NCBI GenBank assembly: GCA_020436935.1
Contig: JAGQWX010000002.1
Coordinates: 62,001-126,000 of the forward strand
DNA from: Saprospiraceae bacterium
Lineage (GTDB): Bacteria; Bacteroidota; Bacteroidia; Chitinophagales; Saprospiraceae
Length of the DNA stretch: 64,000 nt
Direction of reading: 5' to 3'
Below the pieces are notes generated by a model. It made no database searches, was not told the origin of the DNA, and worked only from the letters and a program-made list of their open reading frames with translations. Shown piece by piece: positions 1 through 64,000 of this stretch. A program made the position numbers and the translations under genes. Each line of letters starts with the position of its first letter. Within the stretch, counting starts at the first letter, position 1.

Positions 1-312
1 GAAGTGTTCCGCCTGTTGCTTCCGGGGCAGGAAATGAAGGCTTACATTTCAAAAGTGAGAGAAGATGGAAAAATCGACCTTTCACTTGAACAAGTTGGGG
101 CTTCCAAGCTGGACGATATTTCGCAAAGGGTATTGGATTTGCTGAAAAACAATGAGGCCGCCAGGCAACTCAATGACAAATCTTCACCAGACGAAATTTA
201 TGCTTACACCCATATGAGTAAAAAAAATTTCAAAAAAGCATTGGGCATATTGTATAAGGCAGGAAAGATCGATATTCATTCTTCGGATGGAGTTATCAAA
301 ATAAAATCCTGA
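1..312 (+). CDS. CvfB-like S1 RNA-binding protein, 3' part
   Basis: This is the C-terminal part of a protein whose start lies left of the window; the frame is open from base 1, so the GTG at position 4 is internal. The visible 103 residues hold the end of an S1-like OB fold (GQEMKAYISKVREDGKIDLS) followed by a predicted winged-helix segment (about residues 35-100, with HMSKKNFKKALGILYKAGKI). That order is typical of the CvfB/YitL family, RNA-binding proteins with several S1 domains and a C-terminal winged helix that affect virulence or stress gene expression in Firmicutes. The role in Bacteroidota is not well known. Assignment to the family is fairly sure; the function is inferred. Confidence 0.75.
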   Translation, partial: EVFRLLLPGQEMKAYISKVREDGKIDLSLEQVGASKLDDISQRVLDLLKNNEAARQLNDKSSPDEIYAYTHMSKKNFKKALGILYKAGKIDIHSSDGVIKIKS

Positions 313-375
313 TCGATCCTTGAAGCCTACGGTAAAAAATGCTTTTATTTGTCAGCAGAAATAAGACCTTAGCAG

Positions 376-966
376 ATGTTTTTAGAACCAGGTTTTCGTG
401 GACAAAGGAGTGGATGGATCGAAGTGATATGCGGTTCTATGTTTTCCGGAAAGACGGAAGAGTTGATCAGAAGGATTAAACGGGCAAAAATTGCCAATCA
501 GAAGATCAAAATTTTCAAACCAGCCAAGGATACCAGGTACGACGAGATAGATGTAGTGTCTCATGATGACAACAGCATATCGTCTATTCCCATCAACGAA
601 AGTTTCGATATTTTACAACATGTAGGCGAAGTCAATTGCATAGGCATTGATGAAGCCCAGTTTTTTGATGAAAATCTGGTTCAGGTTTGCCAAAAGCTGG
701 CCATCAGAGGGGTGAGGGTTATTGTTGCCGGTCTTGACATGGATTTCAGAGGTAAACCCTTTGGTCCCATACCCAGTTTATTGGCAGTGGCTGAGTACAT
801 CACAAAGGTTCATGCCATATGCCCGCACTGTGGAACTCTGGCAACACATTCTTATCGTTTGTCAGAGGAAAAGGAAACTGTTGTATTGGGTGAAAAGGAC
901 AAGTACGAACCCCGCTGCAGGATTTGTTATGAAATGGGCAATATCCTGGACCTGAAACCTCACTAG
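376..966 (+). CDS. tdk: Thymidine kinase (type II)
   Basis: Phosphorylates thymidine to dTMP with ATP in the nucleotide salvage pathway (cytoplasm). The 196-residue length is normal for the type II family. Visible signatures are the P-loop GSMFSGKT (residues 20-27), the DEAQFF segment (92-97, carrying the catalytic Glu), and a C-terminal zinc ribbon with Cys149/Cys152 and Cys181/Cys184. The ATG at 376 gives the expected short N-terminus before the first strand. It lies 63 bp after the CvfB-like gene on the same strand and converges with the minus-strand gene behind it. Confidence 0.95.
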
Positions 967-1002
967 TTTCATGATTTACAGCAACTATCTAATGAATAAG
1001 AA

Positions 1003-2433
1003 TTAATTCAATGCGTAGTTCAGTCCAATGTTGAGGGTAACGTTGTCATGTCTGTCACCATTGGGACCCAATCCTTTGGAAGCAAGAAATCTGGAGTAAG
1101 AAATACCTGTAGTCAAGCGGATGTTTTTGGTGATTCGGGTTTCTATCCCTGCCTCCAGATTTGCATCCAGATATAGATTAGATACCAGTTCTCCTCCCTG
1201 CAATATGCCAGGATTAAACTCTTTGTTGGAAAGTTTAGAATTGCTGCTTGACCTTTTTGTACCCGAGTCAATCTGTCTGAAATCAGAAGGCAATACCTCT
1301 TCGTCAATTTGGTATTCCGAGGTCAGTACACCATTGATGCCCACATTTGCATTGACGTACGGCGATACTTTTCTTTTTTCTTTTCTGCCAAGAAAATCAT
1401 ATTTGATGCCCACAGGAATGCGAGCTGACTGAAATGCGATTGACTTGAGGCTGGTTTGTTTCAATCCATCTCTGAGAGAGCCATAAGTCTCAATGACAGA
1501 CACAGGATTGTATTTCATACGATTGTACTCGAGACCAGTAGATATTTTTAAGTGATCAGTACCTATGGCATAATAAAAACCTGCTTTATCCTGCCTCGAA
1601 ACTAAAGTTGTGGCCTCATTCTGATAAACATTATCAAAAGGCGATCTGATGATATTAATACCTGAGCCGATATAAGGCCTGAATTCCGACTTAGTGATTG
1701 TACTGGCGTATAATTCCGGCTTGTATATTGGCAGCGTGTTGATCGAAGGAGTTGCAGCTGCCAATTCACTGGTTTCACTGCTGATCTCCTGTGTCAGGAC
1801 TTCAGGATTTATCAGCGTTGAAATCTCAGTAGGGTGGATATTCAGTTTCGGTGTTGTTGCCAACACTATTTCTTGTTTTCTGGAAGGGAGGTCCACTATG
1901 TAAGTCTCTCTTACATCAGCATAGGCTGGTATGACAGCCGGAGCCTCTGCGGATACTTTTTTGTAAGCTTCAGTTCCTTTTTGCAATTTTTTCAGTGTTT
2001 CCTGATTGAGCTTACCAAGTTTGATTTCCTGTAGCTTGTTTTGATTGGCCGATGGTACGTTTTCTTTATACAGGTGGGCAAACATTTGGGGGTCTACATC
2101 AACTGCCCGGTCAAATGTTAAACCACTGTAGGAAAGACTTCCGAAAATCAATAAGATAATTGCAGCAATTTCAGAAAGTTTTGCGAAGTATAATTTTGTT
2201 CTGATTTTTTGTTCTCTTTCCAGACGTTCCTTCAGCAACTGCCAATGGTTGTCAGAAAAAGGAACATGATGCTCCTTCACTTTATCTGCAACTTCTTTGT
2301 CGAAATTGACTTCCTCGAAACCCTCAGACTTCTGCAGAATTTTAGAAAACTCCTCCCAGTCAGATGACTTAGGTGCGTTGTCGGGGTTCGACAATTTAGA
2401 TTTAAATATGTCGTCAAATTTTTGGTTCGTCAT
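1003..2433 (-). CDS. Anti-sigma-like protein fused to an outer-membrane beta-barrel-like domain
   Basis: A 476-residue protein encoded 14 bp downstream of an ECF sigma factor gene, the usual place for an anti-sigma factor. Residues 1-84 are acidic/basic and lack a signal peptide; they hold two similar W-x2-L/F motifs (SDWEEFSKIL near 25 and NHWQLLKERL near 62). One membrane segment follows at about 86-105 (AAIILLIFGSLSYSG). Residues 106-249 form a Pro/Thr/Glu-rich linker. Residues 250-476 alternate in the pattern of an outer-membrane barrel (PYIGSGINI, GFYYAIGTDHLKISTGLEY, final strand NVTLNIGLNYALN). Layout and neighbour suggest it senses an envelope state and controls the sigma factor. No family was recognised with certainty; the barrel is a prediction by eye. 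Confidence 0.6.
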   Translation of the reverse strand: MTNQKFDDIFKSKLSNPDNAPKSSDWEEFSKILQKSEGFEEVNFDKEVADKVKEHHVPFSDNHWQLLKERLEREQKIRTKLYFAKLSEIAAIILLIFGSLSYSGLTFDRAVDVDPQMFAHLYKENVPSANQNKLQEIKLGKLNQETLKKLQKGTEAYKKVSAEAPAVIPAYADVRETYIVDLPSRKQEIVLATTPKLNIHPTEISTLINPEVLTQEISSETSELAAATPSINTLPIYKPELYASTITKSEFRPYIGSGINIIRSPFDNVYQNEATTLVSRQDKAGFYYAIGTDHLKISTGLEYNRMKYNPVSVIETYGSLRDGLKQTSLKSIAFQSARIPVGIKYDFLGRKEKRKVSPYVNANVGINGVLTSEYQIDEEVLPSDFRQIDSGTKRSSSNSKLSNKEFNPGILQGGELVSNLYLDANLEAGIETRITKNIRLTTGISYSRFLASKGLGPNGDRHDNVTLNIGLNYALN

Positions 2434-2447
2434 AGTTAGACTACGTG

Positions 2448-3020
2448 TTATTTTGAAGAAGGAACCAAGTAGTTCATTCTTGCAGAAATAATTTCTTTTA
2501 GTTTGTGTCTTGCCTTGACGAGATTAGAACGTGAGGTGCTTTCGGTGATGCCCAGGATATCTGCCAATTCTTTGTGGGAATATCCTTCAATGACGTACAT
2601 GTTGAACACGGATCTGTAGGCCGGAGAAAGTTGTTGAAGAGAGGAGAGCAGTTCTTCTGCACTCAGGGACGAAATTACATCAGGATCATCACTTGACAAA
2701 TCTACAACCTGATCCAGGTCAGCTGTCCTTCTTCTTGTTTCCTTTCTGTAATAATCTATGGCTGTGTTCACCATGATTCTTTTGATCCAGGCAACTAGAG
2801 AAGTGCCAATCTGATATTTCTCCAAATTGTTGAAGACCTTAATGAATCCATCGTGAAGAATGTCCAATGCGTCGTCATCGTTATTGGCATATCTCATACA
2901 GACAGGAAGCATTATTGAGTAATGATCCTCATACAATTTTTTGAGAGCCCATGATTCTTTAAGAATGCATGCCCCAATGTAATCGCGCTCTTCGAGACTT
3001 TTTCTTAATATCAGTTCCAT
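2448..3020 (-). CDS. ECF-type RNA polymerase sigma factor
   Basis: An alternative sigma factor of 190 residues. Region 2 spans about residues 25-95 (LYEDHYSIMLPVCMRYANND, then ALDILHDGFIKVF and the WIKRIMVNTAIDYYRK helix that reads the -10 element). Region 4 is at about 128-178 with the helix-turn-helix HKELADILGITESTSRSNL. It is the first gene of a two-gene minus-strand unit with the fused anti-sigma/barrel protein, so the pair probably forms a membrane-to-transcription signal route. The target genes are not visible. A possible -7-like element lies upstream (reverse complement TAAAGTTCG near 3040), but it deviates from the consensus. Confidence 0.93.
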   Translation of the reverse strand: MELILRKSLEERDYIGACILKESWALKKLYEDHYSIMLPVCMRYANNDDDALDILHDGFIKVFNNLEKYQIGTSLVAWIKRIMVNTAIDYYRKETRRRTADLDQVVDLSSDDPDVISSLSAEELLSSLQQLSPAYRSVFNMYVIEGYSHKELADILGITESTSRSNLVKARHKLKEIISARMNYLVPSSK

Positions 3021-3557
3021 GTCTCAAATTTAATCACCGAACTTTACACTTTCTATCTCGCATATGAATTTAACGTTTTCGAAGATGCCAACGTTGCTAA
3101 CAAATTTCTTTCTGAAAACATATTAAATTTATACTAATCAATATGATTGTTTGATATTTGGCATTATGGTCGTCCCATTTGAAATTTGTGATGAAATATG
3201 TTGATTTGATCAAAATTAAATTAGGTGTACGCTTCGTGGAGAAGCCAATTGATTTTTTATTTTAATTTTTGAAAATATTAAGAAAGTTTAGACAGTTTTG
3301 CCATGAAATAATCTAAGCATTTAGGCAATATGTATATTTTTTTGAAAATATCTTGCCAATGCTGAAGTACCCATCTATTCCTGAAAGAGTTATAGAAATG
3401 ATTTTTAAAAGAAAATTCAATCGCTGAAGCATCAAAAGTCAAATTGTTGTAATTCATTGCTTTTGAAGCATTTTTGGCAGCTGATCGCCAAAACTTTTAT
3501 TTGGATATCTAATTCGGCACTTATAGATAAAGTGTATCATTGCACTCATTTTTGAAG
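3021..3557. other. 537-bp AT-rich intergenic region between divergent genes
   Basis: No convincing gene is seen. The stretch separates the divergent sigma-factor gene and MATE gene and should hold both promoters. Visible structure: a small hairpin GCTTC-GTGGA-GAAGC near 3231-3245, and an inverted repeat TTTTGGC / GCCAAAA (3472-3478 and 3487-3493, 8-nt spacer) about 65 bp before the MATE start, which could be an operator. Confidence 0.5.
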
Positions 3558-4931
3558 ATGAGAAAATTAATTGACCTTATCAGGGAATCATTTTTGAGTG
3601 AAGACGCAGACTTCACGGCTATGTCCATCAACAAGGCCATCTTCATGCTTTCCCTGCCTATGGTCATTGAAATGTTTTTTGAAGCCTTGTTTGCATTGGC
3701 TGATGCATTTTTCGTTGCCAGGTATGTTGGGGTCAATGGTGTAGCGACTGTTGGCTTGACAGAGTCGGTGATGACCATTGTGTATTCTTTGGCCTGGGGA
3801 CTTTCATCAGCAGCTACAGCCATAGTCGCCAGAAGAACAGGAGAGAAAAATATTGATGCAGCAAGTCATGCTACAGGTCAAGTTATCCTTGTTTCACTGG
3901 CTATAGGAATTATATTGGGCTTACCTGCTTTTTTTGGAGCACAATACATCCTGGGTTGGATGGGCGGTGATGAAGAATTGATCGCTTCCGGAAGCTGGTA
4001 TGCAAAATTGCAGTTTCTCAGCAGCCCTATTGCCATCTTATTGTTTTCGCTAAGTGGTGCACTGAGGGGGGCTGGCAAAGCCATTACGGCAATGAAAGCC
4101 GTAATCATTGCCAACATCATCAATATTGCACTTGATTTCACCTTTGTCGCCTTGTGGCATTGGGGTGTAGAAGGTGCAGCGATGGCAACTATTATTGGCC
4201 GAACTTTTGGAGTTTTATACCAATTGTACTATTTGCTCGGCTTTAAAGATCTTGGCAATAAGCTTGCCAGCCTAATGCCGGACAAACAAGTAATATTGAG
4301 CATCATCAAAATTGCAAGTGGAAGTGCTGGTCAGTTTTTGATTCAAAGTGCAAGCTGGATATTTCTGGTTACCATTTTGGCATTTTATGGAAGTGAAGTC
4401 ATCGCAGGCTACACCATTGCCATCAGGGTTATCATTTTTGCCATCCTGCCGTCCTGGGGTCTTGCAAATGCCGGAGCTACATTATTGGGACAGAACATGG
4501 GCGCCAATCAAATCCAGAAAGGCATCAGCACAGTCTGGAAAATTGCCATCATCAATGCTGCATTCATGGGTTTCATTGCCATTTTGTTTTACGCCTTCTC
4601 AACGCAAATTATAGTTTTGTTCGAATCCAAACCTTACGTTGTGGCGGTTGGCAAGGGATGCCTGGAGATCATGTCCATGGGTTATATCTTTTTTGGTATA
4701 GGCATGGTCATTGTTCAGGCGATTAACGGAGCCGGAGATACAGCAGTGCCCACCATATTCAACCTTATTTGTTATTGGCTGATACAAATACCATTGTCTT
4801 ACTTTATGGCTAAAAATCTGGGCATGGATTACAAAGGGGTATTTTACTCTATTATCATTTCAGAAACCATTTGGACCATTCTCGGAGCCTGGTATTTCAG
4901 AACCGGTCGATGGCAAAAAACGCAAGTCTGA
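3558..4931 (+). CDS. MATE-family multidrug/Na+ efflux protein
   Basis: An inner-membrane antiporter of the multidrug and toxic compound extrusion family, about 457 residues with roughly 12 hydrophobic segments. The two-fold family pattern is visible: SLPMVIEMFFEALFALADAF in the first half and the GSAGQFLIQSASWIFLV and WGLANAGATLLGQNMGA segments in the second. MATE proteins expel drugs or metabolites using Na+ or H+; the substrate cannot be read from the sequence. The frame is open further up to a TTG at 3540, but the ATG at 3558 gives a normal N-terminus (MRKLIDLIRESFLS). The gene stands alone and converges with the S24 regulator gene. Confidence 0.93.
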   Translation: MRKLIDLIRESFLSEDADFTAMSINKAIFMLSLPMVIEMFFEALFALADAFFVARYVGVNGVATVGLTESVMTIVYSLAWGLSSAATAIVARRTGEKNIDAASHATGQVILVSLAIGIILGLPAFFGAQYILGWMGGDEELIASGSWYAKLQFLSSPIAILLFSLSGALRGAGKAITAMKAVIIANIINIALDFTFVALWHWGVEGAAMATIIGRTFGVLYQLYYLLGFKDLGNKLASLMPDKQVILSIIKIASGSAGQFLIQSASWIFLVTILAFYGSEVIAGYTIAIRVIIFAILPSWGLANAGATLLGQNMGANQIQKGISTVWKIAIINAAFMGFIAILFYAFSTQIIVLFESKPYVVAVGKGCLEIMSMGYIFFGIGMVIVQAINGAGDTAVPTIFNLICYWLIQIPLSYFMAKNLGMDYKGVFYSIIISETIWTILGAWYFRTGRWQKTQV

Positions 4932-4958
4932 TTTAGGATAAAATAAAAAGAAGAGAAA

Positions 4959-5714
4959 TCATGACATCACTTTCCCATGAATGTCGTTCAACTTTTTTTG
5001 CATATCAACCAGCTTATCCTCAAGCATAGAATTGAAAGTTTTCTTTGAGTCTGAAAATGCGATATGGGCATGGTACTGCCAGACTTCAGCCACCTCAGAA
5101 AAGGCAATTTTATAAGGCATATACAAAGGATTGTCAGAGGATAAAATCAGAGACCTGTTTTCTTTGTCAACGTTCACTCTCTTGTAAACCACACCTTCCG
5201 ATTTGGAAATGATGATATAAGTTCTGTCGTCCTTGATGTCGGCAAGCTTTTCTATATAGCGGCAAATCACGATAGATCCCGACTCCATTGGAAGCATAGA
5301 ATCGCCACTGATTTCAAAGCCTCTGTAATGGCCTCTTGGCATATTGGGAATGTAAATTTTTGGAAGCTCCCTTATGAATTGGGGATCGGCGTGTGCTGCC
5401 AAATAACCGGCCTCAGCCTTAACTTCAACCAATTCAATATTGGACTTATCATGCTGATCGACAGAGATGGCGAGGACTTTCATTTTGTCAGTACTCATGA
5501 CTTCCAATTGCTCGTCAGAAATTCTGCCCATCAGCAATTTGTCAAGGCTGATGTCAAACACTCCTGAAATCCTTCTCAAAAGAGCTATGGAAGGTTCTGT
5601 ATTGCCTCTTTCATATTCTCCCAGCGTTGATCGGGGAATGCCGAGTTTATCGGCAAGATCAAATTGGGTCATATCATTGACTTTCCGGAGATATTTTAGA
5701 TTTTCAACCAGCAT
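4959..5714 (-). CDS. XRE-type repressor with S24 (LexA/CI-like) peptidase domain
   Basis: A 251-residue DNA-binding repressor with a self-cleaving domain. Residues 1-60 are an XRE helix-turn-helix (MTQFDLADKLGIPRSTLGEY). Residues 125-235 are a LexA-like S24 domain with the catalytic pair Ser139 (in ISGDSM) and Lys178 (in VVYKRV), 39 residues apart as expected. Ala102-Gly103 (KAEAGYL) is a plausible cleavage site. Such proteins either respond to RecA-ssDNA like CI/LexA or act as non-cleaving regulators; which applies is unknown. Its promoter carries three GACA repeats (listed separately), suggesting autoregulation. No prophage genes are nearby. Confidence 0.88.
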   Translation of the reverse strand: MLVENLKYLRKVNDMTQFDLADKLGIPRSTLGEYERGNTEPSIALLRRISGVFDISLDKLLMGRISDEQLEVMSTDKMKVLAISVDQHDKSNIELVEVKAEAGYLAAHADPQFIRELPKIYIPNMPRGHYRGFEISGDSMLPMESGSIVICRYIEKLADIKDDRTYIIISKSEGVVYKRVNVDKENRSLILSSDNPLYMPYKIAFSEVAEVWQYHAHIAFSDSKKTFNSMLEDKLVDMQKKLNDIHGKVMS

Positions 5715-5765
5715 GATGCTTCCATTTTTTCAGACCCAAAGTGGCCAAATGATGATATTATAACT

Positions 5766-5799
5766 CAAAAATAGACATAAAAACGACAAAGTAGACAAA
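5766..5799 (-). promoter_or_regulatory. Promoter and probable operator of the S24 repressor gene
   Basis: On the minus strand the sequence TATTTTTG (plus coordinates 5766-5773) fits the Bacteroidota -7 element TAnnTTTG exactly. Immediately upstream are three GACA half-sites on the plus strand (5774-5777, 5785-5788, 5794-5797; spacing 11 and 9 nt), occupying the -10 to -35 interval. Repeats on one helical face over a promoter are typical of an autoregulated XRE repressor. Binding is inferred. Confidence 0.5.
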
Positions 5800-5850
5800 A
5801 AAAGGCTAAAAAATAGGAAAAAATGGCACTCTTCAGTGTCTTTTAACAGT

Positions 5851-7029
5851 TTAGAGGTGTTCGTTGAATCGACCCGCAGAGGTCAAAAAGAATATCACGG
5901 CCGATGAGATGCCAAATATTCCGGCAAATGTCCACACATAATCCCAAGCGATCTGGCCGGCAGGCGTCGAGGCAAGATCTACAACGTTGCCGGCTATGAT
6001 ATTGCCCAACATGCTGCCAATGCCCATCACTACAAGACTATAAGCGCCTTGCGCTGTGGATTTCATCTCTGGTCTTGCTATGTGATTGACAAAAATTTGT
6101 GCAGTCAGTGCGCTGAAACAAAAAGCAATGCCGTGAAGTGCCAAAGCCAGGTTGTAATGGAACTCAGTTTGAGCATTGGGCAAGAGAAACAAAAGATACC
6201 TTGCACCCCAGACAAAAAAGCCGATAGTAATCATCTTCCTCCAGCTGAGCTTTTTCATGATGAATGGCAGTACCGAGAGTATGATGATTTCTGAAACCTG
6301 ACCGTAGCTCATTTTTGCAGCCGGGAAATTGACTCCTTTTTCTACGAGGAATGGGTTGACAAAACTATAGTAGAAAGAGGCCGGCACCATGATGAACACC
6401 ATAGCGATGAGGGTGTAGATCAGCGCTTTATTGTTGACCAACTGTAAAACATCCCTCAAACCTGTATTTTTCCCCAGTGGTTTTGCAGAAGGCAGGGTCA
6501 GGCAGTACGCGGCCAATGCAAATGAAACATAGCCTGACAAGGTCAATGGCATCGATACATTTTCCCAGCCCATGACGCTCACAATGATTCCGCCAACAAT
6601 CCAACCAGTGGTGCCCCAGAGTCTGATCCGTGGAAATTGCCCCATTCCTTCCTTTTGGTGGTAAAAACTCATCGAAATGGCCAATGACATGGTCGGTTGA
6701 TAGGCCAAAGCATTCAACAATATCCAGGGAAAAAAATGTGCAAAATCGTTGGTTTGGGCAGCCATCAGTAACGCGGCCCCGGCGATAGAGTGCAGAACGG
6801 CCATTAAACGTTCTATTGGAAAATACTTGTCGGCGAGTCTTCCTATGATGAAAGGCATGATGATGGCAGCAATACCGGAACAGGAATATACCCATCCAAT
6901 TTCACTCCCTGTAAAGTCCAAAGATTTGCGCAGATAGACACCTGTTGTGACATACCATGTACCCCAAACAAAGAATTCAAGAAACATCATGAAAGAGAGG
7001 CGGAAAAATAGGTCTTTTGGCATTTTCAT
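5851..7029 (-). CDS. MFS nucleoside:H+ symporter-like permease
   Basis: An inner-membrane protein of about 392 residues with roughly 12 hydrophobic segments. The N-terminus FMMFLEFFVWGTWYVTTGVY and the loop IIGRLADKYFPIERLMA match the nucleoside H+ symporter branch (NupG/XapB-like) of the major facilitator superfamily, which imports nucleosides. The ATG at 7029 is preferred over the longer open frame to 7086 because the latter overlaps the hddC-like gene by 50 bp, and a GGGAAG sequence precedes 7029. It is the last gene of the gmhA-hddC-MFS unit. The pairing with heptose enzymes is odd, so the substrate could be a sugar rather than a nucleoside. Confidence 0.8.
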   Translation of the reverse strand: MKMPKDLFFRLSFMMFLEFFVWGTWYVTTGVYLRKSLDFTGSEIGWVYSCSGIAAIIMPFIIGRLADKYFPIERLMAVLHSIAGAALLMAAQTNDFAHFFPWILLNALAYQPTMSLAISMSFYHQKEGMGQFPRIRLWGTTGWIVGGIIVSVMGWENVSMPLTLSGYVSFALAAYCLTLPSAKPLGKNTGLRDVLQLVNNKALIYTLIAMVFIMVPASFYYSFVNPFLVEKGVNFPAAKMSYGQVSEIIILSVLPFIMKKLSWRKMITIGFFVWGARYLLFLLPNAQTEFHYNLALALHGIAFCFSALTAQIFVNHIARPEMKSTAQGAYSLVVMGIGSMLGNIIAGNVVDLASTPAGQIAWDYVWTFAGIFGISSAVIFFLTSAGRFNEHL

Positions 7030-7036
7030 CTTCCCA

Positions 7037-7738
7037 TCATTGTGCCAGATCGATATTGGCCTTTCTGAAATCTTCGGGCACTCCAATGTCTATAAAATAG
7101 GCGTCTTCTATACTTCCTTTGATTGCTTTTTTCAGACAGTAGACCTCCAGGAAGTCTTTTTCAAATGAAAATTTTTCAGGAAGACCCGAAGACATCAGCC
7201 GATTTTTATCGAGTAGATACAAGCCACCATTGATCAAGCCTTTTTCGACAGGCTGCTTTTCGATAAAGGAAGTTATAAAATTGTTTTCGTCCAACAAGAC
7301 TGTTCCATATCGGTCAAAGTTTTCCATGACTTTTAGCCCGACAACACACATCTCGCCATCTGTAAATTTGAGATTTTGTGGATTCATGGCAAAAAGTGAA
7401 TCTCCGTTGAGCGCAAAAAATTCATTTCCCTTTATGAATTGGGCTGCATAAGTAATAGCTCCGCCGGTCCCCAGAGGTTGTTCTTCCACAGCAATTGACA
7501 TTTCAAGTTGATCCTGGTAGGTAGCAAGGAGATGTTCGATCAGGATTTCTGACATATACCCCAGTGCAAATACGAAGTGGGTGACACCATGGTTTTTGAG
7601 GTGGAGTATCACATGATCGATGAATGGTTTTCCGGCAACGGGGGCCATACATTTTGGAAGTTCAGGCACTTCGGTTCTTAGTCTGGTACCGAGTCCTCCG
7701 GCCAGAATGACTGCCTCAGTGCAGTTTTTAGTTTTCAT
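7037..7738 (-). CDS. hddC: HddC-like sugar-phosphate nucleotidyltransferase
   Basis: A 233-residue protein with the nucleotidyltransferase signature [10 protein letters not shown] (residues 13-22), a following Pro-Lys (ELPKCMAPVAGKPF), the metal-binding NGDSLF and a C-terminal DAYFIDIGVPEDF. The closest family recalled is D-glycero-alpha-D-manno-heptose-1-phosphate guanylyltransferase (HddC), which makes GDP-heptose for surface glycans. The gene overlaps the end of gmhA by 11 bp, so the two are translationally linked and most likely act in one route. The kinase (HddA) and phosphatase (GmhB) of that route are not next to them. The exact nucleotide and sugar are inferred. The ATG at 7738 is preferred to a TTG at 7759. 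Confidence 0.8.
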   Translation of the reverse strand: MKTKNCTEAVILAGGLGTRLRTEVPELPKCMAPVAGKPFIDHVILHLKNHGVTHFVFALGYMSEILIEHLLATYQDQLEMSIAVEEQPLGTGGAITYAAQFIKGNEFFALNGDSLFAMNPQNLKFTDGEMCVVGLKVMENFDRYGTVLLDENNFITSFIEKQPVEKGLINGGLYLLDKNRLMSSGLPEKFSFEKDFLEVYCLKKAIKGSIEDAYFIDIGVPEDFRKANIDLAQ

Positions 7739-8309
7739 TGGTAAAATAGTATTCTTCAACCAGCTGGCAAATGATGTGACCTATTAGGATGTGACATTCC
7801 TGGATTCTTGGGGTGTCAGTGCTTGGCATATTGAATAAAAAATCGGAATGATCCCGCATAATGCCACCTTGCTCCCCCGTAAAACCGATGGTAATCAGTC
7901 CTTTTTCTTTGGCTTTGATCATGGCATTGACAATATTGGTTGAATTTCCGCTGGTTGATATACCAAACAATACATCTCCTTCCTGACCAATTCCATCCAC
8001 CAGTCTTGAATACACTACATCATAACTGTAGTCATTGGCAACCGCAGTAAGGTAGGAAGTATTGACGTGGAGTGCTTCGGCAGGCAGGGCTTTGCGGTTG
8101 AGGTAAAACCTGCCGCTGAATTCTGCTGCAAGATGTTGTGCATCTGCTGCACTACCACCGTTGCCACAGAACAATACTTTTTTTCCATCCTGGTAAGCTT
8201 TTGTGATAGCCCTTGCCGCGGCTTCAACTTTATGGAGCATCTCCTGATCTGCAATCAGCTTTTGTTTGGTGGAAATAGATGCATTTATGATATCAAAAAC
8301 TTTCATCAT
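7728..8309 (-). CDS. gmhA: Phosphoheptose isomerase (SIS domain)
   Basis: Converts sedoheptulose 7-phosphate to D-glycero-D-manno-heptose 7-phosphate, the first step of heptose synthesis. About 193 residues long, the usual length. SIS-domain motifs are visible: FCGNGGSAADAQHLAAEFSG, FGISTSGNSTNIVNAM and the C-terminal PRIQECHILIGHIICQLVEE. The open frame extends upstream to 8375, but the paired ATGs at 8306-8309 give the family's normal start (MMKVFDIINASISTKQK). First gene of a unit with the HddC-like enzyme and an MFS permease. Confidence 0.92.
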   Translation of the reverse strand: MMKVFDIINASISTKQKLIADQEMLHKVEAAARAITKAYQDGKKVLFCGNGGSAADAQHLAAEFSGRFYLNRKALPAEALHVNTSYLTAVANDYSYDVVYSRLVDGIGQEGDVLFGISTSGNSTNIVNAMIKAKEKGLITIGFTGEQGGIMRDHSDFLFNMPSTDTPRIQECHILIGHIICQLVEEYYFTNEN

Positions 8310-8469
8310 ATAATTCGTTGCCGCAAATATACTTTTTTCAACGATTGGCAGATTCATAAGCCATTGCATAATCACAGGGATCTAAAATTTGGTCCGGAGT
8401 GTATGTCTGATTCAGGACATTTACCTGATGATTGTTGATTTTATGGCTATCCATTTGTACCAAACAATT

Positions 8470-8477
8470 TACCTTTG
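8470..8477 (+). promoter_or_regulatory. Bacteroidota -7 promoter element
   Basis: TACCTTTG matches TAnnTTTG exactly and lies 16 bp before the ATG of the Omp28-like gene. No clear TTTG is seen at the -33 position. Confidence 0.4.
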
Positions 8478-8493
8478 TCAAAAATTTTGAAAA

Positions 8494-9528
8494 ATGAATA
8501 TCCGCAGATCTTTTGTCCTTTTGCTTTTCATCCTCATGGGAATGGTCTCAAATGCCCAGGAATTCAAAACAAAACAAACCACACTTGTCATCAAAAAGAC
8601 AGCCGACTGGTGCCCTTTTTGCGGACTTTATGGTTGGGATTATTTCAAAGGACTTTATGATAATGTGAAAATGGATGAAAATGCCATCCTGGTTGCCATG
8701 CATTATTCGGGTGGCTTACAAAATACTGCAGCTCTGCAAATCACGAACAACTTCAATGTACCTGGGCAACCTGTAATCATTGTCGACAATCAGGATATTC
8801 TTTTGAATTCTGATAACACCAATGCAAAAATCACGGAAACCAGAACTGCCATCCAAAACAATGCAGGTCGAAATGCAGCCGTAGCTCTGGATCTTGATTT
8901 GGTAAAAATCAATGCCGCAAAATTTAGCATCAACCTGAAAGCAAAAGCTGCACAGGATTTGTCTGGAGTAGAAACCTACGTGGGATTTTACAAAGTACAA
9001 AATAATGTAATACACACTCAGGCAAGCAGGTCTGCGACCGCATCTCACATTAATGTTTTGCAGGGGGCGTACCATTCGGGTTCAGTTTGGGGCCTTCCTC
9101 TTTTTATGGGGAATGTTTCAAAAGGAAGTGAAATGGCAATTGGTGTTGAAATGGAAGCTTTTGCCACTTCTACAGATAACAAAATACTTGCTATTGTCTG
9201 GATCAAAGGTCCGGATGGCAAGTACAGATTTTTGAATGGTCAGATGATCAATTCAACGGAACTGACAACAAGCAATCGCGAAATAGAACAAAATGTAAAT
9301 TTCCAGGCCTATTATTCCAACGATAGGGTGGAAGTCAATTGGGGAGGACAGAAAATTGACAAATGTCTTTTGGTAAATACCCTTGGGCAGGCTTTGCCTT
9401 TGGCACAAATCAAGGAAGAGGGGGAGAAGCATACTTTCGAGAGTCCTAATGTAACTTCAGGCAACTACTTTGTAGTGGTGCATTCAGGAGGACAGGTAAG
9501 ATCAAAAGCCATACAAATTCAAAAATAA
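8494..9528 (+). CDS. Secreted Omp28-like thioredoxin-fold protein with T9SS-type C-terminus
   Basis: A 344-residue exported protein. Residues 1-21 form a signal peptide ending in SNAQ. A thioredoxin-like segment carries a CxxC site in DWCPFCGLYG (near residues 40-46), followed by a cis-Pro-like GQPVIIVDN. This resembles the Omp28-related proteins of Bacteroidota. The last 80 or so residues (VEVNWGGQ, LVNTLGQALPL, SGNYFVVVHSGG, KAIQIQK) fit a type A sorting domain for type IX secretion. The protein is therefore probably a redox-active surface or secreted protein; its partner is unknown. It converges with the small gene at 9540. Confidence 0.75.
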   Translation: MNIRRSFVLLLFILMGMVSNAQEFKTKQTTLVIKKTADWCPFCGLYGWDYFKGLYDNVKMDENAILVAMHYSGGLQNTAALQITNNFNVPGQPVIIVDNQDILLNSDNTNAKITETRTAIQNNAGRNAAVALDLDLVKINAAKFSINLKAKAAQDLSGVETYVGFYKVQNNVIHTQASRSATASHINVLQGAYHSGSVWGLPLFMGNVSKGSEMAIGVEMEAFATSTDNKILAIVWIKGPDGKYRFLNGQMINSTELTTSNREIEQNVNFQAYYSNDRVEVNWGGQKIDKCLLVNTLGQALPLAQIKEEGEKHTFESPNVTSGNYFVVVHSGGQVRSKAIQIQK

Positions 9529-9539
9529 TCAGAAAGAAA

Positions 9540-9743
9540 TCAATGGCCAAAGTATTTCCTGCTTGCGGCCATACCTGTTTCGCTGTCTCTGTAAAACAAG
9601 TCGGTGGCATCTATTGATTTTTCCTGCATGATTTGCCTCTGCTGTTGACTGGCAGAGATATGATTCTGTGTCTGCTTGCAAACGATCATCAGCGTGATAA
9701 TGGAAAAAAGGAATGCCAGGCTATATGTAATTTTCTTCATCAT
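9540..9743 (-). CDS. Small single-pass membrane protein downstream of a YeiH-type transporter
   Basis: A 67-residue protein with one N-terminal hydrophobic segment (YSLAFLFSIITLMIV), which may be a membrane anchor or signal peptide, and a polar tail. Its ATG overlaps the TGA of the upstream transporter gene (ATGA), a strong sign of translational coupling and of a real gene. No family was recognised. A small accessory subunit of the transporter is possible. The second codon is also ATG (9740). Confidence 0.55.
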   Translation of the reverse strand: MMKKITYSLAFLFSIITLMIVCKQTQNHISASQQQRQIMQEKSIDATDLFYRDSETGMAASRKYFGH

Positions 9744-11146
9744 TGGATGCCGGCTGTAATTTCAGGAAACAACTTATAAAACATCAGCCAAGCCATCAAT
9801 AAAGTGAGGATAAGGTTGAAGCTTTGACCAACAACGTACAGAATCAAAGGCTTCCCCCCGCTGAATTGTTGTTTTAATACTTTGAAATTGGTGGATAAAC
9901 CGATAGAAACAAATGCGAGGCAAAAAAGAAATTCCCGCATATGGCCTGTGTATTTCAAAACGCCATCTTCAAGAAGGTTTTTGGCATTTTCGCTCCCAAT
10001 TCCTGCATGAAGGATGGAAAAGACAACAGATGCCGCTACAAATCCCAGGATGAATTTTGGCAATCGCAGCCAAATTTCACTGAAGTTGGCTTTGTTTTTT
10101 TGATCAGGATTAGTATTTGCTTCAACTCTGGTCGACCAGTAATAGGCTACTCCGAAGGCAATGACACCAATCAGTATGTTTTGAATCATTTTGATGGTAG
10201 CTGCAACGCTCATCGCTTTCTCTCCCAGAAAAGCACCTGCAGCAACCACTGCTCCTGTTGCATCAAGTGTGCCGCCCAGCCATGCCCCACCCAGGACTTC
10301 AGGCATACCTACCCACTTGATAAATGCAGGCATGGCAACCATCATGATGGAGGTAAATACCATCGACAAGCCCACTGCAGTCGTGAGCTCCTCTTTTGTT
10401 GCCTTACTCGCAGCTGCTGTAGCAATAGCCGCTGAAACACCACAAACGGACATGTCAGCGCTAATGGTCATGTTGAGACTTTTGGATTTAATTTTCAATA
10501 TGCGTTGACCAAACCAAAATGTAACCACCAAAACTATGGGCGTTACCACCCAGGCCACGAATATTCCCGGAATGCCTATGGCTACAATTTTACCAAACAA
10601 TATCTCAGCTCCGAGCAATACCAACCCCGTTTTTATGAACAATTCATGTTTTAAGCCGGTTTCCGCCCATGAAGGCAAACCCCAGACATTATTGATGAAA
10701 ACACCCAAAGCAATGGCCCACAATGGATATCCAAAGCCTGCATCTTTGAGATTGGACTGTGATGCAAAAATATAAGAGACCATTGCCAAACAAAACACAA
10801 GGAGGCTTGCTTTGAGAAAATCTGATTTTTTGCCATCGGCTTCATCTTTATGAGACAATAAGAAGACCACAAAAAGGAACGCTATGCCTGTAATGAAGCC
10901 GAAGATGGTTTTCCAGGCAATGGCAGTAGTTGTTATGCCCAGATCATTGGTGCTCGAAGAAGTAAATGCCAAAAAAGGATTGATTTCCCATTTTGCGGTT
11001 TTGACATTCATCGATTTGAGAAAGCTGGCCAAAATATTGCGGTCTTCACCAATTCCCATTGCAGGAATGACCAGGAATGCAAGTAAGGCAAGCAAAAGAA
11101 TGATGCTTGCTGAAAAAATGGCTCTTTTATCTTCTGTCCATTTCAT
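9740..11146 (-). CDS. YeiH/UPF0324-family putative sulfate exporter
   Basis: A polytopic inner-membrane protein of 468 residues from the ATG at 11146 (MKWTEDKRAIFSASIILLLA); the frame is open to 11332, but that extension contains the neighbouring terminator region and is unlikely to be translated. Conserved family stretches are present: NNVWGLPSWAETGL, ISADMSVCGVSAAIATAAAS, GGAWLGGTLDATGAV and FCLAFVSIGLSTNF. The family (Cons_hypoth698) is annotated as putative sulfate exporters, with little direct evidence. It is longer than E. coli YeiH (about 350 residues) because of an extra N-terminal hydrophobic part. Coupled to the small protein at 9540. Confidence 0.85.
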   Translation of the reverse strand: MKWTEDKRAIFSASIILLLALLAFLVIPAMGIGEDRNILASFLKSMNVKTAKWEINPFLAFTSSSTNDLGITTTAIAWKTIFGFITGIAFLFVVFLLSHKDEADGKKSDFLKASLLVFCLAMVSYIFASQSNLKDAGFGYPLWAIALGVFINNVWGLPSWAETGLKHELFIKTGLVLLGAEILFGKIVAIGIPGIFVAWVVTPIVLVVTFWFGQRILKIKSKSLNMTISADMSVCGVSAAIATAAASKATKEELTTAVGLSMVFTSIMMVAMPAFIKWVGMPEVLGGAWLGGTLDATGAVVAAGAFLGEKAMSVAATIKMIQNILIGVIAFGVAYYWSTRVEANTNPDQKNKANFSEIWLRLPKFILGFVAASVVFSILHAGIGSENAKNLLEDGVLKYTGHMREFLFCLAFVSIGLSTNFKVLKQQFSGGKPLILYVVGQSFNLILTLLMAWLMFYKLFPEITAGIQ

Positions 11147-11280
11147 AATGATGGCTTTTCTAAAAATTGAATTGGCAATGTAAAAAATCAAACCATAAAG
11201 GTTGATGACGAAGATAAAAGTTCTGAGTGGAAAATTATTATGATTCTGGTTTTCAAAAGGGAAGTTGCTTGATTGCAAAA

Positions 11281-11315
11281 AAAAAAGCCGTCGGTGATGA
11301 CCCAACGGCTTTTTT
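11281..11315 (-). terminator. Rho-independent terminator, probably bidirectional
   Basis: An 11-bp perfect stem AAAAAAGCCGT / ACGGCTTTTTT around a 13-nt loop (11292-11304). Read on the minus strand it lies just after the HAD gene's stop (11333) and ends in a T-run; the other strand also has a T-run. Confidence 0.85.
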
Positions 11316-11332
11316 ATATTTCTTCTGTTCAA

Positions 11333-11758
11333 TTATTCTTCACCAAAGACTTCAATTTCTTTCATAGCCTTGATGAGGTCAGTAAACTTGCCTTTGAATC
11401 TTGTCGCTCTTACCATGTGATTGTCGATCCAATGATAATTACCACCTCTTGGTTTACCAACCAAAAGACCATGATATTTGAAGCCATGTTTGTTAAGCCA
11501 TGCTTCAGTAATTGCTCTGTGTTCTTCTGTTCTGGAAGTGAAGTAGGTGATGATGTGTCCTTCATCATACCACTTGTTGATGATTTCCAAAGCATCAGGA
11601 TATGGTTCACAAGTCACCATTCTTTCCGGCTCTTCGTTTGGAATGTCATCAGTAATCGTACCATCTATATCTATCAGATAGTTTTTTACGTGTACGTCAA
11701 GGATAGGACTTATTGCCTCGCCTTTTTCGTTTTTCAATGCTATCAAATCCGTGCTCAT
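11333..11758 (-). CDS. Small HAD-superfamily phosphatase
   Basis: A 141-residue soluble protein with HAD motif I DIDGTITDD (near residues 30-38, nucleophile Asp30 and the +2 Asp), motif II FTSRTEEH (Ser/Thr) and a late acidic/Lys segment (GKPRGGNYHWIDNHM). No cap domain is evident, so a small-substrate phosphatase or a protein/macromolecule phosphatase is possible. The substrate is unknown. A perfect -7 element (TAACTTTG on the minus strand) lies 20 bp upstream and a strong terminator follows, so it is a single-gene unit. Confidence 0.75.
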   Translation of the reverse strand: MSTDLIALKNEKGEAISPILDVHVKNYLIDIDGTITDDIPNEEPERMVTCEPYPDALEIINKWYDEGHIITYFTSRTEEHRAITEAWLNKHGFKYHGLLVGKPRGGNYHWIDNHMVRATRFKGKFTDLIKAMKEIEVFGEE

Positions 11759-11777
11759 TTTTTTAAATATTGAGGTG

Positions 11778-11785
11778 CAAAGTTA
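11778..11785 (-). promoter_or_regulatory. Bacteroidota -7 promoter element
   Basis: Minus-strand TAACTTTG, an exact TAnnTTTG match 20 bp before the HAD phosphatase ATG. The -33 element is weak. Confidence 0.5.
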
Positions 11786-11942
11786 TGACTTATTTTAAAA
11801 GTCTGGGTTGCACAAGTATTAAAAGTGGGAAAAATTACCGAAATGACGGATTTTGAGAAAAATCTCAACATTTTTTAAGTTCAGGAAAAAGTAGTTTTTA
11901 GTGTTGTAAGGAGGTATATCAAGTGGTTTATACTTCCTGACC

Positions 11943-12782
11943 TCAATTGATTGGAATATAATTTTCAGGATTTATTGGAAATCCATTGAACCATAACTCA
12001 AGGTGCAAATGTGGGCCATTGGTAAGGCGTCCTGTATTGCCAATGATGGCTACTGCTTGCCCTGCTTTGACCAGATCACCGGTTTTAACCAGCAATGAGC
12101 TGTTGTGTTTATAAACAGAAACAAGATTCCTGGGATGCTGTACCATTACGGTATTGCCGCCATCGACATTCCACTCAGCCGAAATAACAATGCCACTCAT
12201 GATCGATTTAACAGCAGTATTTTTTGGGGCGGTGATGTCTGAGCCAAAATGCTCAATTTCCGGATCAAACTTGGCTGACACCGTTCCTGATAGAGGTGAG
12301 GCAAAGACCAATTGATTCAATTCCTTGGTTTTGCTAGCTTCCTGCATTGAAGCGTTGTTGACCGTTGTTACTGGTGTTGATGTTTCCCCGGCTGTGTTTT
12401 CTCCTGTTTCTGCTTTCTGTGGAACATCTCCAGGGCTGGCAGACCCTTTCAATAGATTGCTTATCCCTTTATTATAGGCTTCCTGCGCCTGCATCAATTC
12501 TTCCAGTTCATCCACTTTTCTCCTCATCTCGATATATTGCGAATTATCTGTGCCAATGGCGAATCCTGGAATCATTCTTTTGATCGGAGTAAAAAAGATC
12601 AGTGCTACTGCAAGAGCACCTATCAAAACCAATAGAGTACTGAGCAGGATATACAGGGTAAGCAGGTTGAATTTGAAAGTATTAACTTCCTTAAGGTCGT
12701 CGTCGTCGATTACCACCAGACGGTAATTGTCCTGCAATCTCTCCAGTAAACTCCTTTTATTTTCTACATCTGCCGATGCCAT
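11943..12782 (-). CDS. Membrane-anchored M23 (LytM-type) metallopeptidase
   Basis: About 279 residues from the ATG at 12782 (MASADVENKRSLLERLQDNY); the frame is open to 12884, but that part contains palindromes more typical of control DNA. A short cytoplasmic N-terminus is followed by one membrane helix (LLTLYILLSTLLVLIGALAV), a coiled-coil-like stretch (YIEMRRKVDELEELMQAQEA) and a C-terminal M23 domain. Zinc ligands are present: HFGSD (His and Asp) and HLHLEL (HxH), so it is probably active or able to bind peptidoglycan. Such proteins cut peptide cross-links in the cell wall or activate amidases. Stands alone. Confidence 0.88.
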   Translation of the reverse strand: MASADVENKRSLLERLQDNYRLVVIDDDDLKEVNTFKFNLLTLYILLSTLLVLIGALAVALIFFTPIKRMIPGFAIGTDNSQYIEMRRKVDELEELMQAQEAYNKGISNLLKGSASPGDVPQKAETGENTAGETSTPVTTVNNASMQEASKTKELNQLVFASPLSGTVSAKFDPEIEHFGSDITAPKNTAVKSIMSGIVISAEWNVDGGNTVMVQHPRNLVSVYKHNSSLLVKTGDLVKAGQAVAIIGNTGRLTNGPHLHLELWFNGFPINPENYIPIN

Positions 12783-12851
12783 CTTATGTTTTTTTTGAGT
12801 GTTGTAAGGTTCTTCATTCTGGTTATGAATGGTTTTTTTTGGCTTTTCAAA

Positions 12852-12876
12852 GGTCAATTGACCAGATTTGCTGGTC
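12852..12876. promoter_or_regulatory. Palindrome cluster upstream of the M23 gene
   Basis: A perfect 12-bp palindrome GGTCAATTGACC (12852-12863) overlaps a second inverted repeat GACCAG-ATTTG-CTGGTC (12860-12876), giving three GGTC/GACC half-sites about 70-95 bp upstream of the preferred M23 start. Possible operator; no regulator is assigned. Confidence 0.35.
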
Positions 12877-12957
12877 TTTATCATTAATAATCAGCGGCTA
12901 TGTGCTTGATTTTGGTGTTCTTGAAATAAGATATCGATTTTAAATCACTTCTTAGAG

Positions 12958-13119
12958 ATACTAATCGGAAATAGATTTGACCACATAATTGCTACCAAAA
13001 AAGCAAATTTCTTCGTTAGAAAGCCTCGCCGGAGTACCCACTCCGTCTGCGTTTTCTGCCTTGAACTTTACTTTTTTGTTTCCACAATTAAAATGATCAA
13101 TCCATTTTCCGATTAGTAT
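12958..13119. repeat. Palindromic dispersed element, copy A
   Basis: A 162-bp element with terminal inverted repeats: the left end begins ATACTAATCGGAAA and the right end is its exact reverse complement, with further imperfect pairing inward. The centre forms a hairpin CGGAGT-ACCC-ACTCCG (13030-13045). Copies B (13153-13312) and C (41009-41156) share the ends, and copy C also shares the centre. No reading frame is conserved. It looks like a non-autonomous palindromic element (MITE-like). Confidence 0.7.
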
Positions 13120-13152
13120 ATTTAAAATAAATTTGCGCAAAATTAGTTATTT

Positions 13153-13312
13153 ATACTGATCGTAAATAGATTTGATCGTGTAATTGCTGAGAAATTTGAG
13201 TATTGTCAGGCTCAATTGGCGGTCTGAAAATTCAAAAAAGAATCCAAACAACGTAAAGTTTGATTTTTTGTTCTCAGATTTGCAACACCTTCAATCCATT
13301 ACCCGATCGTAT
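13153..13312. repeat. Palindromic dispersed element, copy B (diverged centre)
   Basis: Lies 33 bp after copy A in the same orientation. The left end ATACTGATCGTAAATAGATT and the right end CCATTACCCGATCGTAT are imperfect inverted repeats and match copies A and C; TAATTGCTGAGAAATTTG aligns with TAATTGCT in copy A. The centre has lost the conserved hairpin. Confidence 0.55.
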
Positions 13313-13436
13313 TTTTTAAATAATAAATGTTCAGATCTGCCCGGTTTTGATCAAAAATGATTGAATTTTTGAGTCAAATTGGGTTACTCAACAGATACTT
13401 TAAATAAACGGAACGAGATTTGTTTCTAATATCCCA
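13313..13436. other. Intergenic region with two palindromes before a small ORF
   Basis: Contains a perfect 12-bp palindrome TTTTGATCAAAA (13345-13356) and an inverted repeat TTGAGT / ACTCAA (13369-13374 and 13386-13391). No promoter matching TAnnTTTG is evident. These may be control sites for the small ORF and the PorW-type gene that follow. Confidence 0.3.
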
Positions 13437-13613
13437 ATGAGCAGTTTTATCAAAACAATTGGGGGCTTAGCCAAGAAGCAAATCCATTATAAAATAATGC
13501 TGGTTAAAGAAGAAGTCCAAAATACGATTATATACAATCAAAGCGCGTTGACATCGTTTATGAGTAATTATACGCCTGATTTTGAACGAAAAGGACTTAA
13601 AAATACATTTTAG
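13437..13613 (+). CDS. Possible small basic protein upstream of PorW/SprE
   Basis: An open frame of 58 codons starting at ATG 13437 (MSSFIKTIGGLAKKQIHYKI at the N-terminus, ending ERKGLKNTF). It ends 8 bp before the ATG of the PorW-type gene, so the two could be cotranscribed. It has no membrane segment and no recognised family. Supporting it: ATG start and close spacing. Against it: short length and no known counterpart. It could also be a decayed gene remnant next to the repeat elements. Confidence 0.3.
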   Translation: MSSFIKTIGGLAKKQIHYKIMLVKEEVQNTIIYNQSALTSFMSNYTPDFERKGLKNTF

Positions 13614-13621
13614 TGCGATTG

Positions 13622-16600
13622 ATGAAATTTAAAATCCATACTTCCTACATTTTCAAAGCCATGATCCTTATGGGCCTCGTGGTATTTCTTAGCGCATGTG
13701 TAACTAAGAAAAAGAAGGGAGACGTTTCTAAGTTAGGTAAATTTTACCACAATACTACGTCAGAATACAATGGCTACTTTAATGCCAATGAGCTGATGAA
13801 GGAGAGCGTTGCCATCCTCAGGGAGAACAACAATGACAATTATTCAAATTTGCTGGATATCTACGACTATGTATCTGTCAATGATCCAAAAATGGTATAT
13901 GGTCAGCTGGATAAAGCGATTGAAAAAGTAACCAGAGTTGCAGCCATCCATTCTCCCGGAGATTGGGTAGATGATTCCTATGTCCTCATGGGTAAAGCCC
14001 AATTCATTAAGCAGGATTATGAAACATCTGTAGAAACTTTCGAGTACTTCCAGGATGCCTTCAACCCTTCCAACCCATTTGGTAGGAACTATCAAAAAAG
14101 AAAATTGCAAAAGACCAATAGCAAGGCTGCAGCCAAGCAAAGGAAAAAAGAACAGGAAGCAATCCAAAAGGAACGCGAGGAAACACGTGAGGCTACCCAA
14201 AAGCAAAGAGAAAACGATAGAAAAGCTCAGCAAAAGAAAAAGGAAGAGGAACAAAAGGCGCGCAAAAAAGCCGCTGAAGACAGAAGGAAAAAGGCCAGCA
14301 GTTCACGGGGCAACTCCAGGTCAAATACGACCAGAACGACAAGAGCAAATCCCAGTACTGCCCAACCGGCTGCAAATGTAGCTACAAAGGATAGTTCAGC
14401 AACTTCTACGCCTCCTAAAGTAGTCGAAAAGGCTCCGGATCCCAAAAAAGAAGAACCAAAGCCCGATGATAATACGCCTCCAAAAAAAGATAAAGCTGGT
14501 GAGTCAGCCTACTATGAAGGTATGATGTGGCTTGCAAGAGGATATATCAGAACTGAGCAATATTCCAATGCTGAATATCTTCTGAAAAGAATTGATGAAC
14601 TGACTGATCACAAGAAGGAAGTAAAAGTTGGCTGGAATCCGACAATGGCAGATCTCATGATTCATGAGAAAAGATACAATGAAGCCATAACTTACCTTGA
14701 GAAGTCCATTGAGACTGCTGAGCGAAAAGAAGATAAATCCAGGTATGCATTCATTGCCGGTCAGATCATGAGCATGCAAGGTGATTACGCTTCTGCCGGG
14801 GAATATTTTGAAACAGCTATGAAGCGGGCCGGCAAGAACTTCAAGCTTCGCTTTATGGCAGAGCTCAATCAGCTCAAGAACTATGCGCTCAGTGGAAGAA
14901 AAAGTCAGCGTGAAGTAGAGACTTCACTCGAAAAAATGCTTGCTGAAGAGAAAAACAAGTTGTATAAAGATCAGATCTATTATGCGCTTGGTGACATTGC
15001 ACTCAATAAAGGTGATAAGGAAAAGGCCAGAGAATTTTATTCTTTGAGCGTTCGCAATAATGTATCGGACCAGGTATTGAAAGGAGAAGCGTTTTACAAA
15101 GTGGCCAATATGTACTACCTGGATAAAAACTACCTCCAGGCTAAGCTTTACTTTGATTCGACAGCACTGGTTATGGTCGAAAAAGACCCAAGAAAGACTG
15201 AGGTGCAGGCATTGGCCCAAAAGCTTGCCGGCGTTGCAGCAGCCATAAAAGAATTGAATGAACTGGATACCCTTCTGGCCATGGCCAGCATGGATGAAGC
15301 CAGTTTGTACAAAATTGCCAGAGACAGAAAAGCGAATGCAAAAGGAGCAAACACTAAAAAGCTTGATTCAAACACGACAGATTCAGGGCTATTCATTGGC
15401 AAATCCAGAACGGTTTCACTCAATTCCACATTTTTTGCTTACAATCCCATCAACATAGAAAACGGCAAGAAGGAATTCGCTGACAAGTGGGGCAAGGTCA
15501 ATCTTGAAGACAACTGGCGAAGGAGCAACAAGTCATTGTCTGCATCAGGAAGCCTTAATAATGACCAGGCTTCAAGTGGTGCAACTGAGAAAGAAGAGAA
15601 AATTGATGAGGAGGAGTTCAAAAAATTGATGGCTGATGTACCATTTACTTCAGACCAAAAGGCTATAGTTCTTCAGAAAATCAATGCGGCATTGTATAGA
15701 GCCGGTTCTGCGCTTAAGCTTGATCTTGAGGATTATAAAGAGAGCAACAGAATGCTTGAGCGATTGATCGCTAATGAAGATCATGGTTTTGACAAGCGCT
15801 TGGACGCCCTTTACTTATTGTACACCAACTACAATACATTAGGAGATCAAACCAATGCAAACAGGATAAAAAACATGATACTTAGTCAGTATCCAGAGTC
15901 CAATTATGCAAAAATTATCAATGATCCTTCTTATGTCAATCAATTGATCAGCGAATCAATGGCTGTTGACAATTATTATGAGGATACTTATAAAATGTTT
16001 GAACAAAGGAACTACGCCAATGTGGTAGCCAGGGCCCAGGAATCGGTCACTTTATTTGGTGAAGACAACCCGTTCAAAGCAAAGTTCTCGCTTATAAAAG
16101 CGATGAGCATTGGATTTCTTGAAGGCAAAGATGCATATGTAAAGGCCTTGCAGGAAACTATTGTAAGATATCCCGGCACTCCTGAGGAAACTAAAGCCAA
16201 AGAAATCACGCGATTCCTTAAAGGAGATGAATCTTCTTTCAGAGAAGTGGACATCAAAGAAGTTGATAACATCTACAGTAAAGAAGATGATGCCAGACAT
16301 TATGTGGTTGTAGTTTTGTTTGATTATAGCGATAAGGTCCTGCAGGAAGCCAAAATTGCAGTCCTCAATTACAACAAACAATACTTTAAGCTTGAAAACC
16401 TTCAGCTGGGAGATCAAATCCTAAGTAAGGATGAAAGCACACAAGTCATTCTCGTGAGAAGTTTTGACAATATGGCGAAGGCAAGAAAGTACTACGATAC
16501 TGTCATCAAGGATCAGGAAAAATTCATTCCATCATCGGTAACTGCATATGAGTTGTTCCCTATTACACAGCGAAATTTCCGCAAGATGGTCAATGAGAAA

Positions 16601-16645
16601 TCACATTCAGGATATAGAACTTTTTTTGAGGCCAACTACAAATAA
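13622..16645 (+). CDS. sprE: PorW/SprE-type TPR lipoprotein of the type IX secretion system
   Basis: A 1007-residue outer-membrane lipoprotein: signal peptide with lipobox LSAC (Cys26), then KFYHNTTSEYNGYFNANEL, a hallmark start of the PorW/SprE family, followed by many TPR-like helices. The protein is needed in relatives for T9SS secretion and gliding, probably linking the OM translocon to the PorLM motor. An unusual Lys/Arg/Glu-rich, then Pro/Ser/Thr-rich insertion (about residues 155-295) separates the first TPR block from the second. The ATG at 13622 is preferred over the GTG at 13613. The C-terminus (YVVVVLFDYSDK, FEANYK) is typical. Cotranscribed with the deacetylase-family gene 8 bp downstream. 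Confidence 0.85.
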   Translation: MKFKIHTSYIFKAMILMGLVVFLSACVTKKKKGDVSKLGKFYHNTTSEYNGYFNANELMKESVAILRENNNDNYSNLLDIYDYVSVNDPKMVYGQLDKAIEKVTRVAAIHSPGDWVDDSYVLMGKAQFIKQDYETSVETFEYFQDAFNPSNPFGRNYQKRKLQKTNSKAAAKQRKKEQEAIQKEREETREATQKQRENDRKAQQKKKEEEQKARKKAAEDRRKKASSSRGNSRSNTTRTTRANPSTAQPAANVATKDSSATSTPPKVVEKAPDPKKEEPKPDDNTPPKKDKAGESAYYEGMMWLARGYIRTEQYSNAEYLLKRIDELTDHKKEVKVGWNPTMADLMIHEKRYNEAITYLEKSIETAERKEDKSRYAFIAGQIMSMQGDYASAGEYFETAMKRAGKNFKLRFMAELNQLKNYALSGRKSQREVETSLEKMLAEEKNKLYKDQIYYALGDIALNKGDKEKAREFYSLSVRNNVSDQVLKGEAFYKVANMYYLDKNYLQAKLYFDSTALVMVEKDPRKTEVQALAQKLAGVAAAIKELNELDTLLAMASMDEASLYKIARDRKANAKGANTKKLDSNTTDSGLFIGKSRTVSLNSTFFAYNPINIENGKKEFADKWGKVNLEDNWRRSNKSLSASGSLNNDQASSGATEKEEKIDEEEFKKLMADVPFTSDQKAIVLQKINAALYRAGSALKLDLEDYKESNRMLERLIANEDHGFDKRLDALYLLYTNYNTLGDQTNANRIKNMILSQYPESNYAKIINDPSYVNQLISESMAVDNYYEDTYKMFEQRNYANVVARAQESVTLFGEDNPFKAKFSLIKAMSIGFLEGKDAYVKALQETIVRYPGTPEETKAKEITRFLKGDESSFREVDIKEVDNIYSKEDDARHYVVVVLFDYSDKVLQEAKIAVLNYNKQYFKLENLQLGDQILSKDESTQVILVRSFDNMAKARKYYDTVIKDQEKFIPSSVTAYELFPITQRNFRKMVNEKSHSGYRTFFEANYK

Positions 16646-16653
16646 TCTTTAAA

Positions 16654-17997
16654 GTGGATCTAGACATCAGGGTTCCAGGATATGCCAAACCAGAATTGGT
16701 GTACACGATAGAGACCCTGATGAACATGGCTTTTGTTGAGGAAAACCATATTTTCTCTACCCATGATTTTCCGCGGGTTGAGATACAATTCGGCGGTAAA
16801 GTGATCTGCTTTCATCAGTCATTTTTTATGGGTGAGGGTAAAGGACCAGAAGAATGGTACTCTTCAGACCGACTACCGTCAGCTCCTATCTTATTTAAGT
16901 CTGATATCTTTAAAGACCAATTGTTACTATTGTATGGTGAATCTGTAGATGAAATTGAAGACAATAAATACATCGTTAAAGCAGATATTTTTGGCTCAGC
17001 CTTTTTTATGCTGAGCCGCTGGGAAGAATTTGTTGTAAAAGACAGAGACCAACACGGAAGATTTGATGCAGAGAAAGCTTTTTCTGTGACAAATGGATTC
17101 ATCAGAAGACCTGTTGTGAATGAATATGCTATGTATCTGCGGTCTTGTCTGGAATGGCTTGGTCTTCAATTGTCACCAATTCCAGGAGGTCAGATCACTT
17201 TGAGTTTTGACATTGATTATATATATAAGTGGAAAAGCTTGCGCAACCTTTTTGGCGCATGGAAAAGAAACTTTCCGCATCTACAGCAATGTTGGTCAGA
17301 CAGTAAATCTTATTTGAAAAGTCGGTCGGATAAGAACTATGATCCTTATTATCAGATTCCATATTTGTTGCAAAGTCTGGCGAAGAAGGGTATAAAGGCA
17401 GTCTTTTTCATAAAAGCAGAGAACTACCAAACTGCGGAAGATAACGCAGACTATCTTCCCGGCGACCCTTCAATGCGTCCATTGCTTGGGGAAATATTGT
17501 CTGCGGGCCATCAAATTGGGTTGCATCCTTCTTACGCTTCTTTTGAAAGGGCGGAATTGATCGCACAGGAGAAAAAATTGCTGGAGGTCGCCATCAATCA
17601 AAAAATTGCTTTGGTACGAAACCATTTTTTAAGGGTTCAACTCCCCAAAACGTACCAGGAATACCTAAATGCGGGATTCACGGTTGATAGTTCTGCCATG
17701 TACACCAGGTACCCTGGATTCAGAAATGGAACCTGTTCATCATTCAGGTTTTTTGATTTTATGAAAAGAGAAGAGACCGCCTTAACGGTCGTGCCGTTGG
17801 TGGCTATGATGTACGAAGATCTGGGCAATGAGGCAGAGCATGTAAAGGAGGATATGGTCCAGCTTTCAAACCCAGTACACCAAATCGGGGGCGATGCCAT
17901 GATTTTGTGGCACAACAGCGATCTGGACACATTGCAAAAGAAACAGGCATTTGAGGATTTATTGGATAAAATTTCGGTGCACAAGGATCGATTTTGA
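16654..17997 (+). CDS. Polysaccharide deacetylase-family protein (DUF7033-type N-terminus)
   Basis: A 447-residue protein with a GTG start 8 bp after the PorW-type gene. Residues 1-170 form an N-terminal domain seen in Bacteroidota relatives. Residues 178-440 resemble the NodB/polysaccharide deacetylase barrel: FDIDYIYKW (Asp186, Asp188), GLHPSY (His291), RNHFLR and a C-terminal LWHNSD. There is no signal peptide, so it probably acts in the cytoplasm, for example on a lipid-linked or nucleotide-bound sugar. The family often sits with surface-glycan or T9SS genes. The reaction is inferred. The metal-site His pair is not complete by eye. Confidence 0.75.
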   Translation: MDLDIRVPGYAKPELVYTIETLMNMAFVEENHIFSTHDFPRVEIQFGGKVICFHQSFFMGEGKGPEEWYSSDRLPSAPILFKSDIFKDQLLLLYGESVDEIEDNKYIVKADIFGSAFFMLSRWEEFVVKDRDQHGRFDAEKAFSVTNGFIRRPVVNEYAMYLRSCLEWLGLQLSPIPGGQITLSFDIDYIYKWKSLRNLFGAWKRNFPHLQQCWSDSKSYLKSRSDKNYDPYYQIPYLLQSLAKKGIKAVFFIKAENYQTAEDNADYLPGDPSMRPLLGEILSAGHQIGLHPSYASFERAELIAQEKKLLEVAINQKIALVRNHFLRVQLPKTYQEYLNAGFTVDSSAMYTRYPGFRNGTCSSFRFFDFMKREETALTVVPLVAMMYEDLGNEAEHVKEDMVQLSNPVHQIGGDAMILWHNSDLDTLQKKQAFEDLLDKISVHKDRF

Positions 17998-18306
17998 AGA
18001 CTCTGGGCTTTATTTTTTTTGGACTAGGTATTAATACTTAGGAAGCTTTTTTTTCAATGAATTAAAATTAAGATCTGGTCGGTGAGTGGTCGGACACTTG
18101 TCGGACAGGAATACCAATACAGCTACCTGGTTTATAATTATTAAGTAAAAAATCGTATTTTATTTTCACATAAATCCCTGGGCTTTTTTATAGAGGTTGT
18201 TCTGACTTTTTCTGCTGCCAAATAACCATATAATAAGCCAGCATAAATTACTAAAGCATGATTTTCAAAATTACTTGTTAAATTCGCGCACCAAAAAATA
18301 AGTAAT
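17998..18306. other. 309-bp intergenic region
   Basis: AT-rich and without a supported gene. Three GTCGG words occur within 18080-18110. A near-consensus -7 element TAAATTCG (18279-18286) lies just before the rfbA ATG and may be its promoter. Confidence 0.4.
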
Positions 18307-19167
18307 ATGAAAGGTATAATTCTGGCAGGTGGTTTGGGCACAAGGCTCTATCCCATAACCCTGGCGATGAGCAAACAAATGATGCCGATATATGATAAAC
18401 CCATGATCTATTATCCTTTGTCAACGCTTATGCTAGCAGGAATCAAGGAGATTTTGATCATTTCTACACCTACAGACCTTCCAAATTTTCAAAAACTTCT
18501 GGGTGATGGTGCCGAGATAGGCTGTAAATTCACATACAAAGTACAATATGAACCCAATGGCCTTGCTCAGGCTTTTGTGCTTGGCGAAGAATTTATAGGA
18601 GATGATAGTGTGGCGCTTATTTTGGGGGATAATATTTTTTATGGCAACGGATTAAGTGACATATTGCAAGCCGCTGTCGATCCGGAAGGTGGTGTGGTAT
18701 TTGCCTACCAGGTCGCAGATCCTGAAAGATATGGTGTTGTGGAATTTGATGAAGACAATAATGCCATTTCAATAGAAGAGAAGCCGGCTAAGCCAAAATC
18801 CAATTATGCTGTCCCGGGCATATATTTTTATAATAATTCTGTGGTTGAGATCGCAAAAAATTTAAAGCCCAGCCCGAGAGGTGAATACGAAATTACAGAC
18901 GTAAATAAAGAGTATCTGAGAAAGGGTCAGCTCAAAGTTGGAATTTTCGGACGTGGATTCGCCTGGCTGGATACCGGGACCCATGAATCTCTCATGCAGG
19001 CATCGCAATTCATTCAAGTCATCGAAGAGCGCCAGGGCCTGAAAATTGGCTGCATTGAGGAAATTGCCTGGGAACAGGGATTCATCAATGACGACCAGCT
19101 GAGAAGCCTCGGTGAGAAGTACATCAAAAGTGGTTACGGAGAATATCTTTTAAGGTTGTTGGAGTAG
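18307..19167 (+). CDS. rfbA: Glucose-1-phosphate thymidylyltransferase
   Basis: Makes dTDP-glucose from dTTP and glucose 1-phosphate, the first step to dTDP-rhamnose for surface polysaccharides. 286 residues, the normal length. Motifs seen: [13 protein letters not shown] (residues 6-18), [45 protein letters not shown] and [12 protein letters not shown]. The other rfb genes (rfbBCD) are not in the window. It stands alone on the plus strand and is followed by a long imperfect hairpin. Confidence 0.96.
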
Positions 19168-19180
19168 AATTCTATAGCCT

Positions 19181-19244
19181 ATTGGACCAACAACTTCTCT
19201 ATCTAAAAACCTTGTTTGGGTAGGGAATTCCATTGTGGTCCAAT
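19181..19244. terminator. Long imperfect hairpin between convergent genes
   Basis: ATTGGACCA (19181-19189) pairs with TGGTCCAAT (19236-19244). Pairing continues inward with one bulge and several G-U pairs across about 64 nt. It sits between the stops of rfbA and the haem-binding gene, so it probably serves as a shared 3' structure, although there is no long T-run. Confidence 0.45.
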
Positions 19245-19272
19245 AAGACTATGTAAAGATCCTGAAAATCAA

Positions 19273-19725
19273 TTATTCATTGATCATGGCCATACTTTCC
19301 TTGGCCCAGCTGGTGATGGCGTCTCTTTCTTCCTGGCTGAGTTTAGCTTCTGCATGCATCCAGGTGTAACTGTTCAAAGGCATCCAGCCTTCTTGCATGG
19401 CTTCGGTCACCTCTTCGAGTTTGTGCTTTTGTTTCTTTGCCGGATAGGATGCAAATTCAGAAAAGTTGAGATGTTCTTTTCCTTCGTTCACATGATTAGC
19501 CAGAAACCATGCTACTGGTTGAATGTTTGAATACCAGGGGTAAACTGTGTTATTGGAATGACAATCGAAACACGCCCTACCCATAATTTCTTCTATTTGT
19601 GCAGGTACGTGAACTACATTGGAAATGTATTGTGGCCCTTCAATTACACCTTCATTGTGCGCTGGTTTTATGAATTGAATAGCAATGAGTACTGCGACAA
19701 CAATCCAAAATATTTTTTTGAACAT
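19273..19725 (-). CDS. Haem-binding domain protein (single CxxCH)
   Basis: A 150-residue exported or membrane-anchored protein. Residues 1-18 are a hydrophobic N-terminal helix (FWIVVAVLIAIQF). A c-type haem attachment site CFDCH occupies residues 52-56, followed by SNNTVYPWYSNIQPVAWFLA, a conserved stretch of the small haem-binding domain family (Haem_bd). MPLNSYTWMH near 116 supplies a candidate distal Met/His ligand. The protein probably works in periplasmic electron transfer. It stands alone. Confidence 0.88.
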   Translation of the reverse strand: MFKKIFWIVVAVLIAIQFIKPAHNEGVIEGPQYISNVVHVPAQIEEIMGRACFDCHSNNTVYPWYSNIQPVAWFLANHVNEGKEHLNFSEFASYPAKKQKHKLEEVTEAMQEGWMPLNSYTWMHAEAKLSQEERDAITSWAKESMAMINE

Positions 19726-19819
19726 GACTTTAGAATTTGAGGACTTAATTTAAGAAAAATACAGAAATTATGGATGAATCATGACCAAAATTATCTCAGG
19801 AAATGCCACGGATTCAATA

Positions 19820-20872
19820 TCAATTCATGTAGTTTTCTCTTGCTTTTTCAATCAGTTCGTAGTCTACTTCCTGATTGAAGTTGGCCTTACCTATTTCCTC
19901 CAGCAGTGAAAACATGATTTTACCCTGCGCATTTTTTTTGTCCAGCAACATTATAGCAATGATGTCATCTACTTTAGGAACAGACTTGTATTTATGTCCA
20001 TAAAGATTGATGATCGATGACTTAATGTACTCATATGCATCATCACTGATAAAACCTTTTTCTTTGGCCAGATAACTTTCCATAATCATTCCAATAGCTA
20101 TGGCTTCTCCATGGAGCAATGGTTGGTCTGTTTTGAATGAAAGCGTCTCTATGGCATGACCAATCGTATGGCCAAAATTTAGAATTTTTCTTAGCCCTTT
20201 TTCTGTGGGATCTTGTTCTGTGACTTCTTTTTTGATCTTTACTGAGTCATAGACTACTTGTTCAAAATCCAGACCGGTGATGTCATCAATAGATGAAAGT
20301 TGTTCCCAAATGCCCTCATCAGCAATGAGTCCATGTTTGAGCAACTCTGCATAACCACTGAGTAATTCTTTATACGGCAATGTTTTTAAGAATTCTGTAT
20401 TGATGATGACTGCAGCAGGTTCAGAAAACAAACCCACCATGTTTTTATAGCCATCAAAATCGACACCCAGCTTCCCACCTACACTTGCATCTACCTGTGA
20501 CAATAAAGTGGTAGGCATTTGTATGAAGGTAATACCGCGCATGTACGTAGCTGCGCAAAATCCACCGAGGTCACCTATGACTCCACCACCCAGATTGATC
20601 AGCAAAGACTTGCGGTCTGCTTTGGTTTCAATAAGCGCCGTCCACACTTGTTTGCAGGTATCAATATTTTTGAATGATTCCCCTGCAGGAATCGTGATGG
20701 TGGTGAATGGCTGATCTAAGTTGGCAATCAAATGGTGCAGGCAATGTTGGCCTGTGTTTTCATCAACCAAAACAAATATTCGCGAAGGATTCAGCTTTTG
20801 AATCATGGTATTGAGCGCATCTGCCTCGTTGATGTAAATGTCGTAAGCCTTGCAGGATATGATTTTGCCCAT
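19820..20872 (-). CDS. aroB: 3-dehydroquinate synthase
   Basis: Second step of the shikimate pathway, converting DAHP to 3-dehydroquinate with NAD+ and a divalent metal. About 350 residues, normal length. Motifs seen: GGGVIGDLGGFCAATYMRGI (NAD/glycine-rich), QMPTTLLSQVDASVGGK, AELLKHGLIAD and NFGHTIGHAIET (metal-binding His). The start at ATG 20872 (MGKIISCKAY) is preferred over the TTG at 20878. The gene stands alone; aroA lies 4.4 kb away on the other strand. Confidence 0.96.
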   Translation of the reverse strand: MGKIISCKAYDIYINEADALNTMIQKLNPSRIFVLVDENTGQHCLHHLIANLDQPFTTITIPAGESFKNIDTCKQVWTALIETKADRKSLLINLGGGVIGDLGGFCAATYMRGITFIQMPTTLLSQVDASVGGKLGVDFDGYKNMVGLFSEPAAVIINTEFLKTLPYKELLSGYAELLKHGLIADEGIWEQLSSIDDITGLDFEQVVYDSVKIKKEVTEQDPTEKGLRKILNFGHTIGHAIETLSFKTDQPLLHGEAIAIGMIMESYLAKEKGFISDDAYEYIKSSIINLYGHKYKSVPKVDDIIAIMLLDKKNAQGKIMFSLLEEIGKANFNQEVDYELIEKARENYMN

Positions 20873-21069
20873 GGACAAATTTTGATTTTCGCCTTCCGCT
20901 GAAAGCTGTGGAGTAATGAAAGGGTAAGGTAAGTGAACTTAAAATCCCTAAAACGGGGGCGAATTTCTAAAATCCCCTTGGAATCACCTAATTATACATT
21001 GATTAATCTTGTATCAATCTATTAGTGATCCAACAAGAATACTTGAGCAAATGTGCTGACGGATATTAT

Positions 21070-21876
21070 TTATTCTTTGATGATGTGATAAACCAAGGCT
21101 TCCTGACCAGGAATCTTGATCTTGTAACTTCCCGCAGGAAGATCTGTGAGGTCCACACTATTGTGCTGGATGTTCAATGTTTTGACTAAGCTTCCAAGTG
21201 CGCTGTAAATTTCTACTTTTCCATCGCCTATATTTTCTGAGTCAAAATAAAAAATTCCTGAACCCGGGTTTGGATAAATGAATCTTTCACCTTCTTTTCC
21301 TTTAGAATGGGCAATTTTTATATTAGAATACGTAGCTGTTCCAAAAATATCGGTTGTTTTCAACCTATAATAATGAATTGTAGTTCTCACATCTTCATCA
21401 ACGTAAGTCCACTGATTTTTTTGTTCTGTTTGTAAAGCATATGTCATCAGAGACTCCCATTCATAACGATCAACGCTTCTTTCAAGGCTGATTTCATGGT
21501 CTGTGGGTGATGGGATGCCCTCCCAATTGATTTGTATTTTTCTTCCCACATTGGAAATGGTGATTTTCTCCTCTTTTATTGGCAGAATGCCATTGTTGTA
21601 ATTGCACGTAGATCCTCCTACCATTAAAGATCCAACAAGAGGTGTAGAACTTGCGGAGCAATTTCCGGTTGCTCCTTGCTTGAAGTAGGTATATGAGGTA
21701 TTTGCCAGCAGACTATATTGACTTCCAAGATAAGTCATAGTTGAAGGTATAGGATTCGTGTTCGCTGCGAAAGTAGCAAAGATGCATTTGTCATTGGATG
21801 CAAGATTTGCAGTTTGTGGACACTGGGCGTAAATAGCAAAAGGCAGCAAAATTAGGATTGAAATTTTGAATTGCAC
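21070..21876 (-). CDS. Secreted protein with T9SS type A sorting domain
   Basis: A 268-residue exported protein with a signal peptide (ILILLPFAIYAQ) and no recognised catalytic domain. Residues 20-95 are Cys/Thr/Asn-rich with four Cys that may form disulphides. Residues 105-190 look like a fibronectin type III-like beta domain (QINWEGIPSPTDHEISLERS). The last 75 residues (FIYPNPGSGIFYFDS, VEIYSALGSLVKTL, LPAGSYKIKI) form a classic Por-type sorting signal. Likely exported by the T9SS and attached to the cell surface. Function unknown. Confidence 0.8.
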   Translation of the reverse strand: MQFKISILILLPFAIYAQCPQTANLASNDKCIFATFAANTNPIPSTMTYLGSQYSLLANTSYTYFKQGATGNCSASSTPLVGSLMVGGSTCNYNNGILPIKEEKITISNVGRKIQINWEGIPSPTDHEISLERSVDRYEWESLMTYALQTEQKNQWTYVDEDVRTTIHYYRLKTTDIFGTATYSNIKIAHSKGKEGERFIYPNPGSGIFYFDSENIGDGKVEIYSALGSLVKTLNIQHNSVDLTDLPAGSYKIKIPGQEALVYHIIKE

Positions 21877-22016
21877 TTGATTATACTTTAAACTTCAAAT
21901 TTAATATTTTTTTGCATAAGTTCAAAATGACAATGCAAAATTTTGTTTCATTTAATTCAATGACGCGCTTGCATCAGAATTTATGATAAAAAAATAATAA
22001 GTCCGCAAAGATTATC

Positions 22017-22826
22017 TTATTCTCCTAAAAAATCAATTTGGATGGTCTCATTGATTTTGAGGTTGAGGAGTTGGGCTGCGTTTCCCATACTGATGGCTAT
22101 TTCCAGAAGTCCGGCTTCATTAAACAAACATAGCGGTTCCCCCACACCGATCGACCCATATGATTTGCTGATGTACTCTAGTGGATCGTGTGGATCGTAA
22201 TAAAGTTTGAATCTTCGACCCATTCTGGCTTCTTCAAATGTAGACTTTGAAAGGTTGGTGACGACGTTGCCAAAGTGATCGATATGAATAACGGTTGCCC
22301 TCAATTGCGTAGTTGTAACTACAGGTTTAAATTCTATTTTAAGTATGAGTTCATCACTTTTAGAGCCAAATTCTGCCATGGGTAGCTCATGATACAAGCA
22401 GGATATGGCATGTAGATAAACCGATGAAGCATCTTTGTGGAAAGCATCGGGGCCGTGAATCTCAAAAACTTCCAACTGATCCAGATTGGGAAAAACCAAA
22501 GAAAATACCCCATTATCAGGGCCAATGAAAAACTGGCCATCACATTCAAATGCTATATATTTTGGTTGATCGCTGTAGTAGTTATTGACAGCTACCAGAT
22601 GTATGCTTGAATTGGGAAATTCCTGGATGATATTTTTAAGCTGATAGGCCGCAAGGCTGATGTCATGTAACGGAATCTCATGACTGACATCAATGATTTC
22701 AGCCTGGTGGCAATTTTTGAAGACAGAGGCTTTAAACTTGGCTTGATAATAGTCCTTATTGCCAAAGTCTGTTATCAATGACAATAGTCGTTTGTTTTTG
22801 CCCGTATTGTTTTGCTCTGACTCCAA
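22017..22826 (-). CDS. S-adenosylmethionine hydroxide adenosyltransferase (SAM hydrolase, DUF62)
   Basis: Hydrolyses S-adenosylmethionine to adenosine and methionine; the family is related to fluorinases and chlorinases. Family marks are present: SLITDFGNKDYYQAKFKA (the TDFG motif near residue 18), DVSHEIPLHDISLAAYQL, FIGPDNGVFSLVF and IDHFGNVVTNLS. The C-terminal barrel domain is also recognisable. No halide-specific loop of fluorinase is evident, so the hydrolase role is most likely. The only plausible start is a TTG at 22826. The length of 269 is normal. Confidence 0.88.
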   Translation of the reverse strand: MESEQNNTGKNKRLLSLITDFGNKDYYQAKFKASVFKNCHQAEIIDVSHEIPLHDISLAAYQLKNIIQEFPNSSIHLVAVNNYYSDQPKYIAFECDGQFFIGPDNGVFSLVFPNLDQLEVFEIHGPDAFHKDASSVYLHAISCLYHELPMAEFGSKSDELILKIEFKPVVTTTQLRATVIHIDHFGNVVTNLSKSTFEEARMGRRFKLYYDPHDPLEYISKSYGSIGVGEPLCLFNEAGLLEIAISMGNAAQLLNLKINETIQIDFLGE

Positions 22827-23043
22827 TTGACCTATCGTATTATTTTTGAATTGATGTCACAAAGAAATGAATTCCTTTCAAATATATGAAGAAATTTGAT
22901 AATATATAATCAATTCACTTTTTCAAATGTGACTATTCACTGTTACCAATGATTTGACTTCAAAAATCTGATGCCCACTCTTTGATCATTTATATTCATC
23001 CACCAGGGAACAAAAAAGCCGGTATTTGGTGTTAAAAGGCTTT

Positions 23044-23595
23044 ATGAAGTACATGTTGTTGTGTTTTTTCATTTTTTGCATCGGCGGGGTCGGGTACAGT
23101 CAGGAATTGACCAGAGAGGAAGAAATTGGTGGTATTCTGGACAAATTGGGCCTGACTTTGATTATGCCGGTAGAGGCAGCTTATCAGTTTCAGAACACCA
23201 GGAAAAATGAATTCTTTACCTACGATTACCGCATCAAAGAGAAGGCGGGGCATTCAGAAATTCTGATTGCAGTTTTTCCAAAAGGCATAGCAAGTGTTAA
23301 TGAACAACACCCACACCTGGCTTTTCAAAGATATTTACCCAACCTTGCTCCCAATAATGACGATCAGGAAATCATGGTTTTATCGTGGGGTGATCGTGAA
23401 TTAATGGAAAGAAATGCCGATTGGGGAGCCGAAGCATATATGTCGGCAAGAAAAGAGATCACTTCATTTCCAAAAACCAAATTCATTGGATTCTTCAAGG
23501 AAGACATTGGTATGGTATTCATGGCCTATTGTTTTGACAACATTGACGAATTGCCACTTTTGCTCAAATTTAAAGATGCCGATCAGGACAAATGA
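23044..23595 (+). CDS. Secreted protein of unknown function
   Basis: A 183-residue exported protein (from ATG 23044; the frame is open to a TTG at 23026). The signal peptide is MKYMLLCFFIFCIGGVGYSQ. The mature part is a mix of short helices and strands with no cysteine cluster or known motif (AFQRYLPNLAP, MVLSWGDRELMERNADWGAE). It resembles no family recalled with confidence. It stands alone, 210 bp before phoH. Confidence 0.65.
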   Translation: MKYMLLCFFIFCIGGVGYSQELTREEEIGGILDKLGLTLIMPVEAAYQFQNTRKNEFFTYDYRIKEKAGHSEILIAVFPKGIASVNEQHPHLAFQRYLPNLAPNNDDQEIMVLSWGDRELMERNADWGAEAYMSARKEITSFPKTKFIGFFKEDIGMVFMAYCFDNIDELPLLLKFKDADQDK

Positions 23596-23771
23596 TGGCT
23601 TGTTTTTGAAAAACCTGCCTGAACAATTCAGCAAAAATTGCCAACAATTGACCTCGTAAAAGCTTTTTAACATTAGAATTGTATTTTCAAACAGAATTGT
23701 GGAACAGAAACTGCTGAAATCCACCAAAGGAATGGTGGAGATAATGGCTTTTTAAATAACTTCGCAGCTTC

Positions 23772-23779
23772 TATTTTTG
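23772..23779 (+). promoter_or_regulatory. Bacteroidota -7 element before phoH
   Basis: TATTTTTG matches TAnnTTTG exactly and lies 27 bp upstream of the phoH TTG start. Confidence 0.45.
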
Positions 23780-23806
23780 CGCTTCTAAAATTAATAAAAT
23801 TAGATT

Positions 23807-24868
23807 TTGACAGAAAAACTTAAGGAAGAAAACATCAGTCTAGAAGGACTGGATCCGCTACTGCTCTTTGGTGAGAATGACGCAAAACTCAAAGTGATCA
23901 AAAAAACATTTCCTGATGTAAAGATAACTTCAAGAGGGACCAACCTGAAAATTGTTGGTCTTGAAGAAGCCGTTGACCAGGTGAAGGAAGTCTTTGAGAG
24001 GACCATTGAAATCCTGACTTCAAACAGGGCTGTAAGCAAACAAGTGGTTGAAGAATTGGTCACCGGGCAGAACCCAATGCAGGGACGCATTCCTGACGCA
24101 GACAACCACAAAGTCATCGTGTACGGAAGAGACGGTAAGCCGGTAAAGGCGAAAACACACAACCAGAAAAAAATGGTCGACCTGAGCCGTGAAAATGACA
24201 TCCTTTTTGCTATTGGCCCTGCAGGAACAGGAAAAACATACACTGCTGTAGCACTTGCTGTTGCGGCCTTGAAAAGTAAGCTCGTAAAAAAAATCATCCT
24301 GACCCGTCCGGCCGTAGAAGCAGGCGAATCTCTGGGTTTCCTTCCGGGTGACCTGAAGGATAAAATTGATCCCTACCTCAGACCGCTTTACGACGCACTG
24401 GAAGACCTTTTTCCCATGGATAGATTGAAGTTTTTTATGGAAAACAGGGTCATTGAAGTCGCACCGCTGGCATTTATGAGGGGCAGGACACTGGACAATT
24501 CCTTCATCATTCTTGACGAAGCCCAAAACTGTACTTCACCGCAGCTCAAAATGTTCCTCACAAGACTTGGCCCCAATGCCAAGTGCATCATCACAGGTGA
24601 CTTGTCGCAGGTGGACTTACCGCACAACCAAAAATCAGGGCTCAATAAAGCGCTCCATATTTTGTCCGACGTCTCTGGTATAGCTCAGGTTTACCTCAAC
24701 GAAGAAGACGTAGTAAGGCATCGTCTGGTCAAAGAAATCATCAAGCGCTACAACGTTGACGACGAGCATGAGAAGGCTCGATACGAACAAAGGAAATTGG
24801 AAAAACAACTCGAGGCAGAAGCACGCAGAAGTGAGTCGAAACCAGAAGTAGAAAGAGAATCAATATGA
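23807..24868 (+). CDS. phoH: PhoH-family ATPase (PhoH-like, KH-domain type)
   Basis: A cytoplasmic ATP-binding protein of 353 residues. An N-terminal KH-like region (residues 25-85, with GTNLKIVGLEEAVDQVKEVF) precedes the ATPase domain with Walker A GPAGTGKT (137-144) and Walker B IILDEAQN (234-241). This matches the PhoH/YbeZ group, linked to RNA maturation together with YbeY. The start is TTG, with no alternative ATG nearby. The stop overlaps the start of the OsmC gene (ATGA), so the two are coupled. A charged C-terminal tail (about residues 320-353) is Glu/Arg-rich. Confidence 0.9.
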   Translation: MTEKLKEENISLEGLDPLLLFGENDAKLKVIKKTFPDVKITSRGTNLKIVGLEEAVDQVKEVFERTIEILTSNRAVSKQVVEELVTGQNPMQGRIPDADNHKVIVYGRDGKPVKAKTHNQKKMVDLSRENDILFAIGPAGTGKTYTAVALAVAALKSKLVKKIILTRPAVEAGESLGFLPGDLKDKIDPYLRPLYDALEDLFPMDRLKFFMENRVIEVAPLAFMRGRTLDNSFIILDEAQNCTSPQLKMFLTRLGPNAKCIITGDLSQVDLPHNQKSGLNKALHILSDVSGIAQVYLNEEDVVRHRLVKEIIKRYNVDDEHEKARYEQRKLEKQLEAEARRSESKPEVERESI

Positions 24869-25266
24869 CATCTAAAGTAGAATATCTGGGCGCTTTACAG
24901 ACCAAAGCCACCCACATCAAATCTGGTGAAACTTTTATCACAGATCCTCCGGTAGACAACAATGGAAAGGGAGAAGCTTTTTCTCCGACCGATATTGTTG
25001 CCACAGCGCTGGCCAATTGTGCCATGACCATCATGGGTATTGCTGCAGCCAATCACGGCATTGATATCGATGGCATGGAGGCTGAGATTACCAAACACAT
25101 GGCAGCTGACCCAAGAAGAATCAGCGGAGTCGACGTACATATCACTATGCCGCAAAAGGACTATTCATCGAAAGAAAGAGCCATATTGGAGCACGCGGCA
25201 TTGACTTGTCCTGTAGCGAAGAGCCTTCACCCTGATCTTATTCAAAATTTTACATTTACCTGGTAA
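24865..25266 (+). CDS. OsmC-family peroxide-protective protein
   Basis: 133 residues, a small cytoplasmic protein of the OsmC/Ohr fold that reduces organic peroxides. The two conserved cysteines are Cys52 (in ALANCAMTIMG) and Cys115 (in AALTCPVAKSL), as in the active family. Overlaps phoH by 4 bp and is followed 1 bp later by aroA, so it lies in a phoH-osmC-aroA-tonB-like unit. The exact substrate is not known. A second, distinct OsmC protein lies at 34386. Confidence 0.92.
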   Translation: MTSKVEYLGALQTKATHIKSGETFITDPPVDNNGKGEAFSPTDIVATALANCAMTIMGIAAANHGIDIDGMEAEITKHMAADPRRISGVDVHITMPQKDYSSKERAILEHAALTCPVAKSLHPDLIQNFTFTW

Positions 25267-25267
25267 T

Positions 25268-26527
25268 ATGAGTTATTCTTTGCAGGTGGAAGCCGGGACG
25301 AGAAGTCTTCAGGGGACCATCAAACTGACAGGGTCAAAATCTATAGCCAACCGAGTCTTGCTTATCAGAGCGCTTACTGAGGGCGATTTTCACATTGCCA
25401 ATATGTCTGAAAGTGATGACTCAGTCACTATGAATAAGTTGTTGAGCAGCGGGGATTATGAATTGGACGCACACCATGCGGGTACGACATTCAGATTCCT
25501 TACAGCTTATCTGGCTTCCAGACCTGGCGAGAACGTATTGACCGGTTCTGCAAGAATGAAACAACGTCCCATTGGGCCCTTGGTGGATGCACTCAGAAGC
25601 CTTGGAGCAGACATATCATATTTGGAGAATGAAGGTTATCCTCCCTTAAGGATTGGCAGCCCTGATGGAAATCTAAAGAAGGAAGTCAGCGTTAGGGGTG
25701 ATATCAGTTCTCAATATTTGTCAGCATTGCTGATGATAGGACCAACACTTCCGGAGGGTTTGGTATTGCACATCACTGGCGATCTGGTCTCAAGACCTTA
25801 TCTGGAAATGACGCTGCAGACCATGTCATTTTTTGGCGTGCAGCATGAATGGGAAGGACAGACCATATCTGTACCCTCTCAAACCTACCAGGCCCGGGAT
25901 TATTTTGTGGAAGCCGATTGGTCAGCAGCCAGCTACTATTACAGCCTCGCTGCTATGGCTGAAGAAGCCGGCCTCGTATTGGAGGGATTGAAGGAAGACA
26001 GTTTGCAGGGCGATGCAGCCATTGCTAAAATTGGTGAAAGCTTTGGCATACATACAACCTATCTGGAAAATAAGGTCAGATTGGTGAAAAGCAAAGGAAC
26101 ATCTGCACCTTCATTTTTTGAATACAACTTTATCAAACAACCAGACATAGCACAGACAGTTTTCGCCATGTGCGCAGCAACAGGAACCCAGGGATTATTT
26201 ACAGGTCTGCAGACCTTGTACATCAAAGAAACAGACAGATTGGCGGCTTTCAAAACTGAGTTGCAAAAAGTGCATGTGTTTCTGAGCAAAGTCCCGGATC
26301 GATTCAAAAAAAATACAGTGGGAGAATATTATATGCTGGAAGGCAAGGCCGACCTGAGCGAAATTCCGGTATTTGATACCTACCACGACCACCGCATGGC
26401 CATGGCATTGGCACCTTTGGCATTGCTGGGGCCTATCAGGGTCAATGAAGCGGATGTGGTTTCTAAGTCTTACCCTGCTTTCTGGGAAGATCTGGAGCAA
26501 CTGGGATTTGTAATTCAAAAAATATAG
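25268..26527 (+). CDS. aroA: 3-phosphoshikimate 1-carboxyvinyltransferase (EPSP synthase)
   Basis: Sixth step of the shikimate pathway, joining PEP and shikimate 3-phosphate. 419 residues, normal length. Motifs seen: LTGSKSIANRVLLIRAL (PEP/S3P-binding Lys-Ser), HHAGTTFRFLTAYLA in place of the usual NAGT, KQRPIGPLVDALRSLGA, VSRPYLEMTL, YIKETDRLAAF and YHDHRMAMAL. The first loop has HAGT rather than NAGT, a departure from the enterobacterial motif. Cotranscribed with osmC and the TonB-like gene (3 bp away). Confidence 0.95.
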   Translation: MSYSLQVEAGTRSLQGTIKLTGSKSIANRVLLIRALTEGDFHIANMSESDDSVTMNKLLSSGDYELDAHHAGTTFRFLTAYLASRPGENVLTGSARMKQRPIGPLVDALRSLGADISYLENEGYPPLRIGSPDGNLKKEVSVRGDISSQYLSALLMIGPTLPEGLVLHITGDLVSRPYLEMTLQTMSFFGVQHEWEGQTISVPSQTYQARDYFVEADWSAASYYYSLAAMAEEAGLVLEGLKEDSLQGDAAIAKIGESFGIHTTYLENKVRLVKSKGTSAPSFFEYNFIKQPDIAQTVFAMCAATGTQGLFTGLQTLYIKETDRLAAFKTELQKVHVFLSKVPDRFKKNTVGEYYMLEGKADLSEIPVFDTYHDHRMAMALAPLALLGPIRVNEADVVSKSYPAFWEDLEQLGFVIQKI

Positions 26528-26530
26528 AGG

Positions 26531-26998
26531 ATGAAGCGCAGCGCTAAAGAAGAGGGTTTTATAAAACAACCTTTTTATGAAGGCGGTAATGCTGCGCTGA
26601 CCAGATTTATACATTCCAACCTCAAATACCCTGAGGAGGCATTGATCCATAAAATATCAGGAGTCGTGGAGCTGATGCTCACCATCAACCATGAAGGCGC
26701 AGTTGAAGAATCCAACATACTATCATCGCTTGGGCATGGATGTGATGAAGAAGCCCAGCGTGTAGCTAGTCTGGTGAAATTTATTGTTCCGAAAACACCT
26801 AGAAAACTCAAAGTTATTTTTCATAAGCGACTCAGGGTCCAATTCAAATTACCAATCGCTCAGAAGGAGACACCCGTTCCTTCTGCAAAGCCGGATAAGT
26901 CGACATCGGTGATTCAATACCAATATACGGTGCCATCAAGCCCTAAAAAACAGGAAAATGTGTTCTCCTACACTTATACCATTTCCAATAAAAAATAA
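26531..26998 (+). CDS. TonB C-terminal-domain protein lacking a membrane anchor
   Basis: 155 residues. Residues 15-105 match the TonB C-terminal fold found in Bacteroidota energy transducers: FIHSNLKYPEEALIHKISG, VELMLTINHEGAVEESNILS and LGHGCDEEAQRVASLVKF. No signal peptide or transmembrane helix is present, and the C-terminal tail is Pro/Ser/Lys-rich with a Tyr-Thr pattern (YQYTVPSS, YTYTISNKK). A cytoplasmic location is therefore likely, and energy transduction is doubtful. Starts 3 bp after aroA, so they are cotranscribed. Function unknown. Confidence 0.75.
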   Translation: MKRSAKEEGFIKQPFYEGGNAALTRFIHSNLKYPEEALIHKISGVVELMLTINHEGAVEESNILSSLGHGCDEEAQRVASLVKFIVPKTPRKLKVIFHKRLRVQFKLPIAQKETPVPSAKPDKSTSVIQYQYTVPSSPKKQENVFSYTYTISNKK

Positions 26999-27024
26999 TT
27001 GACAGTGACTATTGCTTGCACCGA

Positions 27025-27438
27025 TCAAAGCAAGGTCTCCATCCTGATGTAAACCTGGCCATGTTTTTCAAAAGGCAATCCTGAATTTTCAAACCCAAAC
27101 TTCTGATAAAAAGAAGTTTTCTCCATCCGGGCATTACACCATAAAATCCTCGCTCCTTTTATTTTGGCAAAATCGATGGTATGTTGGATGAGCATGGATG
27201 CATATCCTTTGTTCTGTGCATCAAACATTGTAGCCAGTTTTCGGAATTGACATGCTTCACCCTCAAAAAAAAGTGAAATCACTGCAACCAGTTTGTCCGA
27301 AGCAAACACACCAAAGTGCGTACCAAAGTCGTCTTCAGGCAGCACAACAAATTCAGGAGACTGGTCCGGCCACATCACAATGTGCCTGATGTATTGGGTT
27401 TCTTTCCCTGTGATCTCTTTTATCTCAATGTCACCCAC
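27025..27438 (-). CDS. GNAT-family N-acetyltransferase
   Basis: 137 residues with the GNAT fold: FVVLPEDDFGTHFGVF, CQFRKLATMFDAQNKGYASMLIQHTIDFA (the acetyl-CoA loop, with Q/R-x2-G-x-A in place of the usual) and WCNARMEKTSFYQKFGF near the end. The substrate is unknown; the family acetylates small amines, antibiotics or proteins. It starts 9 bp after the MTHFR-like gene's stop, so both belong to one minus-strand unit. Confidence 0.85.
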   Translation of the reverse strand: MGDIEIKEITGKETQYIRHIVMWPDQSPEFVVLPEDDFGTHFGVFASDKLVAVISLFFEGEACQFRKLATMFDAQNKGYASMLIQHTIDFAKIKGARILWCNARMEKTSFYQKFGFENSGLPFEKHGQVYIRMETLL

Positions 27439-27447
27439 TGCAGAAGC

Positions 27448-28404
27448 TTACATTTCATAGGCCGGCACAATGATTTCGTGCTTTTCAAGTAATCTTCTGA
27501 CCTCATTGGTCAGCTCGATTGAGGCCTCAATCTCGTCCTTGCGGATAGCAACGCTTTCAATGTTGAATCCAAAAGGTATGCCTTGCTTTTTACAAGCCAG
27601 GATCAGTGCTTCTGCAATCCTGATCACTACATTGAAAGAGGTCTGGAGTAGGTTTTGGCTGATCAAAAACTCTTCTTTGATGTCTTCAGGAATAAAAATA
27701 CCCAGCCATTCCATAAAGCCCAGTGTCTTTAGTGAACCACAGGTGGTCAAAGTAAAAATCATGTATGGAGGTCTGCGATCCTGATTCCGTGCTGCTGCTG
27801 ACACTTCGTTGATCAGGGCTATGCAATTCTCTACGTGAAAGACACACTGACTGACAAAAAATGCGACCCCTTTATTTTCTTTCTGCAGAATTCTTTCTTC
27901 TTCACCGCCCAAAGAAAAATGCCGCTCAGGAATCATCACACCTCCGAAAGGCCAGTCAGTGCCAAAATGAGATATAGACAATTCATAAGCCCTGTCCAGG
28001 CTGGTTTTTGGCACAAAATCAGGAGAAGGCATACCCACCAGAACCGGAGTGTGCCCTCCAAAGTGGAGCTGGCCCATCCAGCTGAGCAACGATTCTTCAG
28101 CGTGGATGCCCACAGGCCGATACACAATTTTTGCAACATTCAGTGAGGTCAGATACTCACTGACATAAGTCAACGGATCCATTGCGGTGATGTAGGGGAA
28201 AGGCCTGTCTTCGTTGGTTCTTTCTTTCTCATCTTGTACATCATAAACGATGAGACCATCTATCGGCAGACCCGAAATTCTCTCAATGGTTTTTTCGGCA
28301 ATCTGTTGAAGTTTCTCGTCCTCTGTACCTGCCTTTGGGGGAGTGATACCGTAAAGCAAGATTCCTGACTCCCTCGCCGCTATTTTTTGTTTGAATTTAT
28401 TCAT
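27448..28404 (-). CDS. Methylenetetrahydrofolate reductase-like protein
   Basis: 318 residues from the ATG at 28404 (MNKFKQKIAARESGILLYGI); the open frame runs to 28509, but its extra N-terminus looks random. The protein resembles the TIM-barrel MTHFR superfamily (ITPPKAGTEDEKLQQIAEKT, DGLIVYDVQDEKERTNEDRP, FVSQCVFHVENCIALINEV), but it lacks several FAD/folate residues of MetF, so it is a paralogue group with unknown substrate. It is the first gene of a unit with the GNAT acetyltransferase. A -7-like element is not evident. Confidence 0.65.
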   Translation of the reverse strand: MNKFKQKIAARESGILLYGITPPKAGTEDEKLQQIAEKTIERISGLPIDGLIVYDVQDEKERTNEDRPFPYITAMDPLTYVSEYLTSLNVAKIVYRPVGIHAEESLLSWMGQLHFGGHTPVLVGMPSPDFVPKTSLDRAYELSISHFGTDWPFGGVMIPERHFSLGGEEERILQKENKGVAFFVSQCVFHVENCIALINEVSAAARNQDRRPPYMIFTLTTCGSLKTLGFMEWLGIFIPEDIKEEFLISQNLLQTSFNVVIRIAEALILACKKQGIPFGFNIESVAIRKDEIEASIELTNEVRRLLEKHEIIVPAYEM

Positions 28405-28627
28405 ACTGCTCGTTGAAAAACGGGCAAAGATAACATTGCATCCAAAATTGCAGGATATTGGTTTTTGCAAATTGGATTTGAAGTTATCCATCAGTCTAAA
28501 AATTACCAATTAGAGCATTATTGTACAAAATTTTGAATGCGCGCAAGCGAGGGGAGGACCTACTTCGAAAAATTTCGATCTTTTTTAAAGGAGTGGCCCT
28601 TTTTACATGAATTTTATTGAAGAAAGT

Positions 28628-28656
28628 TAATTTTGCACCACTTCACTAAAGTGAGG
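28628..28656 (+). promoter_or_regulatory. pheS promoter -7 element and 5' leader hairpin
   Basis: TAATTTTG (28628-28635) is an exact -7 match. It is followed at once by a hairpin CACTTCAC-TAAA-GTGAGGTG (28637-28656, 8-bp stem with one G-U pair, 4-nt loop), which would lie at or near the 5' end of the mRNA. It may stabilise the transcript. No T-box-like structure is seen. Confidence 0.45.
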
Positions 28657-28723
28657 TGTAGATATCGGAAATAGTACCATTTTATTTTCGATGTAAATAA
28701 AAACAAGGAGTAGAAAAAGGCAT

Positions 28724-29755
28724 ATGGAAGTTTTTGACAAAATAGACAGTATTGCTGCATCCATTGAAAAATACAGCATAAGCAGTGCTGCGGAACTGGA
28801 GGCATTCAGAATACAGTTCCTTGGAAGCAAGAATGAAATCAAAGATGTATTTGGTGAGATCAAGTCGGTACCCAATGAGCAGAAGAAAGAATTTGGGCAA
28901 AGGGTCAATGCGCTGAAATCAGCTGCAGAAGAAAAATTTGCAAAGGCTCAGGAGCAAATGCAATCATTGCTCAATAAGGCATCTTTCGGAGATCTTGACC
29001 TCAGTGCACCTGCGTCTGACCTTCAGCTTGGTTCCAGACATCCGATCAGCATCGTTATGAATCGCATGATCGATATTTTTGCCCGTATAGGTTTTGTTGT
29101 TGCAGAGGAAAGAGAAATCGAAGACGACTGGCATAATTTTACTGCAATGAATACTCCTGAAGACCATCCGGCCAGAGACATGCAGGATACCTTTTACCTC
29201 AAAGACAGCACCATCAATTTGTTGCGTACCCACACTTCAAGTGTGCAAAGCAGGGTGATGACCAGCCAGCAACCGCCCATCAGAATCATTGCTCCAGGAA
29301 GGGTTTACCGCAATGAAACCATTTCAGCAAGGTCGCACTGCCAGTTCCATCAGGTCGAAGGTCTGTACATTGACAAAAAAGTGAGTTTTGCGGACATGAA
29401 GCAAACATTGCTATACTTTGCCAGAGAGATGTATGGCGAAAAGACCGAAATAAGGCTGAGGCCAAGCTTCTTTCCTTTCACCGAACCCAGCGCAGAAATG
29501 GATGTATGGTTGGGAATGGAGACAGAAAGTGCACGTCGACTCACTAAAGGCACCGGTTGGCTTGAAGTCCTGGGTTGTGGCATGGTGGATCCGCAGGTTT
29601 TGACCAATTGCGGCATCGATGCCAACGAATACTCAGGTTATGCATTCGGTATCGGTATTGAACGATCAGCAATGCAGATGTTCAATATCAACGACATCAG
29701 ACTCATCTTCGAAAACGACGTCAGATTTTTGCGTCAGTTTTCTTCATTGATATAA
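28724..29755 (+). CDS. pheS: Phenylalanine-tRNA ligase alpha subunit
   Basis: Charges tRNA-Phe together with PheT (not in the window). 343 residues, normal. Class II motifs: motif 2 GRVYRNETISARSHCQFHQV, the LRPSFFPFTEPSAEMDV strand, motif 3 GYAFGIGIERSAMQMFNI, and an N-terminal coiled coil (residues 1-90). First gene of a pheS-hisS-gatA translation cluster. Confidence 0.96.
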   Translation: MEVFDKIDSIAASIEKYSISSAAELEAFRIQFLGSKNEIKDVFGEIKSVPNEQKKEFGQRVNALKSAAEEKFAKAQEQMQSLLNKASFGDLDLSAPASDLQLGSRHPISIVMNRMIDIFARIGFVVAEEREIEDDWHNFTAMNTPEDHPARDMQDTFYLKDSTINLLRTHTSSVQSRVMTSQQPPIRIIAPGRVYRNETISARSHCQFHQVEGLYIDKKVSFADMKQTLLYFAREMYGEKTEIRLRPSFFPFTEPSAEMDVWLGMETESARRLTKGTGWLEVLGCGMVDPQVLTNCGIDANEYSGYAFGIGIERSAMQMFNINDIRLIFENDVRFLRQFSSLI

Positions 29756-29764
29756 ATATTAGTT

Positions 29765-31117
29765 GTGAAACCACAGTTGCTCAAGGGTACCAGAGATTTT
29801 TTACCCGATCACATCAGCAAGCGCAAGTACATTTTTGACACGATAGAAACTGTTTTCAGGAAGTATGCCTTTGCCCGCATTGAAACACCAGCAATGGAAG
29901 CTCTGGAAACCCTCACAGGAAAGTACGGTGAAGAGGGAGACAAGTTGCTCTTCAAAATTTTGAACAATGGGAACTTCCTGGATAAGGCCGATGCATCTGC
30001 ACTCGAAGCAAAGGATTCACAGAAGCTGGCGTTGAGCATTGCAAAACGAGGATTGCGCTACGACCTTACCGTGCCTTTTGCAAGGTTTGTGGTACTCCAC
30101 CAAAACGAACTTGTTTTTCCATTCAAAAGATACCAAATCCAACCGGTATGGAGGGCAGACAGACCTCAGAAAGGGCGTTACCAGGAATTTTACCAGTGCG
30201 ACGCCGACGTTGTTGGATCAGAATCGCTCTTGTATGAAGCAGAGCTCGTCAGCATATACCACGAGGTTTTTGCAAAACTTGGACTGGGTGTTGAAATAAA
30301 GATCAACAACAGGAAGGTCTTGTTTGGCATCGCCGAAGCTGCAGGTATAACGGATAAGTTCGTGGATATGACTGTTGGCATTGACAAGCTCGACAAGATT
30401 GGTGAAGAAGGCGTGAGGAAAGAACTTGCAGAGAGAGGCATAGGGAGTGAGTCTGTTGATAAAATCATTACGTTGCTTGCGATTGCAGATTACAAACAAC
30501 TCCGGGAACACTTCGCCGAAGGCTCAGAAGGCTGGAAAGGTTTGCAAGAAATTGAACAGGTTTTCGGCTTTCTTGGGGACAGCGGCATAAAAGATCTCAA
30601 GTTTGAAATCACCCTTGCAAGAGGTTTGAGCTATTATACGGGCTGTATATTTGAAGTTGCCGTAGATAAAAGTAAACACCCCAATGTAGTCATGGGCTCT
30701 ATTGGAGGAGGAGGCAGATACGACAATCTTACAGGTAGTTTTGGAATGCCCGGACTTTCAGGTGTGGGCATATCATTTGGTGCTGAACGGATTTATGATG
30801 TGCTTGAAGAATTGAACTTGTTCCCCACTGAAGTTTTAGAAAAGCCAAGAGCAGTCTTTATGGCTTTTGACGAGGCATCTCTTGTCTGGGCGTTTAAAGC
30901 TGCACAGGCAGTGAGGGCTGAAGGCATAGACGTTGAGGTATACCCGGATGCGGGAAAGATCAAAAAGCAAATGAAATTTGCCAATGACAAAGGTGTGCAG
31001 TATGCTGCCATCGTTGGTGATCAGGAAGTGGCCAATAAGACGGTTGCGCTCAAGGATCTGGATACAGGAGAACAAGTCAGCCTGGATCTTGAAGCTTTAA
31101 TTTCCAAACTCAAATAA
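29765..31117 (+). CDS. hisS: Histidine-tRNA ligase
   Basis: Charges tRNA-His. 450 residues, normal for this class II enzyme. Seen: motif 1 region (GTRDFLPDHISKRKYIFDTI), the histidine-specific RYDLTVPFARFV, motif 2 YQIQPVWRADRPQKGRYQEF, the LARGLSYYTGCIFE loop and motif 3 GGGGRYDNL, then a C-terminal anticodon-binding domain (residues 345-450). GTG start 9 bp after pheS; cotranscribed with pheS and gatA. Confidence 0.96.
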   Translation: MKPQLLKGTRDFLPDHISKRKYIFDTIETVFRKYAFARIETPAMEALETLTGKYGEEGDKLLFKILNNGNFLDKADASALEAKDSQKLALSIAKRGLRYDLTVPFARFVVLHQNELVFPFKRYQIQPVWRADRPQKGRYQEFYQCDADVVGSESLLYEAELVSIYHEVFAKLGLGVEIKINNRKVLFGIAEAAGITDKFVDMTVGIDKLDKIGEEGVRKELAERGIGSESVDKIITLLAIADYKQLREHFAEGSEGWKGLQEIEQVFGFLGDSGIKDLKFEITLARGLSYYTGCIFEVAVDKSKHPNVVMGSIGGGGRYDNLTGSFGMPGLSGVGISFGAERIYDVLEELNLFPTEVLEKPRAVFMAFDEASLVWAFKAAQAVRAEGIDVEVYPDAGKIKKQMKFANDKGVQYAAIVGDQEVANKTVALKDLDTGEQVSLDLEALISKLK

Positions 31118-31124
31118 TTACCCA

Positions 31125-32531
31125 TTGAAATATCCATCCATAACTGCATTTCATAAAAGCATTCTAAACGGGGAGGCCAGTTTTACTGAGACCGTAAATT
31201 ATTACCTGAGCCAGATAGATGTGAACAAAGGTTTGAATGCCTTTGTAAATGTGTTTGCAGAAGATGCACTTGCCAGAGCGGCAGCTTTAGACCAACAAAA
31301 ACTGGCGGGTATGCCTATGGGCAAACTGGCGGGTGTTGTAATTTCTATAAAAGACAATATTTGTTATAAAGGACATATTGCGACTGCGGGATCGAAAATA
31401 CTTGAGGGATATCATTCTCCATTTTCTGCTACCGCAGTAGAAAAGCTCGTCAATGAAGGCGCTATCATCATCGGTACCACCAACTGCGATCAATTTGGAA
31501 TGGGGTCAATGAGCACCAACTCTCATTACGGTCCTGTGCGCAATGGAGCTGATCCGGAGTTGATTGCAGGCGGTTCGAGCGGAGGGGCAGCCGTAAGTGT
31601 TCAGATGGACATGTGTATGGCTGCATTGGGTAGCGATACAGGTGGCAGTATAAGACAACCTGCCGCATTTACTGATACCATTGGATTCAAGCCGAGTTAT
31701 GGTGCTGTCTCAAGGTATGGTCTTATTGCTTATGGATCTTCTTTTGACCAGATCGGGACGATCAGCAACAACTATGAAGACGCAAGAACCATATTTGAAA
31801 TCATGGCTGGTTCAGACGAGAAAGATTCCACTTCAATAGATATAGAAAAGGACGCCAAAACCTATGCGGGCAGACCAAAGCTGGCTTATGTTGAAGAGAT
31901 GTTTGAAGGTGATCAGGAATGGATGCAGGAGAACAGAGCCTTTTTGGAATCATTGAGGGAAACCTGCGACCTGGTGAAAGTGGATTTTCATTATATGAAA
32001 TATTTGGTCCCTTGTTACTATATCCTCACCACTGCAGAGGCTTCCAGCAATCTGAGCAGATTTGACGGAGTCAGGTATGGTCACCGCACGGCATCGCCTT
32101 CCGATCTCAAAGACATGTACCGGGAGTCCAGGTCAGAAGGTTTTGGACCCGAAGTCAAAAAGAGGATCATGTTGGGGACTTTTGTACTCAGCGAAGGATA
32201 CTTTGATGCTTATTTTACCAAAGCATTACGCGTGAGAAGGCTGATCCAAAACGAAGTCAACCAGATTTTAGAAGGCAATGACGGCTTTATTTTGCCCATT
32301 TCAGCCTCAGCACCGTGGCGATTAGACCAAAAAATTGAAGACCCTACCCAGATTTATATGTCAGATATCTACACTGTTTTGGCCAATTTGACAGGAAATC
32401 CGAGTGTTACAGTAAAAATTCCTACCGAAAAATATAATTCTAGAACATCCAATAGCGTTCAACTCATCGTAAATAGGGGAGCAGATATGTCAATATTTAA
32501 TTTGGCAGAAAAAATTTATAAAAAATATTAG
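31125..32531 (+). CDS. gatA: Asp/Glu-tRNA amidotransferase subunit A
   Basis: Amidase subunit that converts Glu-tRNA(Gln) or Asp-tRNA(Asn) to the amide form together with GatB and GatC (not in the window). 468 residues, normal. The Ser-cisSer-Lys triad region is visible: VVISIKDNICYKG (Lys), GGSSGGAAVSV and GSDTGGSIRQPAAF. TTG start 7 bp after hisS. Third gene of the translation cluster. Confidence 0.95.
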   Translation: MKYPSITAFHKSILNGEASFTETVNYYLSQIDVNKGLNAFVNVFAEDALARAAALDQQKLAGMPMGKLAGVVISIKDNICYKGHIATAGSKILEGYHSPFSATAVEKLVNEGAIIIGTTNCDQFGMGSMSTNSHYGPVRNGADPELIAGGSSGGAAVSVQMDMCMAALGSDTGGSIRQPAAFTDTIGFKPSYGAVSRYGLIAYGSSFDQIGTISNNYEDARTIFEIMAGSDEKDSTSIDIEKDAKTYAGRPKLAYVEEMFEGDQEWMQENRAFLESLRETCDLVKVDFHYMKYLVPCYYILTTAEASSNLSRFDGVRYGHRTASPSDLKDMYRESRSEGFGPEVKKRIMLGTFVLSEGYFDAYFTKALRVRRLIQNEVNQILEGNDGFILPISASAPWRLDQKIEDPTQIYMSDIYTVLANLTGNPSVTVKIPTEKYNSRTSNSVQLIVNRGADMSIFNLAEKIYKKY

Positions 32532-32608
32532 AAAACTTTTGCGCCCGTAAAACGTTGATAATCAAATGCTAATATTGAATTAATATTCTTAATAAACTGT
32601 TAAAAAAC

Positions 32609-32638
32609 TTGGATACCAAATATTTGGCAATACTTTTG
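32609..32638 (+). promoter_or_regulatory. Bacteroidota-type promoter of the MltD-like gene
   Basis: A TTGG (32609-32612) followed after 18 nt by TACTTTTG (32631-32638) fits the -33/-7 consensus. The leader from about 32645 to the ATG at 32753 is over 100 nt long. Confidence 0.6.
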
Positions 32639-32752
32639 CACCCTCTAATGTAATTCGTACAACCTAAAAATCGACTATTACTCACGGACTTACATGAAGA
32701 ACTAGTTTCTAAAAACTAAGAATTATAATCCAGAACATAATCTATTAAGTTA

Positions 32753-34015
32753 ATGAAACTTGAACTAGTAAGCTATTGTAAGTTTCGTCTTGTAGTTATA
32801 CTTCTGATATTACTCCCCCAAGTAATATTTGCAAGTGCAAGGCGATTCGATCCGGAGACTGACAGGCTGGTCAAAGAGAGATTTCTCTCGATGGCAGCAG
32901 AAATTGATGTCAGATACTCCGATGAAGTAAGAGATAGAATCTTTTACTACGTAGAGAAACACAAGAATGCCAGTGCGCAAATTCTTGGAAGGCTTCCTAT
33001 GTATTTGCCCATCTTTACAGACATTGTAAGAGAGAAGCAAATGCCCGAGGAGTTGGTTTATCTTCCTATTGTTGAATCCAGTCTTTTTCCGGAAGCTGTT
33101 TCAAAAGTTGGTGCTACCGGCTTGTGGCAGTTTATGAGACCGACTGCTCAATTGATGGGATTGAAGATGACCAAGAACGTGGACGAACGCAGAGATCCAA
33201 TTAAATCTACTGAGGCGGCCATGGACTATCTAAAACATCTCTATAAAATTTATGGCAGTTGGGGCACTGTACTTGCCGCATACAACAGCGGTACGGGCAC
33301 AGTAAATAAGGCAATAAGAAGGGCCGGAAACAAGAAAAACTATTGGGCAATCAGGCAATACCTGCCAAGAGAAACCCAGCAGTATGTTCCAAGATTTTTG
33401 GCAATTCTTTATGTGGTAAATCATTACAAGGATCATGGCATTGTGCCAAGAGTACCGGGTGATGATATGGTACACACTTCTATCGCCAGGGTCAAAGGTC
33501 ATATCAATCTGAATGAGCTGGCCAGGGATATGGGAGTAGAAAGAGAAATGCTTTTGAAGCTCAATCCAGGATATATCAGAGGATATGTTCCGGGCAACGG
33601 CAACGAACACTACATCATCATACCTCACAATAAGTTGGGAGTGTATATTGAGAAGTACGGTAGCGGAGATGATATTGTAAAAATCAATTCAAGCTTTGCG
33701 ACCAATTTTGACGACTTGTCCATTGCTTACAAGGCTACAGACGATACTGAGCGATCAGAAATCAGTATTCCTGAACTGCCATCCGGAGAAGAGGACAATG
33801 ATTTTCCAACGAGAGACAATGGTGCTGACATGTATTTAAAGAATGCATCCATCATCAATGACAGAACGTACAAGTATATCCGACTGACCAATGGCCAGTC
33901 TTTGAGGCAGATAGCAGAGAATTATGGTGTTGAACTCGCCGTTCTTTTGGATGAAAACAATTACTCTTCCAGCAATTTGCCAAGATTAGGTGACCTTGTA
34001 AAAATTCCTATGTGA
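32753..34015 (+). CDS. MltD-like lytic transglycosylase with LysM domain
   Basis: A 420-residue exported enzyme that cleaves peptidoglycan glycan strands. Signal peptide residues 1-28. The GH23/SLT domain spans about residues 85-240, with catalytic Glu108 (LPIVESSLFPEAVS), the GATGLWQFM motif and NSGTGTVNKAIRRAG. A LysM-like domain is at the C-terminus (YIRLTNGQSLRQIAENYGVE), with a further LysM-like segment near residues 250-300. Single-gene unit with a clear promoter and a long leader. Confidence 0.93.
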   Translation: MKLELVSYCKFRLVVILLILLPQVIFASARRFDPETDRLVKERFLSMAAEIDVRYSDEVRDRIFYYVEKHKNASAQILGRLPMYLPIFTDIVREKQMPEELVYLPIVESSLFPEAVSKVGATGLWQFMRPTAQLMGLKMTKNVDERRDPIKSTEAAMDYLKHLYKIYGSWGTVLAAYNSGTGTVNKAIRRAGNKKNYWAIRQYLPRETQQYVPRFLAILYVVNHYKDHGIVPRVPGDDMVHTSIARVKGHINLNELARDMGVEREMLLKLNPGYIRGYVPGNGNEHYIIIPHNKLGVYIEKYGSGDDIVKINSSFATNFDDLSIAYKATDDTERSEISIPELPSGEEDNDFPTRDNGADMYLKNASIINDRTYKYIRLTNGQSLRQIAENYGVELAVLLDENNYSSSNLPRLGDLVKIPM

Positions 34016-34079
34016 TTGTATGTTAATCATGTATGTATTTAATTAATGGCTATTTCTTAATAAAGTAATAAAATATTAG

Positions 34080-34106
34080 TTGTATTAGGAGAAAGCTATA
34101 TATTTG
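34080..34106 (+). promoter_or_regulatory. Promoter of tRNA-Cys
   Basis: TATATTTG (34099-34106), an exact -7 match, lies 20 bp before the tRNA, with TTG 16 nt further up (34080-34082). Confidence 0.5.
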
Positions 34107-34125
34107 CGGTCCTTAACGAGGTTTT

Positions 34126-34197
34126 GGTCTCGTGGCCGAGAGGCTTAGGCAAAGGTCTGCAAAACCTTCTACAGCGGTTCGAATCCGCTCGAGACCT
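34126..34197 (+). tRNA. tRNA-Cys (anticodon GCA)
   Basis: A 72-nt cloverleaf: acceptor stem GGTCTCG / CGAGACC, anticodon loop CTGCAAA inside the stem AAGGT/ACCTT (anticodon GCA), and T arm AGCGGTTCGAATCCGCT. The discriminator base is T, typical for Cys. CCA is not encoded. Confidence 0.95.
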
Positions 34198-34205
34198 CAA
34201 ACAAA

Positions 34206-34239
34206 AAAGAAGCCCTTTCCATTGCGGAAGGGCTTCTTT
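34206..34239 (+). terminator. Rho-independent terminator after tRNA-Cys
   Basis: A 12-bp stem AAAGAAGCCCTT / AAGGGCTTCTTT around a 10-nt loop, 8 bp after the tRNA and followed by a short T-containing run. Confidence 0.85.
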
Positions 34240-34385
34240 GTATTATAAAATCGGTAATTGATGGTCTGTTAATTTACAAAGTGGCCATAAATTAATTTCC
34301 GGTTTACTTGATGATCTTTCGGCACCTGATACGCCAGTTAAAAATTGGCCTTTAGATTCCGGATATTATTTATCCATCAAATAAT

Positions 34386-34799
34386 ATGAGTATGAAAATC
34401 AAACTCGAATCTACATTTGGTGAACGCAATTATAAAGGCACCAACGAAAGAGGACAAACCGTACAGTTTTCCGGTAACAAAGAGGCTGTCAGCCCTATGG
34501 AAACAGTCTTGATGGCAGCGGCGGCCTGCAGCTCTATCGATGTAGACCTCATTCTCAAAAAAATGAGACAAGATTTTGTTGGACTGGAAGTACTCGCCGA
34601 TGCAGAAAGAGCTGAGGATGAGACGCCAGCTGTTTTCAAAAAAATTCACCTTCACTATATCATCAAGGGACGAAATCTCAAAGAAGACAAGGTCAGAAAA
34701 GCTGTCGAAATGAGTATTGAAACCTACTGCAGCGTTTCTAAAATGCTGGAGAAAACTGCAGAGCTTACCCATAGCTTTGAGATTGTAGAAGCAGAATAA
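34386..34799 (+). CDS. OsmC-family protein, second paralogue
   Basis: 137 residues. Active cysteines: Cys48 (AAAACSSIDV) and Cys115 (ETYCSVSKM). It belongs to a different branch of the OsmC family from the protein at 24865. Peroxide reduction is inferred from the family. It lies 32 bp upstream of the transsulfuration enzyme on the same strand, so both may be cotranscribed and share a link to sulfur metabolism. Confidence 0.9.
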   Translation: MSMKIKLESTFGERNYKGTNERGQTVQFSGNKEAVSPMETVLMAAAACSSIDVDLILKKMRQDFVGLEVLADAERAEDETPAVFKKIHLHYIIKGRNLKEDKVRKAVEMSIETYCSVSKMLEKTAELTHSFEIVEAE

Positions 34800-34831
34800 T
34801 ATCCATTCAAACTCCTGAAAGTTTTAAGTTT

Positions 34832-35995
34832 ATGAAATTCGAAACCATTGCAATTCGCACGCAAACCGAAAGAGGCAAACAAAATGAGCATTCTACGCCC
34901 ATTTTTGCCACTTCCAGTTATCTTTTCAATGATGCGGATGAGATGCGAATGATATTTTCAGATGAGATGCCGGGCAATGTGTACAGCAGGTATACCAATC
35001 CCAGTGTGCGTGAGTTTGAGAACAAAATAGCCCTTTTGGAGCATACCGAAGACGCCAGAGCAACCACTACAGGGATGGCGGCAATATTCACTGCCTTTGC
35101 GTGCTTGCTGGGACAGGGAGACCATGTACTTATGTCGCAGGCAGTTTTTGGGTCTACCATCAAAATTATGGAGAACTTTTTCTCCAAATGGGGCATTACC
35201 TATACCCTTGTCAATTCAGAAAATGCAGAGGACTGGGAAGAATTCATTCTGCCCAATACCCGATTGCTTTACTTTGAGACCCCTTCCAACCCAGGCTTGC
35301 AAATATTCAGACTCCAGTCATTTGCTGATATGTGCAAAAAACATGGCATCATCAGTATTGTTGACAATTGTTTTGCAACACCGTACCTGCAACAGCCAGC
35401 GAAACATGGCATCGACATGGTCATCCACAGTGCCACAAAGTATATAGATGGCCAGGGAAGGGTGATGGGAGGTGTCATTGCCGGTAAAAAGGAGCACATA
35501 ACTGCCATTGAGCAATTCATGAGGAATGCTGGTCCAAGCCTTTCTCCTTTCAACGCCTGGGTATTGAGCAAAAGCCTGGAAACGCTGGCCGTGAGAATGG
35601 ACAGACACTGCAGCAATGCATTGGCCCTCGCAGAGTGGCTTTCGGGTCAGGACAAAATCAAAAGAGTGAGTTATCCATTTCTGGAAAGTCATCCGTCGTA
35701 TGAAATAGCCAAACAGCAAATGAAGGCAGGTGGTGGAATTGTAGCATTTGAACTTGACGGAGATTTGCAGATGGGCAAAAACCTGCTCAACAACATCGGC
35801 ATGTTATCCATGTCAGCCAATTTGGGGGACACAAGATCAATCATCACCCATCCTGCTTCAACAACACACTCAAAACTTACGGAAGAGCAGCGCAAATTGG
35901 TAGGAATCAATGCGAGTCTGATCAGAGTTTCTGTAGGACTGGAGCACATTGATGATATTATTGCAGATGTCGAACAAGCATTAATTAAAGCTTAA
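34832..35995 (+). CDS. metZ: Transsulfuration-family PLP enzyme (O-succinylhomoserine sulfhydrylase-like)
   Basis: A 387-residue PLP enzyme of the Cys/Met metabolism family. Schiff-base Lys in HSATKYIDGQGRVMGG; also YSRYTNPSVREFENKIALLE, ATTTGMAAIFTAF and the C-terminal THSKLTEEQRKLVGI with RVSVGLEHIDDI. O-succinylhomoserine sulfhydrylase (MetZ) is the best fit because of the HSATKYIDGQGR stretch, but cystathionine gamma-synthase or gamma-lyase cannot be excluded. Assignment within the family is moderate. Confidence 0.9.
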   Translation: MKFETIAIRTQTERGKQNEHSTPIFATSSYLFNDADEMRMIFSDEMPGNVYSRYTNPSVREFENKIALLEHTEDARATTTGMAAIFTAFACLLGQGDHVLMSQAVFGSTIKIMENFFSKWGITYTLVNSENAEDWEEFILPNTRLLYFETPSNPGLQIFRLQSFADMCKKHGIISIVDNCFATPYLQQPAKHGIDMVIHSATKYIDGQGRVMGGVIAGKKEHITAIEQFMRNAGPSLSPFNAWVLSKSLETLAVRMDRHCSNALALAEWLSGQDKIKRVSYPFLESHPSYEIAKQQMKAGGGIVAFELDGDLQMGKNLLNNIGMLSMSANLGDTRSIITHPASTTHSKLTEEQRKLVGINASLIRVSVGLEHIDDIIADVEQALIKA

Positions 35996-36079
35996 GACGA
36001 ACTTTTTATATACTTTTACGATTTAATTGGGTAGGAAAACTAATTCACAATCAACTATTTCAGAAATTAATACGAAGTC

Positions 36080-36424
36080 ATGTTATTGACCATATTCAAA
36101 TCTAAAATTCACCGTGCCACCATTACAGAGGCAAACCTCAACTATGTAGGTTCAATCACGATAGATGAGGACTTGCTGGATGCGGCAAATCTGATGGAAG
36201 GCGAAAAGGTGCAAATCGTGAATAATAACAATGGCGAAAGAATTGAAACCTACGTCATTAAAGGCGAAAAAGGATCAGGCCAGGTATGTCTCAATGGGGC
36301 AGCTGCAAGAAGAGCAGAAGTCGGAGATGTGGTCATCATCATTTCTTATGCGCTGATGACTCCGGAAGAAGCCAAAAATTTCGTCCCTACAGTCGTATTC
36401 CCAGACGAGCAAAACAGACCTTAG
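36080..36424 (+). CDS. panD: Aspartate 1-decarboxylase
   Basis: Makes beta-alanine for pantothenate/CoA. 114 residues, normal. It is made as a proenzyme that cuts itself between Gly24 and Ser25 (NYVGSITID) to form the pyruvoyl cofactor; this site is intact. [19 protein letters not shown] is the typical C-terminal stretch. Followed 11 bp later by the flippase-like gene. Confidence 0.95.
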
Positions 36425-36435
36425 ACAAAAACCAG

Positions 36436-37461
36436 GTGAATAAAAAAAGGCTCTTAAGTTTCCTTGGCTTTCTCACACTTGGATTGGTCATACTTTATAT
36501 GGTCTATGCCAGACAACAAGCAGCCTATCTTTCAGAATGCGCTTTAAAAGGTATTGCAGAAAAAGACTGTAGTCTCATCAATAAAATTGGAAATGACCTC
36601 AGAATAGCGAAATGGCCGTACTTTATTGTAGCCATTGGTTTTTTTATCCTTAGCAATGTATTTAGGGCATTAAGATGGAACCTCATGACAAAACCAATGG
36701 GATATCCACTAAAGTTTGTCAATTCTTTTGGAGCTGTAAACATAGGGTATTTCACCAACATGGCCTTACCGCGCATAGGAGAACTGATCCGCGCCGGTGT
36801 TTTGAGCAGATATGAAGGCATTCCCACAGAGAAGGCATTTGGCACCATCATCACCGAGCGTATTGTTGACATGATCATATTTTTACTGGTGTCGGGCCTG
36901 GCGCTATTGTTTGCATTCAAAAAGGTTTCGACATACCTCCTGGAAAAGGGACAACTCAATACCAATCAGTTCCTGATACTGGGATGTATTGCTTTACTAG
37001 GCGTTTTATTGGTGTATATTTTGATTAAAAGCAAGGATAGGATCGCCAAAACAGCTTTTGGTGCGAAAATTGTACACTTTTTTACTGGCCTTGGCAGCGG
37101 ACTGACCAGCGTACTGAAAATGGAGCATAAGTTTTTGTTCGTTGTTTACAGTATCTCGGTTTGGGTATGTTACTTTTTTGTCACATACATACCGTTTCTT
37201 GGCCTGGATGTTACGGCTAACTTACCGTTGGAGGCCGGTTTGGTGACCTTGTTTTTGGGAAGTATTGGCATGGTCATTCCTTCTCCGGGTGGCATAGGAA
37301 CCTACCAATTCATGGTGTCTGAATCACTTGTCTTGTATGGGGTTTCAGGCGCTGATGGTTTCAGTTTTGCCAACCTCAACTTTTTCTTTGTTTCCATTTT
37401 GGGTAACATCATCGTGGGACTGGCGTCATACATCATACTTCCTTTGTACAATAAGAAATAA
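36436..37461 (+). CDS. Lysylphosphatidylglycerol-synthase-TM-type membrane protein (UPF0104)
   Basis: A polytopic inner-membrane protein of 341 residues with about 8-9 helices. The GTG at 36436 ([20 protein letters not shown]) is the likely start; the frame is open into panD, but that part is panD in another frame. Motifs such as [54 protein letters not shown] and [16 protein letters not shown] match the flippase-like domain family of unknown function. No catalytic synthase domain is attached. It starts 11 bp after panD and ends 4 bp before rfaE2. Confidence 0.85.
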
Positions 37462-37465
37462 TAGA

Positions 37466-37978
37466 TTGATCAACGACAAAATCCATATTACTCCACAATC
37501 CCTATCTTCTGCATTAGCAGAGTCTAAAGCGCAGGGCGAAAGAATCGTTTTTACCAATGGTTGTTTTGATCTGTTGCACGTAGGCCATGTTGCATATCTT
37601 GAAGAAGCGAAAAAGCTTGGGGACAGACTTGTTGTAGCGCTCAACAGTGACGAATCTGTGAAGAAGCTGAAAGGAACGAATAGACCAATAGTCAATCAGC
37701 ATGACAGAATGAAAGTCATTGCTGCCCTTGCGTCTGTAGATTTTGTGACAGTGTTTGAAGATGACACACCATATGAAATTATAAAGTTGATTATGCCGGA
37801 TGTGCTTGTAAAGGGGGGAGATTGGTCCGTTGATCAAATTGTTGGCAGTGATTTGGTCCTGGCCAATGGGGGAGAGGTAAAGTCATTAAAATTTATCGAG
37901 GGCTCCTCCACTACCAATATAGAACAGAAAATTATCCTGGGGTATCTGGCCAGATTTTCTGAAAGCAAGCAGAAATAG
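37466..37978 (+). CDS. rfaE2: Heptose-1-phosphate adenylyltransferase (RfaE2/HldE C-terminal type)
   Basis: A stand-alone nucleotidyltransferase of 171 residues that adenylates D-glycero-beta-D-manno-heptose 1-phosphate to ADP-heptose, or a close relative. Signatures: [19 protein letters not shown] (the HxGH site), [20 protein letters not shown] and [11 protein letters not shown] start 4 bp after the flippase-like gene; the longer frame to 37328 lies inside that gene. The kinase half (RfaE1) is absent nearby. gmhA and an HddC-like gene lie 30 kb away, so two nucleotide-heptose routes may exist. Confidence 0.88.
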
Positions 37979-38527
37979 TTTCGGCACCGCTGGCTTCGGC
38001 ACCGCTCAGCCACCTTGCTAGTTGAATTACGAATCTTCAATTACGAATTACGAATTATTTTTCCCGCAGATATACGCAGATAAACCCGCAGATTTTCGCT
38101 GAAAATTGGATGATAATACTAGATACCATTTCCCTTTTCCCATCTCCCTCTTCCCAAAGACCTATCCCAAGATGCCAATACGCAAAAACGCCAACATGCA
38201 AAAGTGCCATGGCTTCGGCACCGCTCAGCCACCTTGCTGTTTTAATTACGAATCTTCAATTACGAATTACGGATTATTTTTTCCCGCAGATATACGCAGA
38301 TAAACCCGCAGATTTTCGCTGAAAATTTCATGATAAAACCAGATTCCTTCTCCCATCTCCGATCCTGAACATTAAGGGAACCAGTCCACATTTTCCCTTT
38401 GATTTTTCTCGCAGAGGCACAGAGACGCAGAGGTTTTTGCAACTACCCCAAACGGCAACTATCCAAAATGCTATCTCCGATCTCCCATTTCCGATCTCCC
38501 ATCTCCGATCTCCCGGCTTCAAGTATT
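37979..38527. repeat. 549-bp intergenic region built from several short repeats
   Basis: Lies between two convergent genes. Two near-identical copies of a 126-bp composite (37992-38117 and 38211-38337) start with GGCTTCGGCACCGCTCAGCC, pass through AATTACGAATCTTCAATTAC and CGCAGATATACGCAGATAAA, and end TTTTCGCTGAAAATT. Also present are GCAGAGGCACAGAGACGCAG (38411-38430) and 3 tandem 14-mers ATCTCCGATCTCCC (38473-38514, the middle unit with one change; each is about two 7-mers). Words like these are scattered through many bacterial genomes as intergenic repeats. No gene is supported. Confidence 0.85.
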
Positions 38528-40879
38528 TTAAGCAATGATTTGCGCCCTAAGTGATTCCTGCGGAATACCAAAAGCATCGACCAGACCCTCGACATCATTC
38601 CTGAAATCCTGCGTCAACTTATGTAAGACCCGTCTGATTGCCTTCGTTTTGCTGCCATTCATGTATTCATTCTCAAGATAAAAACCCTTGTTCTCAAAAA
38701 TATTATTGAGACCGTAGTAGGTGACAATTTTTGTGAGCATTTCCTTCTCAGCTGATTCAGGAAGACCTGACAGTGTTTTCAGCATTTCCCGATAAACCAG
38801 TCGCTCGACATAGGCCTTGGCCAAATCAATCATGTGGATTTGGCACTTCAGGAATGCATCGTAAGGATTGATTCTCTTTTTCAGGTAATCCCTCATCCTT
38901 TCTGAAAGACTGATCAGGGTTTTTTTCTCGCGGTATCTCAATGCATCAGCGATAAATTCTTCGGAGGTGAGATGTTCCAGAGAGGTGTTTCTCGTAAAGT
39001 ATGGATTGTTTTCAGAGAAGGTAAAGGACAGTTTTCCGAACAAGTATTTGATCACAGAAGAAAACCCATCATCGTGGAAGGATTGTTTAAACTCGGTAAG
39101 CAATCCTTTAGCCACCAATTGAAGCAATACCGTATTGTCCCCTTCAAAGGTTGTGAAAATATCAGAATTGGCTTTTAGATCAGAAAAACGATTTTCCTGC
39201 AAATATCCTTTCCCACCGCAAGCTTCCCTGCACTCCTGAATGGTATCAGTTGCCAGCCAGGTCGCCATGGCTTTAAGTCCGGCAGCCTTGGTTTCCACCT
39301 TTCTCTTATCGAATTCTGTCGCACCATGGAGGTAATATTCGCGAAGATTCGTAAGTGCAAAATGGAAGGCAATGTTTTTGACAATCAAAGGAATGAGCCT
39401 TTGCTGATGACTTGGATAGTCCATGATCAATTGTTCGTCTTTGCCTTCCTGACCAAACTGACGCCTTTTTAGCGCGTATTTTACAGCGATGGTCAGGGCT
39501 GTTTTGGCTGCACTAATTGCACCATGCCCAACGCAAATGCGACCGGCCACCAAGGCACCCAACATGGTGAAAAACCTCCTGTTTTCATTTTCAATAGAAC
39601 TGACGTATTTGCCTTGATCATCAATTCCACCATATCTGTCGAGCAGGTTTTCGCGAGGAACACGCACGTGGTCAAACCAAAGACGCCCATTGTCAACTCC
39701 GTTGAGCCCCATTTTATAGCCGCAGTCTTCTACGCGGATGCCCGGCAAGAGATTTCCCTTTTCATCTCTGTAGGGAACGATAACTGCATGGATGCCTTTA
39801 TGTTCGCCATGAACTATCAACTGAGAAAATACAACAGCCATAGACCCATACATTGTGTTGCCAATGTATTCTTTTCCTGAAGTATATGTGGGTGAATTGA
39901 CTTCGATTTCATCGGTTTCCGGCAGGTATGTTGCCGTAGTTTCCAGGTCTTTCACATTGGATCCGTGGCCGGTTTCCGTCATCGAAAAATTGCCCAGCAA
40001 TTGGGCTTTTCCAATGGGCTCAATGTATTTTTTGAGATGTTTCTCCGTTCCTAGCCCGTGGATGGCACCACCAAAAAGACCAAATTGTACTCCGTATTTC
40101 ACGGTCACATTGAGATCGTGGGTGGCAAGCATTTCGAATGCAGCCATGTAATCACCTGGCTTGCCTTGTCCTCCGTAGGCTTCCTCAAAACCCAGTGAAC
40201 CGATGCCTTGTTCAGCGAGCATCAAAACGATGTCTTTGACTTTATTGCGGTGTTCTTCTTTATTGGTGATGTGGCCATAGCTGAATGCCGGGTCTCTCAA
40301 GAGCTTTTTGACTTTTCTTTTGGTCTCCCCATATTTACCGTCCAGGATGAGTTGCATTTGATAAGGATCAAAGCTCAATTCTCTGTTTTGGGGTTGGATG
40401 GCACTGTTGTCCAGCAGCATCAACATACTCTTCAGGCCTTCTTCGTTGTTAACACCCAGTTCGTTTTCTATGTCCTGTAAGGCCTTTAAGACCTTTGGAG
40501 AATCCCAAATCTGGTCACTTTTATAGGTGGTGGATGCTCTTGCCATTTCCAGACCTAACTCAGCAAGATTGAGTACCTGACCTTCAGGCAATAGTTCCGA
40601 AGCATTTTTCATAGCATTGAGCCATGATTTAAAGAGTTCTTCTGACGGCGGATGTTGAGGATTTGTAAAATTAATGAGGTATTCTTTGTCCTCCTGTGTG
40701 AGGAAATCAAACTCATTTAGTTTTTTATGGATGAGCTTCATTTCAGAGGGACTGAGCACACTATCACTCCATCCGACATAAAAAAGTGGTAACATAGACA
40801 AAATTCCAGGGGTAATCCGGGCATTCAAAACTTCGGGCATATGGCTGCGATTTTTAATTTCTTCAATACACACCAGCAT
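38528..40879 (-). CDS. Large acyl-CoA oxidase/dehydrogenase-family protein
   Basis: 783 residues from the ATG at 40879; the frame extends to a TTG at 40900. FAD-binding oxidation of acyl-CoA. An N-terminal alpha domain, a middle beta domain (LLGNFSMTETGHGSNVKDLE) and a C-terminal helical domain with REACGGKGYLQENRFSDL and SDIFTTFEGDNTVLLQLVAK are seen. The EGDNTVLLQ stretch and the length resemble acyl-CoA oxidases more than short acyl-CoA dehydrogenases. The catalytic Glu is the one in FEGDN. Chain length and electron acceptor are unknown. No other beta-oxidation gene is nearby. Confidence 0.88.
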   Translation of the reverse strand: MLVCIEEIKNRSHMPEVLNARITPGILSMLPLFYVGWSDSVLSPSEMKLIHKKLNEFDFLTQEDKEYLINFTNPQHPPSEELFKSWLNAMKNASELLPEGQVLNLAELGLEMARASTTYKSDQIWDSPKVLKALQDIENELGVNNEEGLKSMLMLLDNSAIQPQNRELSFDPYQMQLILDGKYGETKRKVKKLLRDPAFSYGHITNKEEHRNKVKDIVLMLAEQGIGSLGFEEAYGGQGKPGDYMAAFEMLATHDLNVTVKYGVQFGLFGGAIHGLGTEKHLKKYIEPIGKAQLLGNFSMTETGHGSNVKDLETTATYLPETDEIEVNSPTYTSGKEYIGNTMYGSMAVVFSQLIVHGEHKGIHAVIVPYRDEKGNLLPGIRVEDCGYKMGLNGVDNGRLWFDHVRVPRENLLDRYGGIDDQGKYVSSIENENRRFFTMLGALVAGRICVGHGAISAAKTALTIAVKYALKRRQFGQEGKDEQLIMDYPSHQQRLIPLIVKNIAFHFALTNLREYYLHGATEFDKRKVETKAAGLKAMATWLATDTIQECREACGGKGYLQENRFSDLKANSDIFTTFEGDNTVLLQLVAKGLLTEFKQSFHDDGFSSVIKYLFGKLSFTFSENNPYFTRNTSLEHLTSEEFIADALRYREKKTLISLSERMRDYLKKRINPYDAFLKCQIHMIDLAKAYVERLVYREMLKTLSGLPESAEKEMLTKIVTYYGLNNIFENKGFYLENEYMNGSKTKAIRRVLHKLTQDFRNDVEGLVDAFGIPQESLRAQIIA

Positions 40880-41008
40880 TTTCCGCGTGTTATATATCAA
40901 CGTTGCGGCACAAATACTGTTGCAATTGTATATTTTCGAAAGTTAAACAAATAAACCCACTTTGCCGTTCAGCAAATAGCAGCCGAAAATTATTTTAAAT
41001 TACAATTA

Positions 41009-41156
41009 AACTGATCAGAAATAGAATTGTCCACATCGATGCTGATAAAATGAATCATATCTTCGTTACAAATACTCGCTGGAGGCACCACTCCAGCTGT
41101 GTTTTGTGCCTTGATCTGATCGCATCCAAAATGGACATTCCATATCCGATCAGTAT
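41009..41156. repeat. Palindromic dispersed element, copy C
   Basis: About 148 bp. The left end AAACTGATCAGAAATAG and the right end CATATCCGATCAGTAT are imperfect inverted repeats and match copies A and B. The central block TCTTCGTTACAAATACTCGC, hairpin GCTGGAG-GCACCA-CTCCAGC (41078-41097) and GTTTTGTGCCTTGAT aligns base for base with copy A. In the hairpin, one C-G pair of copy A is a T-A pair here (covariation). Confidence 0.7.
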
Positions 41157-41182
41157 AAAGAAATCTTCAGGAATTTGCTGCG

Positions 41183-41213
41183 TTTGTATTCCGGGGACAA
41201 ATTGCTATTTTTG
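41183..41213 (+). promoter_or_regulatory. Consensus Bacteroidota promoter
   Basis: TTTG (41183-41186), 19 nt spacer, TATTTTTG (41206-41213): a full match to the -33/-7 consensus, 21 bp before the TPR lipoprotein ATG. Confidence 0.75.
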
Positions 41214-41234
41214 GCACCTATTTAAAAATGACGT

Positions 41235-42659
41235 ATGAGACACATTTTTGGGATTTTATTGACATTTTTGGTTATTGCAGAATCTTGTGCGCCAAAAACA
41301 AAAGAGGTAATAACGACAGCTCCTGTTGAACAGAAGATTGACTACAATAACCCTTGTCGCAAGCTCGAAGATTTGCCTCCTGCAATTAGAGAAGAAACAG
41401 AGAATGCTTTCGTGCTGTACCAGGATCAGATGCGTTTCAAAAGATACGAAGCTGCCCGCGATATTTGGAAATTAGCTTATGAAATGGCGCCCGGTGCAAA
41501 TGGTAAAATAACCCGTCATTTTTCGGACGGGGTCACCATTTACAGTGAACTGGCAAAAGCAACCGGTGATGAAAACCTAAAGAGGAAATATGTTGATACC
41601 ATCAAAATGATCAATGCCAAACTTGAAGAGTGTTTTGGTGTAGATGGCACACAGATGGCCAGAAGAGCGTTTGATTATTATTACAATCTTGGGGACCTCA
41701 TTCCGGAAGAAGAACAATTTGAGACCTTCACCAAGGCCATTGAAATGAATAAGGAGCAAATGGTTTACTTCACGGTCAATCCATTTACCAAATTACTTTT
41801 CGACAGGGCGATTGACAGAAAAATCAGTTTTGAAGAAGGCAGAAGATATGCCAACATCATCCTTAAATCTATTGAAAACGGCACTAAAAATTGCAAAGGC
41901 CAGGAATGTGAAGGTTGGGATATTGTGAAAGATTATGCACCGGATCGCCTGGAAGCACTGGAGGGTATAGATGGATTTTATGATTGTGCTTATTATGCTG
42001 ATAAGTATTATGCACTTTTCAAGATGTATCCGGACAGTTGCGACATCATCAATACTGCTTATTCAAGAATGCTGAGGGGAGATTGTGATGCAAACGATCC
42101 CAGATTGGTTGAAGTAAAAGCTGCAAAAGATACCAAGTGTTATGTGGCTCCTCCGACGGCCGGACCGCTTAGGCAAGCATACGATGCATACTCTGAAGGT
42201 AAGTACAAACAAGCTGTTGAATTGTTTGAACAGTATGTCAATGAAACAGACGATGATGAGAAAAAGGCAAAATATTTGATCCTGATAGCCAAGATCTACT
42301 ATGGTGACATCAAAAACTTCCCTCAAGCGAGAAAATACGCTTATGAAGCAGCCAAATACAAATCAGGATGGGGAGAACCTTATATGCTGATTGGAAAATT
42401 GTATGCCTCCAGTGGTCCATTGTGTGGACCGGGTAGGGGATTTGACAGTCAGGTAGTGACATGGCCTGCCATTGATATGTTTGCCAAGGCAAAAAGCATT
42501 GACCCCTCAGTAGCTGGTGAGGCGAACACTTTTATTGGAAGATATGCCAAATATATGCCCAGCAAAGAAGATATATTTTTGAGGAGTCTTAAAGCCGGAA
42601 GTTCATATTATGTGGGGTGTTGGATACAGGAATCGACAACTATAAGGACGGCAGACTAG
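41235..42659 (+). CDS. TPR-type lipoprotein of unknown function
   Basis: A 474-residue exported protein: signal peptide with a lipobox-like ESC (Cys18), then helical repeats that look like tetratricopeptides (NAFVLYQDQMRFKRYEAARD, AYDAYSEGKYKQAVELFEQY, YLILIAKIYYGDIKNFPQAR). Several Cys pairs and a conserved Bacteroidota C-terminus (PSKEDIFLRSLKAGSSYYVG) are present. It probably scaffolds an envelope complex, but the partner is unknown. A perfect promoter lies just upstream; the SOD gene follows after 100 bp. Confidence 0.75.
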   Translation: MRHIFGILLTFLVIAESCAPKTKEVITTAPVEQKIDYNNPCRKLEDLPPAIREETENAFVLYQDQMRFKRYEAARDIWKLAYEMAPGANGKITRHFSDGVTIYSELAKATGDENLKRKYVDTIKMINAKLEECFGVDGTQMARRAFDYYYNLGDLIPEEEQFETFTKAIEMNKEQMVYFTVNPFTKLLFDRAIDRKISFEEGRRYANIILKSIENGTKNCKGQECEGWDIVKDYAPDRLEALEGIDGFYDCAYYADKYYALFKMYPDSCDIINTAYSRMLRGDCDANDPRLVEVKAAKDTKCYVAPPTAGPLRQAYDAYSEGKYKQAVELFEQYVNETDDDEKKAKYLILIAKIYYGDIKNFPQARKYAYEAAKYKSGWGEPYMLIGKLYASSGPLCGPGRGFDSQVVTWPAIDMFAKAKSIDPSVAGEANTFIGRYAKYMPSKEDIFLRSLKAGSSYYVGCWIQESTTIRTAD

Positions 42660-42760
42660 GAGTTTTCTGAATTATTGACTACCTTAGAGGACAGATATAT
42701 TTTTTGTGAGGTCAATAAACTTTACCAGGTTACCTCACGTTAAGACTTAAAAGAAAAAGA

Positions 42761-43516
42761 ATGATGAACAGGAGGATTTTTGCAAGAAATGCAGGATTAT
42801 TGACTTTAGGAGCCGCTACACTTCCATTGATTGCTTGTAAAAATAAAGAGGGAAATAGCTTTGAAGCAGAAAGTCCTGCTATGCCTCAACCAGTATTCCC
42901 ATTTGAATTGGCACCACTTTCTTTTGCTTATAATGCGCTTGTTCCAATTATAGATGAACAAACCATGATGATCCACCATGACAAACATCACGCCGGATAC
43001 GTCACAAAGTTGAATGCAGCTTTGGAAAACAGTGAGATGAAATCTCTTCCATTGTTAGAAATTTTGCAAAAGGTTTCTGATTCTGAGGCTGACACAGCCA
43101 TTAGAAACAATGCAGGTGGACACTTCAATCATCAATTGTTCTGGGAAGTTTTGACTCCTGGTGGTAAGAGCATGCCTGAAGGAAAGCTTGCTGAGGCCAT
43201 CACCAGTGATTTGACTGGTTTTGATGCCTTTAAAACCAGCTTTGCCGATGCAGCTTCAAAGGTTTTTGGATCCGGTTGGGCCTGGTTGATAGTAAATGCT
43301 GATAAGAAACTGGAGGTTGTTGCCTCACCCAATCAGGACAATCCATTGATGAGCGGTGTTGTTGAAAAAACGGGTATTCCAATTCTTGGAATTGATGTTT
43401 GGGAACATGCTTACTATCTCAATTATCAAAATAAGAGGAAAGATTATATCGACGGTTTTATGGGCCTTATCAATTGGGACATGGTAGCCGCGCGATATAC
43501 CGCTGCAATGGGATAA
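42761..43516 (+). CDS. sodA: Exported Fe/Mn superoxide dismutase (probable lipoprotein)
   Basis: Converts superoxide to hydrogen peroxide and oxygen. 251 residues, about 50 longer than cytoplasmic SODs because of an N-terminal export signal: NRRIFARNAG with an Arg pair, a hydrophobic stretch LLTLGAATLPL and a lipobox-like LIAC (Cys26). It may therefore be a Tat-type lipoprotein. Metal ligands are intact: His72 (TMMIHHDKHHAGY), His124 (GGHFNHQLFW), and Asp/His in GIDVWEHAYYLNY. The NQDNPLM Gln is closer to the Mn form, but metal choice cannot be settled. Export would protect the envelope from superoxide. Confidence 0.9.
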   Translation: MMNRRIFARNAGLLTLGAATLPLIACKNKEGNSFEAESPAMPQPVFPFELAPLSFAYNALVPIIDEQTMMIHHDKHHAGYVTKLNAALENSEMKSLPLLEILQKVSDSEADTAIRNNAGGHFNHQLFWEVLTPGGKSMPEGKLAEAITSDLTGFDAFKTSFADAASKVFGSGWAWLIVNADKKLEVVASPNQDNPLMSGVVEKTGIPILGIDVWEHAYYLNYQNKRKDYIDGFMGLINWDMVAARYTAAMG

Positions 43517-43537
43517 AGGGTGAAGTTTCGCAGAAAT

Positions 43538-44614
43538 TTACTTCGCCAACTCAATGTGTTCTTCCAACGAAGCTTTTAGGGCTTCTATGACCAAAGTATA
43601 GAAAGCTGCAGGGTCTTTATCAATCTGCACATCAGATAAAGCGTCATAATAGCGTTGACGACTTACATCGTCACCCTTGAGAATGGCAATGGGAAATCCA
43701 TGAGCCACCAAGATAAGATTCATAACAAGTCGGGCTGTTCTGCCATTGCCATCGATGAATGGATGAATGGTAACCAGTCTTTCGTGCATCTCTGCGGCAA
43801 GTATTACTGGGTGTATGCGCGATTTATGAAGATCGTAATACATGAAGTAATCTTCCATCATTTTTACCAGTAAAAAAGGCTGTGGCGGGATGTGCTCTGA
43901 GCCGGTGATCCTCACGGGTACATCTCTGTAAGTTCCTGCATATCTGCTGTTGATGCCTCTGAGTATGATGGAGTGAAGCTGCAGGAGCGTGTGTTTAGAG
44001 AAACTTACTTTTGTTTTTGCCAGATCATAGAGCAATTGGATGGCTTCTTCGTGGTTGATGGCCTCGAGGTGATCCTGTATTGATTTGCCGGCTATGGTAA
44101 TGCCATCCTTGATGACTGCTGTTGTTTGTGATAGAGTAAGTGTATTCCCTTCTATTTTATTGGACTCATAGGTATACTTCAATGAGAAATATTCATCCAT
44201 TTTCTCCCTCCTGATTCCTGAAAGTCCTTTGAGTGTTGCCCATTGTGCCTGGAGTTGATCGAGTTCTGCCAGTGCCCGGAGTGTGTTTTCATTCAACTCT
44301 ATGGTATCTAAAGCTTTTTTGCCGGCCAAGTACTCAACCCTGGGCTCAGCCAGAATGAAAGATTCATAGGCAAAATCTTCGTGCTCGAGCAGTTGGTAAA
44401 TTTTTTCTGCGAGGTAATGCTTTCGAAGATCGCCATAGGATTGGCCCAAGGCGTTGGACAAAGCCTGCAGCTGCGTATCTGTTGGGAGCCGGTCGGTGTT
44501 TTCTATTTTACTGATAATGGCAGGATCTATCGAGGTCAGGGCAGATAGCTCTTTGATCTTGAGACTTTTTATTTTACGGGCTTCTTTAAGATATGTTCCC
44601 AAGGTGTGCTGCAT
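43538..44614 (-). CDS. Fic-domain protein with N-terminal XRE DNA-binding domain
   Basis: 358 residues. Residues 5-60 are an XRE helix-turn-helix (IKELSALTSIDPAIISKIEN). A Fic domain follows with the active motif HPFIDGNGRTAR and, upstream, an inhibitory-helix motif S-x3-E-G-N (SNKIEGN) that can block ATP binding. Fic enzymes attach AMP to target proteins. The ATG at 44614 is preferred over a GTG at 44620. The gene lies 61 bp downstream of the FGGY kinase gene, but has its own promoter and operator, so it is probably independent. Target unknown. Confidence 0.9.
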   Translation of the reverse strand: MQHTLGTYLKEARKIKSLKIKELSALTSIDPAIISKIENTDRLPTDTQLQALSNALGQSYGDLRKHYLAEKIYQLLEHEDFAYESFILAEPRVEYLAGKKALDTIELNENTLRALAELDQLQAQWATLKGLSGIRREKMDEYFSLKYTYESNKIEGNTLTLSQTTAVIKDGITIAGKSIQDHLEAINHEEAIQLLYDLAKTKVSFSKHTLLQLHSIILRGINSRYAGTYRDVPVRITGSEHIPPQPFLLVKMMEDYFMYYDLHKSRIHPVILAAEMHERLVTIHPFIDGNGRTARLVMNLILVAHGFPIAILKGDDVSRQRYYDALSDVQIDKDPAAFYTLVIEALKASLEEHIELAK

Positions 44615-44627
44615 GTACACTTTTCCA

Positions 44628-44658
44628 CAAAGATATATTTTTTGACAAGATTTGTCAA
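44628..44658 (-). promoter_or_regulatory. Promoter and overlapping palindromic operator of the Fic gene
   Basis: Minus-strand TATCTTTG (44628-44635) is an exact -7 element. Upstream a perfect inverted repeat TTGACAA-GAT-TTGTCAA (44642-44658, plus strand) fills the spacer, and one half-site supplies the -33 TTG at 20 nt. A further TTGTCAG (44667-44673) may be a third half-site. Repression by the protein's own XRE domain is likely. Confidence 0.6.
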
Positions 44659-44675
44659 GTTTGTTTTTGTCAGAT

Positions 44676-46181
44676 TTAATAATTTCGTTTATATTCTATT
44701 ATTTTTTTCTTCCAAACTTCATACTCCATTTGAACTGGATGCCATTTTGCTGTGGGGTGAATTTGCTGACTATTTTTTAAGTTTATTTCTTGTATTTTCT
44801 CAATATTTAAAAATAAGCCAATCTTCAAGCCTGCCAAACACGCTGCTCCATAAGCTGAAATATCCGCATTAGAAAGCTTATTTAAAGTGATGCCCAATAA
44901 ATTGACAAGATATGTAAGAACGAATTTGTTTTTTGATATTCCTCCGTTGACCGCAATGCTTTGGATTTCGAATCCCAAATCTGAATTCACTGCTGAAATG
45001 ACGTCATTTATTTGAAATGGAATGCTTTCAAGAGCAGCTCTTACGATATGGTTTTTGGTGGTTCCAAAAGTCAATCCCTCAATGGAAGCTTTCCGATCCA
45101 TTTGCCAATGCGGTGCCCCCAAACCACTGAATGCGGGGATAAGATATACTCCGCCATTATCATCAATAGATTCGGCCATTTTTTCGGTGTCCGCCGCATT
45201 CTCAAATAGATTCAATTCGTTTTTGAGCCATTCAATGGTAGAGCCACATGCCACTATTGATCCCTCCAGGGCATAGTTTACTCCTGAATTTGTACTATAA
45301 CAAATAGTAGTCAGTAAGCCATGATTGGAATTTGCAATTTGCTTTCCGGTATTGACCATAATAGAGCTTCCGGTACCCATTGTGACTTTTGCAGTACCTT
45401 TTTCAAAACAACCCTCGCCAAATGTAGCAGCATGAGAATCACCTATCATGCTGGCAATCTCACAAACCCCTTCAAATCTATTATCAATAAATGCGAAATC
45501 CAATTGACCAAATGAGGATGCCGATGGCAAGACTTCAGGTAAATTCAAACTTGATAAACCCCATTTATGCAATAATTCCTGATCCCAAACCAATTCGTTT
45601 ATATTAAAAAGAAGTGTTCTGTGGGCATTGGTGTGATCAGTTTTAAAAGCTTTACCTCCGGTAAAATGATAAAGCAACCAGGTGTCTATAGTACCAAAGT
45701 AGACTTCCTCAGCCTCAACTTTCTTTTTTAAGTCAGGTCTGGATTCTAGAAAATGAATGAGTTTGGTTGCAGAAAAGTAGGGATCTACAATGAGTCCTGT
45801 TTTGGATTTTACTACATCATTCTGTCCACCCTCAATCAGAGTTTTGCAAATCTCAACGGACCTTTTACATGCCCAGACAATAGCTGGAGATAATGCATGG
45901 CCGTCTTTATCCCATAGGACGAAGGTTTCCCTTTGGTTGCTGATACCACAAGCTACAATATCTGTTAGTTGTAAACCTGAATTCAAGCAAACAGTCAAAC
46001 ATTTTCTGACCGAAGCTCGTACATTTTCAATGATTTCTGCTGCATTTTGCTCCACATATCCATTGTCAAAGTATTGAGTATTCAAAATTTCATGACCTGT
46101 AGCAACAACTTTTCCTTCTTCATCAAAAACGACTGATTTGGTGCTGCTGGTCCCTTGATCAATGGCCAGGATATATTTCAT
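44676..46181 (-). CDS. FGGY-family carbohydrate kinase (glycerol kinase-like)
   Basis: Phosphorylates a sugar, polyol or ketose with ATP. 501 residues, normal. Motifs: AIDQGTSSTKSVVFDEEG (phosphate 1), GISNQRETFVLWD, GTIDTWLLYHFTGG, MGTGSSIMVNTG (phosphate 2), SGLGAPHWQM, GLTFGTTKNHIVRAALESI and SIAVNGGISKN. Overall resemblance is to glycerol kinase, but position as the last gene of the ABC-transketolase operon suggests a ketose such as apulose. Substrate is inferred. Follows the ABC permease by 18 bp. Confidence 0.92.
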   Translation of the reverse strand: MKYILAIDQGTSSTKSVVFDEEGKVVATGHEILNTQYFDNGYVEQNAAEIIENVRASVRKCLTVCLNSGLQLTDIVACGISNQRETFVLWDKDGHALSPAIVWACKRSVEICKTLIEGGQNDVVKSKTGLIVDPYFSATKLIHFLESRPDLKKKVEAEEVYFGTIDTWLLYHFTGGKAFKTDHTNAHRTLLFNINELVWDQELLHKWGLSSLNLPEVLPSASSFGQLDFAFIDNRFEGVCEIASMIGDSHAATFGEGCFEKGTAKVTMGTGSSIMVNTGKQIANSNHGLLTTICYSTNSGVNYALEGSIVACGSTIEWLKNELNLFENAADTEKMAESIDDNGGVYLIPAFSGLGAPHWQMDRKASIEGLTFGTTKNHIVRAALESIPFQINDVISAVNSDLGFEIQSIAVNGGISKNKFVLTYLVNLLGITLNKLSNADISAYGAACLAGLKIGLFLNIEKIQEINLKNSQQIHPTAKWHPVQMEYEVWKKKIIEYKRNY

Positions 46182-46199
46182 TTTCTAAAATTATATGAT

Positions 46200-47156
46200 T
46201 TACTTTTTACTTTTTTTGTCAATTATGACAGCCAGCAATATGACCAGACCCTTTATCACCTGTTGCCAGAATGGTGAAACATTGAGTAAGACCAGGCCAT
46301 TGTTGAGTACTCCAATTATAGCTGCACCAATAACTGTTCCTGTTATTGTGCCAACGCCTCCAGACAAAGAAGTACCACCAATAACTACTGCCGCTATGGC
46401 GTCCAATTCGTAGGATGTTCCAGCATTTGGTTGTGCAGAATTGAGTCTGGCAGTGACCAAAACGCCACCAATGGCTGCGGTAATACCAGAGATGCCATAA
46501 ACCATGAGCTTGACAAATTTGGTGTTGATTCCCGAAAGAAAGGCAGCCTTTTCATTGCCACCAATCGCATATACATATTTACCGAAGTTTGTTTTTCGGC
46601 TTAGAAAAATCCCTGCCCCAACAACAGTCAGGGTAATCCATACAGGGATGGGGATGCCTAATAACCAGCCTGAACCCAAACGTTCGAATTTTTCACCCAA
46701 ATTTGCAATGGGAATTCCACCTGTATACAGCATAGTCGCACCCCTCGCCATCGTGAGCATGGCCAACGTGGCAACAAATGGAGGAATGTCAAACTTCGTA
46801 ATGACAAAGCCATTGAAAAGCCCCAGCAAAAGGCCCGCAATAAGAGCAACCACGATAGCCCCAACCCACGTAAAACCTATGTATAAATCCATGGATTCAA
46901 AAGCAATTCCCTGAGTCAGCAATCCTGCACAAACAGCTGAGGTGAATGCAAGGATAGAGCCTACTGATAGGTCGATGCCGGCCATCAAAACTACCAGCGT
47001 CATGCCCACCGAAATGCAAACATTTACAGAAATCTGTCGAAGTACATTCCAGAGATTACTTGCGGACAGGAATTTATCTGTCAAAATACTGATCAGCACA
47101 CACAAAATCAGCAGCGCCAACAGGGATTGAAATTTCTTTAGTGTTTCTTTTTTCAT
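46200..47156 (-). CDS. Ribose-type ABC transporter permease
   Basis: Inner-membrane permease of 318 residues, RbsC-like, with about 9-10 helices. Conserved stretches: NVCISVGMTLVVLMAGIDLS, VGSILAFTSAVCAGLL, RGATMLYTGGIPIANLG, ARLNSAQPNAGTSYELDAIA and IGGTSLSGGVGTITGTVIGA. The Ile-Asp-Leu-Ser-Val-Gly motif is typical of the RbsC/XylH group. Starts 1 bp after the ATPase gene's stop. Confidence 0.94.
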   Translation of the reverse strand: MKKETLKKFQSLLALLILCVLISILTDKFLSASNLWNVLRQISVNVCISVGMTLVVLMAGIDLSVGSILAFTSAVCAGLLTQGIAFESMDLYIGFTWVGAIVVALIAGLLLGLFNGFVITKFDIPPFVATLAMLTMARGATMLYTGGIPIANLGEKFERLGSGWLLGIPIPVWITLTVVGAGIFLSRKTNFGKYVYAIGGNEKAAFLSGINTKFVKLMVYGISGITAAIGGVLVTARLNSAQPNAGTSYELDAIAAVVIGGTSLSGGVGTITGTVIGAAIIGVLNNGLVLLNVSPFWQQVIKGLVILLAVIIDKKSKK

Positions 47157-47157
47157 C

Positions 47158-48669
47158 TTAAATTGCTGCTTTCAAAAGTTTATCTTCATTGGCTTCATCG
47201 GCTGAAAAACTTGCTGTGATCTTACCTTCCGACATGACAAGTATGCGGTCGCATATTGCAAGCAATTCCGGAATCTCTGAGGATGCCATCAGAATGCTCA
47301 TGCCAGAGTCCGCAAGGCTTTTGATCAATTCGTAAATGTCATTTTTGGCATTGAGGTCGATACCACGTGTGGGCTCATCAAGCATCAAAACATCAGGTTC
47401 TGTGGCCAGCCATTTAGAAAGTACTACCTTCTGTTGGTTGCCTCCACTCAGATTTTTGCATAATTGCTGAGCTGATGGAGTTTTTATGCCCAGTTTTTGT
47501 ATAAAATCATTGCTTAAGGCAAGTTCTTTAGCTTCGTTTACCACCCAGGATCCGTCTGATTTCGTGAGATTGATGTTTGAGGTTAGGGGTAAGTCCAGAA
47601 CCAGTCCTTCCTCCTTTCGGTCTTCCGTTACAAAAGCCAATCCATTTGCAATAGCTTCACGTGGAGACTTTATGACCACCGATTTTCCATTAATAGCTAT
47701 GGAAGCAGATGATTTATATGCCCCGAAAATACAGTGCAAAAGCTCTGACCTACCTGCGCCCATTAGACCGAATATGCCAACTATTTCGCCTTTCTTTACT
47801 TCTAAGTTAATATGATCAAGTCTGAGCTTACCTTTTATAGTTGGATGGGCCATAAACAGGTTGTTCACAATCAAAGCTGATTGGCTTTGGGCTGAAGAGT
47901 TTATTTTTTTGTTAACCACTATGTCCCTGCCAACCATCATTCTGATGAGCGCCTCTTCTGAAATTTCGGTCATTTTGCCCTGGCCCGTGACGACGCCGTC
48001 CCTCAAAACCACGTAGTTATCTGCTATTCGAAATAACTCATCCATTTTATGGGAAATGTATACAATGGTTTTACCCTCGATTGTAAGCTGCCTGATCACC
48101 TCATGCAGACGCAAGATTTCTTTATCACTTAGTGCAGATGTAGGCTCGTCCATGAGGATGATGCGTGCATCAGTGAGCAGGACTCGTGCAATTTCCAGCA
48201 TTTGTTGTTCGCCTACACTCAATTGACTTACCAAGGTGTCGACCGAAAATTTCAAGCCTAATTTATCTAGTAAGGCTTGAGCCACTTCACCCATCTTCTT
48301 TTTATTAGGCAAGGACCAGGCATCATTGATTTCTTGACCGAGAAAAAGGTTTTCTGAAACAGTAAGTTGGGTAATTAGGCTGAGTTCCTGATGTATCATC
48401 GCAATACCGGCCAGCTTTGCGTCTTTTAAAGATGTAAATGTTACAGCTTTGTCATCCATGAAGATCTGACCTTCATAATCACTGTAAATGCCGGTCAGGA
48501 TTTTAAGCAAAGTTGATTTTCCGGCACCATTTTCTCCCATTAATGCGTTGACCTTACCCGGATAAAATGTAAGGTTTACCCCACTTAGTACTTTAACACC
48601 AGGAAAGGATTTGCTTATTCCTGAAAGTTCAAGTTTAAGGCCACTTTTATGTTCATTTACAGTGCTCAT
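47158..48669 (-). CDS. Sugar ABC transporter ATPase (RbsA-like, double domain)
   Basis: 503 residues with two ATPase halves. N half: Walker A GENGAGKSTLLK, signature LSVGEQQMLEIARVL, Walker B ILMDEPTSAL. C half: the degenerate Walker A GLMGAGRSELLHC, signature LSGGNQQKVVLSKWL, DVLMLDEPTRGIDL. This is the usual pattern of ribose/xylose/galactose importers. The start overlaps the DUF2291 gene by 4 bp. Confidence 0.95.
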   Translation of the reverse strand: MSTVNEHKSGLKLELSGISKSFPGVKVLSGVNLTFYPGKVNALMGENGAGKSTLLKILTGIYSDYEGQIFMDDKAVTFTSLKDAKLAGIAMIHQELSLITQLTVSENLFLGQEINDAWSLPNKKKMGEVAQALLDKLGLKFSVDTLVSQLSVGEQQMLEIARVLLTDARIILMDEPTSALSDKEILRLHEVIRQLTIEGKTIVYISHKMDELFRIADNYVVLRDGVVTGQGKMTEISEEALIRMMVGRDIVVNKKINSSAQSQSALIVNNLFMAHPTIKGKLRLDHINLEVKKGEIVGIFGLMGAGRSELLHCIFGAYKSSASIAINGKSVVIKSPREAIANGLAFVTEDRKEEGLVLDLPLTSNINLTKSDGSWVVNEAKELALSNDFIQKLGIKTPSAQQLCKNLSGGNQQKVVLSKWLATEPDVLMLDEPTRGIDLNAKNDIYELIKSLADSGMSILMASSEIPELLAICDRILVMSEGKITASFSADEANEDKLLKAAI

Positions 48670-49319
48670 TCCATCCCTTTTTCAATGCTGACAGGCTGAA
48701 TTCTCAGTTCTTCCTTGGCTTTTTTACTCAATTTTAATGCACCTGTAACTTTTACCAAATCACCATCGCTGATGTTGCTGTGTTGAGTTGGAATTGATTT
48801 CTCTCTGATCAAGTCGTTAAGGGCTTCTGAGAGCTTGTTGAATTCGGCATTGGTTTTAAAGTCTGTGAGTTTTACCAGGCCGGAGGCGTCTCTGATGGCA
48901 TTGCCGAAGATGTATTTTGTATCAACCAGATATTCTCCCCTGTCGGTATGGATGACGAAACCGCCTTGCGATTTCTGAGATACTGTACCCTGTACGGTTA
49001 CCATGAAAAAAGAAGATTGGCCTATGCCCAACCTGTTTCCGTATTTTGCCATAGTTGAATCGGGCCTGGCTTCAAACGCTGCCAAGAGTTGATCAGCATT
49101 GAGGTCATAAGTTCCACGCAAAATAGCTTTATGGTATAAGCTGTCGGCAAGTAAGGTGAAATCAACATTCCCTGCTCCAACTTTTGTCATGGTACTGAGC
49201 TTCCTGAAGTATACTGAGTTGTATAAAACAAAAAGGCAAAGCAAAGGCAATAAGCCCCATTTTATCCATTTTTGGTAAACATGAACCGATGGATTGATTT
49301 GGGAAGTGGCTGTATTCAT
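48666..49319 (-). CDS. DUF2291-family ABC-transporter-associated protein
   Basis: 217 residues with one N-terminal membrane segment (WGLLPLLCLFVLYNSVYF) and an extracytoplasmic beta-rich domain (FMVTVQGTVSQKSQGGFVIH, YLVDTKYIFGNAIRDASG, DLVKVTGALKLS). The family occurs inside sugar ABC operons next to RbsA/RbsB-like genes; its job is unknown, perhaps helping the binding protein or coupling to the permease. Overlaps the ATPase gene by 4 bp and follows the binding-protein gene after 37 bp. Confidence 0.8.
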   Translation of the reverse strand: MNTATSQINPSVHVYQKWIKWGLLPLLCLFVLYNSVYFRKLSTMTKVGAGNVDFTLLADSLYHKAILRGTYDLNADQLLAAFEARPDSTMAKYGNRLGIGQSSFFMVTVQGTVSQKSQGGFVIHTDRGEYLVDTKYIFGNAIRDASGLVKLTDFKTNAEFNKLSEALNDLIREKSIPTQHSNISDGDLVKVTGALKLSKKAKEELRIQPVSIEKGME

Positions 49320-49356
49320 GATTTAAAATGTGGGCATTAACGATGATTGTGGTGGC

Positions 49357-50280
49357 TTATTTCTTGATAAATTGATCTGCATTTGATTTAGTAACCAATT
49401 CAACTTCTACAGGAATGCGTTGTGGAAATTCCCTCCTGCCTGTAAAATACTCGTGCGCATATCGTGCGGCATATTCTGCCATTACTTCAGGGTGCTGCAT
49501 GCCGGTGGCCATGATTTTTCCTTCCTCTATTTTTGCCACAACTTCATCCGCACCATCAAAGCCAAATACCTTGATAATGTCGGCTTTTCCTGCCGCTTGA
49601 AGTGCCTGGAAAGCACCAAGTGCCATGGCATCATTGCCGCAAAAAACTGCATCGATATCAGGATTTGCTTGTAATATGGTTTCGAGTACTTCCATAGCTT
49701 TGTTTCTATCGAAGTCACCACTTTGTTGGGCTACCATTTTCAAACCGGGAAATTTATCAACAACAGAATGGAAGCCATTTGATCTTGCCCAGGTGTTGTT
49801 GTCACCAACAAGCCCGATAATCTCTACGTACTTCCCTGTTTCTTTCATGGTTTTTACGAAATCAATACCCAATTCAACGCATCCCGAATAATTGTCGGAG
49901 AGGATTTGGCAAGTTGCCGCATCGTCAGCATTTACTTCTCTGTCCATGCAAAAAACTGGTACACCGGCAGCTTTGGCTTTTAATATGTTGGCAACAGAAC
50001 CGTCGGCATCAGTTGGGTTGAATAAGATGGCATCAAAGCCTGCTGAAATGAGGTTCTCAAAATGATCTGATTCTGTGGCAGGATTATTCTGCGAATCAAA
50101 AATTTTGGCGTCATAACCCAACTTTTGAGCATTGCTTGCTGCAGTTTCTGCCAAAAAAACAAACCATGGATTGTTCAGTGTGGAAATTACTACAGCAACT
50201 TTCGGAGCTTCATTTGCCTGCTCTTTTTTACAAGACAGTGCAAGCATTAATACGGTGCAAAGGATGATCAGCTTTTTCAT
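49357..50280 (-). CDS. Sugar-binding lipoprotein of ABC importer (RbsB-like)
   Basis: 307 residues. Signal peptide with lipobox LSC (Cys17). Periplasmic-binding-protein fold: [72 protein letters not shown] and [20 protein letters not shown]. Residues that usually touch the sugar (Asn/Trp near 40, Asp/Arg near 115-117, Asn in CGNDAM, Asp in GFDGAD) are present as in ribose/pentose binders. The ligand is inferred to be a pentose-like or branched sugar. Overlaps the transketolase C-half gene by 4 bp. Confidence 0.9.
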
Positions 50281-51236
50281 GGTCTTATCATTGAAATTGC
50301 AGTGTTCATAAGTCCTTCAGCGCTGAGGCCATAATGCTTGAAAATTTCGTTTTGAGATCCGTGGACAGTATGTTCGTCCGGGATGCCAACAATTTTCAAC
50401 TTATTGTGTAATCCTTCCTGCATCATAAAGGACGCAATGGCTTCGCCCAAACCTCCATATACAGAATGTTCTTCTACGGTGATAACAGGTTTGCCCGCTG
50501 AAGCCAATCTTTTTATCAAGTTTGTATCAAGGGGCTTAATGGTGTGCATGCTGACCACCGTAGCTGATAAGTTGTATTTTTCATGGAGCAGTTGTGCAGC
50601 CTCGACACATGGCCACACGGCTTCACCAGTTGCAAAAAAGACGAAATCGTTTCCTTCAGACAGTACGCGCCCTTTACCTATCAGGAAAGATCCATCGTCT
50701 GGCGCAAGATTCTCCGGCATGTTTTTTTTGCCAAAACGCAAATAAATGGGACTGTCCATTTTGGCGGCAGTTCTAATGGCCTGTTCTGTTTCAAAATTAT
50801 CGGCAGGTGCGACGATGCTGATGTTGTTTATTGCCCTCAAGACTGCGTAGTCATGAAGGCTATGGTGTGTTGTTCCCAATGCGCCATAACTTACACCAGC
50901 TGAAATTCCTATCAATTTCACCGCATTGTCCGAATAGCAGACATCGTTTTTAATTTGCTCTAAGGCCCTTGCCGTAAGAAAACAGGCCGGAGACACAGCG
51001 AAGGCTTTTTTCTTCATACTGGCCAGTCCTGCGGCTACACCTACCAGATTTTGCTCTGCGATGCCGATTTCTACGATCTGATCTGGATAGCGCTGACCAA
51101 AAGGTACAAGTTTTCCCGATCCCCTGGAATCGCTGGTTACGACATATAAGTCTTTATCTGTTTCGGCCAATGCCTGCAAGGTCGCTGAAAATACTTCCAG
51201 ATTGGCAAGGCCTTTTTTAATTTCGGTTGTTACCAT
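50277..51236 (-). CDS. Transketolase-like, C-terminal half (subunit B)
   Basis: 319 residues comprising the pyrimidine-binding and C-terminal domains. Marks: [20 protein letters not shown] (Glu that activates thiamine diphosphate), [20 protein letters not shown] and [20 protein letters not shown]. Works as a heterodimer with the next gene. In D-apiose use such a split enzyme splits apulose 4-phosphate to DHAP and a two-carbon unit on an acceptor; the same architecture occurs in pentose-phosphate enzymes. Substrate here is inferred from the operon. The two genes are 11 bp apart. Confidence 0.9.
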
Positions 51237-51247
51237 TTTTGTGAATA

Positions 51248-52090
51248 TTACGCGGGTACTTGATTTGGAGATTCGATACTCAACTCAGCCAATGCGATTT
51301 GAAGTTGCTCATCGGTGGGTACTCCGTGGTGCCATTTGAGTGTGTTTTCCATAAAACTCACACCCTTGCCTTTGACAGTGTGTGCGATGACAAAAGATGG
51401 TTTATCTTTTTCGAAAGGCAATGAGGAAAGAGTATTGGTAAGCGCATCGATATCGTGTCCATCAACGTGTCTGACGGCCCAGCCGAAAGCTTCGAGTTTT
51501 TTATCGATAGGCTCCAGTCCCATGACCTCAGCATTGGGTGCCGTTATCTGTAGTTTATTGTAATCGAGAATGGCGCACAAATTGTCTAATTTGTAATGCG
51601 CAGCAAACATAAATGCTTCCCAGTTGGAACCCTCGGCCATTTCGCCATCGCCCAGAATGGTAAAGACTTTTACTCCGGAGTGGTCTTTTTTGGCAGCAAG
51701 GGCATTTCCACAACAAATGGCCAGTCCATGTCCAAGGCCCCCTGTATTTTGTTCAATGCCCCTTACGCCTTTGGTCGGATGCCCGATGTAAGGTGAATTG
51801 TATTTACATAATGTCAACAAATCTTCCTCTGGGAAAAAGCCCTGATCAGCAAGCACGACATATAAAGCTTCGACACAATGTCCTTTGCTCTGCACATATC
51901 GATCTCTGTCGTTGGAGTCAAAGTTGTCAGGACTGACATTCATAATTCTGTTGTACAAGACATTGAGAATATCAGTAATGGAAAGACTACCGCCGGTATG
52001 ACCTGCCTTGGCGTTGTAAATGTATTTCAAAATCTTGCTTCTATATTCTGCGGATTTTGCTTTAAGTTGAAGGGTGTCTAATGTTTTCAT
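51248..52090 (-). CDS. Transketolase-like, N-terminal half (subunit A)
   Basis: 280 residues, the thiamine-diphosphate-binding half. Marks: HTGGSLSITDILNVLYNRIM, YVQSKGHCVEALYVVLADQG, GGLGHGLAICCGNALAAK, LGDGEMAEGSNWEA (ThDP motif GDGE) and AHTVKGKGVSFME. Follows the isomerase gene by 3 bp. Splitting into two genes is common in bacteria with dedicated catabolic transketolases. Confidence 0.92.
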   Translation of the reverse strand: MKTLDTLQLKAKSAEYRSKILKYIYNAKAGHTGGSLSITDILNVLYNRIMNVSPDNFDSNDRDRYVQSKGHCVEALYVVLADQGFFPEEDLLTLCKYNSPYIGHPTKGVRGIEQNTGGLGHGLAICCGNALAAKKDHSGVKVFTILGDGEMAEGSNWEAFMFAAHYKLDNLCAILDYNKLQITAPNAEVMGLEPIDKKLEAFGWAVRHVDGHDIDALTNTLSSLPFEKDKPSFVIAHTVKGKGVSFMENTLKWHHGVPTDEQLQIALAELSIESPNQVPA

Positions 52091-52093
52091 CTT

Positions 52094-53488
52094 TTAGTGT
52101 TTATACACTTCCCAACCCATGTAATTGCCCAAAGCCTCTTCGAGGATATTAGCTGTTTTTGAGGCATTCATGACGACATGATGCTCGAAGCCATTTCTGC
52201 AAACGTATTTCATGAGTCCTTGGAGATCGGGAATTTGTGCTACGGCTCTGTTGCCAAAAGTAGATAGTGCGTCGTTGGTAAGCTCTCCTTCTCCGATGTA
52301 AGCTTTGATGATGCCTTTTGGGTCATCGGTACTGATTCTGCCGAACGTCAACGGCATGGCTGGAGTGCGCCCATCAAGAGCGCCATAAGTATTTTCTACA
52401 CCTACGGTTGTGCCTAGGATAGGTGCATTTGATATTTGAATATCCGGTAGGAATGATTTGGCCCAGTTGCCACAATGAAACAGTACACATTTATTATCAT
52501 CGTCAGCATAATTGTTGTTCCAGTCAACCAATGCAGATGGAGATCCGGAAGCAAGTTGCATAGCATACATGGAAAGGGTTCCTGTGACATCCACTTCACA
52601 AGCGCTGGGCAACATATTTTCAGACATGATACTCATGCTGGTACATACATTGCACCCATAATTTTGCTGTAAAGAAGTCCAACATTGAATGGCCGTTGCA
52701 TCCAGGGCATATTCCTCCATGATTTGCTTGAGTACTACATCAAGTTTAGCAATTTGAACCATTGCTTCATCCGGTGTATTTCCTTTGGGAGCGTATGCAT
52801 TGATTTTGTCGATGTGATGTTTTACCTGGGCATCTGCAGCTGTCAGTTGGTTTGCCCTCCCAAGTATTTCTGAAAGGTCAAATGTTGTGACAGTGATGCC
52901 ATTTCTCTGAAGAATTTTTTCTGAGTACCTTACCGTATTGAAGGCTCCGGGACGCGCACCAATGGCGCCAATCCTTACATTTCGAAGACCTTTAACAACC
53001 CGGCATACTGCAAGAAAATCTTTGAGATCCTTTATAAATTCAGTATCAGAAGGTGCAGATACATGTTTTGAAGTGAGGCTGTACTTGATACCGTATTGAT
53101 ACAGGTTATTGCATACTGAGATTTTTCCACACCAGGAATCTCTTCGGTTTGCAACGTTCATTTTACTGAGTTCATCTGGGTAAGCCTGGATAAGAACCGG
53201 TACTTTTAAATCCGCCATTTTTAAAGTGTCGGCTACCCCCTTTTCATCTCCAAAATTGGGTAGGAGCACCAAAATACCATCGATGTCCTCTCTGTTGAGC
53301 TTAAATAGGTTGGCACACTTTTCGGCCTCCCTGAATGTTTCAACTCCACCTAGTTTTGTGTCATTGCTGTTGAGTAAGATGGGATTGATGTTTAGTCTGC
53401 CGAAAACCTCAATGATCTCTGTCCTGGCTTGTTCTACCAAAGCATCAGGAAAAAAATCTCTGTTGCCTATAATTACTCCTAAAGTCAT
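52094..53488 (-). CDS. L-fucose/L-arabinose isomerase-like protein (COG2407 type)
   Basis: 464 residues. Related to L-fucose and L-arabinose isomerases: VLLPNFGDEKGVADTLKMAD, NRRDSWCGKISVCNNLYQYG, RIGAIGARPGAFNTVRYSEK, CWTSLQQNYGCNVCTSMSIM, CEVDVTGTLSMYAMQLASG and FHCGNWAKSFLPD. Probable Mn-binding Glu/Asp/His are in CEVDVTG and FHCGNW. The family interconverts aldoses and ketoses; the actual sugar is not known. Place in the operon suggests it feeds a ketose to the FGGY kinase and transketolase. It would replace the unrelated TIM-barrel isomerase of known apiose clusters. Confidence 0.85.
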   Translation of the reverse strand: MTLGVIIGNRDFFPDALVEQARTEIIEVFGRLNINPILLNSNDTKLGGVETFREAEKCANLFKLNREDIDGILVLLPNFGDEKGVADTLKMADLKVPVLIQAYPDELSKMNVANRRDSWCGKISVCNNLYQYGIKYSLTSKHVSAPSDTEFIKDLKDFLAVCRVVKGLRNVRIGAIGARPGAFNTVRYSEKILQRNGITVTTFDLSEILGRANQLTAADAQVKHHIDKINAYAPKGNTPDEAMVQIAKLDVVLKQIMEEYALDATAIQCWTSLQQNYGCNVCTSMSIMSENMLPSACEVDVTGTLSMYAMQLASGSPSALVDWNNNYADDDNKCVLFHCGNWAKSFLPDIQISNAPILGTTVGVENTYGALDGRTPAMPLTFGRISTDDPKGIIKAYIGEGELTNDALSTFGNRAVAQIPDLQGLMKYVCRNGFEHHVVMNASKTANILEEALGNYMGWEVYKH

Positions 53489-53557
53489 GTTTTTTATTGA
53501 TGAATGATGAAAAATGAATTTTTGAATTGTGTTACTTACGCTTTTATACGGCCTGAA

Positions 53558-54331
53558 TTATTGGTCAGCAAGGATAACTTCTACATCGTTTTCTTTAAAA
53601 ACTGATAGATGTTTTTCTTCAATGTAGTTGTCTGTAATGATGTAGTCTATTAGTCCAAGTGCACCCAAACTTGCCAGAGCACTTTTTCCTATTTTTGAAC
53701 TATCTGCAACCAGATATGTGATTTCAGCTGCATCAATCATAGCCTTTTTAACCACCAGATCGCTGATGCTTGGATAGGTTAAGCCTGTTTTAAGTGAAAT
53801 TCCGGCAGTTGCCAGAAATAATTTTTGGACACTCAGACCTTTAAAAAAATCAGCAGCTTTTTGTCCGGTTAGTGATAGCGTCGGAGGTTTAAATTCACCT
53901 CCTGTTAGGATCACCTCTGTTTTCATATCAGTGCCCAACATGAGCGCAATATTGAGTGCATTGGTGATGACGGTTAGGTTTTTTAAGCCGGATGTTTTTA
54001 TTTTTTTGGCGATTTCCGTGGTTGTGCTTCCAGAGTCGAGAATGATAGAATCCCCGTCATTGATGAAATCAAGGCACTTTTGAGCAATGGCTTCTTTTTT
54101 GTCAAGATTCTCCTGATGAATCAATGAAAAGTTTTTTACCTGATCCTCCATATTCTTCAGATATGCACCTCCATGTTCTCTTAGGACCAGGCCTTCTCCC
54201 TCCATTTTCTCAAGGTCTTGCCTGATGGTCACCTCAGTAACTTTGAATATTTTGGCCAGATCAGTAACTTTTGCGGCTCCGTCCTCCTTCAGCAATTCAA
54301 TGATGCGTTCTCTGCGTTGATTTGGTAACAT
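53558..54331 (-). CDS. DeoR-family sugar-responsive regulator
   Basis: 257 residues from the ATG at 54331 (MLPNQRRERIIELLKEDGAA); the frame runs to 54361. N-terminal winged helix (TDLAKIFKVTEVTIRQDLEK) and a C-terminal phosphosugar-sensing domain (SIILDSGSTTTEIAKKIKTS, LTVITNALNIALML, SLTGQKAADFFKGL, YLVADSSKIGKSAL). DeoR regulators release DNA on binding a phosphorylated sugar from the pathway they control. It is the first gene of the minus-strand operon (69 bp before the isomerase), and an 8-bp inverted repeat lies upstream. Confidence 0.92.
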   Translation of the reverse strand: MLPNQRRERIIELLKEDGAAKVTDLAKIFKVTEVTIRQDLEKMEGEGLVLREHGGAYLKNMEDQVKNFSLIHQENLDKKEAIAQKCLDFINDGDSIILDSGSTTTEIAKKIKTSGLKNLTVITNALNIALMLGTDMKTEVILTGGEFKPPTLSLTGQKAADFFKGLSVQKLFLATAGISLKTGLTYPSISDLVVKKAMIDAAEITYLVADSSKIGKSALASLGALGLIDYIITDNYIEEKHLSVFKENDVEVILADQ

Positions 54332-54404
54332 AATAGAAAAAGATTTGCCTTTCTGATACAATTAAGTGCAAAATAAGGAAAAAATAACGTAACAATTGCA
54401 AAAC

Positions 54405-54427
54405 ATTCGAAAGATTTATTTTCGAAT
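54405..54427. promoter_or_regulatory. Candidate DeoR operator
   Basis: A perfect inverted repeat ATTCGAAA-(7 nt)-TTTCGAAT in the 240-bp gap between the divergent deoR and esterase genes. It is placed to control both the catabolic operon and the secreted-enzyme run. Two direct TTTATTTG-like words follow at about 54442-54462. Confidence 0.5.
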
Positions 54428-54519
54428 ATTTGCTAATATTTACGTTTATTTGTTTTTATTTGCATGAGTTTGAAAAAAAATGCCACTTATTTATTGAATA
54501 GCAGAGCGAATGGCTTTAA

Positions 54520-55752
<1,233 letters not shown>

Positions 55753-55786
55753 ATTCATTCAGCTTTTAACGGATTATAAAGGTAAT

Positions 55787-57346
55787 ATGATGAAGATTTT
55801 CTACAATCTCGCTCTGCTCTTTCTTGGTTTTAATCAGGTTTTTGGACAATCTGCTGAAAAGCCCCGCATCATCATCACAGCTGACCCTGAATTGGATGAC
55901 AACAATTCCTTGATCAGATTTTTACTATACAGTACTGATTTACAAATAGATGGATTGATTTACGCCAGCAGTCAGTTTCATTGGAAAGGCGATGGAAAAG
56001 GCACAAAATGGTTTGTTTCCGGGAGAGAATACGATCGTTTTGGGATGGATACCTGCCCTTGTGAGAGCTGGCGTTGGGCACAAGGTGAGCGGTTTATACA
56101 TGATATCGTTGATGCCTATGCGGCCTCTTATCCAAACCTCAAAGTTCACAATAAAAATTACCCTTCACCGGAATATCTGAGGTCCAAAATAAGATACGGC
56201 AACATCAATTTTGATGGTGATTTTTCAGAAGACACACCTGGTTCTCAATTGATCAAAGAAGCAATTCTCGATGATAAGCCGGGCAAACTTTTCATTACAG
56301 CATGGGGTGGAGCCAGCACCATAGCCAGAGCGTTGAAGACCATTGAAGAGCAACATTCCAATAAGAAGGACTGGCCTGAGCTGAAAGCTAAAATATCGCG
56401 GAAAGTGATTCTGCTTCCTTCCGGTGATCAGGATGATACATTTTATGGGTACATCAAGCCCAATTGGCCCGACATTGAAGCCAGGACATTCAGGGACAGC
56501 CCGGCCTATGGATATGGGGCGCAAATCAGGGCCAATGAAGTGAATAGGGCTTTGCTCACCCCTCAATTTATTGCAGAAAACATTACTTCAAAAGGACCGC
56601 TCGGCAAACTCTACAGGGTGTGGGGAGATGGTAAACAAATGGTTAAGGGAGATAAAGTCGATTATTTTGGCTTATCCGGTTACAGCGCAGATGAGCTAAG
56701 AAAAATGGGATATTTTGTTTGGATGCCACCTCAGGAGAAAGGATCATGGCTTGGCGAAGGTGACAATGCCACCTTCATGAATATGCTGGGAAATGGTCTC
56801 AGGGCTTATGAAGACGGCAATTATGGAGGATGGGGTGGTCGTACCAGAATGCCATCGGACCGGACCATCGATTTTCAAACCAATACCACGGCTGAGCAAA
56901 TGGCTGCGCAGATGGGTAGCCAAAGAGCTGAAACAAAGAGAGATTCTGTCAATTTTCCAGACTTTTTTGCAGAGGCACAAAACAGCTTTGCCGCAAGAAT
57001 GAAATGGTCCGTGACTCCCGGGTACGCAAACGCAAATCACGAACCGGAGGTTACCATACTAGGACCTTTAAAGCAATTTGTAAATCCCGGACAAAAAGTA
57101 AAAATAACTGCTTCTGTTAAAGACCCTGATAGAGATAACTTTAAGACAAACTGGATACAAATGCCTGCAGGGTCCTATCCGGGAAAGTTAGAAATTTTAG
57201 ATAGTGATCAATTGACCATGTCTGTGACCATTCCTCAAGACGTAAGCCCTGGACAGACATTTCATTTTGTTATTAAGGCTACTGATGACAATGTACCTGC
57301 ATTAACCCAGTACAAAAGGGTGATTTTAGAAATAAGATACAGGTGA
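55787..57346 (+). CDS. DUF1593/Sde182-like secreted nucleoside-hydrolase-fold protein, copy 1
   Basis: 519 residues from the ATG at 55787 (signal peptide ending VFGQ; the frame opens at a TTG at 55730). The N-terminal domain has the nucleoside-hydrolase-type cluster IITADPELDDNNSLIRFLLY (D-x-E-x-D-D), then SSQFHWKGDGKGTKWF, FITAWGGASTIARAL and WLGEGDNATFMNMLG (late Asp). The C-terminal 90 residues are a beta domain (VKDPDRDNFKTNWIQ). In true nucleoside hydrolases these Asp residues bind Ca2+ and the ribose. Here a glycosidase on a furanosyl sugar is possible but unproven. Confidence 0.8.
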   Translation: MMKIFYNLALLFLGFNQVFGQSAEKPRIIITADPELDDNNSLIRFLLYSTDLQIDGLIYASSQFHWKGDGKGTKWFVSGREYDRFGMDTCPCESWRWAQGERFIHDIVDAYAASYPNLKVHNKNYPSPEYLRSKIRYGNINFDGDFSEDTPGSQLIKEAILDDKPGKLFITAWGGASTIARALKTIEEQHSNKKDWPELKAKISRKVILLPSGDQDDTFYGYIKPNWPDIEARTFRDSPAYGYGAQIRANEVNRALLTPQFIAENITSKGPLGKLYRVWGDGKQMVKGDKVDYFGLSGYSADELRKMGYFVWMPPQEKGSWLGEGDNATFMNMLGNGLRAYEDGNYGGWGGRTRMPSDRTIDFQTNTTAEQMAAQMGSQRAETKRDSVNFPDFFAEAQNSFAARMKWSVTPGYANANHEPEVTILGPLKQFVNPGQKVKITASVKDPDRDNFKTNWIQMPAGSYPGKLEILDSDQLTMSVTIPQDVSPGQTFHFVIKATDDNVPALTQYKRVILEIRYR

Positions 57347-58347
57347 TGTGTTTAAGAGCCGAAGTACATATTTTGTGGGTAATCCTGCATTTTCTCATGC
57401 TTTCAAAGGGTATGATGGCCCAGATAAATCATAAAAGCGAATACGACATAAAGGTTTTAGCTTCAGGTCTTGGATTTCCTGAGGGCCCTATTGCTATTGC
57501 AGATGGGAGTGTTCTTTTTGTTGAAATGGCAAATGGGAGCTTGAGCAAAGTGGACGTTGAAGGAAATGTATCAGTGGTTGCCAAACTGGGTGGAGGTCCC
57601 AACGGAGCAGCTTTGGGTCCCGATGGGGCGGTTTATGTTTGTAATAACGGGGGTCTGCAATGGTTTAAGAGAGGTGAAATTTTGATCCCAGGTGAGGCAG
57701 CCCCGGAATACAAAGGAGGTTATATTCAAAGAGTTGAAATTGCCACAGGTGAAGTAGAAAAAATTTACACACAATGTAATGGCAGGAATTTAAGTGCCCC
57801 CAATGATATTGTGTTTGATGAAACTGGGGGCATGTGGTTTTCAGACCAGGGAAAATACTTTAGCACGTATAAAGACCATGGAGCAATTTATTATGCAATG
57901 CCTGACGGCAGTTTTATTAGCCTTCAAGCAGAAAAGCTTGATACTCCCAACGGCATCCGCCTCTCCGAAGATGGCAAAACTCTCTTTTATGCAGAAACAT
58001 CTACGGGAAGGATTTGGTCATACAAAATACCAAAACCCGGCCAACTTGATCTTTCTTCTAAAAAATTAGTTATTGGCCTGGCAGGGCACCAACTCTTTGA
58101 TTCCTTTGCTTTAGAGGATTCAGGAAATATTTGTGCAGCAGTTTTGATCAATGGTGGAATTAGTGTAATTTCTCCTGATGGAATGGTGATTAAACATATC
58201 GAGACAAATGATAATTTGACAACGAGCATATGTTTTGGTGGAGCAAATATGCAAACGGCATACATCACTCTGGGAGGAACTGGCAAGTTAATTTCTATCC
58301 CTTGGGATGCAAGCGGGCTCCGTCTAAACTTTGGTAAAATCCATTGA
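57346..58347 (+). CDS. Secreted SMP-30/gluconolactonase-type protein
   Basis: 333 residues with a signal peptide (ILWVILHFLMLSKGMMAQ). Six-bladed propeller of the SMP-30/LRE family: GLGFPEGPIAIADGSVLFVE (the metal-binding Glu), NGAALGPDGAVYVCNNGG, SAPNDIVFDETGGMWFSDQG (Asn and Asp ligands) and DTPNGIRLSEDGKTLFYAET. Such proteins open sugar lactones or hydrolyse related esters with Ca2+. ATG overlaps the stop of the first DUF1593 gene by 1 bp, so it is coupled to it. Substrate unknown. Confidence 0.85.
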   Translation: MCLRAEVHILWVILHFLMLSKGMMAQINHKSEYDIKVLASGLGFPEGPIAIADGSVLFVEMANGSLSKVDVEGNVSVVAKLGGGPNGAALGPDGAVYVCNNGGLQWFKRGEILIPGEAAPEYKGGYIQRVEIATGEVEKIYTQCNGRNLSAPNDIVFDETGGMWFSDQGKYFSTYKDHGAIYYAMPDGSFISLQAEKLDTPNGIRLSEDGKTLFYAETSTGRIWSYKIPKPGQLDLSSKKLVIGLAGHQLFDSFALEDSGNICAAVLINGGISVISPDGMVIKHIETNDNLTTSICFGGANMQTAYITLGGTGKLISIPWDASGLRLNFGKIH

Positions 58348-58388
58348 GTATTTACTTCAATTATAGGAAAGTCGATTAAACTCACAAC

Positions 58389-59903
58389 ATGAATAAAATT
58401 ATTCTTATCCCTATTATGGTTCTTTTTGTTTTACCCTTCTTGGGAACTACACAAAAAGTTTCATCCATCTTACCACGTACCATAGTCACAACAGACGGTG
58501 AACTGGATGACGTCGATTCTTTCATCAGAATGTTGCTTTACAGCAATGAGTATAAGGTGGAAGGACTCATCATCAGTAGTTCGCAGTGGCACTATAAAGG
58601 AGATGGAAAGGGCACAAAGTTTATTTCTGAAATGGAAATGACCAAAAATTTGTACGGTGAGAGGACAGAACTCCGATGGCCGGGCGAGCAGTGGATATAC
58701 GATCTGGTGGACGCATATGGTAAAGTTTATCCCAGCCTCATCAAACATTCGAGAAATTATCCTACACATCAGTATTTGCGTAGTCTCATACGCATTGGCA
58801 ACATCGACTTTGAGGGTGAAATGGAGAAGGATACCCCTGGTTCTGACTTTATAAAACAGAAACTTTTGGATGATGACATGTCACCATTGTATCTCCAGGT
58901 TTGGGGCGGCACCAATACCATTGCCAGGGCACTGAAATCCATAGAAGATCAGTATAAAAATACCAGCGACTGGAAAAGTATATACGACAAGGTTTGCAAA
59001 AAAGCCATTATTTACGCCATTCTTGACCAGGATGCTACATATCGCAAATACATTTCAGTGCAATGGCCCGATGTCAAAATTTATTACAATGCCAGCCAGT
59101 TTTGGGTTTTTGCTTACTTCTGGAAACGGGCAATTCCTCAAGCTTTCCATCCATACCTGGAAGGCAAGTTTATGGGCGATAACATCATTCACCATCACGG
59201 ACCCCTTACGGCCATGTACTACAGTTATGGCGACGGTAATCCTCCCAAGGGGGAGATCGATGACATATACAGTTCAATGGAGAAAGCCAAAAACAATATG
59301 TGGGGAAGCTTTGGACAATATGACTTTATATCTGAAGGAGATTCACCTGCATTTTTGCATCTGGTCAATGTTGGGCTCGACAATCTGGAGCATCCTGAAT
59401 TCGGAGGGTGGGGTGGTCGTCTTATCAGATCAGAGGTTCAGCCCAATCGTTGGGAGGATGGGCCCAAAGCAGCAGATTATAATCCATTCTCAGACAGCAT
59501 GGACCTGGCTTATGCCCAGTCGCGCTGGATACCAGCCCTCCAGAATGACTTTGCTGCAAGAGCAGACTGGTGTGTGATGGATTATAAAGATGCCAACCAT
59601 GCGCCAACAATTGTTGTAAAAGGAGGAAATAAAAGGACCGGGAAAGCGGGAGCTTCGATTGATGTGAGATTTAAATTAACAGATCCTGACAAAAACAAAG
59701 TAAGCACCAAATTGTGGCAATACGTGGAAGTTGGTACAGGCAAAGGTAAGGTCGAAATCTTTTCTAAGCGAAATACCTTAGCCACCATTGTTTTGCCCAA
59801 AGAGGCCAGGCCAGGCGATACCTATCACATCATCGTCGAAGGCACTGACAATGGTATACCGGCGCTGACCAGATACCAGCGACTTGTTATTACTATGAAA
59901 TAG
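58389..59903 (+). CDS. DUF1593/Sde182-like secreted protein, copy 2
   Basis: 504 residues, signal peptide ending near GTTQ. It is a clear paralogue of the protein at 55787: IVTTDGELDDVDSFIRMLLY, SSQWHYKGDGKGTKFI, LQVWGGTNTIARALKSIED and ISEGDSPAFLHLV, with the same C-terminal beta domain (DPDKNKVSTKLWQYVEVG). The Asp cluster and the late EGD are conserved. The region between (AYFWKRAIPQAFHPYLEGKF) differs from copy 1, suggesting a different substrate or anomer. Starts 41 bp after the SMP-30 gene. Confidence 0.8.
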   Translation: MNKIILIPIMVLFVLPFLGTTQKVSSILPRTIVTTDGELDDVDSFIRMLLYSNEYKVEGLIISSSQWHYKGDGKGTKFISEMEMTKNLYGERTELRWPGEQWIYDLVDAYGKVYPSLIKHSRNYPTHQYLRSLIRIGNIDFEGEMEKDTPGSDFIKQKLLDDDMSPLYLQVWGGTNTIARALKSIEDQYKNTSDWKSIYDKVCKKAIIYAILDQDATYRKYISVQWPDVKIYYNASQFWVFAYFWKRAIPQAFHPYLEGKFMGDNIIHHHGPLTAMYYSYGDGNPPKGEIDDIYSSMEKAKNNMWGSFGQYDFISEGDSPAFLHLVNVGLDNLEHPEFGGWGGRLIRSEVQPNRWEDGPKAADYNPFSDSMDLAYAQSRWIPALQNDFAARADWCVMDYKDANHAPTIVVKGGNKRTGKAGASIDVRFKLTDPDKNKVSTKLWQYVEVGTGKGKVEIFSKRNTLATIVLPKEARPGDTYHIIVEGTDNGIPALTRYQRLVITMK

Positions 59904-59928
59904 TATTTAGCATTAGAATAAGTCGGAG

Positions 59929-60315
59929 TTATTTCTCTGCCCAATAATCCAGCACCATCACCTTATCCAGATGTGGGCCCAGGACCTTTCCGAATGCTTT
60001 ATGATCAGGGTGTGGCAGGTAAATTGCACGGTCCTCTTCGCTGGCAAAACTGAGGAAAAAGACATGGGTGAAGCCGTTGTCAAGGCCTTCAGGGCTATTG
60101 TTTGTGCCCCATTCCAGACTCTTGATGGCCTTTATTTTTGATGGCAAAGCACGGAATGCTTCTTCTACTTTTTGGATATCCTCTTTAGTGGAGGTTTCTT
60201 TAAACTTAAACATGACCACATGTCTAAGTTCAGGATGCTGGCTGTAAGCGGCTTGTGTCATAAGAAGCACGATGATGAGGCTTAAGAAAGATTTGATCTG
60301 TGATTTCAATTTCAA
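59929..60315 (-). CDS. Secreted Dabb (stress-responsive A/B barrel) protein
   Basis: 128 residues. Signal peptide SFLSLIIVLLMTQAAYSQ, then a dimeric alpha/beta barrel domain: LRHVVMFKFKETSTKEDIQK, SLEWGTNNSPEGLDNGFTHV, YLPHPDHKAFGKVLGPHLDK and VMVLDYWAEK. The fold occurs in small enzymes and stress proteins. It lies on the other strand at the end of the sugar locus; Dabb proteins often sit near sugar-use genes in Bacteroidota, so a link is possible. Confidence 0.85.
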   Translation of the reverse strand: MKLKSQIKSFLSLIIVLLMTQAAYSQHPELRHVVMFKFKETSTKEDIQKVEEAFRALPSKIKAIKSLEWGTNNSPEGLDNGFTHVFFLSFASEEDRAIYLPHPDHKAFGKVLGPHLDKVMVLDYWAEK

Positions 60316-60440
60316 ACTGTTTTAAACAAATATACTATTGGGCTGGCCAAAAATTGAGATTTGAGATTTGAAAATTGAGCATGGCTGAATATTTATTCGA
60401 AAATAGTCAGATCCGAGTTTTTTGCGATAAGGTAAAATCT

Positions 60441-60899
60441 TTAACTGTACTCCTCCATCAACCCATCCAGCACATACCTTGTAATTCCACAAAACTTACT
60501 GTTTTCGACATGGGCTTTGCGGCGCATAAAAAAGCGGGATCTGGAGGTGTGAGGAAATGAAGCACAGGCCTCAGGTCTTATCTCATAAATCGTACATTTC
60601 TTGGTTTCCAGGTCTAAAAAAGTACATGGAACAGAGGTTGTAGTAAGCATGCCGTCGTAGTCCCTGATGAGGTATTTTGAAACAAATGCCTTAGGTTTCA
60701 TGCCCATGTGCGCACTGATTCTTTGCACATCAGCATCAGTAAAAGTGGTCACAGTCGTAAGACAACACTTCGCACATTCCAGGCAATCAATAGCAGCTTC
60801 TGCCTTAATACTTAGCTCTTTTGCATTGAGGTCAAGGGCTTCTTTATCAGGTATTTTGACCTGTTCAAACCATTCTTTATAGTTTTTGATGACCTCCAT
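60441..60899 (-). CDS. YkgJ-family cysteine-cluster protein
   Basis: 152 residues from the ATG at 60899 (MEVIKNYKEWFEQ). A zinc- or Fe-S-binding cluster: CLECAKCCLTT, VPCTFLDLETKKCTIYEIRP and ASFPHTSRSRFF with a late FCGITRY Cys. The family (YkgJ, putative zinc- or iron-chelating domain) has no fixed role. It starts 10 bp after trkH, so it may be cotranscribed with trkA-trkH. Confidence 0.88.
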   Translation of the reverse strand: MEVIKNYKEWFEQVKIPDKEALDLNAKELSIKAEAAIDCLECAKCCLTTVTTFTDADVQRISAHMGMKPKAFVSKYLIRDYDGMLTTTSVPCTFLDLETKKCTIYEIRPEACASFPHTSRSRFFMRRKAHVENSKFCGITRYVLDGLMEEYS

Positions 60900-60909
60900 G
60901 GAAAGCAAA

Positions 60910-62361
60910 TTAATTGGGTTTCCAGAAATAAGGTGTAAATAGAATCAGGATCGTAAACAACTCTAGACGCCCTATAATCATGATCAGAGAAAGCAGCCAC
61001 TTGGCAAGATTTGAAAGTGGAGCAAAGTTATCTACAGGACCGACGTCGCCAATGCCAGGACCTACATTACCGAGACAAGTAGCCACAGCTCCCGCAGCAG
61101 TCAGGAGATCATATTCCATGAGTGCAAGAAGAAAGGTACCCGTAATGAAAACAGCGAGGTATAAAAGCAAGAATACCAAAATATGTGTCAGGATCTTAGG
61201 CGCCACCACCACCTTGTTGATCTTGATGCGAATCAAAGCTCTTGGGTGAAGTATTCTCTTGAATTCAAGGTAACTGTTTTTCAAAAAAACCAGGTGTCGG
61301 ACAATCTTGATACCTCCAGCTGTTGATCCGGCGCTCGCCCCCATAAACAAAAGGATAAAACATATGGCTGTCAAACCATTACCCCAAGAAGTATAATTGG
61401 CAGTGACAAATCCTGTTGTCGTAATCAAAGATACCACCTGGAATGCCACTTCCCTAAAAGATTGTTCGATGTCCTGACCTGTTCTGACGCATACTCCGGC
61501 TGTCATGGCTGAGATAAAAAACAAGATGATGATGGTATACATCCTGAATTCATCGTTATACCACACTCGTTTGAAGCGCCCTTTAGCAAGACTGTAAATA
61601 ACAAAATAGTTGGTTCCTGCAATGAACATGAATACGGTGATGGTATATTGTATCAAAGGTGAGAAAGCGGCCATAGAAGCATTCCTAGTAGAAAAGCCTC
61701 CTGTTGCCATGGTTGTAAAGGCATGGTTGATTGCCTCAAAAAAGTTCATTCCCTCTAGCATAAGAATGATGCAAAGCAAAGCAGTAATTGCCATATACAG
61801 CAACCATAGTCTCTTGGCTGTTTCTTTAATTCTTGGATGAATTTTATCTGTGGTAGGACCAGGAGATTCCGCTGTAAACAATTCAATGCCGGCAATTCCC
61901 AGGAGTGGGAAAAGTGCTACGGTTAGTACTATGATTCCCATGCCACCAATCCATTGTGTCATGCTTCGCCAGAATAATATGCCCTCAGGAAGAGACTCTA
62001 TGTCCGCAAAAACTGATGCACCTGTGGTGGTTAGCCCGGAAACAGATTCAAAAACAGCATTCGCGGGATTGGCCAAAACCCCGGAAAACAAGTAAGGAAG
62101 GGCCGAAAAAACTGACATAAATATCCAGGAAGTGGCCACAATGAGAATACCTTCTCGTTTCGTAAGGCTCTCCGGATTTTCATTGAATCTGAATTTCCAC
62201 GAAAGAATCCCCACGATCATGGTAATGCAACCTGCATTGATGAGCGAAGGACCATCTCCCGATTGATAATACCACGAGACCGGCAGGCACAACAACATGG
62301 AGAAGCCCAGAACGATCAATAAAACTCCGATGACATTGGATATGGGTTGCAGGTTGATCAT
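60910..62361 (-). CDS. trkH: TrkH-type potassium uptake channel
   Basis: 483 residues with about 10-12 helices and four selectivity P-loops: SVSGLTTTGASVF, FTTMATGGFSTRN, LITTTGFVTANY and ATCLGNVGPGIGD. Brings K+ (or Na+) into the cell with the cytoplasmic TrkA. Its ATG overlaps the trkA stop by 4 bp. Confidence 0.95.
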   Translation of the reverse strand: MINLQPISNVIGVLLIVLGFSMLLCLPVSWYYQSGDGPSLINAGCITMIVGILSWKFRFNENPESLTKREGILIVATSWIFMSVFSALPYLFSGVLANPANAVFESVSGLTTTGASVFADIESLPEGILFWRSMTQWIGGMGIIVLTVALFPLLGIAGIELFTAESPGPTTDKIHPRIKETAKRLWLLYMAITALLCIILMLEGMNFFEAINHAFTTMATGGFSTRNASMAAFSPLIQYTITVFMFIAGTNYFVIYSLAKGRFKRVWYNDEFRMYTIIILFFISAMTAGVCVRTGQDIEQSFREVAFQVVSLITTTGFVTANYTSWGNGLTAICFILLFMGASAGSTAGGIKIVRHLVFLKNSYLEFKRILHPRALIRIKINKVVVAPKILTHILVFLLLYLAVFITGTFLLALMEYDLLTAAGAVATCLGNVGPGIGDVGPVDNFAPLSNLAKWLLSLIMIIGRLELFTILILFTPYFWKPN

Positions 62362-63698
62362 CTGAAGAGGTCGTCTACTTTTTGTATGGAAGAAGAGACC
62401 GCCAGAACAACAACTTTGTCATGCAACTGGAGTTGGAAATTACCATTGGGAACAATGCTTTCCGCCTCCCTGATCACTCCTGCGATGATGGCGTTTGCAG
62501 GAAACTTGATATGTCTCAGTGGCTTTTGAGTCAGCATGCTTTCCTTTTGGATGACGTATTCTATGATTTCTGCATCAACTCCATGAAGACTGGTGATGGC
62601 TTCGATCTTGCCTTTTCTTACAAATCGGAAGATATTGTTGGCCGCAATCAATTTCTTATTGATGATCGTGTCAATGCCTATCCGCTGGCTGATGTGTGTG
62701 TAATCAGTATTGTCGACGAGAGCTATGGTTTTTGCAGCCCCTGCCTGCTCAGCCATAAGACATGCAATGATATTTGTTTCTGAATTGGGAGTGACTGCAA
62801 TCACGGCATCCATCCTATCCAAACCTTCTTCCCTCAGCAATTCTATATTGGAGGGATCTCCTTCAATGATCAATGTGTCATGCAGAGATTCAATGAGGTT
62901 TTTGCAAGTTTCTTTATTTTTATCTACCACCGTAAGATCGTAGATTTCTTCCAACAATTTTGCTGCTTCAAGACCTACACCCGTTCCACCTAGGATCATC
63001 ACTTTTTTTACGGCTTTTTTGGCGGAGCAAATGATTTTGAGCAAGTGTTCTCTGTCCTTGGCCAGAGTTATAAAATATACGTGGTCCTTCAACCTTAAAG
63101 TGGTACTGCTTCTGGGCAATATGGTTTCATGACCCCTTAAAATGGCAATAGGCCGGCTGTCCATTTGGGGATACATTTCATCCATCTCCCTGAGCGAACG
63201 ACCTATGAATGGAGAATTTTCTTCCAGTACAATGCCCAGTACTGACATTTTTCCTCCTTCAAACTCAAAGTTGTCGGTAACCTGGGTGAGCTTGAGCAGC
63301 CTTCTTATTTCAAATGCAGCCAGCTGTGTAGGATAGATAATCTTATCCACTCCCAAATTGGCAAAAATATGTTTTTGGTCTTTTTGGCTGTATTCTGCCT
63401 TACTCACTCTGGCAATGGTTTGTTTGGCACCCATCTTTTTCGCCAGGATGCAAGAAACAATGTTGACACTTTCGTGCGTAGTAGCAGCAATAAATAAATC
63501 TGTACCCTGGATATTGGCGTTTTCCAAAATGTTGATGGAAGACGAATCTCCTTTAACGGTAAGCACATCCAGGTGAGTTGCTGCATAATCCAGTACAGAC
63601 TCATTGTTGTCAATCAATACGATGTCATGTTGCTCTGAAGACAGCATTTTCGCGAGGTGAAAGCCAATATCGCCGGCACCGGCAAGAACTATTTTCAT
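62358..63698 (-). CDS. trkA: TrkA NAD-binding potassium uptake regulator
   Basis: 446 residues, two RCK units. First: KIVLAGAGDIGFHLAKMLSS (residues 2-21) and then TrkA-C (near 145-225). Second: VMILGGTGVGLEAAKLLEE (near 232) and TrkA-C to the end. Binds NAD(H) and gates TrkH. First gene of the trkA-trkH unit; smpB is 10 bp upstream on the same strand. Confidence 0.95.
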   Translation of the reverse strand: MKIVLAGAGDIGFHLAKMLSSEQHDIVLIDNNESVLDYAATHLDVLTVKGDSSSINILENANIQGTDLFIAATTHESVNIVSCILAKKMGAKQTIARVSKAEYSQKDQKHIFANLGVDKIIYPTQLAAFEIRRLLKLTQVTDNFEFEGGKMSVLGIVLEENSPFIGRSLREMDEMYPQMDSRPIAILRGHETILPRSSTTLRLKDHVYFITLAKDREHLLKIICSAKKAVKKVMILGGTGVGLEAAKLLEEIYDLTVVDKNKETCKNLIESLHDTLIIEGDPSNIELLREEGLDRMDAVIAVTPNSETNIIACLMAEQAGAAKTIALVDNTDYTHISQRIGIDTIINKKLIAANNIFRFVRKGKIEAITSLHGVDAEIIEYVIQKESMLTQKPLRHIKFPANAIIAGVIREAESIVPNGNFQLQLHDKVVVLAVSSSIQKVDDLFR

Positions 63699-63708
63699 TT
63701 AGTGTCTT

Positions 63709-64000
63709 TTACTTATGAATTTTCCTGATGCGATCCAATTCTCTCTTGTTCTCTCTTTCTTTGATGGTCTCTCTTTTGTCAAACTCTTTCTTACCCTGGG
63801 CAACTGCAATAGTGACTTTAACAAAACCCCGGTCGCTAAAATACACTTTGTATGGTACAACCGTCATGCCTTTTTCAGCAATTCTTCGTTCTATTTTTCG
63901 GAGCTCCGGTTTTCGGAGGAGCAAAATTCTGTCCCTTCTGTTTTCGTGATTGAACATATTGCCTTCCTTGTAATCTCCGATGTACATGCTTTTCAGAATG
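63709..64000 (-). CDS. smpB: SsrA-binding protein, 3' part
   Basis: The C-terminal part of SmpB, which loads tmRNA to rescue stalled ribosomes. About 97 residues are visible; the start lies beyond base 64000. Marks: MYIGDYKEGNMFNHENRRDR, LLRKPELRKIERRIAEKG, VPYKVYFSDRGFVKVTIA and the basic tail GKKEFDKRETIKERENKREL. Lies 10 bp upstream of trkA. Confidence 0.95.
   Translation of the reverse strand, partial: ILKSMYIGDYKEGNMFNHENRRDRILLLRKPELRKIERRIAEKGMTVVPYKVYFSDRGFVKVTIAVAQGKKEFDKRETIKERENKRELDRIRKIHK

What the first reader, a model, noticed from the sequence alone, without database searches (positions are those of the whole stretch)
12958..13312. Tandem palindromic elements with a third copy 28 kb away and covarying hairpin
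Copies at 12958-13119, 13153-13312 and 41009-41156 share inverted ends (ATACTgATCGgAAATAG-like) of roughly 20-25 bp. Copies A and C also share the central block TCTTCGTTAnAAA to TGCCTTGA. At the central hairpin a C-G pair in copy A (13030/13045) is a T-A pair in copy C (41080/41095), which suggests selection for the fold. No coding frame is kept. Two copies lie 33 bp apart before a T9SS gene. It may be a MITE, a REP-like element, or an RNA element made from intergenic DNA.
Basis: seen in the sequence. Interest (0 to 1): 0.65.

Follow-up and report, generated by a model that had tools for sequence, protein, structure and literature searches.

The report
Bacteria-wide mobile hairpin, ERIC-like
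The repeats are members of a jumping, non-coding 160-bp DNA family that always folds into one long hairpin around the same small core, found in genomes from several bacterial phyla and probably related to the classic ERIC repeats of gut bacteria, whose mobiliser has never been identified.

Summary
Copies A (12959-13118) and C (41009-41155) belong to a family with roughly 100-140 copies in this genome; B (13154-13311) is a decayed member. The family is mobile: one copy splits a transposase gene with a TA duplication, and 23 of 27 copies in two related genomes carry identical 3-bp TNA duplications. It has no orientation bias towards genes and encodes no protein. The fold is under selection: 27 of 50 pairs have double changes in this genome, and the stem pairs in 53 cores from several phyla. 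One strand folds better in 101 of 105 loci. The arms are unrelated in sequence between hosts but always self-complementary and about 57 nt long. The core (AGGCnnAAAACGYAG ... CGAGnnTTTnnAACG) recurs in Bacteroidota, Proteobacteria, Clostridia and Bradymonadales. It is absent from Rfam and from the searchable literature. The closest known kind is ERIC: same TA target, TACT-like ends, strand asymmetry and AAGGC/AACG-flanked helix; formal homology stays below threshold. No matching autonomous element or transposase was found. Best reading: an ERIC-like, MITE-type foldback transposon moved in trans, whose folded strand is needed for spread.

The parts
12959..13118 (-). Copy A, full-length 160-bp element TACT-AA-TCGG ... 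CCGA-TT-AGTA; the '-' strand is the better-folding strand; flanks GA / TA (target duplication decayed on the left)
   Evidence: 181.9 bits
13014..13061 (-). Conserved core of copy A: AGGCnnAAAACGYAG - apical hairpin - CGAGnnTTTnnAACG
13030..13045 (-).
12959..13013 (.). Left arm of copy A, pairs with the right arm
13062..13118 (.). Right arm of copy A
13154..13311 (-). Copy B, degenerate member: ends kept, core lost
41009..41155 (-). Copy C, subfamily II, 147 bp because of a short deletion in one arm

Best explanation
A family of non-autonomous, foldback DNA transposons of MITE/ERIC type. Shown: (1) it is mobile and inserts at TA or TNA with duplication of those 2-3 bp; (2) the unit is TACTNN...NNAGTA, 160 bp, with no protein; (3) the whole unit is one hairpin, and changes in the arms are compensated; (4) an asymmetric core is kept across phyla while arm sequence is free; (5) one strand is the folding strand. 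Inferred: a DDE transposase supplied in trans cuts the ends, and only copies whose folded strand (a transient single-stranded hairpin or a transcript) keeps the core and pairing go on spreading. The core would be bound by a factor shared among distant bacteria. Hosts tolerate copies between genes and purge them from genes.
For: Copy number and subfamilies. Insertion inside a DDE_Tnp_1 gene with an in-frame empty site only if TA was duplicated. TNA duplication identical in 23 of 27 copies of G037 and G008; over the whole tested set 23 of 35, shuffled mean 10, maximum 21. Element present in two Acidovorax genomes and absent at the orthologous locus in two others. Covariation: score 0.367 against 0.137 shuffled and at most 0.063 slid; 0.732 against 0.202 shuffled and at most 0.194 slid. 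Arms outside the search pattern pair at -49.7 kcal/mol against -17.0 when swapped. Strand asymmetry: 101 of 105 loci, and G-U 89 against A-C 15 cells. Placement: 37 of 39 intergenic, 9 against 10 orientation. Fixed core-to-end distance of 55-58 nt in three unrelated arm families.
Against: No autonomous partner was found: no DDE_3 (IS630) gene in the genome; three DDE_Tnp_1 matches, one of them the interrupted gene and one below cut-off; no longer element with matching ends in 1.2 Mb or in two Acidovorax genomes. Ordinary MITEs keep their ends and lose the middle, whereas this family keeps its middle and changes its ends. Nothing shows expression or protein binding.
Confidence: 0.68

Rival explanations
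1. Plain MITE: derived from an IS by internal deletion and moved only through its ends; the fold is a by-product of template switching between arms and has no role.
For: TIR-like ends and TA/TNA duplication; one copy (L046) looks template-switched into a perfect palindrome.
Against: Template switching would erase G-U pairs and the asymmetric internal loops, yet they are kept in 101 of 105 loci and across phyla. The middle, not the ends, is conserved between hosts.
Confidence: 0.2
2. A transcribed structured RNA (cis-regulatory or sRNA) that host cells keep at many loci.
For: Strong compensatory change and RNA-like G-U strand asymmetry. Published work: ERIC RNA in Yersinia alters mRNA stability (PMC2229807).
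Against: No orientation bias (9 against 10), random intergenic context, neighbours with no common theme, patchy presence (11 of 296 genomes of the phylum).
Confidence: 0.06
3. REP/REPIN-type element moved by a RAYT or IS200-like HUH transposase acting on the single-stranded hairpin.
For: Strand-specific folding; the genome has two Y1_Tnp genes.
Against: The Y1 genes are not flanked by the element; HUH transposition makes no target duplication (established knowledge), whereas TA/TNA duplications are seen; 160 nt against 20-40 nt for REPs.
Confidence: 0.04

Closest known systems
ERIC / IRU / RU-1 (enterobacterial repetitive intergenic consensus)
   Same: Intergenic foldback repeat; TATAC(T/C)...(A/G)GTATA ends with a paired variable base next to them; TA at the termini; one strand clearly folds better (-62.7 against -50.3 kcal/mol); a helix flanked by AAGGC (5') and AACG (3') in Kosakonia, Klebsiella and Pantoea copies (0 of 1500 null windows, 0 of 1000 shuffles); no known mobiliser (PMC2229807).
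   Different: 127 bp, about 25-nt arms instead of 57; the rest of the core differs; CM scores only 5.7-8.6 bits, E 0.26-1.8, at the same place in 4 of 5 copies tested and insignificant in E. coli copies.
Correia/NEMIS and RUP (RUP: IS630-type MITE)
   Same: Small, palindromic, TA target duplication; copies hit transposase genes (RUP and Neisseria MITEs, PMC2229807).
   Different: RUP is tied to IS630-Spn1 ends in one host; here no IS630-type gene is present and the ends differ from host to host.
IS5 / PIF-Harbinger-type MITEs (TNA target)
   Same: 3-bp TNA duplications in G037 and G008; CTAG-like targets in Acidovorax and G004; that these targets mark IS5-type transposases is recalled, not tested.
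   Different: No autonomous IS with these ends was found; MITEs of that kind are not known to me to share a conserved core.

Membership tests
MITE (general) | Short, non-coding, inverted terminal repeats, several copies | tested here: met
   160 bp, roughly 100-140 copies
MITE (general) | Target-site duplication | tested here: met
   TA at the L007 insertion; TNA in 23 of 27 copies of G037/G008
MITE (general) | Ends match an autonomous IS in the genome | tested here: not met
   (own genome: ends searched genome-wide at up to 3 mismatches, pairs checked in 1.2 Mb)
ERIC | TATAC...GTATA ends at TA targets, intergenic | tested here: met
ERIC | Sequence homology to the ERIC consensus (127 bp) | tested here: inconclusive
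   CMs sub-threshold; shared AAGGC/AACG-flanked helix
REP/REPIN-RAYT | 20-40 nt hairpin with GTAG-type tag and linked RAYT | tested here: not met
   size 160 nt
IS630-type MITE (RUP) | IS630 transposase in the same genome | tested here: not met
   PF13358 absent
Any Rfam RNA family | Match to a covariance model | tested here: not met
Mobile element needing its fold | Mobility lost when the fold is broken | not testable with these tools
   needs a bench transposition assay

The most novel reading that the evidence does not exclude
A phylum-spanning class of mobile hairpins recognised through a conserved structural core in their folded strand (RNA or single-stranded DNA) rather than through fixed end sequences: arms may take any sequence if they pair and place the cut about 57 nt from the core. 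ERIC would be its enterobacterial branch with shorter arms.
Probability: 0.3. Interest if true: 0.92.

Novelty: new variant of a known kind. Interest (0 to 1): 0.72.

Why it matters
ERIC repeats have been known for over 30 years without a mobiliser. A family with the same plan in several phyla, a defined core, defined ends and duplications makes the mobiliser searchable by co-occurrence and testable in a donor assay. A transposon that keeps its middle and lets its ends drift in compensated pairs is the reverse of normal MITE evolution. The family is absent from Rfam and goes unannotated in genomes; a covariance model now exists for it.

Tried and rejected
(1) Variable end dinucleotide re-sampled at each insertion: rejected; nearest copies share it, but it changes about five times faster than the average column and stays paired in 28 of 32 (5.8 expected). 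(2) Insertion into pre-existing TATACTnnnnAGTATA palindromes: none found beyond chance. (3) RAYT/IS200 linkage: none. (4) Autonomous partner: none. (5) Neighbouring genes with a common function: none. (6) Empty site in plasmids: no informative hits. (7) Literature: no paper in the library prints the core; MITE papers for Thiomargarita and Cardinium describe other elements. (8) Presence in viral contigs: 0. (9) Constant arm length as proof of a molecular ruler: not claimed, because indels would need a matching indel in the other arm, so constancy can follow from pairing alone. (10) A loose end-pair scan was too noisy to use.

Full report
What was checked. A has 32-nt arms that are 78% complementary. 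BLAST of A and C against the own genome gives about 50 and 65 places, in two subfamilies. An end pattern gives 138 matches against 2 for its reversed control. In 1.22 Mb of fetched sequence (contigs partly chosen because they carry copies) a covariance model of 32 copies finds about 40 members, from 43-bp remnants to 238-bp forms. The three largest contigs carry about 20 per 0.8 Mb, which gives roughly 140 for the genome. Copy B keeps only the ends.

The unit and its mobility. The ends are TACT-NN-TCGG ... CCGA-N'N'-AGTA, 160 bp, usually flanked by TA. One copy (L375, G000:C94) splits a transposase gene (DDE_Tnp_1). The two halves rejoin in frame only if the insertion is the 160-bp unit plus a duplicated TA; homologues run collinearly across the join, one residue longer. 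In two other genomes of the order (G037, G008) 23 of 27 copies carry an identical 3-bp TNA on both sides, in G037 for arm families with unrelated sequence; G013 shows TA. In Acidovorax one copy is present in two genomes and missing at the orthologous place in two others. The intergenic DNA there is too diverged to read the junction.

The fold. In 32 copies of this genome 95.6% of pair cells are paired, 27 of 50 pairs show double changes, and the covariation score is 0.367 against 0.137 shuffled and at most 0.063 when slid. The minus strand of the window folds better (mean -67.8 against -57.5 kcal/mol), because G-U pairs lie on that strand (89 G-U against 15 A-C cells). The end dinucleotide NN is the most variable fully paired position, yet is complementary in 28 of 32 copies (5.8 expected); it is inherited, not re-drawn at each jump.

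The family elsewhere. R1 finds the element in 16 of 61 relatives, nearly always 155-167 nt, though arms differ entirely between genomes. What is shared is a core: AGGCnnAAAACGYAG, an apical hairpin, CGAG(GC or TA)TTTnnAACG. A pattern of this core (about 23 fixed bases; my estimate of chance matches is about 0.1) hits at least 119 stretches in the species collection: mostly Saprospiraceae and other Bacteroidota, but also Acidovorax, Vandammella, Herbaspirillum, Ideonella, Rhizobium, Neorhizobium, Pasteurella testudinis, Clostridia and Lujinxingia. None is in viral contigs. The invariant letters are partly built into the pattern, so independent evidence was sought outside it. The 57-nt arms beyond the pattern pair at -49.7 kcal/mol against -17.0 when swapped between loci. 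In 53 diverse cores the stem, mostly outside the pattern, covaries at 0.732 against at most 0.194 slid. The core strand folds better in 101 of 105 loci. The distance from core to end is 55-58 nt in three unrelated arm families, including Acidovorax. In an even sample of the phylum 11 of 296 genomes are positive, so the spread is patchy.

Context. 37 of 39 sampled copies lie between predicted genes, in the same mix of tandem, divergent and convergent gaps as the background, with no orientation preference. Neighbouring genes in other phyla are ordinary housekeeping genes. This is what a tolerated mobile element looks like, not a regulator. The gene after A and B is porW/sprE.

Mobiliser. None identified. 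There is no IS630-type gene and no RAYT linkage. No longer element with the same ends was seen in 1.2 Mb of this genome, in two Acidovorax genomes or in the loci examined. TA and TNA duplications point to a DDE transposase; which one is open.

Comparison with the known. Rfam has nothing, and no held paper prints the core. ERIC is the nearest known element: TA-flanked TATAC...GTATA ends with a paired variable base (TACTC/GAGTA, TACCC/GGGTA), strand asymmetry, and a helix flanked by AAGGC and AACG exactly as here (none in 1500 null windows or 1000 shuffles; 12 of 33 own copies pass the same strict test). The likeness was noticed from memory and then tested, so it is post hoc. R2 places its match at this position in four of five non-E. 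coli ERIC copies tested (two of them identical in score and annotation context) but below significance, and E. coli copies do not match. Working like ERIC: likely. Member of the ERIC family: undecided.

Verdict. An ERIC-like, MITE-type foldback transposon family spanning bacterial phyla, with a conserved structural core and free, compensated arms. Mobility and selection for the fold are shown by comparison; the mobiliser, and whether RNA or single-stranded DNA is the folded form, are inferred or open.

Noticed in passing
L048-L054, L027-L030, L063-L075 (G000): In about 13 copies the apical hairpin is replaced by a ~65-100 nt module (CCGTTAAAAAGTCG..CGACTTTAGGG-CTGAACTGGGACCTCCGCGTCCCAG) with its own covarying stems; it lies in opposite orientation in subfamilies I and II and was found only inside these elements.
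   Followed up: partly
L163 8101-8143, L120 11192-11234, L145 17858-17922, C104:126422-126464: 43-65 bp remnants consisting only of the paired ends: internal deletions of the hairpin.
   Followed up: partly
L046 (G000:C101:35152-35315): One core half is replaced by the perfect reverse complement of the other half: a likely template-switch event.
   Followed up: no
L344 3960-4010 (Cupriavidus plasmid pRK1-5): An IS481-family element appears to end directly at the CTAG-like end of a hairpin copy; IS481 relatives are known to me to favour CTAG.
   Followed up: no
L100/L087 (G010:C10), L291, L267: Two same-orientation, near-identical copies flank one gene (DUF4143 ATPase; phosphoesterase-like 942 aa; unknown 677 aa): possible composite units.
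   Followed up: partly
L003, L004, L018, L022 (G000): An extra small hairpin (CCCTACA..TGTAGGG) replaces part of one arm in several copies.
   Followed up: no
window 13613-16645: T9SS lipoprotein gene porW/sprE downstream of A and B; M23 peptidase gene (11943-12884, minus strand) on the other side.
   Followed up: yes
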